The position numbers and the translations under genes were made by a program. From Kineosporia mesophila (GTDB lineage Bacteria > Actinomycetota > Actinomycetes > Actinomycetales > Kineosporiaceae): 64,000 bases of DNA. The stretch is from positions 124,001 to 188,000 of the forward strand of contig NZ_JAJOMA010000003.1 of the NCBI RefSeq assembly GCF_021129235.1. The letters are read 5' to 3'. Below are positions 1 to 64,000 of this stretch, piece after piece; position 1 is the first letter of the stretch, and the number at the start of each line of letters is the position of its first letter. A model generated the notes under the pieces. It searched no databases, was not told the DNA's origin, and saw only the letters and a program-made list of their open reading frames with translations.

Positions 1-155
1 GCCACGAGTATCACGCCCTGAAGCATTACATCCAGGCCGACGGTGATCGCCGCAAGGCCGAGGAGGCGATGACCTTCTTCCCGGCCCTCACCGAGTCGGT
101 ACAGCGCCGAGCGTACGAAGTATTCAAGCATCACAAAAGTTTTCGGGGAGAATGA
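1..155 (+). CDS. 3' end of an unrecognised gene (partial)
   Basis: An open frame enters from the left edge of the window (first complete codon at 3) and stops with TGA at 153-155. The visible 50 residues are charged and helical in character (HEYHALKHYIQADGD at the start, KHHKSFRGE at the end). The stop overlaps the start of the next gene as ATGA, so the two are translationally coupled. I do not recognise the family. A C-terminal enzymatic tail of a polymorphic toxin followed by its immunity protein would fit the arrangement, but this is inference from layout only; the upstream sequence is outside the window. Confidence 0.6.
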   Translation, partial: HEYHALKHYIQADGDRRKAEEAMTFFPALTESVQRRAYEVFKHHKSFRGE

Positions 156-616
156 TGGAGAGTTACGAGCTTCTGTACGACGGCACCGTGGACCCTCGGA
201 CCCTGATCGACGCTCTGGCCGAACTCGGCATCCCGGCCGATCGGGTTCTGAGCGAGCCGTACGACCCATCGTCGGGAGACAGCATTCCCGCGGTCATGCT
301 GGAGCGCGGCGATCCCGGTGCCGATTTCAGCACCGTCGTGCAGGGCTTTGCCGAACTGGTCACCGGGATCGACCTTTCCCTGCTGGAATGGGCGCAATTC
401 CTCACTCCGAAACTAGGAAGGCGCTGCCTCGTCGACGACGACACCCCGCAGCCCAACCGCTGGTACCTGGTGACGCCCCAAGGTGGTTGCGGCGTGGTGC
501 ACGTGGACGGGGACGACGCCGACGAGGGCCACATCCGTTTCCTCTACGCCACCACGCCGATAGCCGGTGCCGCCGAGATCCCGGTGCGCGCCGAGCCGGA
601 CTGGGCATCACGCTGA
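152..616 (+). CDS. small acidic cytosolic protein, unrecognised
   Basis: 154 residues, no signal peptide or membrane segment, rich in Asp/Glu. ATG at 152 overlaps the upstream stop by the ATGA arrangement. The composition (acidic, soluble, with aromatic pairs such as LLEWAQFLTPKL and NRWYLVTPQGG) resembles small immunity-type or SUKH/Imm-like proteins, but I cannot assign a family. It is the last gene of this strand unit before a 68-base gap. Expression coupled to the truncated upstream gene suggests that the two products work together. Confidence 0.75.
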   Translation: MMESYELLYDGTVDPRTLIDALAELGIPADRVLSEPYDPSSGDSIPAVMLERGDPGADFSTVVQGFAELVTGIDLSLLEWAQFLTPKLGRRCLVDDDTPQPNRWYLVTPQGGCGVVHVDGDDADEGHIRFLYATTPIAGAAEIPVRAEPDWASR

Positions 617-684
617 TCCGATGGACGGGCCTGTGACCATGGCCATCATCACGATGTGAACGCTTGATTACGGTACGCCCCGTT

Positions 685-1902
685 ATGAGACTGAACTCCA
701 TGCCGAGCCCGGAGCGTGTCGCCCACATCGCACCACTGGCCTTCGACGGGGAACGGTTCTGGCCCGACGGCGCGACCGTACTCACCGAGGGTGCCTCGAT
801 CGTCAGTGTCAGTGCTGGTCAGGGGCCCGCTCCCGAGGGTTTCGAGGTGCGGCGGCACGACCGTGGAACGCTGCTGCCGGGGCTCATCGACACGCATGTG
901 CACCTGATCGCGGACGGGCGGGACGGGGCTCTGGGGCGGGACGTGCACCGGTCCCCCGAGGAACGGGAACAGGTGGTGCGGGCGTCGTTGCTCGCCCAGG
1001 CCCGGGCCGGGGTGACGACCGTGCGGGACCTCGGCGACAACCGCTGGTCGGTGCTGGAGCGGGTCTCGTCGCCCGGCGAACCGGCGGTGGTGGCGTCGGG
1101 GCCTCCGATCACGACACCGGGTGGGCACTGCGCGGCGATGGGTGGAGAGGCCGCCGGGGCTGCGGAACTGGCCGCGGCGGTGGACGAGCGGGCGGAACGA
1201 GGAGCGCCCCTGGTGAAAATCGTCGTCAGTGGTGGCGCGATGACGCCGGGGTCGGATCTGCTGTCGTTGCAGTACTCCGCCGAGGACCTCGCCCTGGTGG
1301 TGGAACGGGCTGCCCGTCATGGTCTTCCGGTGGTCGCCCACGCGCACTCGCTGGATGCCGTGAATCTCTGCATCGACACCGGGGTGCGGGGTATCGAGCA
1401 CTGCACCTGCCTGACGACGAACGGGGTTCAGACCCCGCCCGATCTGGCGAACCGGCTGCGGGACCGAGGGATTCACATCGGGCCGACGTTCGGGCGGATC
1501 CCGGGCAGCCGGCCCTCGGCGCAGGCGCAGGAAGTCACGCAACGCACCGGCCTGGTGCCCGCCCACCGGTTCGTCCAGGTCGAGAAGCTTCACCGGCAGG
1601 GCGTTGCGGTGATCAGCGGATCCGATGCGGGGATCCACTCCGCGAAACCGCACGGCATCGTGGCGTATGCCGTGGCCGAACTGGTGGGGGCCGGGATCGC
1701 CACGGACGACGCGATCGCCACGGCCACCTCGGTGTCGGCGCAGGCCTGCGGCCTGGGATCCACGAAGGGACGCCTGCGGCCGGGTACCGACGCCGACCTC
1801 CTGGTCGTCGACGGCGATCCCCGGGCCGACATCGCCGCGCTGACCAGGGTTGGCACCGTGGTCGTGCGCGGGACGACGATTACGGGCGACGCAGGACGAT
1901 GA
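685..1902 (+). CDS. metal-dependent amidohydrolase family protein
   Basis: 405 residues from ATG 685 (a TTG at 664 would add seven residues; an ATG at 700 is also possible). It is a TIM-barrel amidohydrolase of the imidazolonepropionase/prolidase-like group. Metal-binding features are visible in order: GLIDTHVHL (HxH), VKIVVSGGAM (lysine expected to be carboxylated), VVAHAHS, GIEHCTC and SGSDAGIHS with the catalytic Asp. The C-terminal strand set LRPGTDADLLVVDGDP closes the composite beta-sandwich typical of the superfamily. Substrate cannot be read from sequence; cyclic amides, imides or Xaa-Pro-like peptides are usual. The 3' end overlaps the 3' end of the convergent nicotianamine synthase gene by 23 bases. 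Confidence 0.9.
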   Translation: MRLNSMPSPERVAHIAPLAFDGERFWPDGATVLTEGASIVSVSAGQGPAPEGFEVRRHDRGTLLPGLIDTHVHLIADGRDGALGRDVHRSPEEREQVVRASLLAQARAGVTTVRDLGDNRWSVLERVSSPGEPAVVASGPPITTPGGHCAAMGGEAAGAAELAAAVDERAERGAPLVKIVVSGGAMTPGSDLLSLQYSAEDLALVVERAARHGLPVVAHAHSLDAVNLCIDTGVRGIEHCTCLTTNGVQTPPDLANRLRDRGIHIGPTFGRIPGSRPSAQAQEVTQRTGLVPAHRFVQVEKLHRQGVAVISGSDAGIHSAKPHGIVAYAVAELVGAGIATDDAIATATSVSAQACGLGSTKGRLRPGTDADLLVVDGDPRADIAALTRVGTVVVRGTTITGDAGR

Positions 1903-2767
1903 CCGAATTGATGACGTCGTTGAGTGGGTGGAGCACCCCGAGCCGCTCCCATCCGCCCAGCTCGTGGGTGCCCACGGCCGGGTAGAGCAGCCGTCTCAGC
2001 CCGGCCGCACTGCGCACCAGCAGTACCGCACCAGGACCCAGCCGTTGCCGGAGCGAGGCCAGGATGGCGTTCTTGGCCTCCGGCTCCAGGCCGGCCAGGG
2101 CTCCGAGCACCACCACGTCGGCGTCCGCCACCTGCTCGAACTCAGCCGCCTCGGCCCGGTGGAACCGCACGGCACCCGGGCCGATCAGCGCGTTCACGCA
2201 GGCGGATCCCAAGGCGACGGCCTCGGTGGACCGATCCACGACGTCCACCGGTACCCCGAGCTCTTCGTGCAGGCAGAGGGCACTGAGCGGGAGCGGCCCC
2301 GCGCCGAGGAAGCAGATGCGCCGGGCCTTTCCGGGCTCCACGCCGAAACAGCGCAGCAGGTTGATCTCCAGCCGGGTCAGTTCCCGGTAGTTGCCGATGT
2401 ACGGGAACTGCTCGAGCACCTCCCGCGGCCGGCCGGCCGCGGCGATACGACGTGACCAGTGGGTCTCCATCAGGTACTCGCCCTCGGCGCACAGCTCGTG
2501 CAGGCCGGCCAGGCGGGAGACGATGCGCTCGTCACCCAGCACCCGGGCCGCCCTCGGCGACAGGTCGCCGCCGTCGTCACCGCACAGTTCGACCAGCTCG
2601 GTGAAGAGCCGATCGACCCTGGTGGACGGGGCCAGCCCCGGTTGCCCCCGCAGGCTTTCGTAGATGGTGGCCACGCGGTCAGCGAGTTGCTCGGCGTAGG
2701 CCTGGTCGACCGAACGATCGTCCAGGAGAACGAGATCACCAGCCACTGCCGGTCCTTCGCGCCGCAT
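1880..2767 (-). CDS. nicotianamine synthase
   Basis: 295 residues; ATG 2767 shares one base with the stop of the preceding acetyltransferase gene. The protein follows plant nicotianamine synthase along its length: VDRLFTELVELC (51-62), CAEGEYLMETH (93-103), FPYIGNYRELTRLE (121-134), the SAM-binding FLGAGPLPLSAL (153-164), DVVVLGALAGL (217-227), APG-type loop and LRS/LYP block (244-263), and HPLNDVINSVIVLRR (280-294), the counterpart of the plant HPTDDVVNSVVIAR tail. Nicotianamine synthases condense aminocarboxypropyl groups of S-adenosylmethionine; bacterial relatives (CntL) make the core of staphylopine and pseudopaline metallophores. No opine dehydrogenase gene is nearby, so the product is more likely nicotianamine-like than an opine. 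Family assignment is strong; exact product is inference. Confidence 0.93.
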   Translation of the reverse strand: MRREGPAVAGDLVLLDDRSVDQAYAEQLADRVATIYESLRGQPGLAPSTRVDRLFTELVELCGDDGGDLSPRAARVLGDERIVSRLAGLHELCAEGEYLMETHWSRRIAAAGRPREVLEQFPYIGNYRELTRLEINLLRCFGVEPGKARRICFLGAGPLPLSALCLHEELGVPVDVVDRSTEAVALGSACVNALIGPGAVRFHRAEAAEFEQVADADVVVLGALAGLEPEAKNAILASLRQRLGPGAVLLVRSAAGLRRLLYPAVGTHELGGWERLGVLHPLNDVINSVIVLRRP

Positions 2768-3336
2768 CACCGCTGTTCTGCCCCCTTGCCCGGTCGCCCG
2801 GCGATCTTCGGCAGGTCGATCTCGAAGTGCACGGTGTTGAACGGGTCGGGTCTTGCGTCGTGGACCTCGACGGTCGGCATCGAGCGCCAGAACGCCTCCG
2901 CACCGGGCACTCCCGCGTCCGTGTGCAGGTAGACCGTGTCGTACCCGGCCACCTCGGTGGCCCAGGCGGACGCCTCGGCCACCAGCCGCCGGGCCAGCCC
3001 CCGACGGCGCGCCTGCGGGCGCACCCAGACCCGCACGAGCTGGCAGGTCTCCGGGCCGTTGTAGCGGGCTGCGAGCCATTCCGGGTTGGGCGGCGACACC
3101 AGATGACAGGGACGGACAGCGGTCGTCGCGAGTACGCGTCCCTCATTCTCGCCGTGCTCGACCGCGACGAACAGCGCGGCCCGGGGCGCCTGGAGATAGG
3201 TCACCGCCAGGTCGTCGATGTCGCGGTGCCAGCGCTCCTGGTAGCCACCCATGTCGCGATCAAGCACCTCACGCATGCACGCCGCCGCGCCGGCCAGGTC
3301 CGCGGGCCCTGCCGCCCGGATCTTCACCTCACCCAT
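2767..3336 (-). CDS. GNAT acetyltransferase in operon with nicotianamine synthase
   Basis: 189 residues. The acetyl-CoA binding motif A is clear: LVRVWVRPQARRRGLARRLV, around residues 99-118, with the R-R-x-G-x-A pyrophosphate loop, followed by helix and the VYLHTDAG strand. The last base of its stop is the first base of the nicotianamine synthase ATG, so the two are made from one transcript. This tight coupling suggests that the enzyme acylates the NAS product or its precursor, or exports/protects it by modification; this is inference. It is the first gene behind the Fur/Zur-like box at 3419-3433. An unrelated housekeeping N-acetyltransferase remains possible. Confidence 0.85.
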   Translation of the reverse strand: MGEVKIRAAGPADLAGAAACMREVLDRDMGGYQERWHRDIDDLAVTYLQAPRAALFVAVEHGENEGRVLATTAVRPCHLVSPPNPEWLAARYNGPETCQLVRVWVRPQARRRGLARRLVAEASAWATEVAGYDTVYLHTDAGVPGAEAFWRSMPTVEVHDARPDPFNTVHFEIDLPKIAGRPGKGAEQR

Positions 3337-3418
3337 GATCTTGCCGTCCCCCGTCGAATGTCAGTGCCGTCGGTCTCTTGTCGGGCGCCTGCCCGCCGGA
3401 AGACCATAGCGGATAATT

Positions 3419-3433
3419 TGATAATGACTCTCA
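3419..3433 (-). promoter_or_regulatory. candidate Fur/Zur-family operator
   Basis: TGATAATGACTCTCA reads as an imperfect 7-1-7 inverted repeat. By my count it matches 12 of 15 positions of the actinobacterial Zur consensus as I recall it (TGAAAATGATTTTCA), and 12 of 14 of the Fur 7-1-7 core. It stands in an AT-rich patch, unusual for this DNA, 83 bases upstream of the acetyltransferase start and 20 bases past the LysR gene stop, where the promoter of the GNAT-NAS operon must lie. This would give metal-starvation control of the operon. Confidence 0.55.
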
Positions 3434-3453
3434 TTCACTCACCGGTAACGCTT

Positions 3454-4380
3454 TCAGAGTGACGGGTCGAAAACCTCGGCATGGTCGGCGAAGACGGAGA
3501 CACACCGGTCACGCACATGCCGGACGGCCGGGCTGGCGGACATCGAGTCCCGCCAGATCATCTCGATCACCCGGGTCGGGGCCGGACCCGAGACCGGCAC
3601 CGCGATCACCCCGTCGGGCAATGCCCCACGACCCAGGCGGGGCACCAGGGCCACCGCGACCCCTTCCTGCACCAGCCGCAACTGCGAGGCGAACTCGAAC
3701 GACCAGAACCGGACCGAGGGCGGACGGGCGAAACCGGTGAACATGTAGAGGAACCAGCCGTGGCAGATCGTGCCGACCGGGGTCGAGGCCCAGGGCTCGT
3801 CGACCAGGTCGGCGGGCGTGACCATCTCCGCCCCGGCCAGCGGATGGTCGCGGTGCACGAGCAGATCGGCGGTGTCGAAGCCGACGAGCTGCGCGGCGAC
3901 GTACTCCGGACGGTGCAGCGGCACGCCCACCCAGTGGTGCACGAGCCCGATGTCGGCCTGCCCGGCGGCCACGGCGTCGAGCGCCTCGAAAGGGTCGCGC
4001 TCGAACAGCTCCGGCACGAGCGCCGGGCTGGTCCGGGCCAGGTCGGCCAGCAGGGGTGCCACCAGGCCACGTACGGCCGTGGAGAACGCGACGATCCGTA
4101 GCGGCCCCGACGGTTCGCCCTGGTCGGCGCTGAGGCCCGCGGTCGCGGCCTCGACCCGGCGCAGGATCCCCTGCCCGTGCTTGACCAGCGTGCGCCCCTG
4201 TTCGGTCAGCACGACGCCTCGCCCGACCCGCTCCAGCAGGACCGCCCCGAGGTCTTTCTCCAGCCGTTTGATCTGCTGCGACACCGCGGACGGGGTGTAT
4301 CCGCCGGAACTCGCGGCGGCCGCGACCGTGCCGTGCACGTCGACGGCGATCAGGGATCGCAGGGCCACCAGATCCATCAT
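3454..4380 (-). CDS. LysR family transcriptional regulator
   Basis: 308 residues. The N-terminal winged helix-turn-helix is typical: a first helix beginning MMDLVALRSLIAV, then GGYTPSAVSQQIKRLEKDLG (recognition helix) and GVVLTEQG at residues 59-66. Residues 95-300 form the two-lobed effector-binding domain (GPLRIVAFSTAVRGLVAPLL, GQADIGLVHH, VALVPRLG). It is transcribed away from the EamA gene at 4453, from a shared 72-base region that holds a perfect 8-base inverted repeat. LysR proteins usually activate the divergent gene in response to a small ligand, so the EamA transporter is the likely target. Ligand unknown. Confidence 0.92.
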   Translation of the reverse strand: MMDLVALRSLIAVDVHGTVAAAASSGGYTPSAVSQQIKRLEKDLGAVLLERVGRGVVLTEQGRTLVKHGQGILRRVEAATAGLSADQGEPSGPLRIVAFSTAVRGLVAPLLADLARTSPALVPELFERDPFEALDAVAAGQADIGLVHHWVGVPLHRPEYVAAQLVGFDTADLLVHRDHPLAGAEMVTPADLVDEPWASTPVGTICHGWFLYMFTGFARPPSVRFWSFEFASQLRLVQEGVAVALVPRLGRGALPDGVIAVPVSGPAPTRVIEMIWRDSMSASPAVRHVRDRCVSVFADHAEVFDPSL

Positions 4381-4414
4381 GAAGCAATGCTACCGATTCC
4401 CCGGCAGCGATACT

Positions 4415-4445
4415 CGATGGACGTACATGGTCGCCCGGTCCATCG
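4415..4445. promoter_or_regulatory. inverted repeat in LysR/EamA divergent region
   Basis: CGATGGAC and GTCCATCG are perfect 8-base arms separated by 15 bases. The element fills most of the 72-base gap and ends eight bases before the chosen GTG start of the transporter. Location and symmetry fit a LysR-type or autoregulatory operator. The arms would lie inside coding sequence if the upstream ATG at 4417 were the true start, which favours GTG 4453. Confidence 0.45.
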
Positions 4446-4452
4446 TGAGTCC

Positions 4453-5391
4453 GTGACCACTCGCGACTCGTTCCTGGCTGTCCTGGTGACAGTGATCTGG
4501 GGCATGAACTTCGTCGTCATCGACGAGGGACTGGCCGGATTCCCGCCTCTACTGTTCGTCGCCCTGCGGTTCGTCGTGGTGCTGCTCCCCGCGTTGTTCC
4601 TCCTGCCCCGCCCGGATGTTCCCTGGCCCACCCTGCTGCTGGTCGGCACCTTTCTCAGCCTGGGCCAGTTCACCTTCCTCTACCTGTCGCTGGACGCGGG
4701 TATGCCGGCCGGGCTCGCCAGCCTGGTGTTGCAGGCCCAGGTGGTCGGGACCGTGGTGATCGCGGCCGGGGTGCTGGGTGAACGTCCTGGTCTCAAAGCC
4801 CTGATCGGGGTGATGCTGGGGGCGATCGGGCTCGTCGTCGTGGCGGTCGGCCGATCCGCCGAGACGCCTCTGCCCGGCCTGGCCCTGGCCGTCTGCGCGG
4901 CGTTGAGCTGGTCGTGCGGCAACGTGCTGAGCCGCCGGGCCGCGGTGAAGTCAGGGCTGGCGATGACGGTGTGGTCGGCGATCGTGGTGCCCGTCCCCCT
5001 GGCCCTGCTCTCCCTGCTGATCGACGGGCCGGCCGAGGTGGGCCACGCGCTCACCCACATCACGCTCGGCAACGTGATGTCGACGCTGTACACCGCCGTG
5101 CTCGCCTCGCTGGTCGGATACGGCATCTGGAACACGCTGCTGGCCAGGTACGCCGCCGCCCAGGTGGTGCCGTTCACCCTGCTGGTGCCGGTGGTCGGGC
5201 TGATCACCGCCTGGCTGGTGCAACACGAGCAGCCGGGCCCGTTCGAACTGCTGGGCGGGCTGGTGCTCCTGCTGGGAGTAGCCGTGACGGCCATCCGCCG
5301 TCCGGGTATACCCCGGCCCGTCGCTGTCCGCCCGGAGGATGACGCCGGTACTCAGGTACCGCCGAATTCGGCCCACGGGGTGACGCTTTGA
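4453..5391 (+). CDS. EamA (drug/metabolite transporter) family permease
   Basis: 312 residues from GTG 4453 (VTTRDSFLAVLV). Ten predicted membrane helices in two EamA repeats; the first begins with FLAVLVTVIWGMNFVVIDEG, the second with LPGLALAVCAALSWSCGNVL, both with the conserved Trp-Gly/Cys-x-Asn element. DMT permeases of this type export amino acids, small metabolites or metallophores. It is divergent from the LysR regulator, its probable controller. The position 1.1 kb from the nicotianamine synthase operon recalls CntI, an EamA protein that exports pseudopaline in Pseudomonas, but LysR/EamA pairs are very common, so the link is a hypothesis. Confidence 0.9.
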   Translation: MTTRDSFLAVLVTVIWGMNFVVIDEGLAGFPPLLFVALRFVVVLLPALFLLPRPDVPWPTLLLVGTFLSLGQFTFLYLSLDAGMPAGLASLVLQAQVVGTVVIAAGVLGERPGLKALIGVMLGAIGLVVVAVGRSAETPLPGLALAVCAALSWSCGNVLSRRAAVKSGLAMTVWSAIVVPVPLALLSLLIDGPAEVGHALTHITLGNVMSTLYTAVLASLVGYGIWNTLLARYAAAQVVPFTLLVPVVGLITAWLVQHEQPGPFELLGGLVLLLGVAVTAIRRPGIPRPVAVRPEDDAGTQVPPNSAHGVTL

Positions 5392-5464
5392 GGGTCGGTG
5401 CCGACAGATGCTGGAAGCCGGGCAACGGTACGGCGCCGCCGGCCGGCATCAGGAGGAAACTGTC

Positions 5465-5710
5465 ATGTTCGTCGAATTCGTGGTTCTGGCTCTGGCGGCC
5501 TGCGTGATACTGGCCTGCTCCCTGGGCCGTGCCGTGGCAGTACGCGGCCGGGCGGTCGGGGCGCAGGTGCCGTTCACGACGGTTGACCCGCCTCTCGGCC
5601 GGCCCTCGATCGTCGCGGCCACCGCCGGTCCCATCGATGATCTGCCGCTCGTGGCCCCGGCCGGGGCGGGCTACGGCACAGCCGGCCGGTTGCTGGTCCT
5701 GGCCGCCTGA
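5465..5710 (+). CDS. small single-pass membrane protein, unrecognised
   Basis: 81 residues from ATG 5465, chosen because a strong ribosome binding site AGGAGG lies at 5452-5457, 7 bases upstream of the ATG; an upstream ATG at 5408 lacks one. Residues 1-22 (MFVEFVVLALAACVILACSLG) form one hydrophobic helix; the remainder is polar and Pro/Gly-rich. No family recognised. It is 74 bases downstream of the EamA gene and might be expressed with it. Small size and lack of homologue recognition keep confidence moderate. Confidence 0.6.
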   Translation: MFVEFVVLALAACVILACSLGRAVAVRGRAVGAQVPFTTVDPPLGRPSIVAATAGPIDDLPLVAPAGAGYGTAGRLLVLAA

Positions 5711-5772
5711 ACCGGATCCACCGGGCCGCCACGGCTGGCGATGAGCCAGTCCACTTCTGAAGATTCGGGACA

Positions 5773-6225
5773 ATGACTGACATCCGGTTCCGCCGCGCAA
5801 CCCTTCTCGACGTCCCCGCCGTCGTAGGCCTGCTGACCGACGACCGGCTCGGGGCGCAGCGCGAGAGCCCCGACGATCTTCCGCTCTACGAGGAGGCTTT
5901 CACCCGGGTGGAACAAGACCCCGGCCAGTTGCTCGTCGTCGGCGAGCGGAACGGCACGGTGCTGGCCACGGCCCAGATCACCTTCATCCCCGGGTTGTCC
6001 CGGCGCGGGGCGACCCGGGCCGTCGTCGAGGCCGTACGCGTGTCGAGCACCGAGCGCGGGGCCGGCCTGGGATCGGCCCTGATGCGGTGGACGATCGACG
6101 AATGCCGTTCGCGGGGTTGCGATCTGATCCAGCTGACGTCCGACCTCACCCGTGCGGACGCCCACCGCTTCTATCGCGGGCTGGGTTTCGTCCAGTCGCA
6201 CGCGGGTTTCAAGTACCAGCTGTAG
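5773..6225 (+). CDS. GNAT family N-acetyltransferase
   Basis: 150 residues, full-length single GNAT domain. MTDIRFRRATLLDVPAVVGLL is the usual first strand and helix; VEAVRVSSTERGAGLGSALM carries the R-G-x-G-x-G acetyl-CoA loop (about residues 87-106); DLIQLTSDLTRADAHRFYRGLGF is the C-terminal strand-helix with the conserved FYRGLGF end. Proteins of this type acetylate small amines or peptides. It ends 45 bases from the convergent cydDC gene and appears monocistronic. Substrate unknown. Confidence 0.9.
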   Translation: MTDIRFRRATLLDVPAVVGLLTDDRLGAQRESPDDLPLYEEAFTRVEQDPGQLLVVGERNGTVLATAQITFIPGLSRRGATRAVVEAVRVSSTERGAGLGSALMRWTIDECRSRGCDLIQLTSDLTRADAHRFYRGLGFVQSHAGFKYQL

Positions 6226-6270
6226 TCACGCCGGACCGGCCCTCTTCCCGGAAGCGACTCGATGCGCTCG

Positions 6271-9200
6271 TCATCGACGCCTCAGGCTGCCCTCCTCCAG
6301 ATTTCCGTTCTCCATGCTTGCTTCTCCGAGACTTCCGTTCTCCAGGTGCAGCACGGCGTCCATCGCGTCGAGACCCTCCGCCCGATGAGTGACCAGCAGC
6401 ACGGATTTCCCGGAGGAGGCGTCGAGCAGGTCGGTGAGCACGGCCTGCGCGGTCTCGGTGTCCAGGCTCTCGGCGGGTTCGTCGAGCACCAGCACCGGCC
6501 GGTCCGCCAGCAGGGCGCGGGCCAGGGCCAGCCGGCGACGTTCACCGGCGGACATCGTGGCACCCCGCTCCCCCAGCCAGGTGTCGAGTCCGCCCGGCGT
6601 GGCGTTGAACCAGTTCCCCAGCCGGGCCCGGGTCAGCACGACACGCAGTTCACCATCGCTCGCCGTGGGTTTCGCCAGTTTCAGGTTCTCCCGCAGGGTG
6701 CTCGCGAAGACGTGGTCGTCGTCCGGGACCAGTCCGACGCTCTCCCGCACCCGGTCACCCGCGAGGGTCCGGTAATCCCGGCCGGCCAGGCTGACCTGAC
6801 CTTCCCGGGGGTCGAGGAACTTCAGGACGAGACCCGCCATCGTCGACTTGCCACACCCGGACGGCCCCTGCACCGCGATCCGGCGCCCCGGGCGCACGGC
6901 CAGGTTCAGACCGTTCAGCACCGGAGCACCGGCCGGGTCCCAGCTCGCGACGACGGACTTCAGTTCGATGCCCGGACCGGCCGGAACCGGTTCCCCGACC
7001 GAAGAATCCGCGACCGCATCGACACTGGCCGCCGGAGTCTGGAGCACCTGGGCCAGACGGCGCCGGGCGACGTGTCCTCGGGTACGGGCGTTGACAGCGT
7101 CGGGCAGGGTCGCCGTGACGTCGGAGAGGGCCAGGGTGCCGAGCACGAGCACACCCACCTGCTGGAGGGTGAGTCCGGTGGATCCGGTGATGCCGGTGGT
7201 CACGAGCATGACCCCGGCCACGGCGAGGCCTGCGCCGCCTGTCCGCAGAAACTCGGCCAGGGCGTTGCGGCGCACCTGGACCCGGTCGGCCTCGGTGGCG
7301 TGGCGACCAGCCGCGCGTACCGGTTCGACGCCCGTCGACAGAATGCCGAGCGCCTTCACGTCCTCGCTCCCGGCCAGCACCTCGACCACGGTCTGCGAAT
7401 AGCCGGCCTTCGCCTCGGCCGTGCGCTCGGCCCGCCGATCGGCTCCCGCGCCCGCGACGACCGGTGCGACCACCCCGGCCAGCAGAAGCCCGGGCAGAGC
7501 CGCGAGCGCGGCGGTCCAGTCGATGATCGCGGCGACGAGCAGCGCCACGACCAGCGTGGCCGCGGCCACGGTCACCGGGCGGCGCCAGCGCAGCACGGTG
7601 TCACCGACCGCGTCGACGTCGTCCACCAGACGGGTCAGCAGGTCACCGCGCCGGGGCAGGGCCGGACCGGGCACCCGCGGAACGAGATCGGCGTAGACCC
7701 GGGCCCGCAGCCGGCCGAGATCGGCGAGCGCCACGTCGTGGGCCACGAGCCGGTCCAGATAACCGAGCAGAGGACGCGTGACGGCGAACAGCCGCACCCC
7801 CACCACCGCCACGGTGAGAGTCAGGATCGGTGGCTGCCCGGAGGCCTTCGTCAGCAGCCAGGCGGCGACTGCGGTGAGGGCCACACCGGACAACGACGAC
7901 AGCGTTCCCAGCACCACGGCCAGGTTCATCGAGGCGGTTCGCAGGCGGGCCGGGATCCAGCTGCGCGCGGGCCGGGCGTCGGCCCAGGCCCGGCCGAAGC
8001 CCGGTAGCACGGCGTCGTCCTGAAACTTCTGTGCCGGAGCGTCCGAGGAGGAACCTACGGGACTGTTGTTGCTCGAAGAAATTCCATTTCCTCCTTGCGA
8101 AAGCCTGTTATCGCCCCCGAATAAGGACGCCGGGGCGGCCAAGGACGCCGACTCCGCACGAGGGCGGGGAGACGGAACCAGACCCGGCAGACTCCCCCCG
8201 GCCCCGGCCGAACCCCCCTCGGGGACGCCCACCGGCGCGATCTCCTCCACCTGCGACCACACCACCGCCCGGTCGACCGGACTCACCACCCCGGACACAC
8301 CGGGAGCAGCCGACGAACCATCAGCAGCCACGTCCGTACCGGGCAGGGTCACCCGGGACGTGTTCCCCCACAGATGCGTCACCTCATCCGCCGCCGCGAT
8401 CGCCGCCGGGCGATGCGCAACCATCACGACCGCGGTACCGCCGTCGGCGCGACGACGAAGACCGGCCAGCACCTCCTGCTCGGTGACGTTGTCGAGGTGG
8501 GCGGTCGGCTCGTCGAGCAGCAGCACGGCGGCCCCCACCTGGACCTCGTGCGCAGCCGCGTGTACGTAGGTCCGGGCCAGCGCCAGACGCTGACGCTGGC
8601 CGGCGCTGAGATCACGTCCGTCCTCGGTGAGGGCCGTGTCGAGCCCGGCGGGCAGGGCATCGATCCAGTCCCGGGCCGCCGCATCCCGCAGGGCCGCCTC
8701 GACGACCTCACGAGGGGCCTGCGGCCAGGCCACCGTCACCGCCTCCCGCAGCGTGCGGGCCAGGGGAAAACTGGGACGCTGCGGAAGGTAGACCGGGTCG
8801 GCGCCGTTCACGAAGCCCGATTCCGGGGTCCGCTGCCGGGCGAGAACCCGGATCAGGGTGGTCTTCCCGGCCCCCGAGGGTCCCACGATCGCCGTGATCG
8901 ACCCCGCGAACACCCACAGTCCGACCCCCGACAGCACCGGCTCGGACCGCCCGGGCACCCGCACCGTGAGACCGTCGGCGACCAGCGCGACACCCGACGG
9001 GAGCGAAACTCCGGCAACGGGAACGACCGGGGCCCGAACATCGTCCACCAGTACCGAGGCCTCGTCGAGAACAGCCGCGGCATCGGCACTCTCGTGGAAC
9101 CGGGCCCCCAGCTCACGGACCGGGCGATAGGCCTCGGGAGCAACGAGGATGGCGACGAGCGCGGTACCCAGGCCCAGATCACCCGCCGCGACCCGCAGCC

Positions 9201-10017
9201 CGGCCTCGACCGCGACCAGACCCACGGACAGGGTCGCCACCAGGTCGAGCGCGGTGCCGGAGAGGAACGCGATACGCAGGACCCGCACGGTGGCCGCCCG
9301 GTGCCGCTCCCCCACCGCGGTGAGCACCTCGACCTGCCGGTCGGCCCGCCGGTAGGCCCGCAAGGTGACGAGACCCTGCACCACGTCGAGGAAATGGGAG
9401 GACAGCTTCGACATCAGCTGCCACTGCTGCACCGAGCGCCGCTCGGTCAGCCGGCCCACGAGCACGGCGAACAGCGGGATCAGGGGCAGGGTGACCACCA
9501 CGACGACGGCCGAGCGCGGGTCCAGCACCGCGAGGATCACGATCACCGCGGGCGGCAGCAGCACGGCGGGAATCACGGCGGGCAGGTACCGGGTGACGTA
9601 CTTCTCCAGCGAGTCGACACCGTTCGTGGCGAGCGCCGAGACCCGGCCCGGACCGGCGTCCGCCAGCTGGTCCGGGGACAGGCGCAGCGCCGAGCCGACG
9701 AGAGCGGCCCCGAGCGCGACCCGGGCCCGCCCGGCCGCCCGGGCGGTGAGCACCGGCTCGGCGAACCGCAGCGTGCTGCGCACGAGAGTGGCGGCCACGA
9801 AAGCGATCAGCGGAGGCCAGGGCGACGTCCCGGCCTCGACCACGGTGACCGCCCAGGCCGCGGCGACGAGCTGGCCGAGCAGCGCGAGGGCCCCGAGGGC
9901 GGCCAGCGCGCCGAGCCCGGCCGCGTCGCGGCGCAGGGTCGGGACGAGCCGGAAGACGCGGATGTCCACCGGGCCGCGGGGGCGCGGCACGACCGGAGCA
10001 GCCGGAGATGTACTCAT
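6271..10017 (-). CDS. cydDC: fused thiol ABC exporter CydDC
   Basis: 1248 residues: CydD and CydC in one polypeptide. Residues 1-560 are a CydD-like half (six membrane helices, Walker A GPSGAGKTTLI, signature DLSAGQRQRLALA, Walker B VLLLDEPTAHLD). Residues about 670-1240 are a CydC-like half (second membrane domain, GPSGCGKSTMAGLV, TMSAGERRRLALA, VLVLDEPAESLD). The complex exports glutathione/cysteine or haem-linked thiols and is needed to assemble cytochrome bd. A Ser/Asn/Gly-rich linker of about 100 residues, encoded around 8040-8230 with a locally AT-rich patch, joins the halves. The C-terminal tail holds short repeats of the type LENGSLGEASMENGNLEEGS. ATG 10017 overlaps the cydB stop (ATGA). 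Confidence 0.95.
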   Translation of the reverse strand: MSTSPAAPVVPRPRGPVDIRVFRLVPTLRRDAAGLGALAALGALALLGQLVAAAWAVTVVEAGTSPWPPLIAFVAATLVRSTLRFAEPVLTARAAGRARVALGAALVGSALRLSPDQLADAGPGRVSALATNGVDSLEKYVTRYLPAVIPAVLLPPAVIVILAVLDPRSAVVVVVTLPLIPLFAVLVGRLTERRSVQQWQLMSKLSSHFLDVVQGLVTLRAYRRADRQVEVLTAVGERHRAATVRVLRIAFLSGTALDLVATLSVGLVAVEAGLRVAAGDLGLGTALVAILVAPEAYRPVRELGARFHESADAAAVLDEASVLVDDVRAPVVPVAGVSLPSGVALVADGLTVRVPGRSEPVLSGVGLWVFAGSITAIVGPSGAGKTTLIRVLARQRTPESGFVNGADPVYLPQRPSFPLARTLREAVTVAWPQAPREVVEAALRDAAARDWIDALPAGLDTALTEDGRDLSAGQRQRLALARTYVHAAAHEVQVGAAVLLLDEPTAHLDNVTEQEVLAGLRRRADGGTAVVMVAHRPAAIAAADEVTHLWGNTSRVTLPGTDVAADGSSAAPGVSGVVSPVDRAVVWSQVEEIAPVGVPEGGSAGAGGSLPGLVPSPRPRAESASLAAPASLFGGDNRLSQGGNGISSSNNSPVGSSSDAPAQKFQDDAVLPGFGRAWADARPARSWIPARLRTASMNLAVVLGTLSSLSGVALTAVAAWLLTKASGQPPILTLTVAVVGVRLFAVTRPLLGYLDRLVAHDVALADLGRLRARVYADLVPRVPGPALPRRGDLLTRLVDDVDAVGDTVLRWRRPVTVAAATLVVALLVAAIIDWTAALAALPGLLLAGVVAPVVAGAGADRRAERTAEAKAGYSQTVVEVLAGSEDVKALGILSTGVEPVRAAGRHATEADRVQVRRNALAEFLRTGGAGLAVAGVMLVTTGITGSTGLTLQQVGVLVLGTLALSDVTATLPDAVNARTRGHVARRRLAQVLQTPAASVDAVADSSVGEPVPAGPGIELKSVVASWDPAGAPVLNGLNLAVRPGRRIAVQGPSGCGKSTMAGLVLKFLDPREGQVSLAGRDYRTLAGDRVRESVGLVPDDDHVFASTLRENLKLAKPTASDGELRVVLTRARLGNWFNATPGGLDTWLGERGATMSAGERRRLALARALLADRPVLVLDEPAESLDTETAQAVLTDLLDASSGKSVLLVTHRAEGLDAMDAVLHLENGSLGEASMENGNLEEGSLRRR

Positions 10018-11012
10018 GCCGTGGTCACCCGGGCGCTGCTGATGCGCTTGCGGAAGATCCAGTAGGAGAAGGCCTGGTAGATCACCACGGCGGGCATGAT
10101 GAACAGGGCGGCCCAGCTGATCAGCTCGAGCGAGAAGTCCGAGGTGACGGCGCTGTCCATGGTGATCGACCAGGTGGCGTCCAGCGTGCTGGGCACCAGG
10201 GTGGGCGCGTGCCAGGCCAGTCCGAGCACGGTGGCCAGGGCAATGGTGACCGCCCCGGCGGTGAAGGCCAGGCCCTCGCGGCGCAGCTGGGCTCCGGCCA
10301 CGGCCACGGCCGCCGGCACCACGAGCACGGCGACCACGAACTGACCGCTGAGGACCGCGACCGCGAGAGTTCCCACGGCCAGAACACTTCCGGTGCGCAC
10401 GGCCAGCCCGCGCGACCAGTCGCGCAGCGGGCCGGTGGTACGCAGCGACAGGAACAGCGCCCCGACCAGCAGGGCCGCCAGCACGGCACCGAGGGCACCG
10501 GCCGCGGCCTCCCAGGTGAGGAGCGGGTCGATGCTGCGGCTCCAGCCACCGCCCATCACCTCACCCTGCTCGTCGATCGCCAGGCCCCGGGCCAGCACCG
10601 CGACAACGGCGCCCCAGAGCGCGACGACCAGCAGGGATGACCAGGCCATGATCGCGTCGCAGCGGTCCTTCCAGCGTTCCTCGCCCTCGCCGTGGTACTT
10701 GCCACGGAACTCCAGGGCCACCCCCCGGGCCGCGAGCGCCAGCAGGATCAGCACCATCGGCAGGTAGAGGCTGGAGAGCACGGACGCGTACCAGTCCGGG
10801 AAGATCGCGAACATCAGGCCGATCGCGCCGACCAGCCACACCTCGTTGCCGTCCCAGGTGGGGGCGATGGTGCGGACGGCGGCGTCACGCTCGTGCAGGG
10901 GGCGACGGGCCAGGCCGGCGATCATGCCGACCCCGAAGTCGAAACCCTCGAGCACGAAGAAGAGCACCCAGGCGGCGATGATCACGCCGAACCAGATCAC
11001 GGGTAGATTCAT
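10014..11012 (-). CDS. cydB: cytochrome bd oxidase subunit II
   Basis: 332 residues from ATG 11012. The family start MNLPVIWFGVIIAAWVLFFVLEGFDFGVGMI is intact, including the EGFDFG motif, and PTWDGNEVWLVGAIGLMFAIFP follows near residue 55. About eight to nine membrane helices. CydB pairs with CydA to form the quinol-oxidising, oxygen-reducing high-affinity terminal oxidase in the cytoplasmic membrane. The gene lies 19 bases after cydA and overlaps cydDC by four bases, giving the operon cydA-cydB-cydDC. Confidence 0.97.
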   Translation of the reverse strand: MNLPVIWFGVIIAAWVLFFVLEGFDFGVGMIAGLARRPLHERDAAVRTIAPTWDGNEVWLVGAIGLMFAIFPDWYASVLSSLYLPMVLILLALAARGVALEFRGKYHGEGEERWKDRCDAIMAWSSLLVVALWGAVVAVLARGLAIDEQGEVMGGGWSRSIDPLLTWEAAAGALGAVLAALLVGALFLSLRTTGPLRDWSRGLAVRTGSVLAVGTLAVAVLSGQFVVAVLVVPAAVAVAGAQLRREGLAFTAGAVTIALATVLGLAWHAPTLVPSTLDATWSITMDSAVTSDFSLELISWAALFIMPAVVIYQAFSYWIFRKRISSARVTTA

Positions 11013-11031
11013 GAGAAGCCTTCTCCGGCAA

Positions 11032-12528
11032 TCAGTAAGTGAGGACGAGGCGCGCGTCGTCGCGGTCGGGACCGGTTTCGGTAGGGTCACCGTCGCTGTC
11101 GCCGTCACCATCGCTGTCGCCGTCGGAGGACGCCTCCGGCGCGTGGTGCTCCGTCTCCCCCGATCCCGGCCCGGAACGCACCAGGCGGCACATCAGGCGC
11201 ACCCAGACGACGGCGAGAATGCCGTAGACGACGGTGAATCCGACGATCGAGATGATCACCTCGGCCGCCGTGACGCCGGGGCTGACCCCCTGCTCGGTGC
11301 GGAACAGCCCGAAGGCGAGCCAGGGCTGGCGGGCGGTTTCGGTGAAGATCCAGCCGATCGCGTTGGCGGCCAGCGGCATCAGTCCGATGACCGCGGGGAC
11401 GAACACCACGACCGGGCGCAGGCGCGCATGGCGCAGGAAGGCGGGCAGGTCGCGGTCCCTGCGGGTGACGAACAGGTACAGCGCGGCCAGGGCGGCGGCG
11501 CTCATCCCGACGCCGATCATCAGCCGGAACGACCAGAACGCGACGGGCACCCAGGGCACGTAGTTGGCCTCGCCGAACTGCTGCGTGTACTGCGCCTGCA
11601 GGTCGTTGATGCCCTGGACGGTGCCGTGGAAGTCGTGCGTGACCAGGAAGGACAGCAGGCCGGGGATGTCGATCTGGATGGACGGCTCGGCCTCGCCCGG
11701 CCCGGCGTAGGAGAAGAGGGAGAAGGGGGCTCCGGTCGTGGTCGTGTAGAGGGCCTCGGCGGCCGCCATCTTCATCGGCTGCACCTCGGAGATGACCACG
11801 CCGAGCCGGTCACCGGTGATCGAGACGAGCGCGCCACCGACGACGACCACCCAGGCCCCGACCCGGCCGAGCACGCGCACGGCGGCGCGGTCGACACCGG
11901 GACGGCGCAGCTGGTTCCACAGCGAGATGGCCAGCAGCAGGGCACCACCGGTCATCAGGGCACCGGACGCGGCGTGCGGGTAGGCGGCCAGGTTCAGTTG
12001 GTTGAAGAGCAGGGACGAGAAGTCGTTCAGCTCGGCGCGGCCGGTCTGCGCATCGATGGAGTAGCCGATCGGGTTCTGCATGAACGAGTTGGCCGAGAGG
12101 ATGATGAACGCCGACAGCTGGGTGCCGATGGCGACGACCCAGATGGTGGCCAGGTGCAGGCCTTTCGGCAGGCGGTCCCAGCCGAAGAACCACAGGCCGA
12201 GGAAGGTCGCCTCCAGGAAGAAGGCCAGCATGCCCTCGATCGCCAGGGTCGGGCCGAACACGTCGCCGTAGAAGCGGGCGAAACTGCTCCAGGCCAGACC
12301 GAACTGGAACTCCTGCACCAGGCCGGTGACCACCCCGACGGCGAACGTGATGAGCAGCAGCTGGCCGCAGAGCACCGTGACCCGCTTCAGGTCGTCGCGG
12401 CGGGTGCGCAGCCAGGCGGTGTGGAATCCGGCGGTGAGCAGCGAGAGGCTCATCGACAGGGGCACGAACAGGTAGTGGTAGACCGTCGTCACCGCGAACT
12501 GGAGCCGGGCGAGATCTGTGACGTCCAC
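11032..12528 (-). CDS. cydA: cytochrome bd oxidase subunit I
   Basis: 498 residues from GTG 12528, preferred over GTG 12552 because AGAAGGG precedes it at proper spacing and the protein then starts VDVTDLARLQFA as in relatives. Haem b558/b595/d ligand regions are recognisable: LARLQFAVTTVYHYLFVPLS (His), GLVQEFQFGLAW, the Glu-rich helix EGMLAFFLEATFLGLWFFG, and GWIFTETARQPW in the C-terminal half. The Q-loop is short, as in Gram-positive enzymes. An unusual acidic tail (SDGDSDGDGDSDGD) follows the last helix. First gene of the operon; its promoter region contains a BlaI-type dyad at 12632-12656. Confidence 0.97.
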   Translation of the reverse strand: MDVTDLARLQFAVTTVYHYLFVPLSMSLSLLTAGFHTAWLRTRRDDLKRVTVLCGQLLLITFAVGVVTGLVQEFQFGLAWSSFARFYGDVFGPTLAIEGMLAFFLEATFLGLWFFGWDRLPKGLHLATIWVVAIGTQLSAFIILSANSFMQNPIGYSIDAQTGRAELNDFSSLLFNQLNLAAYPHAASGALMTGGALLLAISLWNQLRRPGVDRAAVRVLGRVGAWVVVVGGALVSITGDRLGVVISEVQPMKMAAAEALYTTTTGAPFSLFSYAGPGEAEPSIQIDIPGLLSFLVTHDFHGTVQGINDLQAQYTQQFGEANYVPWVPVAFWSFRLMIGVGMSAAALAALYLFVTRRDRDLPAFLRHARLRPVVVFVPAVIGLMPLAANAIGWIFTETARQPWLAFGLFRTEQGVSPGVTAAEVIISIVGFTVVYGILAVVWVRLMCRLVRSGPGSGETEHHAPEASSDGDSDGDGDSDGDPTETGPDRDDARLVLTY

Positions 12529-12631
12529 GGGGCTGACCCTTCTGAGTTCCACCCGCCGGCACGCACCTGCACGGGGACCTGTGGCGAAGTGGTTCGGGAC
12601 GATGAACCCTACGGCCCATCTACGACAGAGT

Positions 12632-12656
12632 GTAGTACGACTCGCTGTCGTACTAC
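12632..12656. promoter_or_regulatory. perfect dyad, candidate BlaI operator
   Basis: GTAGTACGAC and GTCGTACTAC are perfect 10-base arms around TCGCT. The TAGTA/TACTA cores recall BlaI/MecI operators. It lies between the divergent cydA (start 12528) and blaI (start 12690), 34 bases upstream of blaI, with an extra TACGAC half-site at 12621-12626. A repressor bound here could shut off both blaI-M56 and the cyd operon. Confidence 0.7.
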
Positions 12657-12689
12657 GAACCCTCGTACCTGGAGCCGCACAAAGGTAGG

Positions 12690-13076
12690 ATGAGCGACGT
12701 GAGCCTGGGCCATCTCGAACGCGACGTCATGGACCGCCTGTGGGCGTCCCCTGCCCCGATGACGGTGCGCGACGTGCACGCCGCCCTGGGCGAGCAGCGC
12801 GACGTGGCCTACACCACGGTGATGACCGTGCTCCAGCGGCTGGCCAGGAAGGGCCTCGCCAGCCAGACCCGTGACGGCAAGGCACACCTGTACTCCGCGT
12901 CCGAGTCCCGCGAGCAGATGGCCGCCGAACTGATGATGGACGCGCTGGGTGACGTCGGTGGCGCGCAGGCGCGACAGGCGGCGCTGCTGCACTTCGTCGG
13001 GCGGATGTCCGCCAACGAGACCGAACTTCTCAAGGCCGCCCTCAGTGGTGGAAGCTCGCCGGAACGCGCTCCGTGA
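12690..13076 (+). CDS. BlaI/MecI/CopY family transcriptional repressor
   Basis: 128 residues. Winged-helix N-terminus: LGHLERDVMDRLWASPAPMTVRDVHAAL then DVAYTTVMTVLQRLARKGL (recognition helix and linker), DGKAHLYSASESREQM (wing). The C-terminal dimerisation helix pair spans residues 75-115. BlaI proteins are released from DNA by proteolysis triggered by an M56 sensor, which is encoded next (four-base GTGA overlap). The perfect dyad upstream is the expected autoregulatory site. In mycobacteria BlaI controls beta-lactamase and respiratory/ATP synthase genes, so a link with cydABDC is plausible. No beta-lactamase gene is in the window. Confidence 0.93.
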   Translation: MSDVSLGHLERDVMDRLWASPAPMTVRDVHAALGEQRDVAYTTVMTVLQRLARKGLASQTRDGKAHLYSASESREQMAAELMMDALGDVGGAQARQAALLHFVGRMSANETELLKAALSGGSSPERAP

Positions 13077-14083
13077 CCACCGCGGCCTGGCTCTGGCTGC
13101 TCGCGATCACGCTGATCTGGCCGGTGCCGGCCGTTCTCGCGCGGGCCCGGTGGCTGCTGACCGTGCCCCGGCCGGCCGTGGTGCTGTGGCAGGCCGTCGC
13201 CGTGTCCGCCCTGCTGGCCGTGTTCGGGGCCTCGCTCGCCACCATCCAGGCCCTGGTGTTCAGCCTCCTGCTGCCCGACGCCGCCGTGCGCGCCGGTGAG
13301 CGCCCGGCGTCCCTGTCCGGGATCGACGCCACCGGGGCCCTGCACCTCGCGATCGCCGCCGGTCTGCTCGTCCTCACCGTGGTCGCCCTGGTGAAACTCA
13401 ACTACGTGGGCATCCAGGTGGCCCGCCGGCTGCGGCGTCACCGCAGCCGCCACCGCGACCTGGTCGACCTGCTGGCCGGCACCGGCATGCCCGACGCCCA
13501 CGACATCCGGGTCCTCAGCAGCGGCGAGACCGCCTACGCCTACTGCCTTCCCGGCCGCGACGCCCGCGTCGTCATCAGCGACGCCGCCCTCCGTGACCTG
13601 ACCCCCGAACAGGTCGCCGCCGTCATCGAGCACGAGCGCGCCCACCTGCGGGCCCGGCACGACCTGCTGCTGGAGTTCTTCACCGTGCTCTACGAGGCCG
13701 CCGGGCGCCGGGCCGGCACCCAGGCCGCGCTGGAGCAGTCCGCCGTGCTGGTGGAACTGCTCGCCGACGACGCCGCCCGCCGCCTGCACGGCCCCCAGCC
13801 CCTGATCGCCGCCCTCGCCACCCTGGGCAGCAGCACCGCGCTGGAGAGCCCCGCCTCCCCCACCCCCCTGACCGGGCAGAAGAGCGCCGGCAGCAGCGAC
13901 AAGGCCGAGGTGACCGGCCTCGGCGTCCTCCCCCGCCTGCGCCGTCTCGTCGACGCGCCCGTCTCCGTCGCCCCGCCCGGCCTGGCCGCGGCCGTCTACG
14001 CTGGGGCCCTGGCCCTGATCGCCGTCCCCACCGGCGCCCTCGCCCTGCCCTGGCTCCTGACCACCTGGCACGCCGTCCGCTGA
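13073..14083 (+). CDS. M56 family membrane metallopeptidase
   Basis: 336 residues with GTG start overlapping the blaI stop. Membrane helices at the N-terminus (TTAAWLWLLAITLIWPVPAVL and two more) precede the zinc motif VIEHERAHLRARHD at about residues 184-197 (HExxH), and a last helix lies near the C-terminus (GLAAAVYAGALALIAVPTGALAL). This is the BlaR1/MecR1 protease core, but there is no extracytoplasmic penicillin-binding sensor domain, as usual in actinobacterial M56 partners. It probably cleaves or inactivates the BlaI repressor upstream. The signal sensed cannot be read from the sequence. Confidence 0.9.
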   Translation: MTTAAWLWLLAITLIWPVPAVLARARWLLTVPRPAVVLWQAVAVSALLAVFGASLATIQALVFSLLLPDAAVRAGERPASLSGIDATGALHLAIAAGLLVLTVVALVKLNYVGIQVARRLRRHRSRHRDLVDLLAGTGMPDAHDIRVLSSGETAYAYCLPGRDARVVISDAALRDLTPEQVAAVIEHERAHLRARHDLLLEFFTVLYEAAGRRAGTQAALEQSAVLVELLADDAARRLHGPQPLIAALATLGSSTALESPASPTPLTGQKSAGSSDKAEVTGLGVLPRLRRLVDAPVSVAPPGLAAAVYAGALALIAVPTGALALPWLLTTWHAVR

Positions 14084-14216
14084 CCCGGGCCTCCAGCGAC
14101 CGGCCGCGTACGACCAGAGGCATACCCACGTCCCCCGTCAGCCTTACCCGGCCGGCCCCGAAGGCGTGCCGACAGACAGACGCGCACCGACGTCCACCAT
14201 TTCTAGGCTCGTAGCC

Positions 14217-15152
14217 ATGATCGAAGTGGAGAACCTGCGCAAGGAGTACGGCGACAAGGTCGCCGTCGACGACCTCACCTTCACCGTGCAGCCCGGAACC
14301 GTCACCGGTTTCCTGGGCCCGAACGGCGCCGGGAAGTCCACCACCCTGCGGATGATCGCCGGCCTCGACGAGCCCACTCGCGGTCGCGTGCGCGTCAACG
14401 GCGCCGACTACCGCCGGTCGGCGGCCCCGATGGCCGAGCTCGGCATCCTGCTGGAGGCCAAGGCCGTGCACACCGGCCGTTCCGCCCGGAACCACCTGCT
14501 CGCGCTCGCCGCCACGAACGGCGTGCCGGCCCGGCGGGTGGACGAGGTGATCGAGATGGTCGGGCTGGCCGAGGTGGCCAGGAAGCGCGTCGGCGGGTTC
14601 TCCCTGGGCATGGGCCAGCGCCTCGGCGTGGCCGGTGCGCTGCTCGGCGACCCGCGCGTGGTCATCCTGGACGAGCCGGTCAACGGCCTGGACCCGGAGG
14701 GCGTGCTGTGGATCCGGAACCTGCTCAAGGCCCTGGCCTCGCAGGGGCGCACGGTGTTCGTCTCCTCGCACCTGATGAGCGAGATGGCCCAGACCGCAAC
14801 CCGTCTGGTGGTGGTCGGCCGGGGGAAGCTGGTGGCCGACACCACGGTCGACGAGTTCGTCTCCCGCGCCACCGGTAACGGCGTGCTCGTGCGCACCCCC
14901 GAGGCCCCGCGACTGCGGGAGGCCCTGCTGCGCCCGGGCATCACCGTGACCAGCGAGGAGCAGGGCGTGCTGGAGGTCTTCGGCCTCACCGCCCAGGAGA
15001 TCGGCACCGCGGCCTGGCACGCGAACCTGCCGCTGTACGAGCTGACCAGCCGCACCGCCTCGCTGGAGGAGGCGTTCATGCAGCTCACCCACGACGCCGT
15101 GGAGTACCGGAACCAGCCCGTCGACCAGATGAAGCAGGAGGTGGCGGTATGA
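14217..15152 (+). CDS. ABC transporter ATP-binding protein
   Basis: 311 residues from ATG 14217. Walker A GPNGAGKSTTLRM at about 42-54, signature FSLGMGQRLGVAGALL near 135, Walker B PRVVILDEPVNGLDPEG, H-loop VFVSSHLMSEM. The C-terminal domain of about 90 residues is typical of ABC-2 drug and bacitracin-type exporters (BcrA-like). Its stop overlaps the permease start by ATGA. With the following permease, kinase and regulator it forms a four-gene export-and-sensing unit on the plus strand. Confidence 0.95.
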   Translation: MIEVENLRKEYGDKVAVDDLTFTVQPGTVTGFLGPNGAGKSTTLRMIAGLDEPTRGRVRVNGADYRRSAAPMAELGILLEAKAVHTGRSARNHLLALAATNGVPARRVDEVIEMVGLAEVARKRVGGFSLGMGQRLGVAGALLGDPRVVILDEPVNGLDPEGVLWIRNLLKALASQGRTVFVSSHLMSEMAQTATRLVVVGRGKLVADTTVDEFVSRATGNGVLVRTPEAPRLREALLRPGITVTSEEQGVLEVFGLTAQEIGTAAWHANLPLYELTSRTASLEEAFMQLTHDAVEYRNQPVDQMKQEVAV

Positions 15153-15961
15153 GCACCACGATGATCGAGCGCACCGGGAACCCGGTGAGGGTCACCCAGT
15201 CCCGCGTCGTCGCCTCGGAGTGGATCAAGTTCCGCTCGCTGCGCTCCACCGTCTGGACCCTGGTGGCCGCCGTCGGGCTCCTGATCGGCATCGCCGCACT
15301 CTTCAGCGCCGTGATGGTCAATCAGTGGGACACGATGGACGCCGGCCAGCGCGCCCTCTTCGACCCGGTCACCGCGAGCGCCCAGGGCAGCACCTTCGCC
15401 CAGCTCGCCACCGGGGTCCTGGGGGTGCTGCTGATCAGCGGCGAGTACTCGACCGGGATGATCCGGGCCAGCCTGACGGTCGTGCCCCGGCGCCTGCCCG
15501 TGCTGTGGGGCAAGATCGCGGTGTTCACGGCCGTCACCTTCACCGTGATGCTGGTGGCGTCGTTCGTGGCGTTCCTCGTGACCCAGGCCGTCCTGGCGGG
15601 CCAGAACCTCGACGTCGCGATGGGTACCACCGGTGTGCTGCGCACGATCGTGGGCGTGCCCCTGTACGTGACCGTGGCCGGGATCTTCGCGATGGCTCTG
15701 GGCACCCTGCTGCGCAACACCGCCGCCGGCATCTCCACCCTGGTCGCCGTGTTCTTCGTGGTGCCGCCCCTGTTCAGCCTGCTGCCCTCGAGCCTGGCCG
15801 ACCCGATCATGAAGTACCTGCCGAACACCGCGGGGCAGGCCGTCTTCGGTAACGGTGGTGACGGGTCCCTGGCCCCGTGGACCGGTTTCGGGGTGTTCTG
15901 CGTCTACACGGCCGTGCTGGTCGGCTTCGCCGCGTGGCGCCTGCGCCGGGTCGACGTGTAG
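15149..15961 (+). CDS. ABC-2 type permease
   Basis: 270 residues with about six membrane helices: TVWTLVAAVGLLIGIAALFS, LATGVLGVLLISGEYSTGMI (the conserved EYSTGMIR element after helix 2), FTAVTFTVMLVASFVAFLV, TVAGIFAMALGTLLRNTAAG, STLVAVFFVVPPLFSLL and a last helix before the basic end WRLRRVDV. It is the membrane partner of the ATPase encoded directly upstream. Such pairs export hydrophobic compounds or peptide antibiotics, or confer resistance to them. Substrate unknown. Confidence 0.93.
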   Translation: MSTTMIERTGNPVRVTQSRVVASEWIKFRSLRSTVWTLVAAVGLLIGIAALFSAVMVNQWDTMDAGQRALFDPVTASAQGSTFAQLATGVLGVLLISGEYSTGMIRASLTVVPRRLPVLWGKIAVFTAVTFTVMLVASFVAFLVTQAVLAGQNLDVAMGTTGVLRTIVGVPLYVTVAGIFAMALGTLLRNTAAGISTLVAVFFVVPPLFSLLPSSLADPIMKYLPNTAGQAVFGNGGDGSLAPWTGFGVFCVYTAVLVGFAAWRLRRVDV

Positions 15962-15983
15962 CAGCTGTGCAGAAGCGGCGAGA

Positions 15984-17141
15984 ATGAGCAGCATGAGCAG
16001 GCGTTCCTGGGCGTTCGACGTGGTGGTCACGCTGCTCGTGATGTCCACGTTCGTCGTCCGGGCCGACGTGCGGGGGCTGAGCGACACCTCCGCCGTGATC
16101 CAGATGCTGTGCTGCCTGCCGCTGGTGCTGCGCCGGGTCCGTCCCACCCCGGTGTTCTGGACGCTGGCCGCCCTGTTCTCCACCGTGCCGCTGTGGAGCG
16201 AGGTCACCGGCCCGAACCTGGCGCTGCTGGTCGCGCTCTACACGGTGGCCGCGTACCGCTCGCGGCTGCGGGCCGCAATCGCCGCCGTCGGCCTGGACAT
16301 CGTGTTCATCACCACGCTGAACACGTCGCCGCAGGTCACGCTGACCGACTCGGTGATCTTCACGTTCGCCGCGACCGCCGCCGCGATCGGCCTGGGCCTG
16401 TGGACCGGCACCCGCCGCACCTACCTGGCCGAGCTGAAAGACCGGGCCGAGCGCCTGGAGCGCGAGCGGGACCAGCAGCACGAGCTGGCCGTACAGACCG
16501 AGCGGGCCCGGATGACGCGGGAGATGCACGACATCGTGGCGCACCACCTCACCGTCGTGGTGGCCCTCAGCGACGCGGCCGCCCGCACGGCGGTGAAGGC
16601 GCCGGAGCGGGCGGCCGAGGTGATGCGGCAGGTCTCGGCGACCGGGCGACAGGCGCTGGCCGAGACCCGGCGGGTGCTCGACGGCAACGCCCCGGCCCCG
16701 GGCGGCTCCGGCGCCGATCCGCCCGAGCGTGCCCCGGTGCCCGGCCTGGACGGCATCGATGCCCTGCTGGAGAACGTGCGGGCGGCCGGGTTGCCGGTGT
16801 CGTACGAGGTCACGGGAAAAATGGAGGACGTGGTGGCGGGCTCGGGCGTCCAGCTCACCCTCTACCGTCTGGTTCAGGAGTCACTGACCAACACCCTGAA
16901 GCACGCCGGGGCCGGGGCGAGCGCCCGGGTCGAGCTGTCGTTCGGGAAGGACGAGGTCCTGGTCCTGATCGAGGACGACGGTGGTGGCCGCCGCGCGGAA
17001 CCGGCTCCCGAGCGTGGGGGCGGGCGGGGCCTGACGGGCATGCGCGAGCGGGTGCACGCCTATGGTGGTGAGGTCGCGTCGGGACCGATGTCCCCGGCCG
17101 GCTGGCGGGTCCGGGCCCGCATCGAGGTTCTGCCGGAGTGA
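15984..17141 (+). CDS. NarL-type sensor histidine kinase
   Basis: 385 residues from ATG 15984 (a second ATG at 15993). Four to five N-terminal membrane helices (residues 5-140) form the sensor without a large outer domain. HisKA_3 dimerisation region ERARMTREMHDIVAHHLTVV holds the phospho-accepting His; the HATPase domain shows LVQESLTNTLKHAGAGA (N-box) and GGGRGLTGMRERVHAYGGEV. The gene is 22 bases after the permease and 16 bases before the response regulator, as expected for a transporter-sensing two-component system. Confidence 0.95.
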   Translation: MSSMSRRSWAFDVVVTLLVMSTFVVRADVRGLSDTSAVIQMLCCLPLVLRRVRPTPVFWTLAALFSTVPLWSEVTGPNLALLVALYTVAAYRSRLRAAIAAVGLDIVFITTLNTSPQVTLTDSVIFTFAATAAAIGLGLWTGTRRTYLAELKDRAERLERERDQQHELAVQTERARMTREMHDIVAHHLTVVVALSDAAARTAVKAPERAAEVMRQVSATGRQALAETRRVLDGNAPAPGGSGADPPERAPVPGLDGIDALLENVRAAGLPVSYEVTGKMEDVVAGSGVQLTLYRLVQESLTNTLKHAGAGASARVELSFGKDEVLVLIEDDGGGRRAEPAPERGGGRGLTGMRERVHAYGGEVASGPMSPAGWRVRARIEVLPE

Positions 17142-17157
17142 GTGAACAGGTGGCGTT

Positions 17158-17838
17158 GTGATCAAGGTTCTCCTCGTCGACGACCAGCAGCTGCTGCGTA
17201 TGGGGTTCCGGATGATCCTCGACGCCGAGGACGACATGACCGTGGTCGGTGAGGCCGGCGACGGCCGGGCCGGGGTCGGCATGGCATCGGCACTGAAGCC
17301 CGACATCGTCCTCATGGACGTGAGAATGCCTGGTATGGACGGCATCTCGGCGACCGAGGCGATCCTGAAGGCCGATCCGTCCGCCCGCGTGCTGATCCTG
17401 ACCACCTTCGATGTGGACGAGTACGTGTACGCCGGGCTGCGGGCCGGCGCCAGCGGCTTCCTGCTGAAAGACGCGCCGACCGACGAGCTGATCGGCGCCA
17501 TCCGCACGGTGGCCGGGGGCGAGTCGGTGCTCGCGCCGACCACCACCACCCGGCTGATCAGCCGCCTGGTCACCCTGCTGCCCCCGGACCGGCACGACGC
17601 CGGCGAGGGCCGCACGAGCCGCGACGCCGCCGCCGGGCTGACCGATCGCGAGCGCGAGGTCTTCCTGCTCGTGGCCGCCGCCCGGTCGAACCGGGAGATC
17701 GCGCAGGAGCTGCACCTGTCCGAGGGCACGGTGAAGATCCACGTCGGGCGCATCCTGGCCAAGCTGGACCTGCGCGACCGGGTGCAGGCCGTGGTGCTGG
17801 CCTACGAGTCCGGGCTGGTCGTGCCCGACCGGGCCTGA
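17158..17838 (+). CDS. NarL/LuxR-type response regulator
   Basis: 226 residues from GTG 17158. Receiver domain: [13 protein letters not shown] acidic pocket, phospho-Asp in [21 protein letters not shown] and the Lys in GFLLKDAP. LuxR-type HTH at residues 158-215: [36 protein letters not shown]. It pairs with the kinase immediately upstream and most likely controls the ABC genes of the same unit. The stop codon is inside the 5' arm of a 9-base inverted repeat that may end transcription. Confidence 0.95.
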
Positions 17839-17867
17839 TCCCCTCTCGATCCTCAGGTGATCAGGCC
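17832..17867 (+). terminator. stem-loop at response regulator stop
   Basis: GGCCTGATC (17832-17840) and GATCAGGCC (17859-17867) form a perfect 9-base stem with an 18-base loop; the stop codon is in the 5' arm. No U-run follows, so it is a weak intrinsic terminator candidate. Confidence 0.4.
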
Positions 17868-18382
17868 TCACTACTGCGGGTAGTCCCGGGATCGTTCGCC
17901 GATGTCGCCCCAACCCCCCGCCTTGCGCATTCGGGGAATTCCGAAATAAGCACGCCCGGCTTTTGACCGACGGTTAACAAGAAGCATTACCAGAGACATC
18001 ATTCGTAACACTGATCCCAGATGTTGCACTGTCATGGCATCGCGGGTTCGAGGCAATTTCCGAATCACTGAAATTAACCCGGGATAAAACCGCAATTAAC
18101 CGGCCGAGCGTCAATCGGATTGAACCCGGATCTCGTTCGAAACATCAGGTTATCCGAGGCGACATCATTCACTCCCGCCACCCCTGATGACCCGGAGCGC
18201 ATCCAGAATCGCGTTCTGCCAACGAATTCCGTCATTTGGCTGTTCAAGAGGCGCGAAGGACTGGTTAAGTACATCCAGCCGCGACTACTCCTTTACACAC
18301 AGCTACGAACCATTCGTACGGGTCGGGCCGCCGGGCAAGTGCTTCTTGCCGGGCGGGCCAAAAAGCAGCCACGGAGGAACCG
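17839..18382 (+). other. AT-richer intergenic leader of the conservon
   Basis: 544 bases without a convincing gene. The base composition is clearly less GC-rich than in the flanking genes, particularly 17931-18300. It must hold the promoter and leader of the conservon. A short open frame at 18120-18386 has no family resemblance or ribosome binding site and was not called. The only strong structure is the stem-loop at 18325-18359. A weak CATCAGG/CCTGATG repeat flanks 18143-18188. Confidence 0.6.
18325..18359 (+). promoter_or_regulatory. leader hairpin before conservon kinase
   Basis: A long GC-rich hairpin: arms 18325-18339 and 18345-18359 around the loop TGCTT, paired at all but two opposed G-G positions. 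It ends 13 bases before the GGAGG ribosome binding site (18373-18377) of the TTG start at 18383. It could act as an attenuator, an RNA-stability element or a protein site. No U-tract follows. Confidence 0.5.
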
Positions 18383-21300
18383 TTGACAGCGGTCCAGCAC
18401 GAGCCGGCGCAACTCGGCTCCGGTCGGCCGGGACCGTCCCCGGATCCGGCGAACCCAGCCGGCTCCTCGGCCGGCACCGCCTTTCCCGAGCCGCGTCACC
18501 GCACGCCCCCGGGGCGACGTGGCGGTAACCGGGCCGGTGACCCGGGCGGCAGCACCATCGGCCGCCGCGTCGCGCGCATCCTGGCGCTGCCCGCCGCGGT
18601 GATCCTGCTGCTGCTGGGCATCCTGTCGGCCCAGCAGATCGGCAGCTACCGCGACGCCGCCGCCACCGCCGACGCGGTCACCCTGTCGCTGGAGGTGCAG
18701 AAGCTGGTCAGCGCCCTGCAGACCGAGCGTGGTGTGACCGCCGCGGTGCAGGGTGGCAACAGCAGCTTCACCCCCGAGCTCGCACCCGCCCGCAGCCAGG
18801 TCGACAGCCAGCGCCGGGTGGTGCAGGGGCTCGTCGGCAACAGTGACGGCGACCGGGCCCGGGTGGACTCCGCCCTCAGCCAGCTCGACGGGCTGACCGC
18901 GATCCGGGCCTCCACCGACGCCGGCAAGAACACCGACAGTGCCGGACGTACGGCCACTTTCGAGTACTACACCGAGCGCATCGCCGGCCTGGCCGACGTC
19001 GACCTGGGCCTCGGCAACAGCGGCGACACCCAGCTGCGCCGCGGCCTGACCGCCTTCCGCTCGCTGCAGCACGGCATCGAGGGTCTGTCCCAGGAACGCG
19101 CCTTCCTCAACGGCGTCTACTCCGCGGGCGGCTTCAGCGGCGACGAGTTCGTGCGCCTGGCCGACATGCGGGCCGAATACCAGTACTCGCTCGACCAGTT
19201 CGGCGAGTACGCGACCGCCGGGCAGAAGCAGTCGCTGAGCTTCATCTTCTCCACCGGTGCGGCGCAGGTCGTGCAGTCGTTCGAGCAGACCGCGCTGGAG
19301 GCCGGCGACGGCCGGCACCTGAACGTCAACCCGCAGTCCTGGTGGTCAGGCATGGGCACCCTGCTCGCCGACGCCAACCAGCTGGAACAGCACGTCGGCT
19401 CGCAGATCCAGGAACGTGCCCACGACCTGCAGCAGGCGGCCGCCGGTCGCATCGGGCTGCTGCTGGTCGCCGTGGTGGTCTGCTTCGCCGGTTCGGTGTA
19501 CCTGTCCACGCTGGCCGCCCTGTCCATCTCCCGCCCGCTGGCCTCCCTCGCCGCCGAGGCCGACGACCTGGCCGTGAACCGGCTGCCCGAGGCCGTGCGC
19601 CGGGCGCAGAACGCCGACCCGGACTCACCGCCTCAACGACCGGAGACCGTGCGTGTCCCCGATCGCGCCACCGACGAGATCCGTTCCGTGGCAACCGCTC
19701 TGGACCACCTCCAGACGGCCGCCTACGAACTGGCCACCGAGCAGGCCCTGCAGCGGCGCGACACCATCCAGTCGCTGGCCAACCTGGGCCGGCGCAACCA
19801 GAACCTGATCCGCCGCCAGCTCGGGTTCATCACCTCGCTCGAACGTGAGGAGGTCGACCCGAACGCCCTGGCCAACCTGTTCGAGCTCGACCACCTGGCC
19901 ACCCGCATGCGGCGCAACGCCTCCAGCCTGCTGGTGCTGGTCGACGCGTCCAGCCCGCGCACCTGGTCCCAGGCCGTCCCGGTCGCCGACGTGATCCGCG
20001 CCGCCGTCTCCGAGGTCGAGGAGTACCGCCGGGTCGCGCTGCGGCGGGTGGACGAGGCCAACGTGCTGGGCAGCGCCATCGGCTCGATCGCGCACCTGCT
20101 CTCGGAGCTGATCGAGAACGGCCTCACCTTCTCCCCGCCCGACAGTGAGGTCGAGGTGCAGGGCCGCCGGATCGCCGACGGCTACCTCATCGCCGTCACC
20201 GACCAGGGCGTCGGCATGACCCCCGAGGAACTGCGCGTGGCCAACAGCCGCCTGCGCGGCGAGGGTGACTTCATCGCCGCGCCGACCCGCTTCCTGGGGC
20301 ACTTCGTGGTCGGTAAACTGGCCCGCGACACCGGTGTTCAGGTCGAGCTGCTGCCCTCCCCGGTCACCGGCGTCACCGCCCGGGTGATCCTGCCGGCCTC
20401 GCTGCTGGCCGCGTCGCTCTCGGTCGAGGTGCGCTCGCTCCAGGAGCCGCCGGTCGTCCAGCACTACGACCAGCCCGCCCCGCTGCTGGCCCTGCCCCGT
20501 CTCGACCCGCTCGACGACCCGCTGCACGACATCCCCCGGGTGCCGGACGACCCGGGCGAGCTCGTCGACGACGCCCAGATCAGCGAGATCGGTGGGGTGC
20601 CCGGCCCCCGGGCCCAGGACCTACCCGTGATCGAGCCGGTCATCGACCGGTTCGACGAGCGCGGGTTCGCCCCCGAGATCAGCCGGGCCCCGGCCCACCG
20701 GGATGACGACCCGGCCTTCGACGAAAAGGCTTTCGACGACCAGGGCCTGACCGCCGATCTTCCCGTGCCCGGTCACGTCGCGGGTACTCCCCGGTGGGCG
20801 AAGCCGGGTGATCTGGTGGCCCACCAGTTCGAGCAGAGGACGCACGAGGGCCCCGGTGCCGACGACGAGGACCGTGGGGGGCCGGGTTCCCGGCCCGCGA
20901 ACGGTAACTTCATCGACCTGCGCACCCCGGCCGCCGGTCTGGGGCTGCCCGCGGCCAAGCCGGCTCCCGGCACCCCACCCTCGGGCACCCGCCCGACCGG
21001 GTCCCTGAGGCCGGCCCAGGCCCGCACCCCGGGAATGCCCCGCCGGGTGTCGCCGCCCGGCTCCCCTCAGACCGCGGGCATTCCGCTCGCCGGGGGTGCC
21101 GGTCCTGTCGACCACACGCAGAACGGCCTGCGCAAGCGGGTTCCCCGCAGCCAGCGGCAGGACGGTGGCGGCCCGGCCCGCACGCCGCGCCGGGTCATCG
21201 ACCTGGACGCGGCGGCCGAACGCTCCCGGCGGGGGCGGCCGGGCCTGGCCGACTCGCCCGCCGACGTGAGCGCCCGTCTGACCGCTCTGCGCGCAGGGAT

Positions 21301-21391
21301 GCGCCGTGGGCAGGGCGGTCAGGGTGACCGGCCCGGTACCACCGGGACGGTCACGAACACCTCCAGCCGCCCGACGTCAGAGGAGTCCTAG
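18383..21391 (+). CDS. conservon sensor kinase with NIT domain (CvnA-type)
   Basis: 1002 residues from TTG 18383, supported by GGAGG five bases upstream. A Pro-rich cytosolic lead (1-60), membrane helix about 67-87, an extracytoplasmic nitrate/nitrite-sensing (NIT) helical domain to about 345, second helix 356-378, HAMP-like linker, then the atypical dimerisation region NQNLIRRQLGFITSLEREEVD and FELDHLATRMRRNASSLLVL, and a HATPase domain (LLSELIENGLTFSPP near 570, TDQGVGMT near 605). Residues 690-1000 are low-complexity and probably disordered. This is the membrane sensor of a conservon; the three partners follow directly. Conservons assemble G-protein-coupled-receptor-like complexes that regulate development and secondary metabolism in actinomycetes. 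Confidence 0.95.
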   Translation: MTAVQHEPAQLGSGRPGPSPDPANPAGSSAGTAFPEPRHRTPPGRRGGNRAGDPGGSTIGRRVARILALPAAVILLLLGILSAQQIGSYRDAAATADAVTLSLEVQKLVSALQTERGVTAAVQGGNSSFTPELAPARSQVDSQRRVVQGLVGNSDGDRARVDSALSQLDGLTAIRASTDAGKNTDSAGRTATFEYYTERIAGLADVDLGLGNSGDTQLRRGLTAFRSLQHGIEGLSQERAFLNGVYSAGGFSGDEFVRLADMRAEYQYSLDQFGEYATAGQKQSLSFIFSTGAAQVVQSFEQTALEAGDGRHLNVNPQSWWSGMGTLLADANQLEQHVGSQIQERAHDLQQAAAGRIGLLLVAVVVCFAGSVYLSTLAALSISRPLASLAAEADDLAVNRLPEAVRRAQNADPDSPPQRPETVRVPDRATDEIRSVATALDHLQTAAYELATEQALQRRDTIQSLANLGRRNQNLIRRQLGFITSLEREEVDPNALANLFELDHLATRMRRNASSLLVLVDASSPRTWSQAVPVADVIRAAVSEVEEYRRVALRRVDEANVLGSAIGSIAHLLSELIENGLTFSPPDSEVEVQGRRIADGYLIAVTDQGVGMTPEELRVANSRLRGEGDFIAAPTRFLGHFVVGKLARDTGVQVELLPSPVTGVTARVILPASLLAASLSVEVRSLQEPPVVQHYDQPAPLLALPRLDPLDDPLHDIPRVPDDPGELVDDAQISEIGGVPGPRAQDLPVIEPVIDRFDERGFAPEISRAPAHRDDDPAFDEKAFDDQGLTADLPVPGHVAGTPRWAKPGDLVAHQFEQRTHEGPGADDEDRGGPGSRPANGNFIDLRTPAAGLGLPAAKPAPGTPPSGTRPTGSLRPAQARTPGMPRRVSPPGSPQTAGIPLAGGAGPVDHTQNGLRKRVPRSQRQDGGGPARTPRRVIDLDAAAERSRRGRPGLADSPADVSARLTALRAGMRRGQGGQGDRPGTTGTVTNTSSRPTSEES

Positions 21392-21394
21392 AGG

Positions 21395-21820
21395 ATGAGC
21401 GTCCACACCCATACCGACCGGCATCAGTTCGGCTGGCTGCTGGGCAACTTCGTGCACAACACCGACGGGGTGCGGGAGGCCGTGGCCGTCTCGTCCGACG
21501 GGCTGCTGATCGCCAGTTCCGACGGCCTGAGCCGCACCGAGGCCGACCACCTGGCCGCGATCGTGTCCAGCCTGTCCAGCCTGGGGCGCTCGGCCGCCCG
21601 GCGCTACGACTTCGACGGCCTCAAGCTGGTGATGATCGAGATGAACCGCGGATTCCTGCTGGTCTCCGCGATCGCCGGCGGCAGCTGCCTGGGCGTGGTC
21701 GCCGAGGGCGACTGCGACCTGGGCCTGATCGGCTACGAGATTGCATCCCTGGCAGAACGTTTCGGCCCGCTGCTGACCCCGTCGCTGATCTCCGAGTCGC
21801 GGCAGCACCTGCCCCAATGA
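21395..21820 (+). CDS. roadblock/LC7 domain protein (CvnB-type)
   Basis: 141 residues, one complete roadblock/LC7 fold: FGWLLGNFVHNTDGVREAVAVSSDGLLIASSDGLSRTEADHLAAIVSSLSSLGR, then the beta-sheet MIEMNRGFLLVSAIAGGSCLGVVAE. Proteins of this fold act as GTPase-activating or scaffold partners of small Ras-like GTPases. The start ATG 21395 is three bases after the kinase stop, with AGAGG in front. The 3' end overlaps the DUF742 gene by ATGA. In conservons this component binds the GTPase encoded two genes downstream. Confidence 0.95.
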   Translation: MSVHTHTDRHQFGWLLGNFVHNTDGVREAVAVSSDGLLIASSDGLSRTEADHLAAIVSSLSSLGRSAARRYDFDGLKLVMIEMNRGFLLVSAIAGGSCLGVVAEGDCDLGLIGYEIASLAERFGPLLTPSLISESRQHLPQ

Positions 21821-22176
21821 ACGCCCCGATGAACGCGGACGCCTACGATGCGGCCGAGGACATGGTGATCCGGCCGTTCCTCCTCACCGGGGGCCGCACC
21901 CGGCCGGTGCAGGACGGGCTGAGGGTGGAGACACTCATTCACGCCCGCGACCGGATCACCTCGGCCGGGCTGCGTTTCGAACACCGTCAGATCGTCCAGC
22001 TGTGCCGCGAGCCCACCTCGCTGGCGGAGATCTCCGCCGCGCTGAAGGTGCCGTTCGGGGTGGCCCGGGTGCTGGTGTCCGACCTGGTCGCCGACGGCTC
22101 GGTAGTCGTCACCCAACGCGAAGAGCTGTCGATACAGCTGATCGAGAGGATCCGCGATCGTGTCCGCGCTCTCTGA
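21817..22176 (+). CDS. DUF742 protein (CvnC-type)
   Basis: 119 residues, all within the DUF742 family: VIRPFLLTGGRTRP, LRVETLIHARD, FEHRQIVQLCREPTSLAEISAALKVPFGVARVLVSDLVADGSVVV. The second half looks like a winged helix. Its function is unknown beyond its constant place between the roadblock protein and the GTPase. It overlaps the upstream gene by four bases and the downstream GTPase gene by 17 bases, so all are translated together. Confidence 0.95.
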   Translation: MNAPMNADAYDAAEDMVIRPFLLTGGRTRPVQDGLRVETLIHARDRITSAGLRFEHRQIVQLCREPTSLAEISAALKVPFGVARVLVSDLVADGSVVVTQREELSIQLIERIRDRVRAL

Positions 22177-22774
22177 CCGGTCCGCCGGCCGTCACCCCGG
22201 CAACGCCGTCGCCCCGATTTCCGTCAAGATCGTCATCAGTGGCGGTTTCGGCGTCGGCAAGACCACTTTCGTCGGCTCGATCTCCGAGATCGAGCCGCTG
22301 CTGACCGAGGCCGACATGACCGACGAGTCGGTGGGCATCGACAACCGTGACCCGGTACCGGGCAAGGTCACCACCACGGTCGCCCTCGACTTCGGCCGGA
22401 TCAGCCTGGACGAGGCCCTGCGCCTGTACCTGTTCGGCACGCCCGGGCAGGACCGCTACGCCTTCCTCTGGGACGACCTGGTGGAAGGTGCCCTGGGCGC
22501 GGTGGTGCTGCTCGACACCAACCGCATCGAGGACTGCTTCCCCGCCATCGACTACTTCGAGGAACACGGTGTGCCGTTCCTCGTGGCCGTCAACCAGTTC
22601 CAGGACACCCGCCGCTTCGAGCTGGAAGAGGTCCGCGAGGCGCTCGGCGTCGACGGCCTCGTACCGCTGGTGCTGTGCGACGCCCGCCGGCGCGAATCGG
22701 TCAAGAGCGTGCTGGTCGCGCTGACCGAGGAGGTCCTGGTGCGCCGGCTCGCCGAGCAGGCCGCCGCGTACTGA
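22160..22774 (+). CDS. conservon Ras-like GTPase (CvnD-type)
   Basis: 204 residues from GTG 22160. P-loop GGFGVGKTT at residues 28-36, switch region with TTVALDFGRI, G3-like motif LFGTPGQDRYAFLWDDLVEGA and the base-recognition stretch VAVNQFQD (NxxD in place of NKxD). This is the MglA/Rab-like regulatory GTPase of the conservon; its nucleotide state is set by the roadblock partner and read by the kinase or an effector. It is the last gene of the four-gene block. Confidence 0.95.
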   Translation: MSALSDRSAGRHPGNAVAPISVKIVISGGFGVGKTTFVGSISEIEPLLTEADMTDESVGIDNRDPVPGKVTTTVALDFGRISLDEALRLYLFGTPGQDRYAFLWDDLVEGALGAVVLLDTNRIEDCFPAIDYFEEHGVPFLVAVNQFQDTRRFELEEVREALGVDGLVPLVLCDARRRESVKSVLVALTEEVLVRRLAEQAAAY

Positions 22775-22837
22775 GCGGGCCGATCGACCGGGCCCACCGG
22801 CGTCCCCCATTTTTGTTCTGTTCTTCGAGGAGAGACC

Positions 22838-23797
22838 GTGACCCGCCGCACCCCCCTGATCGCCCGCCTCACCGGGGCGGGCCTCCTGGCCCTCACCACC
22901 CTGACGGCCTGCGGCGGGCCGGCGCCCGAACTGGTCGCGGCGCCCGGGATCCAGCCCACGGACTGCGGCACCGTGACACTCGCCGAGAACCCCTGGGTCG
23001 GGTACTCGGCCAACCTCGCCGTCGTCAGTTACCTCGCGCGCACCGAGCTGGGCTGTGAGGTCAAGGTGAGTGCCGAGGCGGAGGACGCGTCCTGGCAGCA
23101 CCTGGCCGACGGCAGCGTGGACGCGATCCTGGAGAACTGGGGCCACGACGATCTGAAGAAGAAGTACATCGACAACGAGAAGGTCGCCGTCGAGGCCGGG
23201 CTGACCGGCAACAAGGGCGTGATCGGCTGGTACGTGCCGGAGTGGATGGCGCAGAAGTACCCCGACATCACCAACTGGAAGAACCTGAACGAGTACGCCC
23301 ACCTGTTCGACGGCAAGTTCCTCGACGGTGACCCCAGCTACGTCACCAACGACAAGGCCCTGATCGAGAACCTCGGGATCGACCTCACCGTCGCCTACAC
23401 CGGCAGCGAGGACAAGCTGATCTCGGCGTTCCGGAAGGCCGAGGCCGACCGCACCCCGATGATCGGCTACTTCTACTCGCCGCAGTGGCTGCTGTCGGAG
23501 ATCGACCTCGTCAACATCAAGCTCCCCGCCTACACCCCGGGCTGCGACGCCGACCCGAAGACCGTGCGCTGCGACTACCAGCCCTACGACCTGGACAAGA
23601 TCCAGAATCGGGAATTCGCCTATTCGGGCAGTCCGGCCGCCGAACTGATCCAGAAGTTCCAGTGGAGCAATGATGATCAGAATCAGGTCGCACGCGATCT
23701 GAACGACGGGATGAAGCCCGACGAGGCCGCCCGGAAATGGCTGGACGCCCATCAGGATAAATGGCGTGCGTGGCTTCCTTCCGGCGTCGCCGGTTGA
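22838..23797 (+). CDS. glycine betaine/choline-type substrate-binding lipoprotein
   Basis: 319 residues from GTG 22838 with GAGGAGA in front. Signal peptide with lipobox LTAC, Cys25 being the lipidation site, so the protein is anchored to the outer face of the membrane. The rest is an OpuAC-type domain: CGTVTLAENPWVGYSANLAVVSYLA, DGSVDAILENWGHDD, PMIGYFYSPQWLL, LNDGMKPDEAARKWLDAH. Quaternary amine-binding aromatic residues (W, Y) are plentiful. No permease or ATPase gene is adjacent, so it is an orphan binding protein, 63 bases after the conservon. It may supply an existing importer or act as a sensor partner of the conservon kinase; the latter is speculation. Confidence 0.9.
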   Translation: MTRRTPLIARLTGAGLLALTTLTACGGPAPELVAAPGIQPTDCGTVTLAENPWVGYSANLAVVSYLARTELGCEVKVSAEAEDASWQHLADGSVDAILENWGHDDLKKKYIDNEKVAVEAGLTGNKGVIGWYVPEWMAQKYPDITNWKNLNEYAHLFDGKFLDGDPSYVTNDKALIENLGIDLTVAYTGSEDKLISAFRKAEADRTPMIGYFYSPQWLLSEIDLVNIKLPAYTPGCDADPKTVRCDYQPYDLDKIQNREFAYSGSPAAELIQKFQWSNDDQNQVARDLNDGMKPDEAARKWLDAHQDKWRAWLPSGVAG

Positions 23798-24063
23798 TGA
23801 CAACGCGTATATCCCGGATCGCCCGTTCGGCCCCTCTCCGCATGACCCCGCTTCGCCGCATTTGCCGGTGAATTCCCTCTGACCTGCAAAGACGCACCTG
23901 TGAGGAGAGGTGTGGCTTCTCACACGCCATGCACCGGATGTCATCGATCGGCTGACCTGTCCAGCCGGAAATGAGTAGGGTGGCCGAGCGCTCGCGTGAT
24001 GCCGGGCCCATTGATGAGAAGCCTGTCCATGCTTGAGCGAAGGCAGAGAGGTCTAGCTGCGAC

Positions 24064-27000
24064 ATGCCGCACCCGAGCGCGCCGGATCAGGGAGAACACC
24101 CCCGCAGCCGAAGAGAGATGCGGGAGCTGGAACGCCGACGGGCGTCAGCCCCGCAGTCCGACGCGGCCCCCGGTTCCACCCGTCCCGACCCGGATTCCGG
24201 CCCGCGGCCGTCGGCACCCACCGAGTCCGACGCGCCACGCAATGCGTTCCGCCAGGCACCCTCGGTCACGCCAACCGTAACGGAAAACTCCGCCCCCACG
24301 GGCCTGGACGCGCTCGGCCGCCGCAGCGACCTGGCCTGGAGCCGCCACCGCGGCGCCGGGAACGAGTCCGCTCCGCAGCAGTGGGTGCAGGACGTGCCCG
24401 GCCGGCCGGGTGATCAGCCCCGGCCCGCGCGCCCGGCCGGCGACGCCTGGGCCCCGCCCCGCCCTTCCCCCGTCCCACCCGTCTCGCAGCCCTCCGGGCT
24501 CGACGGGGGCCCGGGAATCTTCAGCCCGTCCGCGGAAACCCCCGCGTCCATCCCCCTTCCGGTCGACGCTCCCCCGGCCTCCGGCCCCGGGACCACCGGT
24601 GCCCCGCACCATCGCCACCCCTTCAGCCCCCAGGACCAGCCCGACCCCCATGCCTCTGCGGGTCGGCGCGGCTTCAGCACCCCTGAGGACCAGCGCGCCT
24701 CGAACACCCCGCAGCGTCAGCACGACCCGCCCCCGGGCCGGCCCGACTTCAGCGCCCGTCAGAGGCAGCGCGATGCCGGCGCCCCTGACGACCGGCCCGA
24801 GGCCGACATGCCTCCGGTCCGGCGTGACTTCGGTGCTCCTGACAGCCGGCGCAACTTCGGCGCCCCCCGTAGCGGGCCGGGCTTCGGCACTCCTGTGGAT
24901 CCGCGCGCCTTCGGTACTTCCGACGAACGTCCCGACCTCGGCGCCCCCGCCCATCCACGCGGCTTCGGTGCTCCTGACGAACGTCCCGGTCCCAGCGCCC
25001 CCACCGATCCACGCGACTTCGGCACCCCCCACGAACGTCCCGGTCCAGGTGCCACCACCGATCCACGCGACTTCGGTCAGCGCGTCGTGGAGCAGCGTGG
25101 TCTCCGGCACAGCCGATCCGACGCTGCCGGCCGCGATGTTTTCCGGCCCGGTATTGCTCAACCCGGTGTCGCTCAACCCGGTGTCGCTCAACCCGGTGTC
25201 GCTCAACCAGAAGCGCTCCGACCCGAGACGTCCCGACCCGACGCTGCCCGGCCCGACGCTGCCCGATCCGAGGCGTTCCGGCCCGATGATTTCCGCCCCG
25301 AAACCCCTCGGTCCGGCACTCCCTGGCGCGATCACCAGCCCGAGACGCCGCGGTCCGGCGTCTCCCGCTCGCGGATCTCCCCGGCCGGGCCGGACGGGCC
25401 GGCCGGGCCGGACGGACGCTGGAACCGCCCCCTCCCCGGATCCCGTCCGGTCGCCGCCCCCCTGTCCGAGGGGGCGGCCCCGCAGAACCGTGACGCGAGC
25501 GGCCCCTACACACCGGCGCCCGCCGGTTCCCTGTCCGGCGGCCCGAGGACCGGCGGTTCTGCGCGCCCGGCCGACGAAGCCCGCCGGCCCGGCGACGACC
25601 CTTTCCCGGGAGCTCGCCCTCCCCGCGACGCCGGTCCGTTCCCGTTGTTCCGCAACGATTCCCAGCGCACCGAGACCCACCGAAACGGCTCCTCCCTCCA
25701 CGGTTCCGACCCCAGCTCGCATCGTGACCCGCTTCCCGGCGAACTTCCCGGCAGCCGGAACACCCCTCTGCCGGGCGACCACGTCGGCGCGCCTTCCCCC
25801 GGGCGGCGCGAGCGGGACGAGGGGGTCCCCTTCGAGAGACTGCTGGGCCACCACGACGACACTGCGGAAACCACTTCCGGACCCGACGCCCGATCCGACG
25901 CCGGCCCCACTCCCTACCTGGCTCCGCCAGAACCGACGGCCCACGACGACCACCCCGACCAGGCAACGCCTTTCCCGGGGCTGCCCGGGGGTTCCCCGCC
26001 GGAGTTCCCCGATCCCGCCGGTCCCCCCCATCACGAGCCCGCCCCCGGGAACCCGCCGGAACGACTGCTCGGCCGCGACGCCCGGGCCCGCGAACGGGGT
26101 CGCCGCGAACGGGGTGCGGACGCGTCCGGTACCCCGCTGCCGGGTCTCCTCGGCCGCGATGCCGAAAGCTTCGGGAACGCCGGAGACATCTCCGACGAGC
26201 CCGAGGCTCCCCGCGGATGGGGCCGCCGGGACGGACGGCTGCCCGGATTCGGTTCCGGGTCACCGGTTCAGGGGCTCTCCGGACCGGACGCCGAGTTCCC
26301 GGGGCCGAACCGGCGTCCGGTGCTGGGTCGCGGGCCGGGACCGAACCAGAACCCCGGCCCGCACCAGGATCCGGGTGCGAACGGCCGCCGCGACCGCACC
26401 ATGCCGCGCTTCGACGGCGCCCGGCCCGGCCGGCCCTTCGACGAGGACGGCCCGAGCCTGCTCGGCGGTCCCCCGCAGCGCCCGCCCCGCCCGAACCGGG
26501 GGGTTGGCCCGCGCCCGCAGAACCGGCCGCAGCCGCAGGGCCTGCGCCCGCAGAAGAAGACCTGGCGCGACTGGCGTCCCAACCAGATCACGCTGCGCCG
26601 CAGCCAGGTGATCACGCTCGGGCTGGTCACGGCCCTGGTGATCCTCATCGCAGTGGCCGGGGTGTACAAGTCCGGCCGGTCCACGACCACGGGTCTGGGC
26701 GCGTCCGCGACGACTCCCGGGGCGGCGACCGCCACCCCGACGCCCCTGGTGACCGAGGCGTCCCTGAAGGGGAAGCTGGGCGTGTTCAGCGGCACCGACC
26801 TGGCCCGGACGAAGTCCTTCGAGAAGTGGATGGGCCGCAAGCTCACCTACGCCACGATCTTCGGCGACCGCGAGACCTGGGACGACATCGCGAACCCGGG
26901 CGAGCACCTGACCGAGTGGAAGGACAGCGGCTACCGGGTCGTCATGGCCGTGCCGATGATCCCGAACGACCTGGACGACACCAAGGTCGCCTCGATGAAG

Positions 27001-27681
27001 GACGGCGCGAACGGCGACTTCGACGAGTACTTCGTGACGCTGGCCGAGCACCTGGTGGAGAACGGCCAGAAGACGGCCATCCTGCGCGTGGGCTGGGAGT
27101 TCAACCTGAAGTCGTGGCCGTGGGGCATCGAGGACCACGCCACGTACATCAAGTTCTACCGGCAGATCGTCACCGCGATGCGGTCGGTGCCGGGCCAGGA
27201 GTTCGAGTTCGACTGGAACCCGAACAACGGCTACAACCCCTACGACGGCCAGGACTACTACCCCGGCGACAAGTACGTCGACTACGTCGGGGTGGACGTC
27301 TACGACCTCCACAGCGGCCTCTACCCGTACCCGAAGAACTGCAACCAGGCCTGCCGGGAGAACCGCCAGACCCGGGCCTGGAACGAGGTCATCTTCGGCG
27401 GCGACCGGGGCCTGGTGTTCTGGACCGACTTCGCGAAGCAGCACGACAAGCCGGTCTCGCTGCCGGAGTGGGGCCTGTGGGACCGCTACGACGGCTCCGG
27501 GGGCCAGGACAACCCGCTCTTCATCGAGTTCATGCATGACTACATCACCTGGGCACCCAACCACGTCGCCTACGCGAACTACTTCAACCTGAACTCCTAC
27601 CAGGGCGAGCACAGCCTGACGGAGTCGTTCCCGAAGGGCGGGAAGAAGTTCCTGGAGCTCTTCGGGGGCAACCAGAAGTAG
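24064..27681 (+). CDS. membrane-anchored GH26-like glycosidase with long disordered head
   Basis: 1205 residues. Residues 1-848 are low-complexity, rich in Pro, Arg, Asp and Gly, with tandem repeats and no predictable fold. One membrane helix follows (about 850-870, ITLGLVTALVILIAVAGVY), then a short Thr/Ala spacer and a GH26-like barrel (about 895-1200): KLGVFSGTD, RETWDDIANPG, ILRVGWEFN with probable acid/base Glu1012, FDWNPNNGYNPYDGQDYYPG, YVDYVGVDVYDLH, and VSLPEWGLW with probable nucleophile Glu1135. Type II topology would put the head in the cytoplasm and the enzyme outside. GH26 enzymes cut beta-mannans or related glucans; the substrate may be an exopolysaccharide. The start is ATG 24064; the exact N-terminus is uncertain. 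Confidence 0.85.
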   Translation: MPHPSAPDQGEHPRSRREMRELERRRASAPQSDAAPGSTRPDPDSGPRPSAPTESDAPRNAFRQAPSVTPTVTENSAPTGLDALGRRSDLAWSRHRGAGNESAPQQWVQDVPGRPGDQPRPARPAGDAWAPPRPSPVPPVSQPSGLDGGPGIFSPSAETPASIPLPVDAPPASGPGTTGAPHHRHPFSPQDQPDPHASAGRRGFSTPEDQRASNTPQRQHDPPPGRPDFSARQRQRDAGAPDDRPEADMPPVRRDFGAPDSRRNFGAPRSGPGFGTPVDPRAFGTSDERPDLGAPAHPRGFGAPDERPGPSAPTDPRDFGTPHERPGPGATTDPRDFGQRVVEQRGLRHSRSDAAGRDVFRPGIAQPGVAQPGVAQPGVAQPEALRPETSRPDAARPDAARSEAFRPDDFRPETPRSGTPWRDHQPETPRSGVSRSRISPAGPDGPAGPDGRWNRPLPGSRPVAAPLSEGAAPQNRDASGPYTPAPAGSLSGGPRTGGSARPADEARRPGDDPFPGARPPRDAGPFPLFRNDSQRTETHRNGSSLHGSDPSSHRDPLPGELPGSRNTPLPGDHVGAPSPGRRERDEGVPFERLLGHHDDTAETTSGPDARSDAGPTPYLAPPEPTAHDDHPDQATPFPGLPGGSPPEFPDPAGPPHHEPAPGNPPERLLGRDARARERGRRERGADASGTPLPGLLGRDAESFGNAGDISDEPEAPRGWGRRDGRLPGFGSGSPVQGLSGPDAEFPGPNRRPVLGRGPGPNQNPGPHQDPGANGRRDRTMPRFDGARPGRPFDEDGPSLLGGPPQRPPRPNRGVGPRPQNRPQPQGLRPQKKTWRDWRPNQITLRRSQVITLGLVTALVILIAVAGVYKSGRSTTTGLGASATTPGAATATPTPLVTEASLKGKLGVFSGTDLARTKSFEKWMGRKLTYATIFGDRETWDDIANPGEHLTEWKDSGYRVVMAVPMIPNDLDDTKVASMKDGANGDFDEYFVTLAEHLVENGQKTAILRVGWEFNLKSWPWGIEDHATYIKFYRQIVTAMRSVPGQEFEFDWNPNNGYNPYDGQDYYPGDKYVDYVGVDVYDLHSGLYPYPKNCNQACRENRQTRAWNEVIFGGDRGLVFWTDFAKQHDKPVSLPEWGLWDRYDGSGGQDNPLFIEFMHDYITWAPNHVAYANYFNLNSYQGEHSLTESFPKGGKKFLELFGGNQK
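24898..25077 (+). repeat. 54-bp tandem repeat within GH26-like gene
   Basis: Units start at 24901, 24955, 25009 and 25063, exactly 54 bases apart, encoding an 18-residue unit of the form DPRDFGTPHERPGPGATT. Degenerate copies extend upstream. The repeat is in frame, so copy number can change without destroying the gene. Confidence 0.85.
25147..25207 (+). repeat. 15-bp tandem repeat within GH26-like gene
   Basis: Four near-identical 15-base units, the last three of them CCCGGTGTCGCTCAA, encode GIAQP/GVAQP pentapeptides. They lie in the disordered head, after the 18-residue repeats. Perfect identity of the last three copies suggests recent slippage. Confidence 0.85.
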
Positions 27682-27708
27682 ATCTTCGACTCACAGCGCG
27701 TCACGACC

Positions 27709-27730
27709 GGCCGGGGCATCGCCCCCGGCC
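27709..27730 (+). terminator. stem-loop terminator after GH26-like gene
   Basis: GGCCGGGG and CCCCGGCC form an 8-base GC stem around CATCGC, 28 bases after the stop. The following bases are only mildly T-rich. Confidence 0.6.
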
Positions 27731-27982
27731 CGTACCTATTTGATGCAGGCTTTGCGTTATTTAACAATCACGGTCAGCTATTTGACCCTTGAACTGGACG
27801 GATTCCCGAAAGGGCGACGTAGGACACAGTGCGTAGCGGTGCATGTTAAATCCGCATGACGCTGGACACGTCGCGTCACCGTTGATCACCAGAGTGTCTG
27901 AGCTGCAGAAATACAGGTTCCAGGGCCTCACGGAGGGTGTCCGGACACGTAGCACACAAGGTGCCACGGACTATTACGAGGG

Positions 27983-28004
27983 TCACATTTCGGTGATCAC
28001 ATTT
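27983..28004 (+). promoter_or_regulatory. direct repeat, candidate MtrA site
   Basis: TCACATTT occurs at 27983-27990 and 27997-28004, 14 bases apart; with the preceding base the 9-mers are GTCACATTT and ATCACATTT. This resembles GTCACA direct repeats recognised by the actinobacterial regulator MtrA, which controls cell-wall hydrolase genes. It stands about 80 bases before the riboswitch, where a promoter is expected. The rest of 27731-27980 is AT-richer intergenic sequence in which I see no gene. Confidence 0.4.
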
Positions 28005-28079
28005 TGATTACTCCCCGATTGCCCGTAGATTCCCCATCGGTCCTTCACCCGAAGGGCCGGGTGACCGTCCTGCCGAGGT

Positions 28080-28240
28080 CCGTCGGCGGCCACCCAAGTT
28101 CCCAGACGGACGCCGGGGAACCACCTCGACACCGGACCCACCCACAGTCCGGTCGTCACGGGGCTAAGGCGGCTCGCGAGAGCCGCCCGGGCAACTTCCG
28201 CCCGAGCCCGTCAGCTCACCTGGTAGGCGAGGGAAGGACA
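28080..28240 (+). ncRNA. c-di-AMP riboswitch (ydaO-yuaA type)
   Basis: The leader of the NlpC/P60 gene contains the conserved ydaO blocks in order: CCGGGGAACCACC near 28112-28124, the CACGGGG turn at 28157, the hairpin GGCGGCTCGCGAGAGCCGCC (28168-28187), GGGCAACTTCCGCCCGAGCC (28189-28208), then CCCGTCAGCTCACCTGGTAG and GCGAGGGAAGGA directly before the ribosome binding region. In actinobacteria this class sits in front of NlpC/P60 and Rpf cell-wall hydrolases and shuts expression off when c-di-AMP is high. Boundaries are approximate, because the closing stem was not resolved. Confidence 0.85.
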
Positions 28241-28249
28241 CCCACCCCT

Positions 28250-29098
28250 TTGCAGAAATCGCGCGTTCGAAGATCCGTCATGCCGCTCAGCGCCGTCGTC
28301 ACCGGTGCTGCGCTGACGCTCTCGGGAGGCATTCCGGCCATGGCCGCGGACAGCTCCGCGGCCGCAGGCAACGATGAGGCGAACACCGAAACAGCGAGCC
28401 TCAAGAGCGCCACCGTCAAGGTGAGCGACACCGAGACCGCACGCATCACCCGCAAGGCCACGGCCAAGGCCACGGCGCGCATCACCAAGAAGGTCAAGGC
28501 CACCGCGAAGGTCACGGCGTGGAGCACCCGCACCGCCAAGGCCACCCGCACGGTCACGGTCACGACCAGCGCCTCCAGCTACGACGGAGCGGTCGCCCAG
28601 GCCCGGTCCGAGGCCAAGAAGAAGGCGCACGAGCGGGCCCGGGCCGCCGCCATCGCCGCGGCCAAGAAGCAGGCCGTCGCCAAGTCGAAGCAGAAGGCCA
28701 AGCACCGGGCCGTGGAGAAGGCCGAGCGTCTGGGCCGGGTCAAGTTCGGCGCCAAGATCGTCTCGGACGCGGCGAAGAAGAAGGGCACGCCGTACGTCTA
28801 CGGCGCCACCGGCCCGAACGCCTTCGACTGCTCCGGCTACGTGGGCTACGTGCTGCGGCGGGCCGGCGTGACGCACCTCAACCGCACCTCCTCGGGCCTG
28901 GTGTCCGACACCAAGAAGGTCTCCAAGCGCGCGAAGAAGAAGGGTGACCTCGTCTTCTTCTCCAGCGGTGGCCACGTCTACCACGTGGGCATCTACGCCG
29001 GTGACGGCAAGATCTGGCACGCGCCGAAGCCCGGTAGCTCGGTGAAGAAGGAAACCATCTGGACCTCCAGCTACTCGGTGGGACGGGTCAAGGTCTAG
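28250..29098 (+). CDS. secreted NlpC/P60 peptidoglycan endopeptidase
   Basis: 282 residues from TTG 28250 (GGGAAGGA upstream, which is also the end of the riboswitch); ATG 28280 is an alternative. Signal peptide: QKSRVRRSVMPLSAVVTGAA, hydrophobic core, cleavage near AMAADS. Residues 45-165 are Lys/Ala/Thr-rich helical repeats, probably a wall-binding or coiled linker. The C-terminal NlpC/P60 domain has the catalytic triad: Cys in NAFDCSGYVGYV, His in GGHVYHVGIYAGDG, and His in KIWHAPKPG. It cleaves peptide stems of peptidoglycan. Riboswitch control links its level to c-di-AMP and osmotic state. Confidence 0.93.
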   Translation: MQKSRVRRSVMPLSAVVTGAALTLSGGIPAMAADSSAAAGNDEANTETASLKSATVKVSDTETARITRKATAKATARITKKVKATAKVTAWSTRTAKATRTVTVTTSASSYDGAVAQARSEAKKKAHERARAAAIAAAKKQAVAKSKQKAKHRAVEKAERLGRVKFGAKIVSDAAKKKGTPYVYGATGPNAFDCSGYVGYVLRRAGVTHLNRTSSGLVSDTKKVSKRAKKKGDLVFFSSGGHVYHVGIYAGDGKIWHAPKPGSSVKKETIWTSSYSVGRVKV

Positions 29099-29173
29099 AT
29101 CGGGCAGCACCCCCGGAACGACACGTCAGGGTCCAGACAGTGGGCCCGACGCCCGCACCCCCTCCTGCGGGCA

Positions 29174-29209
29174 GGAGAGACCGGGAGCCCTAGGGCTCCC
29201 GGTCTCTTC
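29174..29209 (+). terminator. strong stem-loop after NlpC/P60 gene
   Basis: A perfect 13-base inverted repeat (29177-29189 with 29194-29206) around CTAG, extended by three more pairs, one a G-T wobble. It begins 75 bases after the stop of the NlpC/P60 gene. A true U-run is lacking, as is common in high-GC actinomycetes. Confidence 0.75.
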
Positions 29210-29300
29210 GCGGTTTGCGGGCAGAACTCCAATAACGTGCCCGATAGAACCATCCGCACCTATGGTGATCATCAACCCCATTTCCCCCGAGGAGGCATTC

Positions 29301-30509
29301 GTGGCACGACGACGCGCACTGATCGCGGGCGGAGGCCTCGGGGGCCTCACCACTGCGCTGGCCCTGCACCGCCGGGGCTGGGACGTCTGTGTGTTCGAGC
29401 AGGCGATCACCCTGGAACCGGTCGCCGCCGGCATCAGCGTGTGGCCCAACGGGCTGCGGTCCCTCGACCGGCTCGGCATCGGCGACGCCGTGCGGCAGAT
29501 CGGCCGGGTCCCGGGCCCCGGAGGTCTGCGGCAGCCCGACGGAACCTGGCTGATCCGCAACAACATCTCCGCAGCGGTGCAGGAGAAGTTCGGCGACCCG
29601 GTGGTGGCGCTGCACCGGGCCGAGCTGGCGAACGTCATCGTGCAGGCCCTGCCGTTCGGCGTGGTGCGGGCCGACACCCGGGTGACCGGGGTGCGGGCCG
29701 GTGACGCCGGCACCCCCGCCACGCTGATCACCGAGCACGGTGATGACGAGGGCGATCTGGTGGTCGCGGCCGACGGCATCCGGTCGGTGGTGCGCAGCCT
29801 GCTGTTCCCCTCGCCCGAAGCCCCCGCACCGGTCGGGTACACGTCGTGGCGGATGGTCGTGCCCGATCCCGGAGGGCTGTCGCCCGACGACACCGGCTTC
29901 GAGACCTGGGGTCCGGACGGGCGCCGGTTCGCCGTGATGCCCCTGAAGGACCAGGGCCTGTACTGCTACGCCACCGCGCCCGGGGACGACGACTCCGGGG
30001 TCGAGGGGCTACGGCAGCTCTTCGGTGACTGGCACGACCCGATCCCGGCTCTTCTGGAGAACCTGGTGGAGGAGCAGATCATGCGGCACCCGGTGGAGGA
30101 GCTGAATCCCGGGCCGTCCGCGTTCCACCAGGGCCGGGTCGCTCTCATCGGCGACGCCGCGCACGCCATGACCCCCGATCTGGGTCAGGGTGGTTCGATG
30201 GCGCTGGAGGACGCGGTGGTGCTCGCGTCGCTCGTGGGTGAGGGACGGGTGGGTGCGGAGTTCGAGAACGTGCCGATCCCGCCGGCCCTGGAGAAGTTCA
30301 CCGCCGCGCGGCAGGAACGCACGCAGATGGTGGCCCGCCGGTCCCGGCAGCTGGGCCGGCTGAGTTCCGCGACCCCGCACCGGGCCCAGGTGCTGACGGC
30401 TCAGGTGCTCAACGCGCTGCCGGGCACGCCGCTGGCGAGGGGTCTGCATTCGATCGTGAACTGGGAGCCGCCGCAGCTGCCCCCGGCCGACCCGCGCTCC
30501 CGGCTGTGA
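29301..30509 (+). CDS. FAD-dependent monooxygenase
   Basis: 402 residues from GTG 29301, selected because GAGGAGG at 29289-29295 precedes it. Rossmann FAD site ALIAGGGLGGLTTALALHRRGW with the GxGxxG pattern; LVVAADGIRSVVR carries the DG motif; the second FAD contact is RVALIGDAAHAMTPDLGQGG. This is the PheA/TfdB/HpxO group of single-component aromatic hydroxylases. It uses NAD(P)H and oxygen to hydroxylate aromatic or purine-like substrates; the substrate is not readable. It is convergent with malate dehydrogenase and appears to stand alone. Confidence 0.9.
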   Translation: MARRRALIAGGGLGGLTTALALHRRGWDVCVFEQAITLEPVAAGISVWPNGLRSLDRLGIGDAVRQIGRVPGPGGLRQPDGTWLIRNNISAAVQEKFGDPVVALHRAELANVIVQALPFGVVRADTRVTGVRAGDAGTPATLITEHGDDEGDLVVAADGIRSVVRSLLFPSPEAPAPVGYTSWRMVVPDPGGLSPDDTGFETWGPDGRRFAVMPLKDQGLYCYATAPGDDDSGVEGLRQLFGDWHDPIPALLENLVEEQIMRHPVEELNPGPSAFHQGRVALIGDAAHAMTPDLGQGGSMALEDAVVLASLVGEGRVGAEFENVPIPPALEKFTAARQERTQMVARRSRQLGRLSSATPHRAQVLTAQVLNALPGTPLARGLHSIVNWEPPQLPPADPRSRL

Positions 30510-30534
30510 GTTCCGGGAGCACGGGCCGGGCGCA

Positions 30535-31578
<1,044 letters not shown>

Positions 31579-31631
31579 TCACTCTATCCACGGCGACCTG
31601 GCGGGACCGGGCAGGTGTCCGGACACCTTCG

Positions 31632-33098
31632 TCACACTGACATCACGCCCAGGTTTCGCGCCGCGCCCCGGGCCGGTGCGGTCGCGACGACGACCCGGTC
31701 GGGTCGCACCAGGGCGGCGTCCGTCGCGTTGTCGATCAGCCAATGGTGGACGCGCGTCAGCTCCGGTGCGTCGGTGTCGAGCACGACGGCACCCAGCCGG
31801 GCGGCCAGGTCCCTGAGCCCGGCCGGCCCCGGACCGCCCCGGGTGAGCAGGGCGAACCCCGGGCCCAGGAGATCGTCGAGGCGAGGGTGGTTTTCCTCGT
31901 CCATTGTTGTTTCTGTAGTGGGAAATTGAGGGACGAGCGAGCCGACCAGCGAGGTCCGCCGGGAACGGCGGGGCGGGGTGAGCGCGCCCGCACGCAACGG
32001 TGGGCCGGTACCGGCGAGGATCCGCCCGGTCAGGCGCGCCGAGCGCCCGGCGATCCCCGCCAGCGGGGCGGCGGGCGAGGCCATCAGCCCGCCGGCGAGC
32101 GCGGCCAGCCGGATCAGGGCGGTGGCGTGCGGGGCGCGCTCGGACTGGTAGGTGTCCAGGAGGTCGTCGCCGGCCTGGCCCCGGAGCACCCGGGCCAGTT
32201 TCCAGCTGAGGTTGGCGGCGTCGCGCAGTCCCGAGCCCAGGCCCTGGCCGATGAAGGGCGGGGTGAGATGGGCGGCGTCGCCGGCGATCAGGACGCGACC
32301 GCGGCGCCAGCGGTCGGCGACCACGGCGCGGAAGGTGTAGGCGGCGGTGCGCAGGACCTGCCGCTCCCCCACCCCGTCGTGGGTCCAGGGGTCGACGAGC
32401 CCACCGAGCCGGGCGGTCAGGTCGCCGGGGGTCTCACCCGGCCACAGGCGGAACTCCCAGCGCAGCCGGCGTTCGCCCACCCGCAGGTAGGTGGCGGGGC
32501 GGCGGGGGTCGCAGATCTGCTCGACGAAATCCTGGTCCCGCACCGGAGGTTCGCCGAGAAGGTCGGTGACGAACCAGGTCTGGTCGCCCGCCAGGGTGCG
32601 CCACCGGGCGCCCAGCGCCCGCCGCACCACGCTGCCGGCCCCGTCGCACCCGACCACCGCGTCCGCCTCCAGCACTCCTGTGCCGCAGTGCACGCGGCCC
32701 GACGCGTCCACCCCCGTGACCTCGGTGCCGAGCCGCAGCGAGATCAGCGGCGAGGCCGAGACTGCCTCCCGCAGAACAGCTTCGAGTTCAGGCTGGTCGA
32801 ACAGCCCGGCCTGTGGGTGCCCGTGCACACCGACCGCCTGCGAGCGCCGGAACTCGGCGAGGGGCCGGTGCCGGGCGTCGAGCAGGCGCAGACCCGCCGC
32901 GGGGCGGCTGATGCGGGCGAATCCGGCTGCCACCCCGGCATTCTGGAGGATCCGCGCGCACTCGTCGTCGAGGTGGACCGCCCGCGGCAGGGGGTAGACC
33001 GCGTCCTGTCGGTCCAGGACCGTCGAGCGCACGCCCTGACGGGCCAGCAGCAGGGCGAGCACCAGCCCCACCGGTCCCGCTCCGACGATGACGATCAC
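31632..33098 (-). CDS. FAD-dependent aromatic hydroxylase (MhpA-like)
   Basis: 488 residues. N-terminal FAD site MIVIVGAGPVGLVLALLLARQG, LDDECARI loop, DAVVGCDGAGSVVRRAL (DG motif) and RVLIAGDAAHLTPPFIGQGLGSGLRDAANLSWKL (GD motif). The C-terminal 100 residues form the thioredoxin-like domain of phenol/3-(3-hydroxyphenyl)propionate hydroxylases (LVGSLVPQFP, VLDTDAPELTRVHHWL). It is a class A flavin monooxygenase; aromatic degradation or polyketide tailoring are the usual roles. No ring-cleavage genes are adjacent. It lies 18 bases beyond the stop of the kinase-GGDEF gene and could be read from the same transcript. Confidence 0.92.
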   Translation of the reverse strand: MIVIVGAGPVGLVLALLLARQGVRSTVLDRQDAVYPLPRAVHLDDECARILQNAGVAAGFARISRPAAGLRLLDARHRPLAEFRRSQAVGVHGHPQAGLFDQPELEAVLREAVSASPLISLRLGTEVTGVDASGRVHCGTGVLEADAVVGCDGAGSVVRRALGARWRTLAGDQTWFVTDLLGEPPVRDQDFVEQICDPRRPATYLRVGERRLRWEFRLWPGETPGDLTARLGGLVDPWTHDGVGERQVLRTAAYTFRAVVADRWRRGRVLIAGDAAHLTPPFIGQGLGSGLRDAANLSWKLARVLRGQAGDDLLDTYQSERAPHATALIRLAALAGGLMASPAAPLAGIAGRSARLTGRILAGTGPPLRAGALTPPRRSRRTSLVGSLVPQFPTTETTMDEENHPRLDDLLGPGFALLTRGGPGPAGLRDLAARLGAVVLDTDAPELTRVHHWLIDNATDAALVRPDRVVVATAPARGAARNLGVMSV

Positions 33099-33116
33099 AT
33101 CGACGACCCTAACCCG

Positions 33117-36100
33117 CTATCCGGCGGTGTTCTCCTCGAGTTCCTCCTGCAACCGCACCTGGTTGCGGCCGTTCTGCTTGGCCTTGTAGAGCCCCTGGTC
33201 GGCGCGGGCCAGCAGGGTCTCGACGGTGTCGTCCTCGTCGCCGAGGAAGGTCATGCCCACGCTGACCGTGATCTCCAGCGGACCGGACCGGGTCTGTACC
33301 GGCTCCTCGCAGATGCAGGCCCGCAGCCGCTCGGGCAGGGCCCCGTCGAGCTGGGCGTCCTGCAGCAGCACCGCGAACTCCTCGCCGCCGTAGCGGCCGA
33401 GCACGTCGGTCTTGCGGATCTGCTGGCGGATCCGGTCGGCGACCGTCTTGATCACGTCGTCCCCGGTCGGGTGCCCGTAGGTGTCGTTGACCTTCTTGAA
33501 GTGGTCGATGTCGATCATCAGCGCGGTCAGGCTGCGGCCGTGCCGCTTGGCGCCGGCCAGGTCGCGCGCACTCACCTCGAAGAAGCGGCGGCGGTTCGGC
33601 ACGCCGGTCAGCTCGTCCACCACGGCCAGGTTCTGCACCTGCTGGAACAGTGTGGAGTTGTCGTAGGCGCTCATCCCCTGAGCCGCGAGAACCGCTGCGG
33701 TGTCGATGGTCTGAGCCAGGTCAACGGTGGGTCCGTGGGCCGAGGTGCTGGCCACGATCATCACGCCGAGGTCGGCCCGCCGCGAGCGCATCGGCACGGC
33801 GATCCACGAGGTGGCCTCCCCGAGCTGGTCGGACAGACCGCCCGGCACCAGCTCGGCGCTGCCCACCCGGGGCTGCTGGATGGTCAGCAGGCCGCGCAGT
33901 TTCGCGTCCTCCACGATCTCCACCGGGTCTGCGTCACCGGCGTCGCGCAGCCGGTGGGTGCCGTCCTTGACCGACAGCAGCCAGGCCCGGTCGGTGCCGA
34001 GCACCGGGCCGGTCGAGTTCAGCAGTTCCTTGAGCACCTTGGCCGGGTCGTCGAGCTTCTCGGCCATCTCGCGCAGGGCGTCACGCAGGTTGTTGGCCAC
34101 GGCCCGCTCGCGGTCGGCGGTCTTCACCGAGACCTCCAGCTGGGCCACGCGCGCCGTCTCCATCGAGGTGGCGATGTGGTTGGTCAGCGCGGACAGGATC
34201 TCCACGTCGCCGGAGGTGAAGATGCCCTTGGCGACCTGGCTGTCCAGGTAGACCACGCCGGTCATCCGGCCGTCGACCTTCATCGGCGCGGCCAGCACCG
34301 AGCGCAGGCCGTGGGCGACCACGCTCTTGGTGCCGAGCACGGCCCCTTCCTCGGTGCCGGTGAAGACCTGGGCCTGGCCGGTCTGGCGCACCCGGTCGAC
34401 CAGGGTGGTGCTGTATCCGGTGAGCTCGGGCACGTCCCGGCCGTCGGCGTCGCGCCCGAGGTACTTGGCCAGGCCGCCGGAGAGGCTGGCCTCCTCCTCG
34501 TCGTCGGGCACCAGGAACAGGTAGGCGCGGTCGGCCGAGAGCAGCTTGATGGTCTCGTCCAGGGCGATCCGGGCCAGCACCCGCGGGTCGAGCACCTTGG
34601 CCGCGGCCGCGCTGACAGTCTGCAGGGCCGCCAGCCGCAGCCGCTCGTGGCCCGCCGTGTGCGTGCCGCCACCGGTGCTGTGGTGCGAGCCGCTGCCGCC
34701 GGAGCCGAGCCAGTCGGAGCCGAGCGCGAACTCGGTGCCGACCGCCTGGGCCCGATGCGGCCAGCCCTCGCCGACCGCCACGGCGTAGGCGTGCTGCGCC
34801 TGCCGGCGGCCCTCCGGGGTCCCCAGCGCGTTCAGCGCCCGGGCCCGGATGCGGGCCACCTCGAACGACACGGTGGGGGCGTCCGGGGTCAGGAACTGAC
34901 CGATGCGGGTGAGGGTGACCAGGGCGTCGCCCGGCCGGCCCTCGGCGACCTCCAGGTCGGCACGCACCAGCCGGGCCAGGGCCTCCAGCTCGGGGGCGAC
35001 CGGGTGCCGGGAGGCCTGCTCCACGGCGAATCGGGCCATCTCCAGGCGCGCGGGCCGCTCCGCCTCGTCCGCCGCCCGCAGCTGGGCCAGGCGGCCCACC
35101 GCGATCAGGTAGAACAACGGGTGGTGGGCGCGGAAGACCAGTTCGGGGCGGGGGTGCGCGGCCTCCACCTCGGAGGCGACGGTCTCGAAGGCCGAGGCGA
35201 AGTCCTGCTGCTCGGCGAGCTGGAACAGGGTGGCCAGGTGCCGCAGGACGTCCAGGGTGGGCACCCGCTCGCAGACCTGCCGGATGTGCCGCAGTTCGGT
35301 GCCCGCCTCGGGGAAGCGGCCGAGCAGCGACAGGACCATCGGGGCGGCGACGATGAACGGCGTGGCGTCGACGTTGCGGCCGGTCTGGCGGCTGCGGCCC
35401 CGGTCCAGCCAGTGCTGGGCCTCGGCGGTGCGGCCCATGACGACCGAGCGCACGGCGAACACGGCGATGGCGTCGAGCTCCTGGCCGAGGTCCATCCACG
35501 GACCGTCGGCCTCCATGTCGCTCGCCCACTGCGTGCCGTCGTCGAGACCGCCTCCGTACAGGGCGGTTCCGCGCAGGTAGGAGTTCGTCGCGCGGCGCGT
35601 GGGGAGCTGCGAGACCGGGTCGGCGTCCATCCGCGCGAAGGCGCGACGGGCGCTGCCGCGCCGGCCGTCGAACGCCGCGACCATGCCGATCGCGGCCTGC
35701 GACACCACGTTCGCGATGCCCTCGCCGAGCCGGAGCGCCCAGGCCCGGGCCCGCAGCGCGTGCGAGAACGCCAGCAGGTGGTCCTGGGTGAACAGCGCCA
35801 CGAACGAGGCCGTGCTGTGCAGCTGCACCGTGACCAGCCGGCGCTGCCGGTCCTGCTCGGCCGGCGGGCGGCGGTCACCGAACAGGCCGCGCAGGGTGGC
35901 CCCGGCGAACATCAGCATCGACGTGACGACCAGCGCGACCCGGTTCCGGGGCCACTGCACCCCGAGCTCGGCCAGACCGCTGCGGACCGCGGTCATCGCG
36001 GCGTCGTTGTCCCAGTCGTCCTTGTACAGGTCCGCGAGCAGGGAGTACATCTCGGCCCGGCGCACCGGCGCGGTCTCCCCCGCGAGCGCCTGCTGGGTGC

Positions 36101-38573
36101 GGTTGCGCGCGGCCTCCATCCGGCCGTTCTGCTTGAGCGCGTGGGCCAGCTCGACCAGGAACGCCGTCGGCGGGCGGGCCTGCAGGCCGGCGGCGAACTC
36201 GAGGAAGTTGATGGCCTCGTTCGGCGCGTGGTTGGCCAGCGCCAGGCGACCGGCGCGCCAGGCGGCGCTGAAGATCCGCTCGAGCCGCTCGTCGCTGTCC
36301 GGGTCGCACTGCATGTAGTGGTGCGCGATCGCGTACGCGTGCTCCGGGCGCACCGTCATCGGTGAGTCGGGGGCCGTCTCCAGGGCCTGGGCGATGCGCA
36401 GGTGCAGGGCGGCCAGCTCGTCCTCGTCGAGCTGGGCCTGCAGCGCCTGCCGAACGCGGTCGTGCAGGAAGACGTAGGCCCCGCCCTCGCGGGTGTCGAT
36501 GAGCCGCTGGCCGACCGCCTCGGAGAGGGCCGGCAGGACCTCCTCCCCGGTCAGGCCCATCACCGAGGAGAGGATCTCGCCGTGGAACTCGTTGCCGATC
36601 ACCGCGGCGGTGACGAGCAGCTCGTAGGTGCCCGGGGCCAGGTTCTGCAGGCGGGTCAGCACCAGGCCGACGGCATCCTGCGGCAGCTCGAGGCGGTCCA
36701 GGCCCTCCTCGTCGAGTTTCCAGGCACCCCAGAACGGTTGCAGAAGACCGGCGTCGATGACGGCGCTGAGGTACTCGCCGGCCACGAACGGGTTGCCGTT
36801 GCTGCGGCGGGCGAGGATGTCGACCAGGCTCGAGCCGACGTCGAGACCGGGGATCAGCGAACGGATCTGCTGACCGATGGAGCTCTCGTCGAGCTCCGGC
36901 ACGGGCACCTCGACGTCCAGCGACATCCCGGCCGCGTGGTAGAACGCGCCCAGGCCCTCGGCGTACTCCACCTCGTCGCGGCTGGCGGCGAGGATGAGCA
37001 CCTTGCTGTCGGCCATCTGGCCGGCCAGGTGCGACACCACCTGACGCGAGCCCTCGTCGAGCCACTGCACATCGTCCAGGAACAGCAGCAGATCACCGGT
37101 CTGGCGGGCCAGCGCCGCCAGGAAACCGGCGATGGCGACGGCGAACTGGCTCTCGTTCATCGGCTCGGGCTCGGACTGGCGGGCCTGCTCGGGCGGGGTG
37201 TGCCGGGCACCTCCCAGCCCCGACCGGGCCGTCAGGTTGTCCTTGCCCTTGAGGGTGTCGGAGCCGTTGAGGATGGCCTCCAGACCGGGGGCGATCCGGC
37301 CCAGCATCGACGGCGACCAGCCGGCCGAGGCCGCGCGGATCTTCGAGCGGCGGCGCCAGCGGTCGCCCACCGGCATCCGGGCGATCTCCTGGAGGTGCCC
37401 CAGGATCGCGTCGCGGATCGGGGCGAACGGCACCGGGCTGTCCGGCACACAGGTCGCCTGGAGCACCGTGCTGCCGGAATCCCTCACCTGGTGCAGCAGT
37501 TCGGCCACCAGCCGGGTCTTGCCGGTACCACCGCCGCCGTGCACCAGGGCGATACCGCTGCGGCCGTTGCGGACCTCGTTCCAGCGCCCGGACAGCACGC
37601 TGATCTCGGCGTTGCGACCGAACAGCGGGGCCTCGCCACCGCTGGTGACCTCGGCCGTGCGGCGCGGCATGCCGGCCAGCGCCCGCAGGTCGGCGGCCAG
37701 GTCGCGCCCGCTCTGGTAGCGGTCGTCCGGGTCTTTCTGCAGCAGCGTGCCGACAATCCCGGCGAGCGCCGGCTGGATGCTGGGCACCAGCTGGGTCAGG
37801 TCGGGGGCGGGCACCACGGCGTGCATACGCAGCAGCTCCCCCAGGTCCGAGCTGTTGAACGGCAGCACGCCGGACAGCGCCTGGAACATGATCACGCCGA
37901 GCGAGTACAGGTCGGAACGGTTGTCCACCGGGCGCTTGAGCGTGCCGCCCTGCTCGGGCGCGGAGTAGGCCAGGGTGCCGACGGCGGCGTGGGTCTCGTC
38001 GTCCTCTCCGTCACGGGCCGTGAGGCCGAAGTCGATGAGGCGCGCCTCGCCGCCCTCCATCACGATCACGTTGGCGGGCTTCAGGTCGCGGTGCACCAGA
38101 CCCTTGTCGTGCACCGCGGACAGCGGCTCGACGATGTCGAGGGCCAGCGCCACGACCTTGTCGGCCGCCAGCGCACCACCCTCCAGCACGCCGGCCAGCT
38201 GCCTGCCCGAGACCAGGTCCATCACCAGGTACGGGCGCCGGTCCAGGGCCCCGACCTCGTACACCCGCGGCAGACCCGGGTGGTTCACGCCGGCGAGCAG
38301 CGCGGCCTCGCGGCGGAAGGCGACCTCGGCCTCGTGCGAGTCGGCCAGAGGCTTGTCGAGGATCTTGAGGGCGTACTCGGCCCGGCGGCCCTGCTGGGTG
38401 GTGTCCTCGGGGCGACGGACCTTGAACACCGTGCTTTCGGCACCGCTGCCGAGCTGCTCGACGATCTCGAAACCGGCGAGCATGCCGTGCTGAGCCCGGC
38501 CGTCCCTGGGGTCCCGGGCAGCGGGGACCCTGGTGGTCTCTCGCGGCGGCGAGACCTGGCGGCTGGAAGTCAC
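33117..38573 (-). CDS. Ser/Thr kinase - AAA ATPase - GAF - GAF - GGDEF signalling protein
   Basis: 1818 residues. Kinase domain about 35-300: Gly-loop LGSGAESTVF (41-50), Lys70, HRDLKPAN (161-168), DFG (181-183), SAPEQ activation segment; all catalytic residues present. AAA/STAND-type ATPase from about 318 with P-loop GGGGTGKT (346-353) and Walker B LLLFLDDVQWLDEGS. A long helical, TPR-like region occupies about 700-1290. GAF domains lie at about 1320-1475 and 1490-1640. The GGDEF domain ends the protein: GGEEF at 1729-1733 and the inhibitory RxxD (RKTD) at 1720-1723, so c-di-GMP synthesis with feedback is expected. The layout matches large kinase-ATPase-GAF sensors whose output is usually a histidine kinase; here it is a diguanylate cyclase. 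It is divergent from lon. Confidence 0.93.
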   Translation of the reverse strand: MTSSRQVSPPRETTRVPAARDPRDGRAQHGMLAGFEIVEQLGSGAESTVFKVRRPEDTTQQGRRAEYALKILDKPLADSHEAEVAFRREAALLAGVNHPGLPRVYEVGALDRRPYLVMDLVSGRQLAGVLEGGALAADKVVALALDIVEPLSAVHDKGLVHRDLKPANVIVMEGGEARLIDFGLTARDGEDDETHAAVGTLAYSAPEQGGTLKRPVDNRSDLYSLGVIMFQALSGVLPFNSSDLGELLRMHAVVPAPDLTQLVPSIQPALAGIVGTLLQKDPDDRYQSGRDLAADLRALAGMPRRTAEVTSGGEAPLFGRNAEISVLSGRWNEVRNGRSGIALVHGGGGTGKTRLVAELLHQVRDSGSTVLQATCVPDSPVPFAPIRDAILGHLQEIARMPVGDRWRRRSKIRAASAGWSPSMLGRIAPGLEAILNGSDTLKGKDNLTARSGLGGARHTPPEQARQSEPEPMNESQFAVAIAGFLAALARQTGDLLLFLDDVQWLDEGSRQVVSHLAGQMADSKVLILAASRDEVEYAEGLGAFYHAAGMSLDVEVPVPELDESSIGQQIRSLIPGLDVGSSLVDILARRSNGNPFVAGEYLSAVIDAGLLQPFWGAWKLDEEGLDRLELPQDAVGLVLTRLQNLAPGTYELLVTAAVIGNEFHGEILSSVMGLTGEEVLPALSEAVGQRLIDTREGGAYVFLHDRVRQALQAQLDEDELAALHLRIAQALETAPDSPMTVRPEHAYAIAHHYMQCDPDSDERLERIFSAAWRAGRLALANHAPNEAINFLEFAAGLQARPPTAFLVELAHALKQNGRMEAARNRTQQALAGETAPVRRAEMYSLLADLYKDDWDNDAAMTAVRSGLAELGVQWPRNRVALVVTSMLMFAGATLRGLFGDRRPPAEQDRQRRLVTVQLHSTASFVALFTQDHLLAFSHALRARAWALRLGEGIANVVSQAAIGMVAAFDGRRGSARRAFARMDADPVSQLPTRRATNSYLRGTALYGGGLDDGTQWASDMEADGPWMDLGQELDAIAVFAVRSVVMGRTAEAQHWLDRGRSRQTGRNVDATPFIVAAPMVLSLLGRFPEAGTELRHIRQVCERVPTLDVLRHLATLFQLAEQQDFASAFETVASEVEAAHPRPELVFRAHHPLFYLIAVGRLAQLRAADEAERPARLEMARFAVEQASRHPVAPELEALARLVRADLEVAEGRPGDALVTLTRIGQFLTPDAPTVSFEVARIRARALNALGTPEGRRQAQHAYAVAVGEGWPHRAQAVGTEFALGSDWLGSGGSGSHHSTGGGTHTAGHERLRLAALQTVSAAAAKVLDPRVLARIALDETIKLLSADRAYLFLVPDDEEEASLSGGLAKYLGRDADGRDVPELTGYSTTLVDRVRQTGQAQVFTGTEEGAVLGTKSVVAHGLRSVLAAPMKVDGRMTGVVYLDSQVAKGIFTSGDVEILSALTNHIATSMETARVAQLEVSVKTADRERAVANNLRDALREMAEKLDDPAKVLKELLNSTGPVLGTDRAWLLSVKDGTHRLRDAGDADPVEIVEDAKLRGLLTIQQPRVGSAELVPGGLSDQLGEATSWIAVPMRSRRADLGVMIVASTSAHGPTVDLAQTIDTAAVLAAQGMSAYDNSTLFQQVQNLAVVDELTGVPNRRRFFEVSARDLAGAKRHGRSLTALMIDIDHFKKVNDTYGHPTGDDVIKTVADRIRQQIRKTDVLGRYGGEEFAVLLQDAQLDGALPERLRACICEEPVQTRSGPLEITVSVGMTFLGDEDDTVETLLARADQGLYKAKQNGRNQVRLQEELEENTAG

Positions 38574-38797
38574 ACCCTCTTATCGGCCCAACCGGCACCG
38601 ATCCTGAGGAAAACTCGAAGTCACCCGCTCGGGGGACACATCTTCGCAGGTCGGACGGGCCGTCCGGGCCGCCGTCCGGCACGGTCCGCGGCCGGAACCA
38701 GACCGCCCGCGGCATCGCGCACCGTGAGCGGGACCGCCCCCGTCACCCGTCCGGCAGGCGGCGATCGCGGTGGCCCGGTCACGGAACCCACCCGTAC

Positions 38798-38818
38798 GTT
38801 GAGTCGACTCCGCTCAGG
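38798..38818 (+). promoter_or_regulatory. HAIR-like HspR operator upstream of lon
   Basis: GTTGAGT-N7-GCTCAGG matches the HspR element CTTGAGT-N7-ACTCAAG at six of seven and five of seven positions, with correct 7-base spacing. It lies 44 bases before the lon start. Streptomyces lon is a known HspR target, so the position is as expected. Confidence 0.65.
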
Positions 38819-38861
38819 GCGAACCCGGAACTAAGTAATCAAGTAATCGCATTGACCGGGC

Positions 38862-41213
38862 ATGACCACCGAGACCTACCCCGTCCTCTTCCTCGATGAT
38901 GTCGTCGTCCTCCCGGGCATGGCCCTGCCGATCGAGCTGACGGCCCAGGCTCAGCAGACGATCGACGCCGCCCGGGCTGCTCGCGGCTCGGACTCCCAAC
39001 CCCTCGAAGTCCTCGCCGTTCCCCGCATCGACGGTAAGTCGGGCGTGGTCGGCTCCATCGTGCAGGTCGTGCAGATCGGCCGGCTGCCCAGCGGCGAGCC
39101 CGCCGCGGTGCTGCGCGCCGACCGCCGGGCCCGGATCGGCCAGGGCGTGGTCGGCACCGGGGCGGCGCTGTGGGTCGAGGCCGAGCCCCTGGTGCCGCAG
39201 ACCCCCAACGGCCGGGTGAAGGAGAAGGCCGCCGAGTTCAAGCAGGTCCTCACCACCGTCCTGCAGCAGCGCAACAACTGGCAGGTGCTCGACGCGGTGC
39301 AGCGGATGACCGACCCGTCCGAGCTGGCCGACGTGGCCGGGTACGCCACCTGGATCGAGACCTCCGAGAAGGTCACCCTGCTGGAGACCCTCGACGTGGA
39401 GAAGCGTCTGGACTTCCTGCTCGCGCGCGGCCGCGAGCACCTGGCCGAGACGGCGATCTCCGAGAAGATCGCCGAGGACGTGCAGGAAGGCATGGAGAAG
39501 ACGCAGCGGGAGTACCTGCTGCGCCAGCAGCTCGCGGCCATCCGCAAGGAACTGGGCGAGGAGGACGCCGGTGGCACCGACGACTACCGCTCCCGGATCG
39601 AGGCGGCCGACCTGCCCGCGAAGGTCCGCACCGCGGCGCTGGCCGAGGTGGACAAGCTGGAGCGGGGCTCCGAGCAGTCCCCCGAGGCCGGCTGGATCCG
39701 GACCTGGCTGGACACCGTGCTCGACCTGCCGTGGAACTCCCGCACGGTCGACAGCACCGATATCACGCACGCCCGCGAGGTTCTCGACAGCGACCACACC
39801 GGTCTGGACGACGTGAAGGAGCGCATCGTCGAGCACCTGGCCGTGCGCGCCCGCCGGGCGGCCCGCGGTCTGGAGGTCGTCGGCGGCCGCGGCTCGGGCG
39901 CGGTGCTGGCCCTGGTCGGCCCGCCCGGGGTCGGCAAGACCTCGCTGGGTGAGTCCGTGGCCCGCTCGCTGAACCGGAAGTTCGTGCGGGTCGCGCTGGG
40001 CGGCGTGCGCGACGAGGCGGAGATCCGCGGGCACCGGCGCACCTACGTCGGCGCGCTGCCGGGCCGGCTGGTCCGGGCCCTGCAGGAGGCCGGCACGATG
40101 AACCCGGTGATCCTGCTCGACGAGATCGACAAGGTCGGCTCGGACTACCGCGGCGACCCGGCCGCGGCCCTGCTCGAGGTGCTCGACCCGGCGCAGAACC
40201 ACACGTTCCGCGACCACTACCTGGACCTCGACCTGGACCTGTCCGACGTGGTCTTCCTGGCCACCGCCAACGTGCTCGAGACCATCCCCTCGGCCCTGCT
40301 GGACCGGATGGAGGTCGTCCGGCTGGACGGCTACACCGAGCGGGAAAAGGTCTCCATCGCCCGCGACCACCTGCTGCCCCGGCAGCTCGAGCGGGCCGGC
40401 CTGACCGACGACGAGGTGACGATCGACGACGAGGCCCTGCGGGCCGTGGCCGCCGAGCACACCCACGAGGCGGGCGTGCGGCAGCTGGAGCGTTCGCTCG
40501 CGCGCATTCTGCGCAAGGTCACCACGGAGCTCGAGGACGCGGCGGCGGACCGGTCGCGGGTCACGGTGTCGGTGGACGACGTGGTCAGCTACCTGGGCCG
40601 GCCCCGGTTCACGCCGGAATCGGCCGAGCGCACGGCAGTTCCGGGCGTCGCGACCGGCCTGGCCGTGACCGGTGCGGGCGGCGACGTGCTGTTCGTCGAG
40701 ACCACCGCGATGGAATCGGAGCACGGCGGGCTGGAGCTCACCGGGCAGCTGGGTGACGTGATGAAGGAGTCGGCGCAGATCGCGCTCAGCTACCTGCGGG
40801 CCAACGGCTCCCGGCTCGGCGTGAACACCGACGAACTGTCGCACCGCCGGATCCACGTGCACTTCCCGGCGGGCGCCGTGCCCAAGGACGGGCCGAGTGC
40901 GGGCGTCACGCTGACCACCGCGCTGGCCTCGCTGCTGACCGGCCGCCCGGTGCGCGCCGAGATCGGCATGACCGGTGAGGTCTCGCTCACCGGCCGGGTG
41001 CTGCCCATCGGCGGCGTGAAGCAGAAGCTGCTCGCCGCCCACCGGGCCGGCCTGACCGAGGTGATCATCCCGGCCCGCAACGGACCCGACCTGGACGACC
41101 TCCCCGAGGATGTGCTCGGCCAGCTGATCGTGCACCAGGTCAGCGACGTCGCCGACGTCCTGGGGATCGCCCTGGAACCCGCCGCCGCAACGAGCCGGTC
41201 CCAGGCCGCCTGA
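38862..41213 (+). CDS. lon: ATP-dependent protease Lon
   Basis: 783 residues, full length. N-terminal substrate-recognition domain to about 200; AAA module with Walker A GPPGVGKT (353-360), Walker [12 protein letters not shown], arginine finger region; C-terminal protease with catalytic Ser679 in [11 protein letters not shown] and the Lys partner in [15 protein letters not shown]. It degrades misfolded and regulatory proteins in the cytoplasm. The upstream HAIR-like element indicates heat-shock repression by HspR. A tandem AAGTAATC repeat (38833-38848) lies just before the start codon. It ends with a strong terminator, so it is monocistronic. Confidence 0.97.
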
Positions 41214-41225
41214 TCATGCACGACG

Positions 41226-41259
41226 CCTCCCCGGAGTTCTCTGACTCCGGGGAGGTTTT
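41226..41259 (+). terminator. intrinsic terminator of lon
   Basis: CCTCCCCGGAGT and ACTCCGGGGAGG make a perfect 12-base stem around TCTCTG, followed by TTTT at 41256-41259. It begins 13 bases after the lon stop. This is the clearest Rho-independent terminator in the window. Confidence 0.92.
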
Positions 41260-41297
41260 GCATGATCACGAACAGAGGGAGACGGGACCTTTCGTAA

Positions 41298-42041
41298 TCA
41301 TGCGAAGTGCTCCCGCCCTTCGTCGAGGGCCTTCCTCATCGCCCGCACCGCCGCCCGCGACGTGACCCCTCGCCCAGCCGCGTCGTAGGGCACGGCCGGG
41401 TTGCTGAAAAGCGCCGCTGAACGCACCGTTTCCGCGGCCCGGCCGTGCACTTCGGTCACCCCGGACCGCTTCACCAGCTCGGCCACGTTCGCCGGCCGAA
41501 CTCCCCCGCCGGCCAGAATCGTCAGACGGTCCGCCACCTGGTCCGTCAGACGCCTCAGCACCGCCGCTCCTTCGAGGGCCGACGCCGCCCCACCGGAGGT
41601 CAGCACCCGGTCGAACCCCAGCTCCACCAGGGCCTCCAGGGACGCGGGGAGGTCACGGCAGGCGTCGAAGGCCCGGTGGAAGGTGGTCGGTGCCCCGGCG
41701 CAGGCCTCCACCAGACGCTCCAGCACCGGCCCGTCGACGCACCCGTCGGCACTCAGCGCACCCAGCACGAAACCCACTCGAGGGAGAGACCGGAGCTGGT
41801 GGACGTCCTCGATCATGACCTCGACCTCAGCGGGACTGAAGACGAAATCGCCGCCCCGCGGGCGGATCAGCACCTGCACCCCGATCCGTGAGGTGCTCGC
41901 GAGCACCCGGTGCACCAGGCCCGCGCTGGGGGTCACCCCGCCCTCGGAGAGGGCGGAGCAGATCTCGACCCGATCGGCCCCGGCGGCCTCCGCGACCGCG
42001 GCGCCGGCCGCGTCCTCCAAGCAGATCTCCAGCAGTGTCAT
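41298..42041 (-). CDS. cutC: CutC family protein
   Basis: 247 residues from ATG 42041 (a TTG three codons upstream would add MRR). TIM-barrel CutC fold: TLLEICLEDAAGAAVAEAAGADRVEICSALSEGGVTPS at the start, VQVLIRPRGGDFVFSPAEVEVMIEDV, GFVLGALSADGCVD, TFHRAFDACRD, RVLTSGGAASALEG and ILAGGGVRPANVAEL. CutC proteins were linked to copper tolerance in E. coli, but the true reaction is unsettled; many genomes keep it near sugar metabolism. It is alone on the minus strand, facing the lon terminator. Confidence 0.93.
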   Translation of the reverse strand: MTLLEICLEDAAGAAVAEAAGADRVEICSALSEGGVTPSAGLVHRVLASTSRIGVQVLIRPRGGDFVFSPAEVEVMIEDVHQLRSLPRVGFVLGALSADGCVDGPVLERLVEACAGAPTTFHRAFDACRDLPASLEALVELGFDRVLTSGGAASALEGAAVLRRLTDQVADRLTILAGGGVRPANVAELVKRSGVTEVHGRAAETVRSAALFSNPAVPYDAAGRGVTSRAAVRAMRKALDEGREHFA

Positions 42042-42119
42042 ACGCCGCAAACTAGTGAACCGGACGGGTCCGCAGAGGCCTGACTCCCTGGCGAACCCGT
42101 CCGGTTGATCAAGGGTGGA

Positions 42120-43334
42120 TCAGAACTTCCCGTCACTGGCGCAGGTGACCAGCTGACGTACGCAGCTCTTGACCCGGTCGTTCATCGTCTTCACGTCCCA
42201 GGCGACGAACGCGTCGGCGTGCATCGAGGAGGCCATGCCGGACGAGAGCGAGTACCCGGCCTTGCTGCCGTGGGTGGGGTAGTAGATCGAGAAGGTCATC
42301 GCCGGGATGCGCACCGGGAAGGCCTTGGGGCAGTCACCCTGCGAGCCGTAGCTGACGTGCGACTTGTGGTCGGGGCTGTCCAGGTGCTTGCCGTCCCAGC
42401 AGTCCGGGAAGCGCATCATGAAGTGCACCGTGCCGCCGTCACCGCAGACCGGCCAGTTGCCGTCGGTGCTGCGGGCCTTGCCCTCCAGCGGGCCGCCCGA
42501 GCAGTAGAACGCGTCGCGGCTGCCGGCCGGCGTCTTGACCTGCTTGCTCGCATCGCCGTAGATCATCCGCATGCCGTTCGGCATCGGCACCGTCTTCTTC
42601 TTGTTCTTGTCGTCGAGAAGGCTTCCGTAGTAGGCGATCAGCATGTTCGGCTGGACCTTCTTGCCGGTCGCCTTGTTCGTCAGCGAGGGCACCCAGTACG
42701 AGGAGTGGTCCTTCTTCGGCACACAGGTCGTGGCCGTGAACTTCATCAGGTCGTCGACCGTGGTGTTCGCCTTGGTGATCTTGTTGCCGTAGAACGAGTG
42801 CAGGTGCGAGGCACCGGTCTGGTTCGGGAACACGATCGGGTCGTTCTTGCCCGAGTGACTGTACGAGCAGGTCGCGTTGAACTCGGGGTTCATCTTCGCG
42901 CCGGCCTTGACCTTGCGGGGCTGGGTGGTCCTGAAGTCGGCGAGCTGGGCCGCCCAGGCCTTCTTGTCCACGTTGATCCACTTGCCCTTGGGCATCTTCA
43001 TCACGTGGATCGGGGCGTCGGTGGTCGCCGCGGCCTTCGAGGTCGCGGCCTTGGTGGCGGCCTTCGACGTCGCGGTCGAGGCGGTCTTCTCGCTGTGCGC
43101 CGTGGAGTGCTCGGTGGTGGGCGCGGCCGTGCTCGCCCCGGCCTTCGCCTCCTGGGTGGCCTCGCTGGTCGCCGCCTGCTCGTGGCCGTGCGTCGCGGTG
43201 GCGGCCAGGGGCGCCGAGTTGGCCGCGCTGGCACCCGGCACGACGTCGAACGCGACGGCGGCCGTCACTCCCAGAACAGCGGCCGTGGCCACTGCCAGCG
43301 CCGGGCGCAGCAACCGGGGACGTCGTGGTGACAC
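42120..43334 (-). CDS. secreted DUF1996 domain protein
   Basis: 404 residues from GTG 43334; AAGGAG is eight bases upstream, whereas an ATG at 43382 has no ribosome binding site. Signal peptide VSPRRPRLLRPALAVATAAVLG with cleavage near GASA; a Thr/Ala/Glu-rich linker to about residue 115; then a DUF1996 domain: FNATCSYSHSGKNDPIVFPN, ASHLHSFYGN, AYYGSLLDD, FMMRFPDCWDGKHLDSPDHKSHVSYGS. Conserved His, Cys and Asp residues suggest metal or carbohydrate binding; the family is frequent in actinomycetes and fungi, with no proven function. It is divergent from the two-component system at 43501. Confidence 0.9.
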   Translation of the reverse strand: MSPRRPRLLRPALAVATAAVLGVTAAVAFDVVPGASAANSAPLAATATHGHEQAATSEATQEAKAGASTAAPTTEHSTAHSEKTASTATSKAATKAATSKAAATTDAPIHVMKMPKGKWINVDKKAWAAQLADFRTTQPRKVKAGAKMNPEFNATCSYSHSGKNDPIVFPNQTGASHLHSFYGNKITKANTTVDDLMKFTATTCVPKKDHSSYWVPSLTNKATGKKVQPNMLIAYYGSLLDDKNKKKTVPMPNGMRMIYGDASKQVKTPAGSRDAFYCSGGPLEGKARSTDGNWPVCGDGGTVHFMMRFPDCWDGKHLDSPDHKSHVSYGSQGDCPKAFPVRIPAMTFSIYYPTHGSKAGYSLSSGMASSMHADAFVAWDVKTMNDRVKSCVRQLVTCASDGKF

Positions 43335-43404
43335 GTGTTCTTCTCCTTCGGGGCGAGCTCGGTGTGGTCGGGGACGACTCAACCGCGGACCGCCGAAACC
43401 GCTG

Positions 43405-43420
43405 TAGGCCCAAAGTCCTA
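43405..43420. promoter_or_regulatory. DevR/NarL-like imperfect dyad
   Basis: TAGGCCCAAAGTCCTA, read on the minus strand TAGGACTTTGGGCCTA, has TAGG/CCTA ends and resembles the DevR (DosR) box core GGGACT-AA-AGTCCC at 10 of 14 positions by my count. It sits between the DUF1996 gene and the NarL-type kinase gene and could be the binding site of the regulator encoded at 44679. Confidence 0.35.
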
Positions 43421-43500
43421 GGCCCGTGGCCGGGCTGGGGCCTGCCGGTTGGTACCTTCACGGCGACGGAACGCGCCGGAGAGGATGCCGAGAGGACCAG

Positions 43501-44682
43501 GTGGACGAGCTCCCCCAGCACCGGGTGCAGCAGATCGTGGCTCTGGCGCTCAGCCGGGCGGTGCTGCTCACCCGGGCCACCGTCTGTCTGACCAGCGCTG
43601 TCGTCAGTCTGCTGGTGCAGACCGACGGCGTGCGGTCGGCCGCGCTGATCGTGGTGCTGCTGCTGTCCACCGCCGCCGGGGTCGCCGCGCTGCCCCGCTG
43701 GCCCACCCTGGTGCGCTCCCCCGTGCCGCTGCTCACCGCCGACGCCGGGCTGCTGCTGGTCGTGCTCGGGCTGAGCTCGGGCGGCATGACCTACTTCGTG
43801 TACGCCGCCGGGGCCGCGGCCCTGGCCGGCGCCGCGCTGGGGTTCGCCGCGATCCCGCTGTGGGCGGCCCAGACCGGGCAGGGTCTCGTGGTCTGCGCCG
43901 TGCTGCTCGACAGCCAGGAAGTGCCCAGCGCCCTGGCCGGTTTCCTGCTCGCCGCCCCGCCCGCCGCGGTGCTGGCCGGGATCGGCACGGTGCTCGCCCA
44001 GCGGATGCTGACCCGGCAGATGAGCCGCACGGTCGAGCTGATCACCGACGCGCAGCGCTCCGCCGCGGCCGCCGAACGGGCCCGCCTGGCCCGGGAACTG
44101 CACGACTCCGTGGCCAAGACACTGCGGGCGATGTCCCTGGCCGCGGTCGCCCTGCCCGGTTCGCTGCGCCGCCAGCCCGCCCTGGCCGAGCAGCTGGCCG
44201 ACGTGATCTCGCAGGGCGCCACCGCCGCGTCGGCCGAGGCCCGGCAGCTGATCGACGGGATGCGGCTCGACGCGCCGGAGGAGGACTTCGCCACCACCCT
44301 GCAACGGGTGTGCGCCCTGTGGTCGGCGGAGACCGGGATCAGCGCCACCGCCACCGTGGCCCCGGTCGACCCACCGGTGGCCGTGCGGTACGAACTCAGC
44401 CGCATCGCCGGCGAGGCCCTGGTCAACGTGCAGCGGCACGCGGCCGCCACCCGGGTCGGGATCACGGTCAGCGAGCGCGGCCGGGGCCTGGTGATGACGG
44501 TGCGGGACAACGGGCGGGGGTTCGAGGTCCCGTTCGATGCGGACCTCGCGGCTCTTCAGCATCGGGGTCACGCCGGTATCGTCGGCATGATGGAGCGCGC
44601 ACGCACGATCGGGGGCTCACTGACGGTGGAGTCGGAGCCGGGTCTGGGCACGATGATCCGCGTGCGGGTGCCGGTGCTGTGA
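43501..44682 (+). CDS. NarL-type sensor histidine kinase
   Basis: 393 residues from GTG 43501, with GAGAGGA just upstream. About five N-terminal membrane helices ([19 protein letters not shown] to [10 protein letters not shown], residues 20-170) form an integral-membrane sensor. HisKA_3 region [22 protein letters not shown] holds the His. The HATPase domain shows [16 protein letters not shown] and [10 protein letters not shown], then [18 protein letters not shown]. Its stop overlaps the response regulator start (GTGA). The membrane-embedded sensor suggests a hydrophobic or envelope signal. It heads a three-gene unit with a regulator and an anchored CBM-like protein. Confidence 0.95.
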
Positions 44683-45416
44683 GCGGCTTCGACCCCGGTT
44701 TCGACGCTGTGGGCTGGCTGAATACCGGTTCCCGGCCGGCCTCGCCGGCCGGCCGGCGGATCACGGTGCTGCTGGTGGACGACAACGCCACCATCCGCGC
44801 GACCCTGCGGCCGTTGCTGGAGTCGGACGGGCAGATCAGCGTGATCGCCGAGGCGGGCAACGGCGCGGCCGGGCTGGCCGAGGCCCGGCGGTTGCGGCCC
44901 CTCGTGACCGTTCTGGACTACCAGATGCCGATCGCCGACGGGCTGTCGGTGATCGAGGACATCTCCCGGCACAGCAATGTGCTGGTGCTGACCAGTAACG
45001 ACAGCCAGGAGATCATCGCCCCGATGCTGCAGGGCGGGGCGCGCGGCTACCTGGTCTACGGCAAGTTCGACCCGGGCGACCTGGTGAGCGCGGTGCGGGC
45101 CGTGGCCTCCGGGCAGGGCTGGCTGATCCCGGCGGCGGCCTCGGTCGCGACCGGGGCCGTGCGCGACGCCTATGCCCGCGAGCGCGCGGCCGGGGCCCGG
45201 CACGGCAACCTGCGGCGCACCCGGCGGGGTTTCGGGCTGAGCGGGCGGGAGATCGAGGTGCTGGAGCTGGTGGGTGACGGGCTGTCCAACGCCGCGATCG
45301 CGCAGCAGCTGCGACTGTCGGAGAAGACCGTGAAGAACCACCTGAGCAACGTGTTCGGCAAGCTCGACGTGACCAGCCGCACCGAGGCGCTGGCCCGCTG
45401 GCACGGCTGGCGGTAG
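44679..45416 (+). CDS. LuxR-type response regulator
   Basis: 245 residues from GTG 44679, which overlaps the kinase stop. A leader of about 28 residues precedes the receiver: [24 protein letters not shown], phospho-Asp in [21 protein letters not shown] 30-residue basic linker joins the LuxR HTH ([41 protein letters not shown]). The tight coupling to the kinase and the two-base gap to the next gene show an operon. It may bind the DevR-like dyad at 43405. Confidence 0.95.
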
Positions 45417-45418
45417 CG

Positions 45419-46099
45419 ATGGCCTCCCGCACACGACCGGTCTCGACCCACTGGTGGGGCATCGGGTTGCTGTCCCTCCTGGTGGCCGCCTCGTCGTTCG
45501 CGGTGCCCCGGGTGCTGCCGGCGAAAGAGCCGATGAAGGACGAGGTTGCTCTCCCGAGCGTGTCGGCGACGGTGTCGCCTTCGGCGTCCCCCTCGATGAC
45601 GCCCTCGATGACGCCCACCGTGGTCCCCACCACCGCGATGATGACCCCGACCGCCGCGCCGGCCACGGCGTCCCCTCGTCCCACCACCACGAAACCCCGC
45701 CCGAAGCCGACGTTCCAGGCCCTGACCATCAATCCCTGGGCGAAGGCGAACGAGACCTCGGGCATCGCGGTGATCGCCTGCCCGACCTGCGCCTCGGGAA
45801 AGCGGGTGCAGTACCTGGGGCAGGGGCATTACGTGATCGTGCGCCTGAAGAACCTGCGGGTGGGCGGCCGGCGCACCATGACGGTGATCTACACCTGTGC
45901 CTGCGACCCCGAGGAACGGGAGCTCGACATCATGGTGAACTCCGACCCGGTGCGAACTTTCAGCGTGAAGGGCGCGCGGAGCTGGGACACGCCGGCCCGG
46001 TTCAGCACGAAGATCGACCTGGTGAAGGGCGACAACGTGATCCGGTTCTTCAACCAGAACGACCCGGCGCCCGACCTGGACCAGATTCTCATCCGCTGA
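45419..46099 (+). CDS. membrane-anchored protein with CBM35-like domain
   Basis: 226 residues; ATG two bases after the regulator stop. A hydrophobic N-terminal helix (about 12-30, WWGIGLLSLLVAASSFAVP) serves as anchor or uncleaved signal. Residues 45-95 are a Pro/Ser/Thr/Met-rich stalk (SPSMTPSMTPTVVPTT). The C-terminal beta-sandwich of about 130 residues resembles family 35 carbohydrate-binding modules: IDLVKGDNVIRFFNQNDPAPDLDQILI, plus a pair of CxxC/CxC-type cysteines (CPTC, CAC). It likely binds a cell-surface glycan. Co-transcription with the two-component genes suggests that it is a sensing accessory or the target of the system. CBM assignment is by local similarity only. Confidence 0.75.
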   Translation: MASRTRPVSTHWWGIGLLSLLVAASSFAVPRVLPAKEPMKDEVALPSVSATVSPSASPSMTPSMTPTVVPTTAMMTPTAAPATASPRPTTTKPRPKPTFQALTINPWAKANETSGIAVIACPTCASGKRVQYLGQGHYVIVRLKNLRVGGRRTMTVIYTCACDPEERELDIMVNSDPVRTFSVKGARSWDTPARFSTKIDLVKGDNVIRFFNQNDPAPDLDQILIR

Positions 46100-46130
46100 G
46101 CCCGGCCGGGCGGGCTGCGAGGATGGGCCC

Positions 46131-48641
46131 ATGCTCCTGGCCACCGCCGAGCGCGCTCTCGGGAGCGCGCTGCCGATCAGCTCGACCATTCCCACGCTCC
46201 TGGCCGCCCTGACGTCAGCGGGCGCGGGCGTGCTCGTCTCACCGCCCGGCACCGGTAAGACGACGCTCGTGCCGCTCGCCCTCGCCGATGCCGTGGAGGG
46301 GCGGGTCGTGGTCGCGGAGCCGCGGCGGGTCGCGGCCCGGGCCGCCGCGCGGCGGATGGCGTGGCTGCTGGGTGAGGAGGTCGGCGACCGCGTCGGGTAC
46401 TCGGTGCGGGGGGAGCGGCGGGTGGGCCGGCGCACGCGGGTCGAGGTGGTCACGACCGGTCTGCTGGTGCGGCGGCTGCTCTCCGACGCCGAACTGCCCG
46501 GCACCGCGGTGGTGCTGCTCGACGAGTGCCACGAACGGCATCTGGACACCGATCTGGCACTGGCGTTCTCGGCCGAGGTGCGCTCGGCGCTGCGCCCCGA
46601 CCTGTGGCTGCTGGCCGCCTCCGCGACCGCCGACAGTGACCGGATGGCAGCCCTTCTCGGGAACGCCCCGGTGATCGGGGCGGATGCTCCGCTGTTCTCG
46701 GTGAATCCGGTCTGGTGCCCGCCGACGGGGCCGGTCGACCCGCCGCACGGGCTGCGGGTGGATCCACGCCTGCTCGACCACGTGGCGTCGGTCGTCCGGC
46801 GGGCGCTGGCCGAGACCACCGGTGACGTCCTGGTGTTCCTGCCCGGGGCCGGTGAGATCGAGGGGGTGGCACGGCGTCTGTCCTCGGTCGGGGCCGAGGT
46901 GCTGCGGCTGCACGGGCGTCTGAGCGGCCGGGACCAGGACGCGGTGCTCACGGGTGGTCGCAGCCGGCGGCGCGTGGTGCTCTCGACCTCGGTGGCCGAG
47001 AGCAGCCTGACCGTGCCCGGCGTGCGGTGTGTGGTGGACGCGGGCCTGGCCCGGGTGCCGCGCACCGACCTGTCGCGGGGGCTGAGCGGGCTGGCGACCG
47101 TGCGGGTGTCCAGCTCGTCGGCGCACCAGCGGGCGGGCCGGGCCGGGCGCGAGGCCCCCGGTGTGGTGTATCGCTGCTGGTCACAGGCCGAGCACGACCG
47201 GCTGCCCGCGCATCCCGCACCCGAGGTGGACGTGGCCGACCTGACCGGGTTCGCGTTGTCGCTCGCGGTCTGGGGTTCGCCCGACCCGGCCACGCTGCCC
47301 CTGCCGTCCCAGCCCCCGGCCTCGGCGATGGCCGTCGCCCGGCAGACCCTGCAGGCGCTGGGGGCGGTCTCCGACGACGGCCGGGTGACGGACCGGGGCA
47401 CCCGGCTGACCACGGCCGGGGTGCATCCGCGGCTGGCCCGGGCCTTGCTCGACGGGGCCGCCCGGGTGGGCGCCCGGCGTTCCTCCGAGATCGTGGCCCT
47501 GCTCGCCGACGACTCGCTGGGCGGGGGCACGGACGATCTCGCGGCGGCCTGGCGGCGGCTGCGCAATGCCGGCGCGGGCGATCCCCTGGCCGCACGCTGG
47601 CGGGACGAGGTGCGACGGCTGCGGTCGGCGATCCCCGAAGGCCCTGTTCGTGATCAGGCCGACGTTCCCGGCGACGACCTGGCCGCCGGGCTCGTCACCG
47701 GGCTGGCTTTTCCCGAGCGCATCGCCCGCCTGCGCCGCACCGGCGGCTACCTGATGTCCGGGGGCACCGGGGCCGGGCTCTCCCCCGGCTCCGGCCTCAC
47801 CGGCATCTCCTGGCTCGCGGTCGCCGTGGCCCAGCGGCAGGCCGGGGCGCAGGCCGCGCGGGTGCGCCTGGCCGCGGCGATCGACGAGACCACGGCGCTC
47901 GAGGCCGGGGGCGAGATGCTGCGAACAGTGGACGAGGTGGTCTGGTCGGGCGGGGACGTCGTCGCCCGGCAACGCGACCTGCTCGGGTCGATCGTGCTCA
48001 GCGAGCGTCCGCTGAAGAACCCGGCGACACCCCTGGTGCAGGAGGCGCTGCGCGCGGGGATGGAGAAGGAGGGCCTGGGACTGCTGCGGTGGACCCCCGC
48101 CGCCCTTCATCTGCGGGCGCGGCTGGCCCTGCTGCACCGGGCCCTGGACTGGCCCGACGTGTCCGACGCCGCCCTGCTGGAGCGCGCGCAGGAATGGCTC
48201 CTCAGCGCCCGCCGGCGCTCCGACCTGCAGCGCGTCGACCTGGTCCAGGCCCTGCGGGGCCTCCTCGACCATCGGGAGAGGGCACAACTCGACGCTCTGG
48301 CACCCGAGCGGATCGTCGTCCCCAGTTCCTCGAACATCGCCCTCACCTACTCCGACGACCTGACCGACCCCGCCGACCCGGTGCTCGCGGTGAGACTCCA
48401 GGAGGTGTTCGGCTGGGCCGCGGCGCCACGGATCGCCGATGGCCGGGTGCCCGTCGTGCTGCACCTGCTGTCCCCGGCGGGCCGCGCGCTGGCCGTGACG
48501 AGTGACCTGGAGTCGTTCTGGCAGAACGCCTATCCGGGGGTGCGGTCCGAGATGCGGGGGCGGTACCCGAAACACCCGTGGCCCGACGACCCGGCGAGCG
48601 CCGTGCCCACGAAGCGGACGAAGCATCCGGCCCGACGGTAA
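46131..48641 (+). CDS. hrpB: ATP-dependent helicase HrpB
   Basis: 836 residues, typical length. DEAH-box helicase: Walker A SPPGTGKTTLVPLAL, PRRVAARAAARRMA, motif II LLDECHERHLDTD, SAT-like AASATADSDRM, motif V/VI STSVAESSLTVPGVRCVVD and SAHQRAGRAGREAPG; the HrpB C-terminal region follows (residues 600-830) with YSDDLTDPADPVLAVRLQEVFGW and the end motif YPGVRSEMRGRYPKHPWPDDP. An RNA helicase of unresolved role, dispensable in most bacteria. It lies 31 bases after the preceding operon and 42 bases before helR on the same strand. Confidence 0.96.
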   Translation: MLLATAERALGSALPISSTIPTLLAALTSAGAGVLVSPPGTGKTTLVPLALADAVEGRVVVAEPRRVAARAAARRMAWLLGEEVGDRVGYSVRGERRVGRRTRVEVVTTGLLVRRLLSDAELPGTAVVLLDECHERHLDTDLALAFSAEVRSALRPDLWLLAASATADSDRMAALLGNAPVIGADAPLFSVNPVWCPPTGPVDPPHGLRVDPRLLDHVASVVRRALAETTGDVLVFLPGAGEIEGVARRLSSVGAEVLRLHGRLSGRDQDAVLTGGRSRRRVVLSTSVAESSLTVPGVRCVVDAGLARVPRTDLSRGLSGLATVRVSSSSAHQRAGRAGREAPGVVYRCWSQAEHDRLPAHPAPEVDVADLTGFALSLAVWGSPDPATLPLPSQPPASAMAVARQTLQALGAVSDDGRVTDRGTRLTTAGVHPRLARALLDGAARVGARRSSEIVALLADDSLGGGTDDLAAAWRRLRNAGAGDPLAARWRDEVRRLRSAIPEGPVRDQADVPGDDLAAGLVTGLAFPERIARLRRTGGYLMSGGTGAGLSPGSGLTGISWLAVAVAQRQAGAQAARVRLAAAIDETTALEAGGEMLRTVDEVVWSGGDVVARQRDLLGSIVLSERPLKNPATPLVQEALRAGMEKEGLGLLRWTPAALHLRARLALLHRALDWPDVSDAALLERAQEWLLSARRRSDLQRVDLVQALRGLLDHRERAQLDALAPERIVVPSSSNIALTYSDDLTDPADPVLAVRLQEVFGWAAAPRIADGRVPVVLHLLSPAGRALAVTSDLESFWQNAYPGVRSEMRGRYPKHPWPDDPASAVPTKRTKHPARR

Positions 48642-48683
48642 TTCGTTCGACCTGCTGGGAAAGGGCGAGTAAGGTGCCCCCTC

Positions 48684-50756
48684 GTGTCTGCCGCCCTTGA
48701 TGATGTCCTCGGTTCGGAGCAGGACTACCTGGCCCGGGCCCGTGCCGACCTCGAAATGATGCGCCAGCAGGTGCTTTCGCTGGACGTGCAGGGCGGGAAC
48801 GAGGTGTCCGCCCAGTACCTGAGTGCCGCCCTGTACCACCGCGCGCAGGCCCTGCGGGACGATCCGGGCACCACGCTGTTCTTCGGCCGCACCGACCACG
48901 ACAACGGCAACCGCTGGTACGTGGGACGCCGGCACGTCGCCGACCCCCAGGGCGACCCGGTCGTCATCGACTGGCGCGCCGAGGTGGCCAAGGCCTTCTA
49001 CCAGGCCGGCCGCAACGACCGGATGGGCGTGCAGAAACGCCGCCGGTTCGGCATCGAGCAGGGCGCGATCACCGCGTACGAGGACGAGGTGCTCACCGAC
49101 CCCGCCACCCCGGAGAAGAAGAGCCAGATCCTGGCGCACGAGATCGAGCGCCCGCGGGCCGGGCCGATGCGCGACATCGTCGCGACGATCCAGCCCGAGC
49201 AGGACGTCATCGTGCGGGCCGGCATCGAGACCTCGGTCTGTATCCAGGGGGCGCCCGGCACCGGGAAGACCGCGGTCGGACTGCACCGCGCGGCCTGGCT
49301 GCTCTACGCGTTCCGCGACCGCCTGGCCCGCTCCGGGGTGCTCGTGGTCGGGCCCAACGAGTCGTTCCTGGAGCACGTCAACGCGGTGCTGCCGAGCCTG
49401 GGCGAGGCGCAGGTGCGGCACGCCACGGTCGAGCAGCTGGTGGTGACCTCACCCGGCGGGGCCGAGGTCCTGCTCACCGTGAAGGGTTCCGACACCCCGG
49501 CCGTGACCGGGCTGAAGGGTGATGCCCGGATGGCCGAGGTGCTGCGACGCGCGGTCTGGGCCGGGGTCACGAAGCCGGCCGAGGCTCTCGTCGTTCCCCG
49601 CGGTGCCCGCAAGTACCGGCTGCCCGGCTATCAGCTCGCCGAGATCGTCGAGGAGCTGACGAACCGCGGCGTGCGGTATGCCGCGGCCAAGGACATGCTG
49701 CCGCAGCGCATCTCGCACGCCGTGCTGCTGATGATGGAAGAGGCCGGTGACTCCCCCGACGACCGGGTGCAGGACGCCGTGGCCCGCAGCCGCGAGGTGA
49801 AGAAGTACGCCGACGCGGTCTGGCCCGCCATCGACCCGAAGAAGCTGCTGTTCTCGCTGCTCTCCGACCCCACGGTGCTGGCCCGGCACGCCGAGGGCGT
49901 TCTCACGCAGGACGAGCAGCAGCAGCTGATCTGGGCCAGGCCGGCCCGCACGGCCGGTTCGGCGCGGTGGAGCCAGGCCGACGCGGTGCTGCTCGACGAG
50001 CTGACCGACCTCACCCGGCGTTCGCCCAGCATGGGTCACGTGGTGCTGGACGAGGCCCAGGACCTCTCCCCGATGCAGCTGCGTGCGGTCGGCCGGCGGT
50101 GCTCGACCGGCTCGATGACCGTGCTGGGTGACATCGCGCAGGGCACCACGCCCTGGGCCACCCCGTCGTGGGAGGTCACGCTGGAGCACCTGGGTCAGGT
50201 CGGCGCCGTGATCGACGAGCTGGACCGCGGCTTCCGCGTGCCCGACGCCGTGATCCGTTACGCGGCCAGGCTCCTGCCCTCGATCGCCCCCGGCCTGAAC
50301 GCCCCGACCTCGGTGCGTGACTCACCGGGCAGTCTGCGGATCCTTCCTGCGGTGGACGAGGAGGAACGGCGGACGCTCGTGGAGACGTCCGTGCGGGAGG
50401 CCCTGGCCGAGCTGGGGTCGATCGGGCTGATCGTGCCGGACTCGCAGGTGCTCGCGGTTGCCGCGCAGCTGCGGGAGGCGGGGATCGAGCATTCCGTGCT
50501 CGGGCCGCACGGAGCCGAGCTGGACGGCGCCTCCGGTGCCCCCGATCCCCTGAGCCTGCGGGTCAGCGTGGTGCCCGCCACCACCGCCAAGGGTCTGGAG
50601 TACGACTGGGTGATCGTGCTGGAGCCCACGACGATCGCCGCCGAGGAACCGGACGAGCGCACCGGGCTGCGCCGGCTCTACGTGGTGCTGACCCGTGCCG
50701 TCACCGGGCTCACCGTGGTGCACCAGAAGCCGCTGCCGGAGGTGCTGGCCCGGTGA
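48684..50756 (+). CDS. helR: RNA polymerase-recycling ATPase HelR (HelD family)
   Basis: 690 residues from GTG 48684. UvrD-like superfamily 1 core: N-terminal helical arm EQDYLARARADLEMMRQQV, TTLFFGRTDHDNGNRWYVGRRH and DPVVIDWRAEVAKAFYQA, Walker A GAPGTGKTAVGLHRAAWLL, Walker B VVLDEAQDLSPMQLRA, C-terminal RLYVVLTRAVTGLTVVH. The HelD family frees stalled RNA polymerase from DNA; the actinobacterial HelR branch displaces rifamycins from the enzyme and gives rifamycin tolerance. No rifamycin-associated element is visible upstream. Distinguishing HelR from other HelD forms by eye is moderately certain. Confidence 0.9.
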   Translation: MSAALDDVLGSEQDYLARARADLEMMRQQVLSLDVQGGNEVSAQYLSAALYHRAQALRDDPGTTLFFGRTDHDNGNRWYVGRRHVADPQGDPVVIDWRAEVAKAFYQAGRNDRMGVQKRRRFGIEQGAITAYEDEVLTDPATPEKKSQILAHEIERPRAGPMRDIVATIQPEQDVIVRAGIETSVCIQGAPGTGKTAVGLHRAAWLLYAFRDRLARSGVLVVGPNESFLEHVNAVLPSLGEAQVRHATVEQLVVTSPGGAEVLLTVKGSDTPAVTGLKGDARMAEVLRRAVWAGVTKPAEALVVPRGARKYRLPGYQLAEIVEELTNRGVRYAAAKDMLPQRISHAVLLMMEEAGDSPDDRVQDAVARSREVKKYADAVWPAIDPKKLLFSLLSDPTVLARHAEGVLTQDEQQQLIWARPARTAGSARWSQADAVLLDELTDLTRRSPSMGHVVLDEAQDLSPMQLRAVGRRCSTGSMTVLGDIAQGTTPWATPSWEVTLEHLGQVGAVIDELDRGFRVPDAVIRYAARLLPSIAPGLNAPTSVRDSPGSLRILPAVDEEERRTLVETSVREALAELGSIGLIVPDSQVLAVAAQLREAGIEHSVLGPHGAELDGASGAPDPLSLRVSVVPATTAKGLEYDWVIVLEPTTIAAEEPDERTGLRRLYVVLTRAVTGLTVVHQKPLPEVLAR

Positions 50757-51484
50757 TCGACGCTGCGGTCGAGGGTTTCGCCTGGGCAATGGCCGAGCTG
50801 GGCTCGAACACGCCGGCCGGGGCCCTCGAGCGGCACGGTGACGCGACCGTGCTGGTGTCCGGCGCGGCGGTCCCGTCGCTGAACTACGTCATGGTGATGA
50901 CGCAGGCCCCGGACCCGGCCGACGTGGCGAGCGCCGCCACCGCGATCCAGGCCTACGGGGTGCCGTGGGGCATGGAGTTCCGGCACGCGCCCACCGACGA
51001 GATCATCGCCCTGGCCGCCGGTCTCGGACTCGGGCGACACACGCGTCCTCAGTTCATGACCGTCCGGCCCGAGGATCTCGTCCGCCGCCGGACCGCTCTG
51101 ACGATCGAGACCGTCGGGCCGGAGCACTGGGAGGAGTACACCGACGTCCTCACCCGGGGTTTCGAGGCTCCGGCCGGGATCTTCGGCGCGACGATGGGCG
51201 GCCCCGTGCTCGGCCTGCCCGGATTCCGCGGCTACCTGGCCCGCACCGCCGACGGTGCGGTCGGCACCGCGCTGAGCACGGTGAAAGACGGCGCGCTCTG
51301 TGTGTTCAACGTCGCGGTGCGGCCGTCGGCGCGCGGGCGGGGCATCGGCCGGGCCCTGACCGAAGCCGCTCTCGCACAGGACTTCACCGTGGCCTGCTTG
51401 CAAAGCAGTACCGCCGGGCGGCCGTTGTACGAGTCGATGGGCTTTCGGGCCGCGGAGCGCTGGCACACCCTCGAACCGGCCTAG
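50753..51484 (+). CDS. GNAT family N-acetyltransferase
   Basis: 243 residues; GTG start overlaps the helR stop by GTGA. The N-terminal half (residues 1-110) is a degenerate GNAT-like repeat (MVMTQAPDPADVASAATAIQAYG). The C-terminal half holds the active-looking GNAT: CVFNVAVRPSARGRGIGRALTEAAL, with the R-G-R-G-x-G loop, then YESMGFRAAERWHTLEPA. It probably acetylates a small molecule. Coupling to helR may point to antibiotic response. The stop overlaps the stop of the convergent TetR gene by three bases. Confidence 0.9.
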   Translation: MIDAAVEGFAWAMAELGSNTPAGALERHGDATVLVSGAAVPSLNYVMVMTQAPDPADVASAATAIQAYGVPWGMEFRHAPTDEIIALAAGLGLGRHTRPQFMTVRPEDLVRRRTALTIETVGPEHWEEYTDVLTRGFEAPAGIFGATMGGPVLGLPGFRGYLARTADGAVGTALSTVKDGALCVFNVAVRPSARGRGIGRALTEAALAQDFTVACLQSSTAGRPLYESMGFRAAERWHTLEPA

Positions 51485-52164
51485 AGCTTCGCCTGCACGG
51501 CCCGGATCCCCTCGACCATGAGCTCCACGCCGAGGTTCAGGTAGTGGTCTTCCATCGGCTTGCTGACCAGGATCGGCGCGCAGGCGACAATGTTCGGGTA
51601 GCGCTCCGGGGCCAGGCTCTCCAGCGCGATCCGCTTCTCCCGGGTGCGCCGGCGCACTTCTTCCTCCGACGCCCTGAACGCTCGTTCGCCCGGCTCCATC
51701 GTCACCAGCACCACCATGTTGTGCAGCGCCTGGATGCCGATCTCGCCCATCCGCTGCTGGTCGAAACCGGCCTCGTGCAGGGCGGCGAAGAACATCTCGG
51801 CCAGGTCGAGCCCACCCACGCAGCCCATGAACCGCCGGTGCACCAGGTCGGCGACCTCGGGGTGCTGCTGCAGCGACCGGAGGATCGCCAGGCAGACGTC
51901 GCGGATGCGCACGTGCCACTCGGGTAGCCCGCCGGCCGGGTAGACCGGGATCTCCACCTCGTCGAGCACCCGTTCGGCCAGGCCGTCGAGCAGCAGTTCC
52001 TTGTCCTTGAAGTGCCAGTAGAGGGCCATCGGGGTGACTCCGTGGTCGGTCGCGAGCCGCCGGATGGTGACCGCGTCCAGCCCCTCGGAATCGGCCAGGG
52101 CCAGCGCCGACGAGACGATGACCTCCCGGCTCAGGCGCTCTTTGACGCTCCTCTTGGCAACCAC
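51481..52164 (-). CDS. TetR family repressor with TetR_C domain
   Basis: 227 residues from GTG 52164; an ATG five bases upstream is out of frame. HTH: LSREVIVSSALALADSEGLDAVTIRRLATDHGVTPMALYWHFKDKELLLDGLAERVLDEV (about residues 8-67) with TPMALYWHFKDKE typical of TetR class. The C-terminal ligand domain shows VHRRFMGCVGGL and LHNMVVLVTMEPGE. It is divergent from a DHA2-type drug exporter gene, and two GTAC-based palindromes lie in the shared region. Drug-responsive repression of the exporter is the expected role. Confidence 0.93.
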   Translation of the reverse strand: MVAKRSVKERLSREVIVSSALALADSEGLDAVTIRRLATDHGVTPMALYWHFKDKELLLDGLAERVLDEVEIPVYPAGGLPEWHVRIRDVCLAILRSLQQHPEVADLVHRRFMGCVGGLDLAEMFFAALHEAGFDQQRMGEIGIQALHNMVVLVTMEPGERAFRASEEEVRRRTREKRIALESLAPERYPNIVACAPILVSKPMEDHYLNLGVELMVEGIRAVQAKL

Positions 52165-52172
52165 GACATCGA

Positions 52173-52187
52173 CTGTACCCCGTACAG
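52173..52187. promoter_or_regulatory. TetR operator candidate 1
   Basis: CTGTACCCCGTACAG is a perfect 6-3-6 palindrome nine bases upstream of the tetR start. The same CTGTAC/GTACAG arms recur at 52216-52236, so one protein probably binds both. Confidence 0.65.
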
Positions 52188-52215
52188 GCCGGGCTTGCGC
52201 AGGCCTTCCTCTACG

Positions 52216-52236
52216 CTGTACATGTACGTCGTACAG
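52216..52236. promoter_or_regulatory. TetR operator candidate 2
   Basis: CTGTAC-N9-GTACAG, 22 bases before the exporter ATG at 52259, with a further GTACATGTAC palindrome inside it. It overlaps the expected promoter of the exporter gene. Confidence 0.6.
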
Positions 52237-52258
52237 TTTTCCTTCGGAAGGTTTCGCC

Positions 52259-53686
52259 ATGAGGCGTAGTCCCTGGTCGACGCTGGCCGTGCTGGCACTG
52301 GCCCAGTTCATGGTCGTGCTCGACGTCACGATCGTGAATGTCGCGCTGCCCGACATGCAGACCGATCTCGGTTTCAGCACCGACCGACTGCAGTGGGTGA
52401 TCAGCGCCTACACCCTGGTCTTCGGTGGGTTCCTCCTGCTCGGCGGTCGCGCCGGTGACCTGCTGGGACGGCGCCGGCTGTTCGTCGCGGGCCTGGTCGT
52501 GTTCGGTCTCGCGTCGCTGGCCGGAGGTTTCGCGCAGTCCCCGAACATGCTGATCGCCCTGCGGGCCGTTCAGGGCCTGGGCGGCGCGATGCTCTCCCCC
52601 GCAGCACTTTCCATTCTCACCGTGACCTTCGCGCCGGGACGCGACCGCAACATCGCCCTCGGCATCTGGGGCGGTCTGGCCGGGCTGGGCGGCACGCTCG
52701 GGGTGGTGGCCGGCGGTTTCCTGGTGGACGACGCCAGCTGGCGCTGGGTGTTCTTCGTGAACGTGCCCGTCGCCGCCGCCCTGGTCGCGATCACGCCCCT
52801 GATCGTGCGCGAGAGCCGGGTCGGGAATGCCTCAGGTGGACGCACCTTCGACCTCCCCGGCGCCCTTCTCGCCACCACCGGCACGCTGGCCCTGACCTAC
52901 GGCGTGATCCGCGCCGAACCGCTCGGCTGGAGCGACCCCGAGGTGTTCGGTTCCCTGATCGCGGCGGTCGTGCTGCTGGCCGGGTTCGTGGTGGCCGAGA
53001 GCCGCTCCAGCGCACCACTGGTGCCCCTGCGGATGTTCCGTTCCCGCTCGCTCAGCCTGTCGTCGGTACAGCTGGGCCTGAACGGCGCCGCGTTCCTGTC
53101 GATGTTCTTCCTGGCCGCCATCTTCCTGCAGCAGGTGCGGGGCCGCTCGGCCGTCGAGACCGGCGTGCAGTTCCTGCCCATGGGCGTCGCCGCGATCGTC
53201 GGGGCCACCCTCGCCTCCGCCCTCGTCACCCGGATCGGCACCCGGCCGGTGCACCTCGCAGGTGCGGTGATGAGCGTGGCCGGACTACTGCTTCTCACCA
53301 CGGCGGGCGCCGACGGCAGCTACGCGGCCGAACTGCTCCCCGGGTTCACCCTCTTCGGCTTCGGGATCATGTGGGTCGGCGTGCCGGGGCAGATCTCGGC
53401 GGTGTCCGAGGTGGACCACCGCGACGCCGGCGCGGCCTCCGGGCTGGTGTCGGCCGGCTACCAGATCGGCGGCGTGCTGGGCCTGGCCGTCGTGAACACG
53501 CTGTCCACGTCCCTGGCCAACAGCCGCCTGGCCGAGGGCGCCGATCCGCAGACCGCCCTGGTCGACGCCTTCCACCGGGGAATCCTGGTGGCGGCCGCGT
53601 TCGCCGCGGTGAACGCAGGACTCGCCCTGGTGCAGAAGCAGCGCGTGCCGGACGCGGAGGAGATTGCCGAGGCCGTGCCGGTCTGA
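52259..53686 (+). CDS. DHA2-type MFS multidrug exporter
   Basis: 475 residues from ATG 52259, GGAAGG in front. Fourteen predicted membrane helices. Family motifs: LAQFMVVLDVTIVNVALP (motif D1), GGRAGDLLGRRRLFV (motif A), RAVQGLGGAMLSPAALSI (motif B), GIWGGLAGLGGTLGVVAGGFLVD (motif C, drug:H+ antiport). This is the EmrB/QacA group, which exports diverse hydrophobic drugs using the proton gradient. The adjacent TetR repressor and duplicate operators indicate substrate-induced expression. A strong terminator follows. Confidence 0.94.
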   Translation: MRRSPWSTLAVLALAQFMVVLDVTIVNVALPDMQTDLGFSTDRLQWVISAYTLVFGGFLLLGGRAGDLLGRRRLFVAGLVVFGLASLAGGFAQSPNMLIALRAVQGLGGAMLSPAALSILTVTFAPGRDRNIALGIWGGLAGLGGTLGVVAGGFLVDDASWRWVFFVNVPVAAALVAITPLIVRESRVGNASGGRTFDLPGALLATTGTLALTYGVIRAEPLGWSDPEVFGSLIAAVVLLAGFVVAESRSSAPLVPLRMFRSRSLSLSSVQLGLNGAAFLSMFFLAAIFLQQVRGRSAVETGVQFLPMGVAAIVGATLASALVTRIGTRPVHLAGAVMSVAGLLLLTTAGADGSYAAELLPGFTLFGFGIMWVGVPGQISAVSEVDHRDAGAASGLVSAGYQIGGVLGLAVVNTLSTSLANSRLAEGADPQTALVDAFHRGILVAAAFAAVNAGLALVQKQRVPDAEEIAEAVPV

Positions 53687-53702
53687 GCCGGTCTGAGCTG
53701 TG

Positions 53703-53736
53703 GGCGGGCGGTGTCGGATCAACGACACCGCCCGCC
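53703..53736 (+). terminator. terminator after MFS exporter
   Basis: GGCGGGCGGTGTCG and CGACACCGCCCGCC form a perfect 14-base stem around GATCAA, 17 bases after the stop, followed by ATCGTTAACC. Confidence 0.85.
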
Positions 53737-53851
53737 ATCGTTAACCCCATGCTTCCGTAGCGTTACAGCAAGTTGCCGGGAGTGGTCCGGACCCGGCTAC
53801 CATGCCGGTCATTCCGCGTACCGCCACCGAGCCGCCTGCCAGGGAGAATCG

Positions 53852-55738
53852 ATGTCGAGCCGGCCCCCGTCCGTTGTCCCGAACAGCCCGAGCAGCCCGA
53901 GCAGCCCGGCCGGTCCGACCCGGGCGAGAGCCCGCCGGCGGGGACTGGCCGCGCTGGGCGCCCTGGCGGTCTGCGCGCCACTGACCACGGTCGCCGTCGC
54001 GGCCGGCCCGGCCACCGCGTCCACCCGCAACACACCCACCCCGAAACAGCCGAGCGCCACCGGTTCCGGGGGTGCCGTCACCAGCGTCGACGCCGACGCC
54101 ACGGCGATCGGGCTGGATGTGCTGCGCCAGGGCGGCAACGCGGCCGACGCCGCCGTGGCCACCGCCGCGGCCCTGGGCGTCACCGAGCCCTACTCCTCGG
54201 GCGTCGGCGGGGGCGGGTTCCTCGTCTACTACGACGCGAGGAAGAAGCGGGTCAGCACGATAGACGGCCGCGAGACCGCGCCGAAGACCTTCACCCCCAC
54301 CACCCTCCAGAAGGCCGACGGCACCGCGCTCGACTTCGCCACCGTGGTCAGTTCCGGCCTGTCGGTGGGAGTTCCGGGCACGCCCGCGCTGTGGGAGAAG
54401 GCGTCGAAGAAGTTCGGCACCTGGAAGCTGGGCCGGACCCTCGCCCCGGCCCAGCGCCTGGCCGAGCAGGGCTTCGTGGTCGACCAGACGTTCCACGACC
54501 AGACCGCGGCCAACGCCGCACGTTTCGCCAAGTTCCCGGCCACCGCCGAGCTCTTCCTGCCCGGCGGCCAGGCCCCCGAGGTCGGCAGTGTGTTCACCAA
54601 CCCCGACCTGGCCAGGACCTACGCAGTGCTGCGCCGGCAGGGCGTGCGGGCCGTCTATCGCGGCGACATCGCCGACGCCGTGGTGTCCACCGCGAGCGCG
54701 CCGCCGACCACCGACGGCTCCACCGTGTACCCGGGTCAGATCACGAAGAAAGACCTGCGCTCGTACCGGGCCCTGGTCAAGAAGCCGGTGAAGAGCCGCT
54801 ACGAAGACCTCACCGTCTACGGCATGCCCACCCCCTCGTCCGGTGGCATTGCGGTGGCCGAGGCCCTGAACCTGCTCGAGGAGTACCCGGGCGGGCCGCT
54901 GGGCCGGCTGCCGGAGGCCCAGTACCTGCACCGCCTGGCCGAGGCCAGCGCCACGGCGTTCGCCGACCGCAACCGCTACGTCGGCGACCGGGTCGGCACG
55001 CCGACGGCCGAGCTGGTCTCGCAAGACTTCGCCGCCGAGCGGGCCTGCCAGCTGTTCGACCCGGAAAAGGCTGCGGCCCGGCCGATCCCGTTCGGCACCC
55101 CGGACGGCGACTACGGTGACTGCGACCGGCCGGCGGTCTCCCAGGAGGCCGCCCGCGACGACCACGGCACCACGCACCTCACGGTCGCCGACCGCTGGGG
55201 CAACGTCGCGACCTACACCCTGACCATCGAGCAGACCGGTGGCTCCGGTATCACCGTGCCCGGCTACGGCTTCCTGCTGAACAACGAGCTCACCGACTTC
55301 GACTTCGTCCCGCTCACCGCGGGCGTCCCCGACCCGAACCTGCCGGGCCCGGGCAAGCGTCCCCGCTCGTCGATGTCGCCCACGATCATGACGAAGAACG
55401 GTGAGCCCTACCTGGCCCTCGGCTCGCCCGGCGGCGCCACGATCATCACCACGGTGCTGCAGGTCGCACTCGGGACCCTGGACCGGAACCTGTCCCTGGT
55501 CGACGCGATCGCCGCCCCCCGGCTGTCGTCGCGCAACGGCGCCACGTCCGAGGCCGAGCCGGGCATCACCGGTACGGCGCTGGGCACCGAACTGGCCGCG
55601 CTGGGCCACCAGCTCAAGGCCAATCCCGAGATCGGTGCCGCCACCGGCATCCGGTTCCTCGGCGGCCGGCGGACGACCGCCGCGGCCGAGCCGACCCGGC
55701 GGGGCGGAGGCGCGGCCGGTGTGGTCAGACCGGAGTGA
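53852..55738 (+). CDS. ggt: secreted gamma-glutamyltransferase
   Basis: 628 residues from ATG 53852 (AGGGAGAA before it). The N-terminus has a basic Arg cluster (RARARRRGLAALGALAVC), Tat-like, with a hydrophobic core and Ala-rich cleavage area near residue 50. The GGT fold is complete: GGNAADAAVATAAALGVTEPYSSGVGGGGFLVYYDA, the glutamate-binding Arg in DGRETAP, and the autocleavage/catalytic Thr440 of the GTTHLTVADRWGNV motif, followed by PRSSMSPTIM and ALGSPGGATI. It hydrolyses or transfers gamma-glutamyl groups of glutathione and related compounds outside the cell. No operon partner is evident; the next gene starts 24 bases later. Confidence 0.95.
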   Translation: MSSRPPSVVPNSPSSPSSPAGPTRARARRRGLAALGALAVCAPLTTVAVAAGPATASTRNTPTPKQPSATGSGGAVTSVDADATAIGLDVLRQGGNAADAAVATAAALGVTEPYSSGVGGGGFLVYYDARKKRVSTIDGRETAPKTFTPTTLQKADGTALDFATVVSSGLSVGVPGTPALWEKASKKFGTWKLGRTLAPAQRLAEQGFVVDQTFHDQTAANAARFAKFPATAELFLPGGQAPEVGSVFTNPDLARTYAVLRRQGVRAVYRGDIADAVVSTASAPPTTDGSTVYPGQITKKDLRSYRALVKKPVKSRYEDLTVYGMPTPSSGGIAVAEALNLLEEYPGGPLGRLPEAQYLHRLAEASATAFADRNRYVGDRVGTPTAELVSQDFAAERACQLFDPEKAAARPIPFGTPDGDYGDCDRPAVSQEAARDDHGTTHLTVADRWGNVATYTLTIEQTGGSGITVPGYGFLLNNELTDFDFVPLTAGVPDPNLPGPGKRPRSSMSPTIMTKNGEPYLALGSPGGATIITTVLQVALGTLDRNLSLVDAIAAPRLSSRNGATSEAEPGITGTALGTELAALGHQLKANPEIGAATGIRFLGGRRTTAAAEPTRRGGGAAGVVRPE

Positions 55739-55762
55739 TCCTGCCCGGCGGTACGTGACCAG

Positions 55763-57511
55763 GTGATGAGATCAGCGGTGCCCGCGGGCTGGGGCCGTCG
55801 CCTGGCGGCACCGACCATGAGTAACAGCATCGGGTTCATGTTGCTGTCGGTGCTGGCCTACAGCTTCTTCCCGCTCGTGGGCACATCGTCGGTCGATCAG
55901 GTCGACCCCACTCTGTTCATCGCGCTCTGCCACCTGTTCGCCTTCCTGGGTCTCCTGCCGGTCGCCCTGGTCATGATCCGGCGGCGGCGCACCGCGTTCA
56001 CCGCGACGCGGCCGGCTCTGCGCTCGCGTCCCTACCTGGCCGACTGCGCCCGGAGCGGTCTGGTGAACGCGATCAGTCACGCCTCGCTGTTCGCCTCGTT
56101 CAGCTATGTGAACAGCGCCTCCAGTACGGCCATCTACGAGATCTGGCCGGTGGCCGCGGTGGTCCTGTTCTCCCGCCTGATCGCCGAGTACCGCGGCACC
56201 GAGCTGAGGGACTGGCTCTACCTGGGCCTGTCGGGCGGTGGCGTCGGCCTCATCGCCGTCTCGGTCAGCCTGGGCCGCCGGGCCGACGCCCTGCACCGCG
56301 ACTGGGACACCACCATCGGCATCGCCCTGGCGCTGCTGTCCGCCGGTGCCATGGCGCTGAGCACCACGCTCAGCGCCAGAGCCTCGCGACGGCTGGGCAC
56401 GATGCACGACCCGCTCTCCCAGGCGGTCCTGGCCCAGAGCACCATCAAGGTCTTCTCGACCCTGGGGATGACGACGGTCTTCCTTCTGCTGTTCGCCGTC
56501 CGCGGAGCGTCGCCACATCTCGACGCAGCGGTGGTGGGTCTGGCGGCCGGCACCGGCATCTTCATCATCGCCCTGGGCGCCGTCACCTTCCAGATCGGCA
56601 ACATCCTGGCGACGTCGCCGATCATCAACCTGCTGTGGTTCCTGACCCCGGTGATATCCCTGCTCTGGCTGGACATCACCGGACTCGCCGAGATCACCCG
56701 GGGCATCGCGACCGGCGCCATCGTGATCATTGCCGGGAACCTCTTGATGACCACCCGCGCCGATCCCCAGACCGCCTACACCGGAACCGTTCTGGGCCTC
56801 TGTCTGTCCATCGGGATCTGTGGTGTCGTCCTCGGCGACAACGACGAGCACTACTTCGACATGGTGGCGACCGTCGCCGGAGTCTTCGCCATCCTGGTGG
56901 CGTTCATGCTCCAGCGCGTCACCGAGAAGGGGCAGCGCGTCGGCGAGGCGGCCATCGATCTCCTGGAAGCGGTTCGCCGCTCTTCCCAGTTCCCGGACGA
57001 GCAGCGGGCCCGCCTGACGGCGAGCATCCTCACCTGGCTGGGGAACCGGCACGTGCGCCCCACCCGGCCGCCGGAGGGAACCGAAGGCCTGGTTCCCCCG
57101 GAACTGGCGGGAAAGGACGACATGGTGGACGAGCGCGCACGTCGTCTCGTGGCCTCCACCGCCGCTGTGGTCTCGTTCGGTGAACGCCTGGTCCTCGTGA
57201 TCCTCGCCGGGCTGATCATCGTGATCCTGCACATCAGCCGGCCCAACACGTTCGCCGGTGACCTCTTCCCGGTGGTCCTCAGCGGCGTCGTCATCTTCCT
57301 CGGCGTCCGGGTCTGGGAAGAGCACGACTCGGTCCGGGTGGCATCCATCCGTCGCATCTACGGCGGGCCGCAGACGCCGGAACCCTCCTCAGGGACCGGG
57401 TCCCGGTTCATGGCCACCGTGAGCGCGTTGCTCCTGGTCGGGATTCTCGCCCTCTACACGCTCACCCTGCTCCGGGTCTACGGAGTCCCTTTCACCTTCG
57501 CCCACCAATAA
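55763..57511 (+). CDS. long EamA-like membrane protein
   Basis: 582 residues from ATG 55763; ATG 55817 (MSNSIGFML) is an alternative. Residues 18-330 form the ten-helix EamA/DMT transporter fold (FMLLSVLAYSFFPLVGTSS; NILATSPIINLLWFLTPVISLLWL). Extra helices (TVLGLCLSIGICGVVLGDN; VATVAGVFAILVAFML) lead to a cytosolic helical segment of about 100 residues (LLEAVRRSSQFPDEQRARL), then more membrane helices (LVLVILAGLIIVILHIS, FPVVLSGVVIFLGVRVWEE, ALLLVGILALYTLTLLRVYG). This doubles the normal DMT length of about 300. Export of a small metabolite is likely; the extra module is of unknown role. Confidence 0.85.
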   Translation: MMRSAVPAGWGRRLAAPTMSNSIGFMLLSVLAYSFFPLVGTSSVDQVDPTLFIALCHLFAFLGLLPVALVMIRRRRTAFTATRPALRSRPYLADCARSGLVNAISHASLFASFSYVNSASSTAIYEIWPVAAVVLFSRLIAEYRGTELRDWLYLGLSGGGVGLIAVSVSLGRRADALHRDWDTTIGIALALLSAGAMALSTTLSARASRRLGTMHDPLSQAVLAQSTIKVFSTLGMTTVFLLLFAVRGASPHLDAAVVGLAAGTGIFIIALGAVTFQIGNILATSPIINLLWFLTPVISLLWLDITGLAEITRGIATGAIVIIAGNLLMTTRADPQTAYTGTVLGLCLSIGICGVVLGDNDEHYFDMVATVAGVFAILVAFMLQRVTEKGQRVGEAAIDLLEAVRRSSQFPDEQRARLTASILTWLGNRHVRPTRPPEGTEGLVPPELAGKDDMVDERARRLVASTAAVVSFGERLVLVILAGLIIVILHISRPNTFAGDLFPVVLSGVVIFLGVRVWEEHDSVRVASIRRIYGGPQTPEPSSGTGSRFMATVSALLLVGILALYTLTLLRVYGVPFTFAHQ

Positions 57512-57514
57512 CGC

Positions 57515-57844
57515 TCAGGCCCGGACGGACCGCACCCCGCCGGGCAGCACCGCGTCCAGCAGCCCGGGCCAGCGCTCGTCCAGATCGGCCCGGCGCAGGG
57601 ACAGCCGGCGCTCACGCCCACTCGGCACCGAGCGCGTCACCCCGGCCTCGCGCAGCACCTTGAGGTGGTGCGACCGGGTGGACTTCGGCATCTGCGGCCC
57701 GACCGACGCGCACACCAGGGGCGTCTCGCCCTCACGCCAGACGGCCAGCTGCCCGACGATCTCCAGGCGCACCGGGTCGCTCAGGGCGAACAGCACCGCG
57801 GGCAGGCTGAGATCCGCGACGTCGGGATGCTCGTACGTGCTCAT
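57515..57844 (-). CDS. ArsR family transcriptional regulator
   Basis: 109 residues, one winged helix: LPAVLFALSDPVRLEIVGQLAVWREGETPLVCAS, then MPKSTRSHHLKVLREAGVTRSVPSGRERRLSLRRADLDERWPG. The recognition helix is STRSHHLKVLREAG. No CxC metal motif, so it is likely a non-metal type. It is divergent from an MFS transporter gene and most probably represses it. The stop lies four bases beyond the convergent EamA-like gene stop. Confidence 0.93.
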   Translation of the reverse strand: MSTYEHPDVADLSLPAVLFALSDPVRLEIVGQLAVWREGETPLVCASVGPQMPKSTRSHHLKVLREAGVTRSVPSGRERRLSLRRADLDERWPGLLDAVLPGGVRSVRA

Positions 57845-57874
57845 GTGCTCACTCTAACCCGGCCCGGGCGGATA

Positions 57875-57929
57875 GTTCGACAATTTCGGAACCTAGGCCT
57901 ACGCTGCCACGGTTCCATTCTGTTCGAAC
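57875..57929. promoter_or_regulatory. repeats in ArsR/MFS divergent region
   Basis: The 100-base shared gap has GTTC-N10-GAAC at 57875-57892 and a perfect GTTCGAAC palindrome at 57922-57929, as well as GGAACC (57888) opposite GGTTCC (57911). Repeated GTTC/GAAC half-sites suggest an operator for the ArsR protein. Confidence 0.4.
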
Positions 57930-57944
57930 TTTCTGGGGGTCCGG

Positions 57945-59198
57945 ATGATCACGCAGTCCCGTCGGGCGGCCGGCTTCTGGCTCGTCGCCCTGACCTCGGT
58001 GGTATTCCTCTCGGCGGCCAGCGCGCCCTCGCCGCTCTACGTCGTCTACCAGCAGCAGTGGCACTTCGGGGCGCCGATGCTGACGCTCGTGTTCGCGACG
58101 TACGCGATCACGCTGCTTCTGACGCTGCTCGTGGTCGGCGGCCTGTCCGACTTCGTCGGCCGCCGGCCGGTGATCGTGACGGCCATCGCCGTGGAGATCG
58201 TCTCCCTGGTGGTCTTCCTGGTCGCGGACGGTGTCACCGAGCTGATCATCGGCCGCGCCCTGCAGGGACTGGCCACCGGCGTCGGGCTGGGCGCACTCGG
58301 GGCCACGATCAGCGACCTCGCCCCGCCGGAGCGGCCCGCGCTGGCCTCCGGGCTGAACGTCGCCTCGCCCACCTTCGGCCTGGCCGCGGGCGCCCTGCTC
58401 TCCGGTGTGCTGGTGGAGTTCGCCCCGCGCCCGACGACGCTGGTGTTCGAAGTGCTCACCGTGCTCCTGCTCATGCTGCTGGTGGCCTGCGCCGTCGTGC
58501 TGCCCCGCCTCACCGAGCCGCGGCCCGGCGCCCTGGCGAGCCTGCGCCCGACGGCATCCGTCCCACCCTCGGCCCGGCGTGCTTTCCGCAACGCCCTGCC
58601 GGTCCTGGTCGCGACCTGGTCGATCGGTGGGCTGATCCTCTCGCTCGGCGGGTCGCTGGCCGTGGGCGTCTTCGGCGTGAACAACCACGTCATCGGCGGC
58701 ATCGTGGTGACGGCCATGGCCGGGTCGGGCTCCGTCGCCGCCTTCGCGGTGCGCAGCCGGCCGGCCCGCACGACGATGCTCGGGGCGTCACTGGTGCTCG
58801 CCGCCGGTATGGCCGCGGTCCTCGTGGCGGTCGACATCACTTCTCTCCCGCTGTTCTTCGTCGGCCTGGTCGTCACCGGCCTGGGCTTCGGCGCGGGATT
58901 CGTCGGGGCGCTGGGCTCCGTGGCCCAGCTGGTGCTCCCGCACGAGCGCGCCGAGCTGCTGTCGGCCGTCTTCGTCCCGAGTTACGGCGCGTTCGGTGGT
59001 GCCGCGGTCCTGGCCGGGCTGGCCGTGCCGCAGTTCGGGTTGCGGCCCACGACCACGGTGTTCGGTCTCGTGGTGATCGCCATGGCCCTGCTCGCCGTGG
59101 GCGCCGAGCTCCTGGCCCGGCGGGCGGAGCAGTCGGAACAGTCCCGGCCGGTGGGCTCCCCCGAGGTCACGCCGGCCCTGGCCACCCCCATGCAGTGA
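57945..59198 (+). CDS. MFS transporter
   Basis: 417 residues with about twelve membrane helices. Family motifs: LTLVFATYAITLLLTLLVVGGLSDFVGRRPVIV (motif A), GRALQGLATGVGLGALGATISDLAPPERPALASGLN (motif B/C region). The group includes exporters of sugars, drugs and metabolites. It is divergent from the ArsR gene, its likely regulator. The C-terminus is polar. Substrate unknown. Confidence 0.92.
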   Translation: MITQSRRAAGFWLVALTSVVFLSAASAPSPLYVVYQQQWHFGAPMLTLVFATYAITLLLTLLVVGGLSDFVGRRPVIVTAIAVEIVSLVVFLVADGVTELIIGRALQGLATGVGLGALGATISDLAPPERPALASGLNVASPTFGLAAGALLSGVLVEFAPRPTTLVFEVLTVLLLMLLVACAVVLPRLTEPRPGALASLRPTASVPPSARRAFRNALPVLVATWSIGGLILSLGGSLAVGVFGVNNHVIGGIVVTAMAGSGSVAAFAVRSRPARTTMLGASLVLAAGMAAVLVAVDITSLPLFFVGLVVTGLGFGAGFVGALGSVAQLVLPHERAELLSAVFVPSYGAFGGAAVLAGLAVPQFGLRPTTTVFGLVVIAMALLAVGAELLARRAEQSEQSRPVGSPEVTPALATPMQ

Positions 59199-59285
59199 CC
59201 CCTGGTTCCACCGTGATCACTGTGGATCACGGTGGATCGGGGGAAAACCCCCCGAACGGCATCCGAACCGCGAATACTTGCCTGC

Positions 59286-61346
59286 GTGGTAACTGAGGCC
59301 GGGGAGCCGCGACCGTTCCCCTCGTCGCCCGACCCGGATCTGCGGCGCCTGTTGTCACCCCGGTCGGTCGTGGTGGTCGGCGCTACCGACCGGGCCGGCT
59401 CCTACGCCGCCCAGACCCTGCTCAATCTGCGGCGTTCCGGATTCACCGGGGCCCTGGCGGGGGTGCACCCGCGGCAGGAAGACGTGCTCGGCGTCGCCTG
59501 CCGGCCCGACCTGGCGGGCGCGCTCGACCTGATCGGCGCCCCGGCCGACGCCGTGGTCGTGGCCACCACCGCCGCCACCGTGCCCGACTACCTGGCCGAG
59601 GCCGGGCGGCTGGGCTGCGGCGGGGCGGTGGTCTTCGCCGGTGGGTTCGCCGAGACCGGTGACCTGGCCGCCGAACAGCGCCTGGTCGCCGCGTCCGGCC
59701 GGTTCGGGCTGCCGACCCTCGGCCCGGACACCGGCGGCCTGGTCAGCAGCCACGCCCGCGCCCCTCTCTGGCGCGACCCGGTGACGCTGCCCGGTCCGGA
59801 CGAGCCCGATACGGGCATCGCGCTGATCACCGAGAGCAGCGCCGTCGGCCGGCGGGTCCTGGCCCACCGCGGGGGCACCGGCCTGCACACCGTGATCTCC
59901 CTGGGCAACGGCGCCGTGGTCGACACCGCCCACGCCCTGACGGATCTGGCGACCACCGCCGGGATCCGGGCGATCGCGCTGTACCTGGAGCAGGTCCCGC
60001 CCGGCGCTCGGCTGGCCTCGGCCCTCGCCGTGTGCGCCGATGCCGGGGTGCGGCTCGCGGTGCTGCGCACGGGCCGCCGCACCGGCGACGGTTCGGTGCT
60101 CGACGCGCTGCTGCGCGAGGCCGGGGCGGTGCCGTGTGCCGACGTGCACCAGCTGATCGAGACCACGCGGGCCCTGGCCCGGGGGCGGCGGTCCCGCCGG
60201 CCCGTCGCCGTCATGACCACCTGCACGAGCGACGCCGCACTGGCCGAGGACCTGGCCGCCGGAGCCGGGGTCGAGCTGGCCGCGCTCCAGACCACCACCC
60301 GGCTCAAGCTCCGCAGTCACCTCCCGGGAACGGTGACGCCGTCCAGCCCGCTGAACCACACCACCCGGCTGCACGCCGACGCCCTGGACACCGTCACCGC
60401 CGCCGTGGCCGCGGATCCCGGTGTGGGCACGGTGGTCTACGTGCAGGACGAGCCGGCCGTCCCCCCGCCCGGCATCCACGGCGACATCGACGTGCTGGTC
60501 GTCGCCGCGATGCCCGGGCAGGAACCGGCGGGGGCGGTCTCCGGCCTGCCCTCCGCCCTGGCCGCCCTCGCCCAGCTACGCGAACCACCGCCGGACGCAA
60601 CCCGTCTCGCGCGGATCGCCCGGACCGCCCGGGTGGCGGCCTCCTCCGCCCCGACCCTGCCGACCTCGGTCCGGCCGGGCCGACGCCACCTCTTCCCGCC
60701 CGAGCACACCATGAAGGCCGTGCTCGACACGGCCGGGATCGACGTGCTCCGGCACGCCGTCGTGCCGGTCCCGCCGAGCGGTTGTGACCCCGCGGCCGTC
60801 GCCACGGCCGTGGCGCTGGCCGCCGCCCAGATCGGCTTCCCGGTGACCCTGCGCCTGTCCTCCCCCGGGGCCCCGCCCGACCTCGGACCGACCGGGTCAA
60901 CCGGGCCGACCGGCCTGACCAGCCTCACCAACGGTGACCGGGTCGGCCGCCGGGTCGCCGGGCTGCTCCGCGAGGCGGATGCCCTGGACATCGAAAGCCG
61001 CTGCGATGCAGCCCTCCTCATTGAGACCCAGGCGCGCCCGGGCGTACCCCTGACGATGACCGCGCATCGCGAGGGGGTGGTCCCCGCCCTCACCGTCGGC
61101 CTCGGCGGACCCTGGGCCCAGGTGCCCGGCAGCACCCGCACCGTTCCGCTGCCCGCCGACCCGGAGCGCGTCACCCTGGCGGCGGCGTCGCTGCCCGGTA
61201 CCGCGACCGCCGACCTGGCCGCCGCCGGACGGGCCGGTCACCGGCTCGGAGAACTGCTCGTGGAGGGCCATTTCGCCCATCTGCGCATCACTCTCACCGA
61301 TGGGACGGCCGTGAGCGCCCAGGCCCGGCGGCAGCCCTGGCCCTGA
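59286..61346 (+). CDS. ADP-forming acyl-CoA synthetase homologue lacking the His loop
   Basis: 686 residues from GTG 59286 (a start at 59232 is possible). CoA-binding domain: LRRLLSPRSVVVVGATDRAGSYAAQTLLNLRRSGF, then the ligase domain (TGIALITESSAVGRRVLAHRGGTGLHTVISLGNGAV, with DTAHALTDLATTAGIRAIALYLEQVPPG). Where active enzymes have the phosphohistidine segment SHTG, this protein runs directly TGRRTGDGSVLDALLREAGAV, and the usual NPVD motif reads SPLNH. A short ATP-grasp domain (about 470-680) ends the protein. The pathway class makes acyl-CoA from acyl-phosphate equivalents, but loss of the His suggests an altered or regulatory role. No partner subunit is adjacent. Confidence 0.82.
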   Translation: MVTEAGEPRPFPSSPDPDLRRLLSPRSVVVVGATDRAGSYAAQTLLNLRRSGFTGALAGVHPRQEDVLGVACRPDLAGALDLIGAPADAVVVATTAATVPDYLAEAGRLGCGGAVVFAGGFAETGDLAAEQRLVAASGRFGLPTLGPDTGGLVSSHARAPLWRDPVTLPGPDEPDTGIALITESSAVGRRVLAHRGGTGLHTVISLGNGAVVDTAHALTDLATTAGIRAIALYLEQVPPGARLASALAVCADAGVRLAVLRTGRRTGDGSVLDALLREAGAVPCADVHQLIETTRALARGRRSRRPVAVMTTCTSDAALAEDLAAGAGVELAALQTTTRLKLRSHLPGTVTPSSPLNHTTRLHADALDTVTAAVAADPGVGTVVYVQDEPAVPPPGIHGDIDVLVVAAMPGQEPAGAVSGLPSALAALAQLREPPPDATRLARIARTARVAASSAPTLPTSVRPGRRHLFPPEHTMKAVLDTAGIDVLRHAVVPVPPSGCDPAAVATAVALAAAQIGFPVTLRLSSPGAPPDLGPTGSTGPTGLTSLTNGDRVGRRVAGLLREADALDIESRCDAALLIETQARPGVPLTMTAHREGVVPALTVGLGGPWAQVPGSTRTVPLPADPERVTLAAASLPGTATADLAAAGRAGHRLGELLVEGHFAHLRITLTDGTAVSAQARRQPWP

Positions 61347-61413
61347 GGATCGGATTCCCGCGCCCCGGGCGCGTTCGGGGTCCTGTCCCGGCCGGTTGTG
61401 GTTGCATGACGCA

Positions 61414-62079
61414 ATGGTGGCGAGAACAGCGACTTCGGACGAGATCTCGGTCAGCACCCTGGAAGTCTCGGTCCCGGCCCCCCGGACCGGGACATCACCG
61501 GCGCACCGGGCGAGCGCCCGGGACCGCATCGTCGAGGGCACGGCCGCGCTCCTGGCGCGACGTGGCCTCCAGGCCACATCGCTCAACGAGATCCTCAGCG
61601 CCTCGAAGGCCGCGCGCGGATCGATGTACCACTCCTTCCCCCGGGGCAAGGAACAGGTGGTCGCGCAGGCCCTCGGCCTGGCCGGTCAGCGCACCCAGGA
61701 ATGGCTCGACCGGTGGGACGGTGACGCCGCCGACGTGGTCACCGAGCGATTCCTGCACAGCTGGCGGTTGCTGCTGTCCCGGTCCGACTGCACCACCGGC
61801 TGCGCCGTGCTCGCCGTGACCGTGGCCGCCGCCGACACGAAACCCCTTCTCGACGAAGCAGCTTCGGTGTTCCGCGGCTGGCGCACCCGCCTGGCCCAGT
61901 TGCTCGAGCACGGTGGCCTGCCCGCCGGCAGCGCCGCGGGCTTCGCCACCCTCCTCATCGCCGCCAGCGAGGGAGCCGTGGTGCTGGCCCGTGCCGAGCG
62001 CACCCTCGAGCCCTTCGACGCGACCGCCGAGCAGCTCCTCACCCAGGTCAGATCCCTGCTCGCCGCCCCCCACGCCTGA
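61414..62079 (+). CDS. TetR/AcrR family regulator
   Basis: 221 residues from ATG 61414. A disordered lead of about 30 residues precedes the HTH: RASARDRIVEGTAALLARRGLQATSLNEILSASKAARGSMYHSFPRGKEQVVAQALGLAGQ, with RGSMYHSFPRGKEQ the recognition turn of the LmrA/YxaF subgroup. C-terminal ligand domain: TTGCAVLAVTVAAAD, AAGFATLLIAASEGAVVLARAERTLEPFD. This subgroup usually represses drug or redox genes. It is 67 bases after the acyl-CoA synthetase homologue on the same strand. Target unknown. Confidence 0.92.
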   Translation: MVARTATSDEISVSTLEVSVPAPRTGTSPAHRASARDRIVEGTAALLARRGLQATSLNEILSASKAARGSMYHSFPRGKEQVVAQALGLAGQRTQEWLDRWDGDAADVVTERFLHSWRLLLSRSDCTTGCAVLAVTVAAADTKPLLDEAASVFRGWRTRLAQLLEHGGLPAGSAAGFATLLIAASEGAVVLARAERTLEPFDATAEQLLTQVRSLLAAPHA

Positions 62080-62101
62080 TCCGGCGATCCCCGACCGGCC
62101 A

Positions 62102-62118
62102 CGGGTGGGCCTCACCCG
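62102..62118 (+). terminator. small stem-loop between convergent genes
   Basis: CGGGTG-GGCCT-CACCCG, 23 bases after the TetR stop and 51 before the tex stop. Short stem without a T-run; only a candidate bidirectional terminator. Confidence 0.35.
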
Positions 62119-62168
62119 GCTGTCCGCGCGAAACCCACCCGCCGGCGGTAATTCTCCGTTCCCGGAAC

Positions 62169-64000
62169 CTACTTGTTCAGCAGCCCGGCGCGACGCAGCG
62201 CATCCGCCAGCGCGGTGTCCGGTACCGCAGCGCCACTGCGCCCACCGCCCTGACCACCACGTCCACTGTTCTGGCCACCCTGACCACCCTGGCCGCCCTG
62301 GCCGCCACGGTTGCCCTGGCCCCCCTGACCACCGCGTCCACCTGCACCGCCCTGGCCACCACGACCCTGGCCACCCTGGCCGCCGCCCTGGCCCTGACCA
62401 CCCCGCCCCTGACCGCCACCGGGCCGCTGTCCCCGGTCGCCGCCACCGTTACCGCCGCCCCGGGAACCCCGGCCACCACCGGCGGGCGCACCGATCTCGT
62501 CGTCGAGCCGCAGGCTGAGGGAGATGCGCTTGCGGTCGACATCCACCTCCATGACCTTCACCTTGACCACGTCTCCGGGTTTGACGACCTCGCGCGGGTC
62601 GGACACGAACTTGTTCGACATGGCGCTGACGTGGACGAGGCCGTCCTGGTGCACGCCGACATCGACAAAGGCGCCGAACGCGGCGACGTTCGTGACGACA
62701 CCTTCGAGCACCATGGCCGGCCGCAGGTCGGTGACGGTGTTGACCCCGTCGGCGAAGACCGCGGCCTTGAACGCCGGTCGCGGGTCCCGGCCGGGCTTGT
62801 CCAGCTCGGCCAGGATGTCCTCGACGGTGGGCAGACCGAACGTGTCGTCGGCGAACTCGTTCGGCTTCAGCGAGCGGATGAGCGCCGTGTTGCCGATCAG
62901 CTTCGGCAGGTCGACCTCGGCCCTGGTCAGGATGCGCCGCACCAGCGGGTAGGCCTCGGGGTGCACACCGGAGGCGTCGAGCGGGTCGTCGCCGCCCTGG
63001 ATGCGCAGGAAGCCCGCCGACTGCTCGAAGGCCTTGGCCCCCAGCAGCGGCACGTTGCGTAGCGACTTGCGGCTCGTGAAGGGGCCGTTCGCGTCGCGGT
63101 GGGACACGATGTTCGCGGCCAGGGTCTCGCCGATGCCGGAGACCTGACGCAGCAGCGGGGCCGAGGCGGTGTTCACGTCGACGCCGACCGCGTTCACGCA
63201 GAACTCCACCACGCCGTCGAGCGAGCGGGCGAGCGACGACTCGGGCAGATCGTGCTGGTACTGGCCGACGCCGATGGACTTCGGGTCGATCTTCACCAGC
63301 TCGGCCAGCGGGTCCTGCAGGCGGCGGGCGATCGAGACCGCGCCGCGGATACTGACGTCGAGATCGGGCAGCTCGGCCGAGGCGTAGGCAGAGGCCGAGT
63401 AGACCGAGGCGCCGGCCTCGGAGACCACGACCTTGGTCATGTTCAGGTCGGCCGCCCGGGCGATGAGCTCGGCGGCCAGCTTGTCGGTCTCCCGGGAGGC
63501 CGTGCCGTTGCCGATCGCGATCAGGTCGACGTGGTGCGTGCGGGCGAGCTTCTCGAGCTCGTCGAGCGACTCGGCCCAGCGGCGGCGCGGCTCGTGCGGG
63601 TAGATCGTGCTGTGGGCGACGACCTTGCCGGTGCCGTCGACGATCGCGACCTTGACGCCGGTGCGGATGCCCGGGTCGAGGCCCATCGTGGCGCGGTTGC
63701 CGGCCGGGGCCGCGAGCAGCAGGTCGCGCAGGTTGGCGGCGAAGACGCGGATGGCCTCCTCCTCGGCGGCCGTGCGCAGCTGCGAGCGCACGTCGAGGCC
63801 GAGGTGCACGGAGATCCGGGTGCGCCAGGCCCAGCGCACGGCGTCGGTGAGGAACTTGTCGCCGGGGCGGCCCTGGTTGGACACGTCGAACCGGTGCGCG
63901 ATGAACCGCTCGGAGGCGCCGAACTCACCGGGGGCGGGCGGGGCCTCGTCGTCGGCCTCGAAGGTGAGGTCGAGGATCTCCTCCTTCTCACCGCGGAACA
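62169..64000 (-). CDS. tex: Tex-like RNA-binding transcription accessory protein (5' end missing)
   Basis: The frame runs past the right edge of the window; about 610 C-terminal residues are visible. Visible parts in order: LFRGEKEEILDLTFEADDEA and ERFIAHRFDVSNQG, the RNase H-like (YqgF) domain GLDPGIRTGVKVAIVDGTGKVV, tandem helix-hairpin-helix (ASAPLLRQVSGIGETLAANIV, LGAKAFEQSAGFLRIQGG), S1 domain (VLEGVVTNVAAFGAFVDVG, VKVKVMEVDVDRKRISLSL). A Gly/Gln/Arg-rich tail of about 85 residues follows, then ADALRRAGLLNK. Tex binds nucleic acid and supports transcription and translation coupling. The RGG/GQG tail is longer than in classical Tex proteins and may add RNA binding. Confidence 0.95.
   Translation of the reverse strand, partial: FRGEKEEILDLTFEADDEAPPAPGEFGASERFIAHRFDVSNQGRPGDKFLTDAVRWAWRTRISVHLGLDVRSQLRTAAEEEAIRVFAANLRDLLLAAPAGNRATMGLDPGIRTGVKVAIVDGTGKVVAHSTIYPHEPRRRWAESLDELEKLARTHHVDLIAIGNGTASRETDKLAAELIARAADLNMTKVVVSEAGASVYSASAYASAELPDLDVSIRGAVSIARRLQDPLAELVKIDPKSIGVGQYQHDLPESSLARSLDGVVEFCVNAVGVDVNTASAPLLRQVSGIGETLAANIVSHRDANGPFTSRKSLRNVPLLGAKAFEQSAGFLRIQGGDDPLDASGVHPEAYPLVRRILTRAEVDLPKLIGNTALIRSLKPNEFADDTFGLPTVEDILAELDKPGRDPRPAFKAAVFADGVNTVTDLRPAMVLEGVVTNVAAFGAFVDVGVHQDGLVHVSAMSNKFVSDPREVVKPGDVVKVKVMEVDVDRKRISLSLRLDDEIGAPAGGGRGSRGGGNGGGDRGQRPGGGQGRGGQGQGGGQGGQGRGGQGGAGGRGGQGGQGNRGGQGGQGGQGGQNSGRGGQGGGRSGAAVPDTALADALRRAGLLNK
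62238..62487 (-). repeat. Gly-rich low-complexity repeat in tex
   Basis: About 250 bases encode a tail of GGQG, GGRG and RGG units, with no regular period but high self-similarity (units of the form GGCCAGGGCGGC read on the minus strand). Variants of GGQGGQ repeat at least six times. It is in frame and probably length-variable. Confidence 0.8.

Follow-up and report, generated by a model that had tools for sequence, protein, structure and literature searches.

A nicotianamine synthase gene coupled to an acetyltransferase gene behind a conserved Zur-type box in Kineosporia mesophila

The gene pair

The window analysed here, a stretch of 64,000 nt from Kineosporia mesophila (GCF_021129235.1, contig NZ_JAJOMA010000003.1, forward-strand positions 124,001-188,000), carries on its reverse strand a GNAT N-acetyltransferase gene (2767..3336; 189 aa; PF00583, 46.6 bits) followed by a gene for a nicotianamine synthase or NAS (1880..2767; 295 aa; ATG at 2767, stop codon at 1880-1882). 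The stop codon of the first and the start codon of the second share one base (TGATG), and an overlap of either 1 or 4 bases occurs in 5 out of 6 members of the genus, with gene starts in the relatives chosen by script.

The translated NAS contains the blocks FPYIGNY, FLGAGPLPL and HPLNDVINSV, the second of which is the SAM-site block of these enzymes, and is the only protein of the host genome to match Pfam family PF03059 (176.2 bits against a cut-off of 27.1, covering profile positions 5-271 of 276). A preliminary description of this DNA had reported a 295-residue protein with the blocks of plant NAS, overlapping an acetyltransferase gene by one base; the reading frame, the three blocks, the profile match and the junction all agree with it, and its term "plant-like" is borne out at the level of the PF03059 family only. 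Residue E101 aligns with E81, the catalytic glutamate of the Methanothermobacter enzyme (MtNAS), and is invariant in the 15 aligned sequences. The AlphaFold model (pLDDT 91.2) finds its best Foldseek match in MtNAS (3fpe, TMq 0.78; 0.78-0.81 across MtNAS chains), with 22-23% identity in the fold alignment, and profile comparison gives E 3e-35 to MtNAS versus 2.5e-9 to CntL, an order that the fold also gives. The host protein is therefore closer to archaeal NAS than to CntL and is not a synthase of the CntL type. Its exact reaction, the joining of three SAM to give nicotianamine, is putative.

The GNAT model (pLDDT 93.0) retrieves GNAT structures with TMq of about 0.5-0.7, among them enzymes that acetylate small amines and amino acids and also protein acetyltransferases. 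The sequence gives only weak matches in the PDB (best E 0.019). Acetyltransferases of this superfamily bind CoA through the motif R/Q-x-x-G-x-G/A, which the RRRGLA of the GNAT sequence fits. The ten NAS-paired GNATs tested (the host and nine others; the fragment L162 was dropped from the tree) form a single clade with support 97/99. In the tree of NAS, from which the fragment L205 was dropped, the GNAT-paired enzymes are not monophyletic, and a lineage adjoining yibE/F is interspersed among them. Gene linkage makes the GNAT a candidate for acetylation of the NAS product; a literature search found no paper on acetylated nicotianamine.

In line with the preliminary description, no opine dehydrogenase was found: the CntM profile PF10100 has no match in the host genome. 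It had none in 58 relatives either, where control searches were likewise empty, and the same model did match one genome (G296) of the 394 drawn from the class, which is NAS-negative.

Neighbouring genes

Convergent with the pair lies a forward-strand gene (664..1902) for an amidohydrolase of the Xaa-Pro dipeptidase/imidazolonepropionase type (PF01979, 112.6 bits), whose top NCBIfam model, Xaa-Pro dipeptidase, stays below its cut-off and whose closest solved relative is 3be7 (E 3.6e-27). An amidohydrolase is found near the pair in all 11 loci of the GNAT-NAS type, a synteny that suggests a functional tie, and related proteins (up to 49%) are also present in genomes without such a locus. A Zur box of its own was considered and discarded, since the upstream regions in the genus show no conserved site.

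Upstream of the pair stand a LysR regulator (3454..4380, reverse strand) and, divergent from it, an EamA exporter (4453..5391, forward strand; PF00892), for which the O-acetylserine exporter model falls below cut-off. EamA lies near the pair in 6/6 genus members, and neither gene has a match adjoining the pair in the more distant loci L159, L176 and L190; as neighbours within the genus only, the two were set aside as members of the system. EamA is nevertheless the only transporter near the pair in the host, where no importer is near, and might possibly export the ligand. A search of the host at E 1e-8 for the MFS protein of the Nocardiopsis type gave no match. The host has on contig C4 an Opp binding protein with a Zur-type box, which stands at a coelibactin-like cluster; its counterpart is missing from G003 and reaches 34% in G004, both of which retain GNAT-NAS. 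This importer was rejected as the uptake system because it belongs with that cluster and lacks a close counterpart in these two genomes.

A Zur-type box beside the putative promoter

The box TGATAATGACTCTCA (3419..3433, no strand assigned), an exact match of 15 bp with 7-1-7 architecture, is located 82 bases 5' of the GNAT ATG, close to the 83 or so given before, and agrees with 10 of the 11 fixed positions of the published Streptomyces Zur motif. It is conserved in all six Kineosporia genomes, with a single-base change in G003, within a spacer that has otherwise diverged. Ten bases downstream, a reverse-strand TATSGT element (3403..3408; here TATGGT), kept at this fixed distance in 6/6 genus members, is a candidate -10 hexamer. 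A conserved Zur-type box is found near the presumed promoter, where Zur would be expected to bind and repress, and the proposed check on relatives turned out positive for both the GNAT pairing and the box, which are kept in all six genomes of the genus.

With one mismatch or less, the motif occurs three times in the window against 0.14 expected from shuffling, the other two sites being at 1214-1228, within the amidohydrolase gene, and at 23671-23685. In the whole genome the exact box appears once and 36 more sites have 2-3 mismatches, while a reversed control pattern has 11. Twelve of these 36 sites were inspected by eye, five of them being next to zinc-linked or zincophore-type genes and seven not. 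Like boxes are found ahead of ZnuA and its ABC partners, in the gap separating CobW from L28 and at the 5' end of YibE/F, genes whose identities were confirmed, and also at the coelibactin-like cluster, which has two Zur-type boxes and is so called for its Irp3-like, NRPS and chorismate-binding matches, not from a comparison with the coelibactin genes themselves. Because like boxes precede zinc genes in this genome, zinc rather than iron is the likely signal for the operon, and control by Fur is disfavoured. Of the "Fur/Zur-like" box first described, the Zur half is preferred, in view of this company and of the published motif.

Four genes of the FUR family were found in the host. The best Zur candidate is flanked by genes for a UppS-type protein and a class II tRNA synthetase, a usual place of Zur. 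It is not identified as Zur by any NCBIfam model: its score is 51 with the Zur model (cut-off 167) and higher, 71.5, with a Fur model (cut-off 220).

For the relatives, a matrix was built from five sites picked by their likeness to the NAS box, of which only the gene company is independent evidence. In a scan of 52 upstream regions, with a p floor of 1/301, 30 had a site at p ≤0.007 and 22 stood above this value, including all 10 of Promicromonospora and all 4 of Sorangium; L162 and L205 lack upstream sequence and were left out, and L185 was missed as its start had been placed upstream of the box. The GNAT-NAS loci outside the genus gave weaker values (L176, 0.007; L190, 0.013; L159, 0.02; L171, 0.33).

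Distribution and variants in relatives

A first scan of genome contigs with a single-protein query found no relative. The GNAT-NAS order was then seen in 11 loci, from six Kineosporia genomes, three Micromonosporaceae, one member of the Gordoniaceae and one MAG of the window's own family; chance pairing was rejected on this recurrence in several families. Among the 50 named NAS loci on which partner genes were counted, 43 have no GNAT of the host's family directly upstream. Other partners of NAS are an ATP-grasp ligase or a set of Opp importer and MFS exporter, which adjoins NAS in 5 of the 50; four relatives of the Nocardiopsis type have NAS and OppDF-MFS-OppBC in divergent orientation, and boxes at 0-1 mismatch lie in between. 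One lineage adjoins yibE/F and cobW without a transporter of the Opp/MFS type. G044 has NAS beside a GNAT of the host's family and a complete importer/MFS cluster elsewhere in the genome, and in G296 the GNAT is in line with an ATP-grasp ligase. A literature search combining zincophore, actinomycete and ATP-grasp found no paper.

A sister clade of the GNAT is found in SBP-OppBC operons of genomes that lack NAS, many with Zur-like boxes. In one genus with 12 such genomes, a GNAT relative comes first in this operon in 11, nine of them with an MFS match. As a result, the idea that the GNAT is strictly bound to NAS was abandoned. In the class draw, where the counts for NAS, GNAT, CntM and amidohydrolase are assumed to refer to one identical set of genomes, the GNAT is present in at least 21 of 394 (scoring the best 8 candidates per genome), NAS in 23, and both in at least 3. 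With NAS in 23 genomes and CntM in one, surveys anchored on CntM, PMC7438024 among them, would by design miss loci of this kind.

Proposed pathway and alternatives

The reading that we favour, to which we give a probability of roughly one half, is a Zur-controlled, opine-free zinc ligand of the nicotianamine type that is acetylated by the GNAT. It refines the earlier proposal of an acylated nicotianamine-type metallophore made in metal starvation, which is partly supported. Under zinc shortage, Zur would come off the box next to the promoter, allowing joint production of GNAT and NAS. From the aminobutyrate units of SAM, NAS would build a zinc ligand that is nicotianamine or closely related to it, and the pathway would proceed without an opine dehydrogenase step to the acetylation by the GNAT of an amino group on this ligand. 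Finally, the ligand would most likely be exported and then retrieved, or recycled, for zinc, as relatives pair GNAT or NAS families with Opp importers and MFS exporters; in the host, its secretion is likewise a prediction.

The presence of the GNAT family in importer operons of NAS-less genomes indicates that acetylation may serve the use or recycling of the ligand besides its synthesis. A rival reading, which we regard as tentative at best, is that the GNAT acetylates the returned ligand, removing one coordinating amine and freeing the zinc, after which the acetylated ligand would be expelled or deacetylated by the amidohydrolase. The operons led by a GNAT relative speak for it, since in that NAS-less genus the GNAT goes with uptake and efflux and has no synthase adjoining, as do the amidohydrolase near the pair in 11/11 loci and the small-amine and amino-acid acetyltransferases among the structural neighbours. 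However, these neighbours also include protein acetyltransferases, the host GNAT belongs to a NAS operon with no importer near, and the G296 arrangement with an ATP-grasp ligase fits tailoring as well. Doubtful too is an intracellular role of nicotianamine in buffering or chaperoning zinc, as in plants, with scavenging left to the coelibactin-like cluster. This second zincophore-like cluster with its two boxes, the lack of an exporter or importer linked to GNAT-NAS across genera and the yibE/F-cobW lineage would agree with it, yet EamA near the pair throughout the genus and the transporter set adjoining NAS in five named loci argue against it.

It is improbable, moreover, that the GNAT acts on an unrelated substrate (a protein, an amino acid or an antibiotic) and has only zinc control in common with NAS: the weak co-occurrence of both genes at genome level and the 43 named loci without this GNAT upstream point that way, but the single clade of NAS-paired GNATs, the short overlaps in most of the genus and the company of Opp-type transporters in the sister clade point the other. 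A somewhat less remote option, compatible with the favoured reading, is that NAS, like CntL and MtNAS, makes a shorter or different product in which another amino acid receives one or two aminobutyrate units. By fold as by profile its closest match is MtNAS, and thermonicotianamine appears in the title of that entry; the sequence does not reveal how long the product is. The strong PF03059 match weighs against this option, although a family match alone leaves the product unsettled.

The GNAT-NAS pair and its mix-and-match variants in relatives point to a little-studied family of zinc-ligand systems, in which sequence evidence links the NAS gene with zinc starvation, with possible tailoring enzymes of two kinds and with a single set of transporters, and for which acetyl- and aminoacyl-nicotianamine are the predicted products. 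As a speculative extension, Actinobacteria might have a modular family of opine-free, nicotianamine-type zincophores under Zur, with a NAS core, interchangeable partners (GNAT, ATP-grasp amino-acid ligase or none), an Opp/MFS set and the GNAT as a zinc-unlocking acetyl switch. Such a switch, if true, would explain how zinc is released from these chelates inside the cell.

Comparison with known systems

The cnt loci of staphylopine and bacillopaline, described in PMC7438024 as CntK-CntL-CntM with an Opp importer and an MFS exporter, resemble the present ones in their aminobutyrate transferase of the NAS superfamily and, for the Nocardiopsis-type relatives, in the Opp and MFS transporters, but CntM is missing here, NAS is not of the CntL type, and a GNAT or ATP-grasp gene adjoins it instead. 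With the pseudopaline and yersinopine loci, Kineosporia shares an EamA exporter near the synthase, whereas CntM is again missing and EamA was not seen adjoining the pair beyond the genus. The Methanothermobacter NAS (3fpe, 3fpg) has the same fold, SAM block and catalytic glutamate at an identity of 22-23%, and at the host locus a GNAT partner and a Zur-type box were seen. The likeness to plant and fungal nicotianamine synthases is one of PF03059 membership, and in the tree of PMC10248798 bacterial proteins are placed separately from them. Finally, coelibactin and EDDS are presented in PMC6103462 as Zur-controlled zincophores of actinomycetes. The locus is similar to both in its Zur-type control, and the host genome also has a coelibactin-like cluster. 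The chemistry is different, coelibactin being an NRPS product, and that of EDDS also differs from the NAS type.

Sequence features of the operon and its box

The nicotianamine synthase (NAS) gene at 1880-2767 (minus strand) encodes a protein of 295 aa, which matches PF03059 with 176 bits and contains the NAS sequence blocks quoted in the preliminary description. The 7.78-Mb host assembly contains no other NAS match. By sequence and by fold, its closest solved structure is the archaeal NAS of Methanothermobacter (MtNAS), and its E101, invariant across the 15 proteins of the NAS alignment, aligns with the residue altered in the MtNAS E81Q entries. Leaving product length aside, NAS chemistry is very likely for this protein. 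The first gene of the operon, an N-acetyltransferase (GNAT, 2767-3336, minus strand), has one base in common with NAS, and these ORF coordinates bear out the overlap described before. Its predicted structure is a confident GNAT fold, whose neighbours (TMq about 0.5-0.7) include tabtoxin-resistance, putative phosphinothricin, spermidine and also protein acetyltransferases, which fits a small-amine or amino-acid substrate without naming one.

The Zur-type box GTGAATGAGAGTCATTATCA (3419-3433) was located 82 bases before the GNAT start, where the preliminary description had placed it at about 83. It agrees with 10 of the 11 fixed positions of the Streptomyces coelicolor Zur motif obtained by ChIP, tGaNNatSatNNtCa (PMC5472717). 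Despite a diverged spacer, all six genus members retain the box (G003 with a single-base change) and, 10 bases beyond it, TATSGT. In the host genome, box-like sites precede ZnuA with its ABC partners (L105) and an importer with the Opp-type binding protein SBP_bac_5 (L102). Further such sites fall between the CobW and ribosomal L28 genes, which are divergent (L104, L075), at the YibE/F 5′ end (L103) and inside a cluster that includes NRPS, AMP-ligase, chorismate-binding and Irp3-like genes (L101); seven others, on inspection, had no zinc-linked or zincophore-type neighbours. Zur controls such genes in actinobacteria, according to a review (PMC6103462). The host carries four FUR-family genes, the best match lying between UppS-type and class II tRNA synthetase genes behind a two-mismatch box. 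This interval is presumably the usual place of the Zur gene in actinobacteria; no NCBIfam model names that match as Zur. At the level of sequence, Zur control of the GNAT-NAS operon appears well supported.

L101 and L102 lie on host contig C4 (about 1500-30000) in a coelibactin/yersiniabactin-like cluster with an Opp-type importer and two zero-mismatch Zur-type boxes. The Opp binding protein behind a Zur box is matched closely in three genus members (G001, G002, G005) and at 34% in G004, whereas G003 has no match to it. The MFS of Nocardiopsis-type NAS loci has no match in the host genome. Elsewhere in the window (6271-12552, minus strand), cytochrome bd oxidase (subunits I and II) is encoded ahead of a 1248-aa protein that joins two ABC transporter halves and resembles a fused CydDC.

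Conservation of the pair and other NAS partners

NAS has GNAT directly upstream in the six genus members (G000-G005), with LysR, EamA, a second GNAT and an amidohydrolase likewise kept nearby in 6/6, the NAS-to-amidohydrolase distance being about 3 kb in G004. Neighbours were tallied for the 50 named NAS loci recovered with a profile scan. GNAT lies upstream of NAS in seven (two Kineosporia, Pseudosporangium, Jidongwangia, a Dactylosporangium MAG, Millisia and an Actinomycetota MAG), which, together with four more genus members, make 11 GNAT-NAS loci, all with an amidohydrolase near the pair (the L171 contig holds just its end). The conservation with NAS proposed as a check was thus found for both GNAT and box within the genus and, beyond it, for the pair, the box there being moderate or absent.

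Other neighbourhoods show an ATP-grasp ligase directly downstream of NAS (15/50: 13 Jiangellaceae, one MAG of their clade and Pyxidicoccus), OppDF-MFS-OppBC (5/50, divergent in four and on the far side of NAS in L203) or yibE/F (3/50), and 20 of the 50 have none of the four partners. The NAS tree clusters strongly by partner type, with the ATP-grasp pairing in two separate places. In the case of the ATP-grasp loci (L054:8549-10685 and 13 like it, plus L198), the 14 of the Jiangellaceae clade have in common an upstream site, TGAACATGAGTCTCA or TGAACATGAATCTCA; the one Jiangellaceae ligase scanned carries an L-amino-acid ligase C-terminal domain, and the adjacency suggests that an aminoacylated nicotianamine may be made. 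Among the Opp/MFS-type loci (L193, L199, L200, L203, L206), whose transporter genes resemble those of cnt loci, L199 and L200 have zero-mismatch Zur-type boxes, and G336, the genome of L206 and the only one of the five in the class draw, has no opine dehydrogenase match. In the yibE/F-type loci (L163, L170, L205; cobW also in two), the predicted start of yibE/F overlaps a Zur-like site. No strong Zur-like site was found upstream of the Promicromonospora NAS genes or of the myxobacterial ones from Sorangium and Pyxidicoccus (L160, L165, L169, L175, L198).

The GNAT family beyond NAS

Among the 394 genomes of the class draw, with at most eight GNAT candidates scored per genome, the GNAT family occurs in 21 and NAS in 23. 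Three carry both (G000, G044 and, with the two on separate contigs, G267), a weak co-occurrence at genome level. GNAT carriers without NAS include 12 genomes of one genus (f37/g59, possibly Streptomyces; 5.8 to 11 Mb). In 11 of these 12, GNAT is followed by SBP_bac_5 and fused OppBC matches, and nine of the 11 also have an MFS match; these neighbours were called by tblastn, with Pfam applied to examples taken from three genomes. In one genome, OppBC and MFS are 46% and 52% identical to the NAS neighbours of the Nocardiopsis group. A Zur-like site (p 0.017 or less) accompanies nine of the 11 operons, before GNAT in five and between GNAT and the binding protein in four; no strong one was found in L145 and L150. 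In the twelfth genome, at L148, the genes for GNAT and an ATP-grasp ligase are divergently oriented, and neither this locus nor the other carriers tested (L137-L139, L141, L153-L156, L049) showed a strong Zur-like site. In the GNAT tree, the 10 NAS-paired proteins tested form one clade (support 97/99), which the transporter-operon group adjoins as drawn, with weaker support (84 to 86). L221:7191-18001, with L139 (G296), lines up a box, ATP-grasp ligase, MFS, methyltransferase-like gene, SBP_bac_5, OppBC, OppDF and GNAT; a match to the opine dehydrogenase CntM (PF10100) lies on another contig of G296.

Proposed role and known systems

Because the pair is kept over several families, the simplest reading is that GNAT would act on the NAS product, either finishing the ligand or unlocking it after use. 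Together with well-supported Zur control and very likely NAS chemistry, this makes the acylated nicotianamine-type metallophore of the preliminary description a reasonable proposal. Against it stand the absence of the Nocardiopsis-type MFS from the host, the uneven conservation of the host's Zur-box Opp binding protein in the genus, the moderate or absent box at GNAT-NAS loci beyond the genus, the want of a strong Zur-like site at Promicromonospora and Sorangium NAS genes and the weak genome-level co-occurrence of GNAT with NAS. The occurrence of NAS in actinobacteria is already known (PMC12454661); no description of a Zur-NAS-GNAT locus was found among the papers listed by an open library, a scope outside which most subscription papers fall. 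CntM-based zincophore loci are known in actinobacteria, and some zincophore loci hold acetyltransferases of unclear role (PMC7438024).
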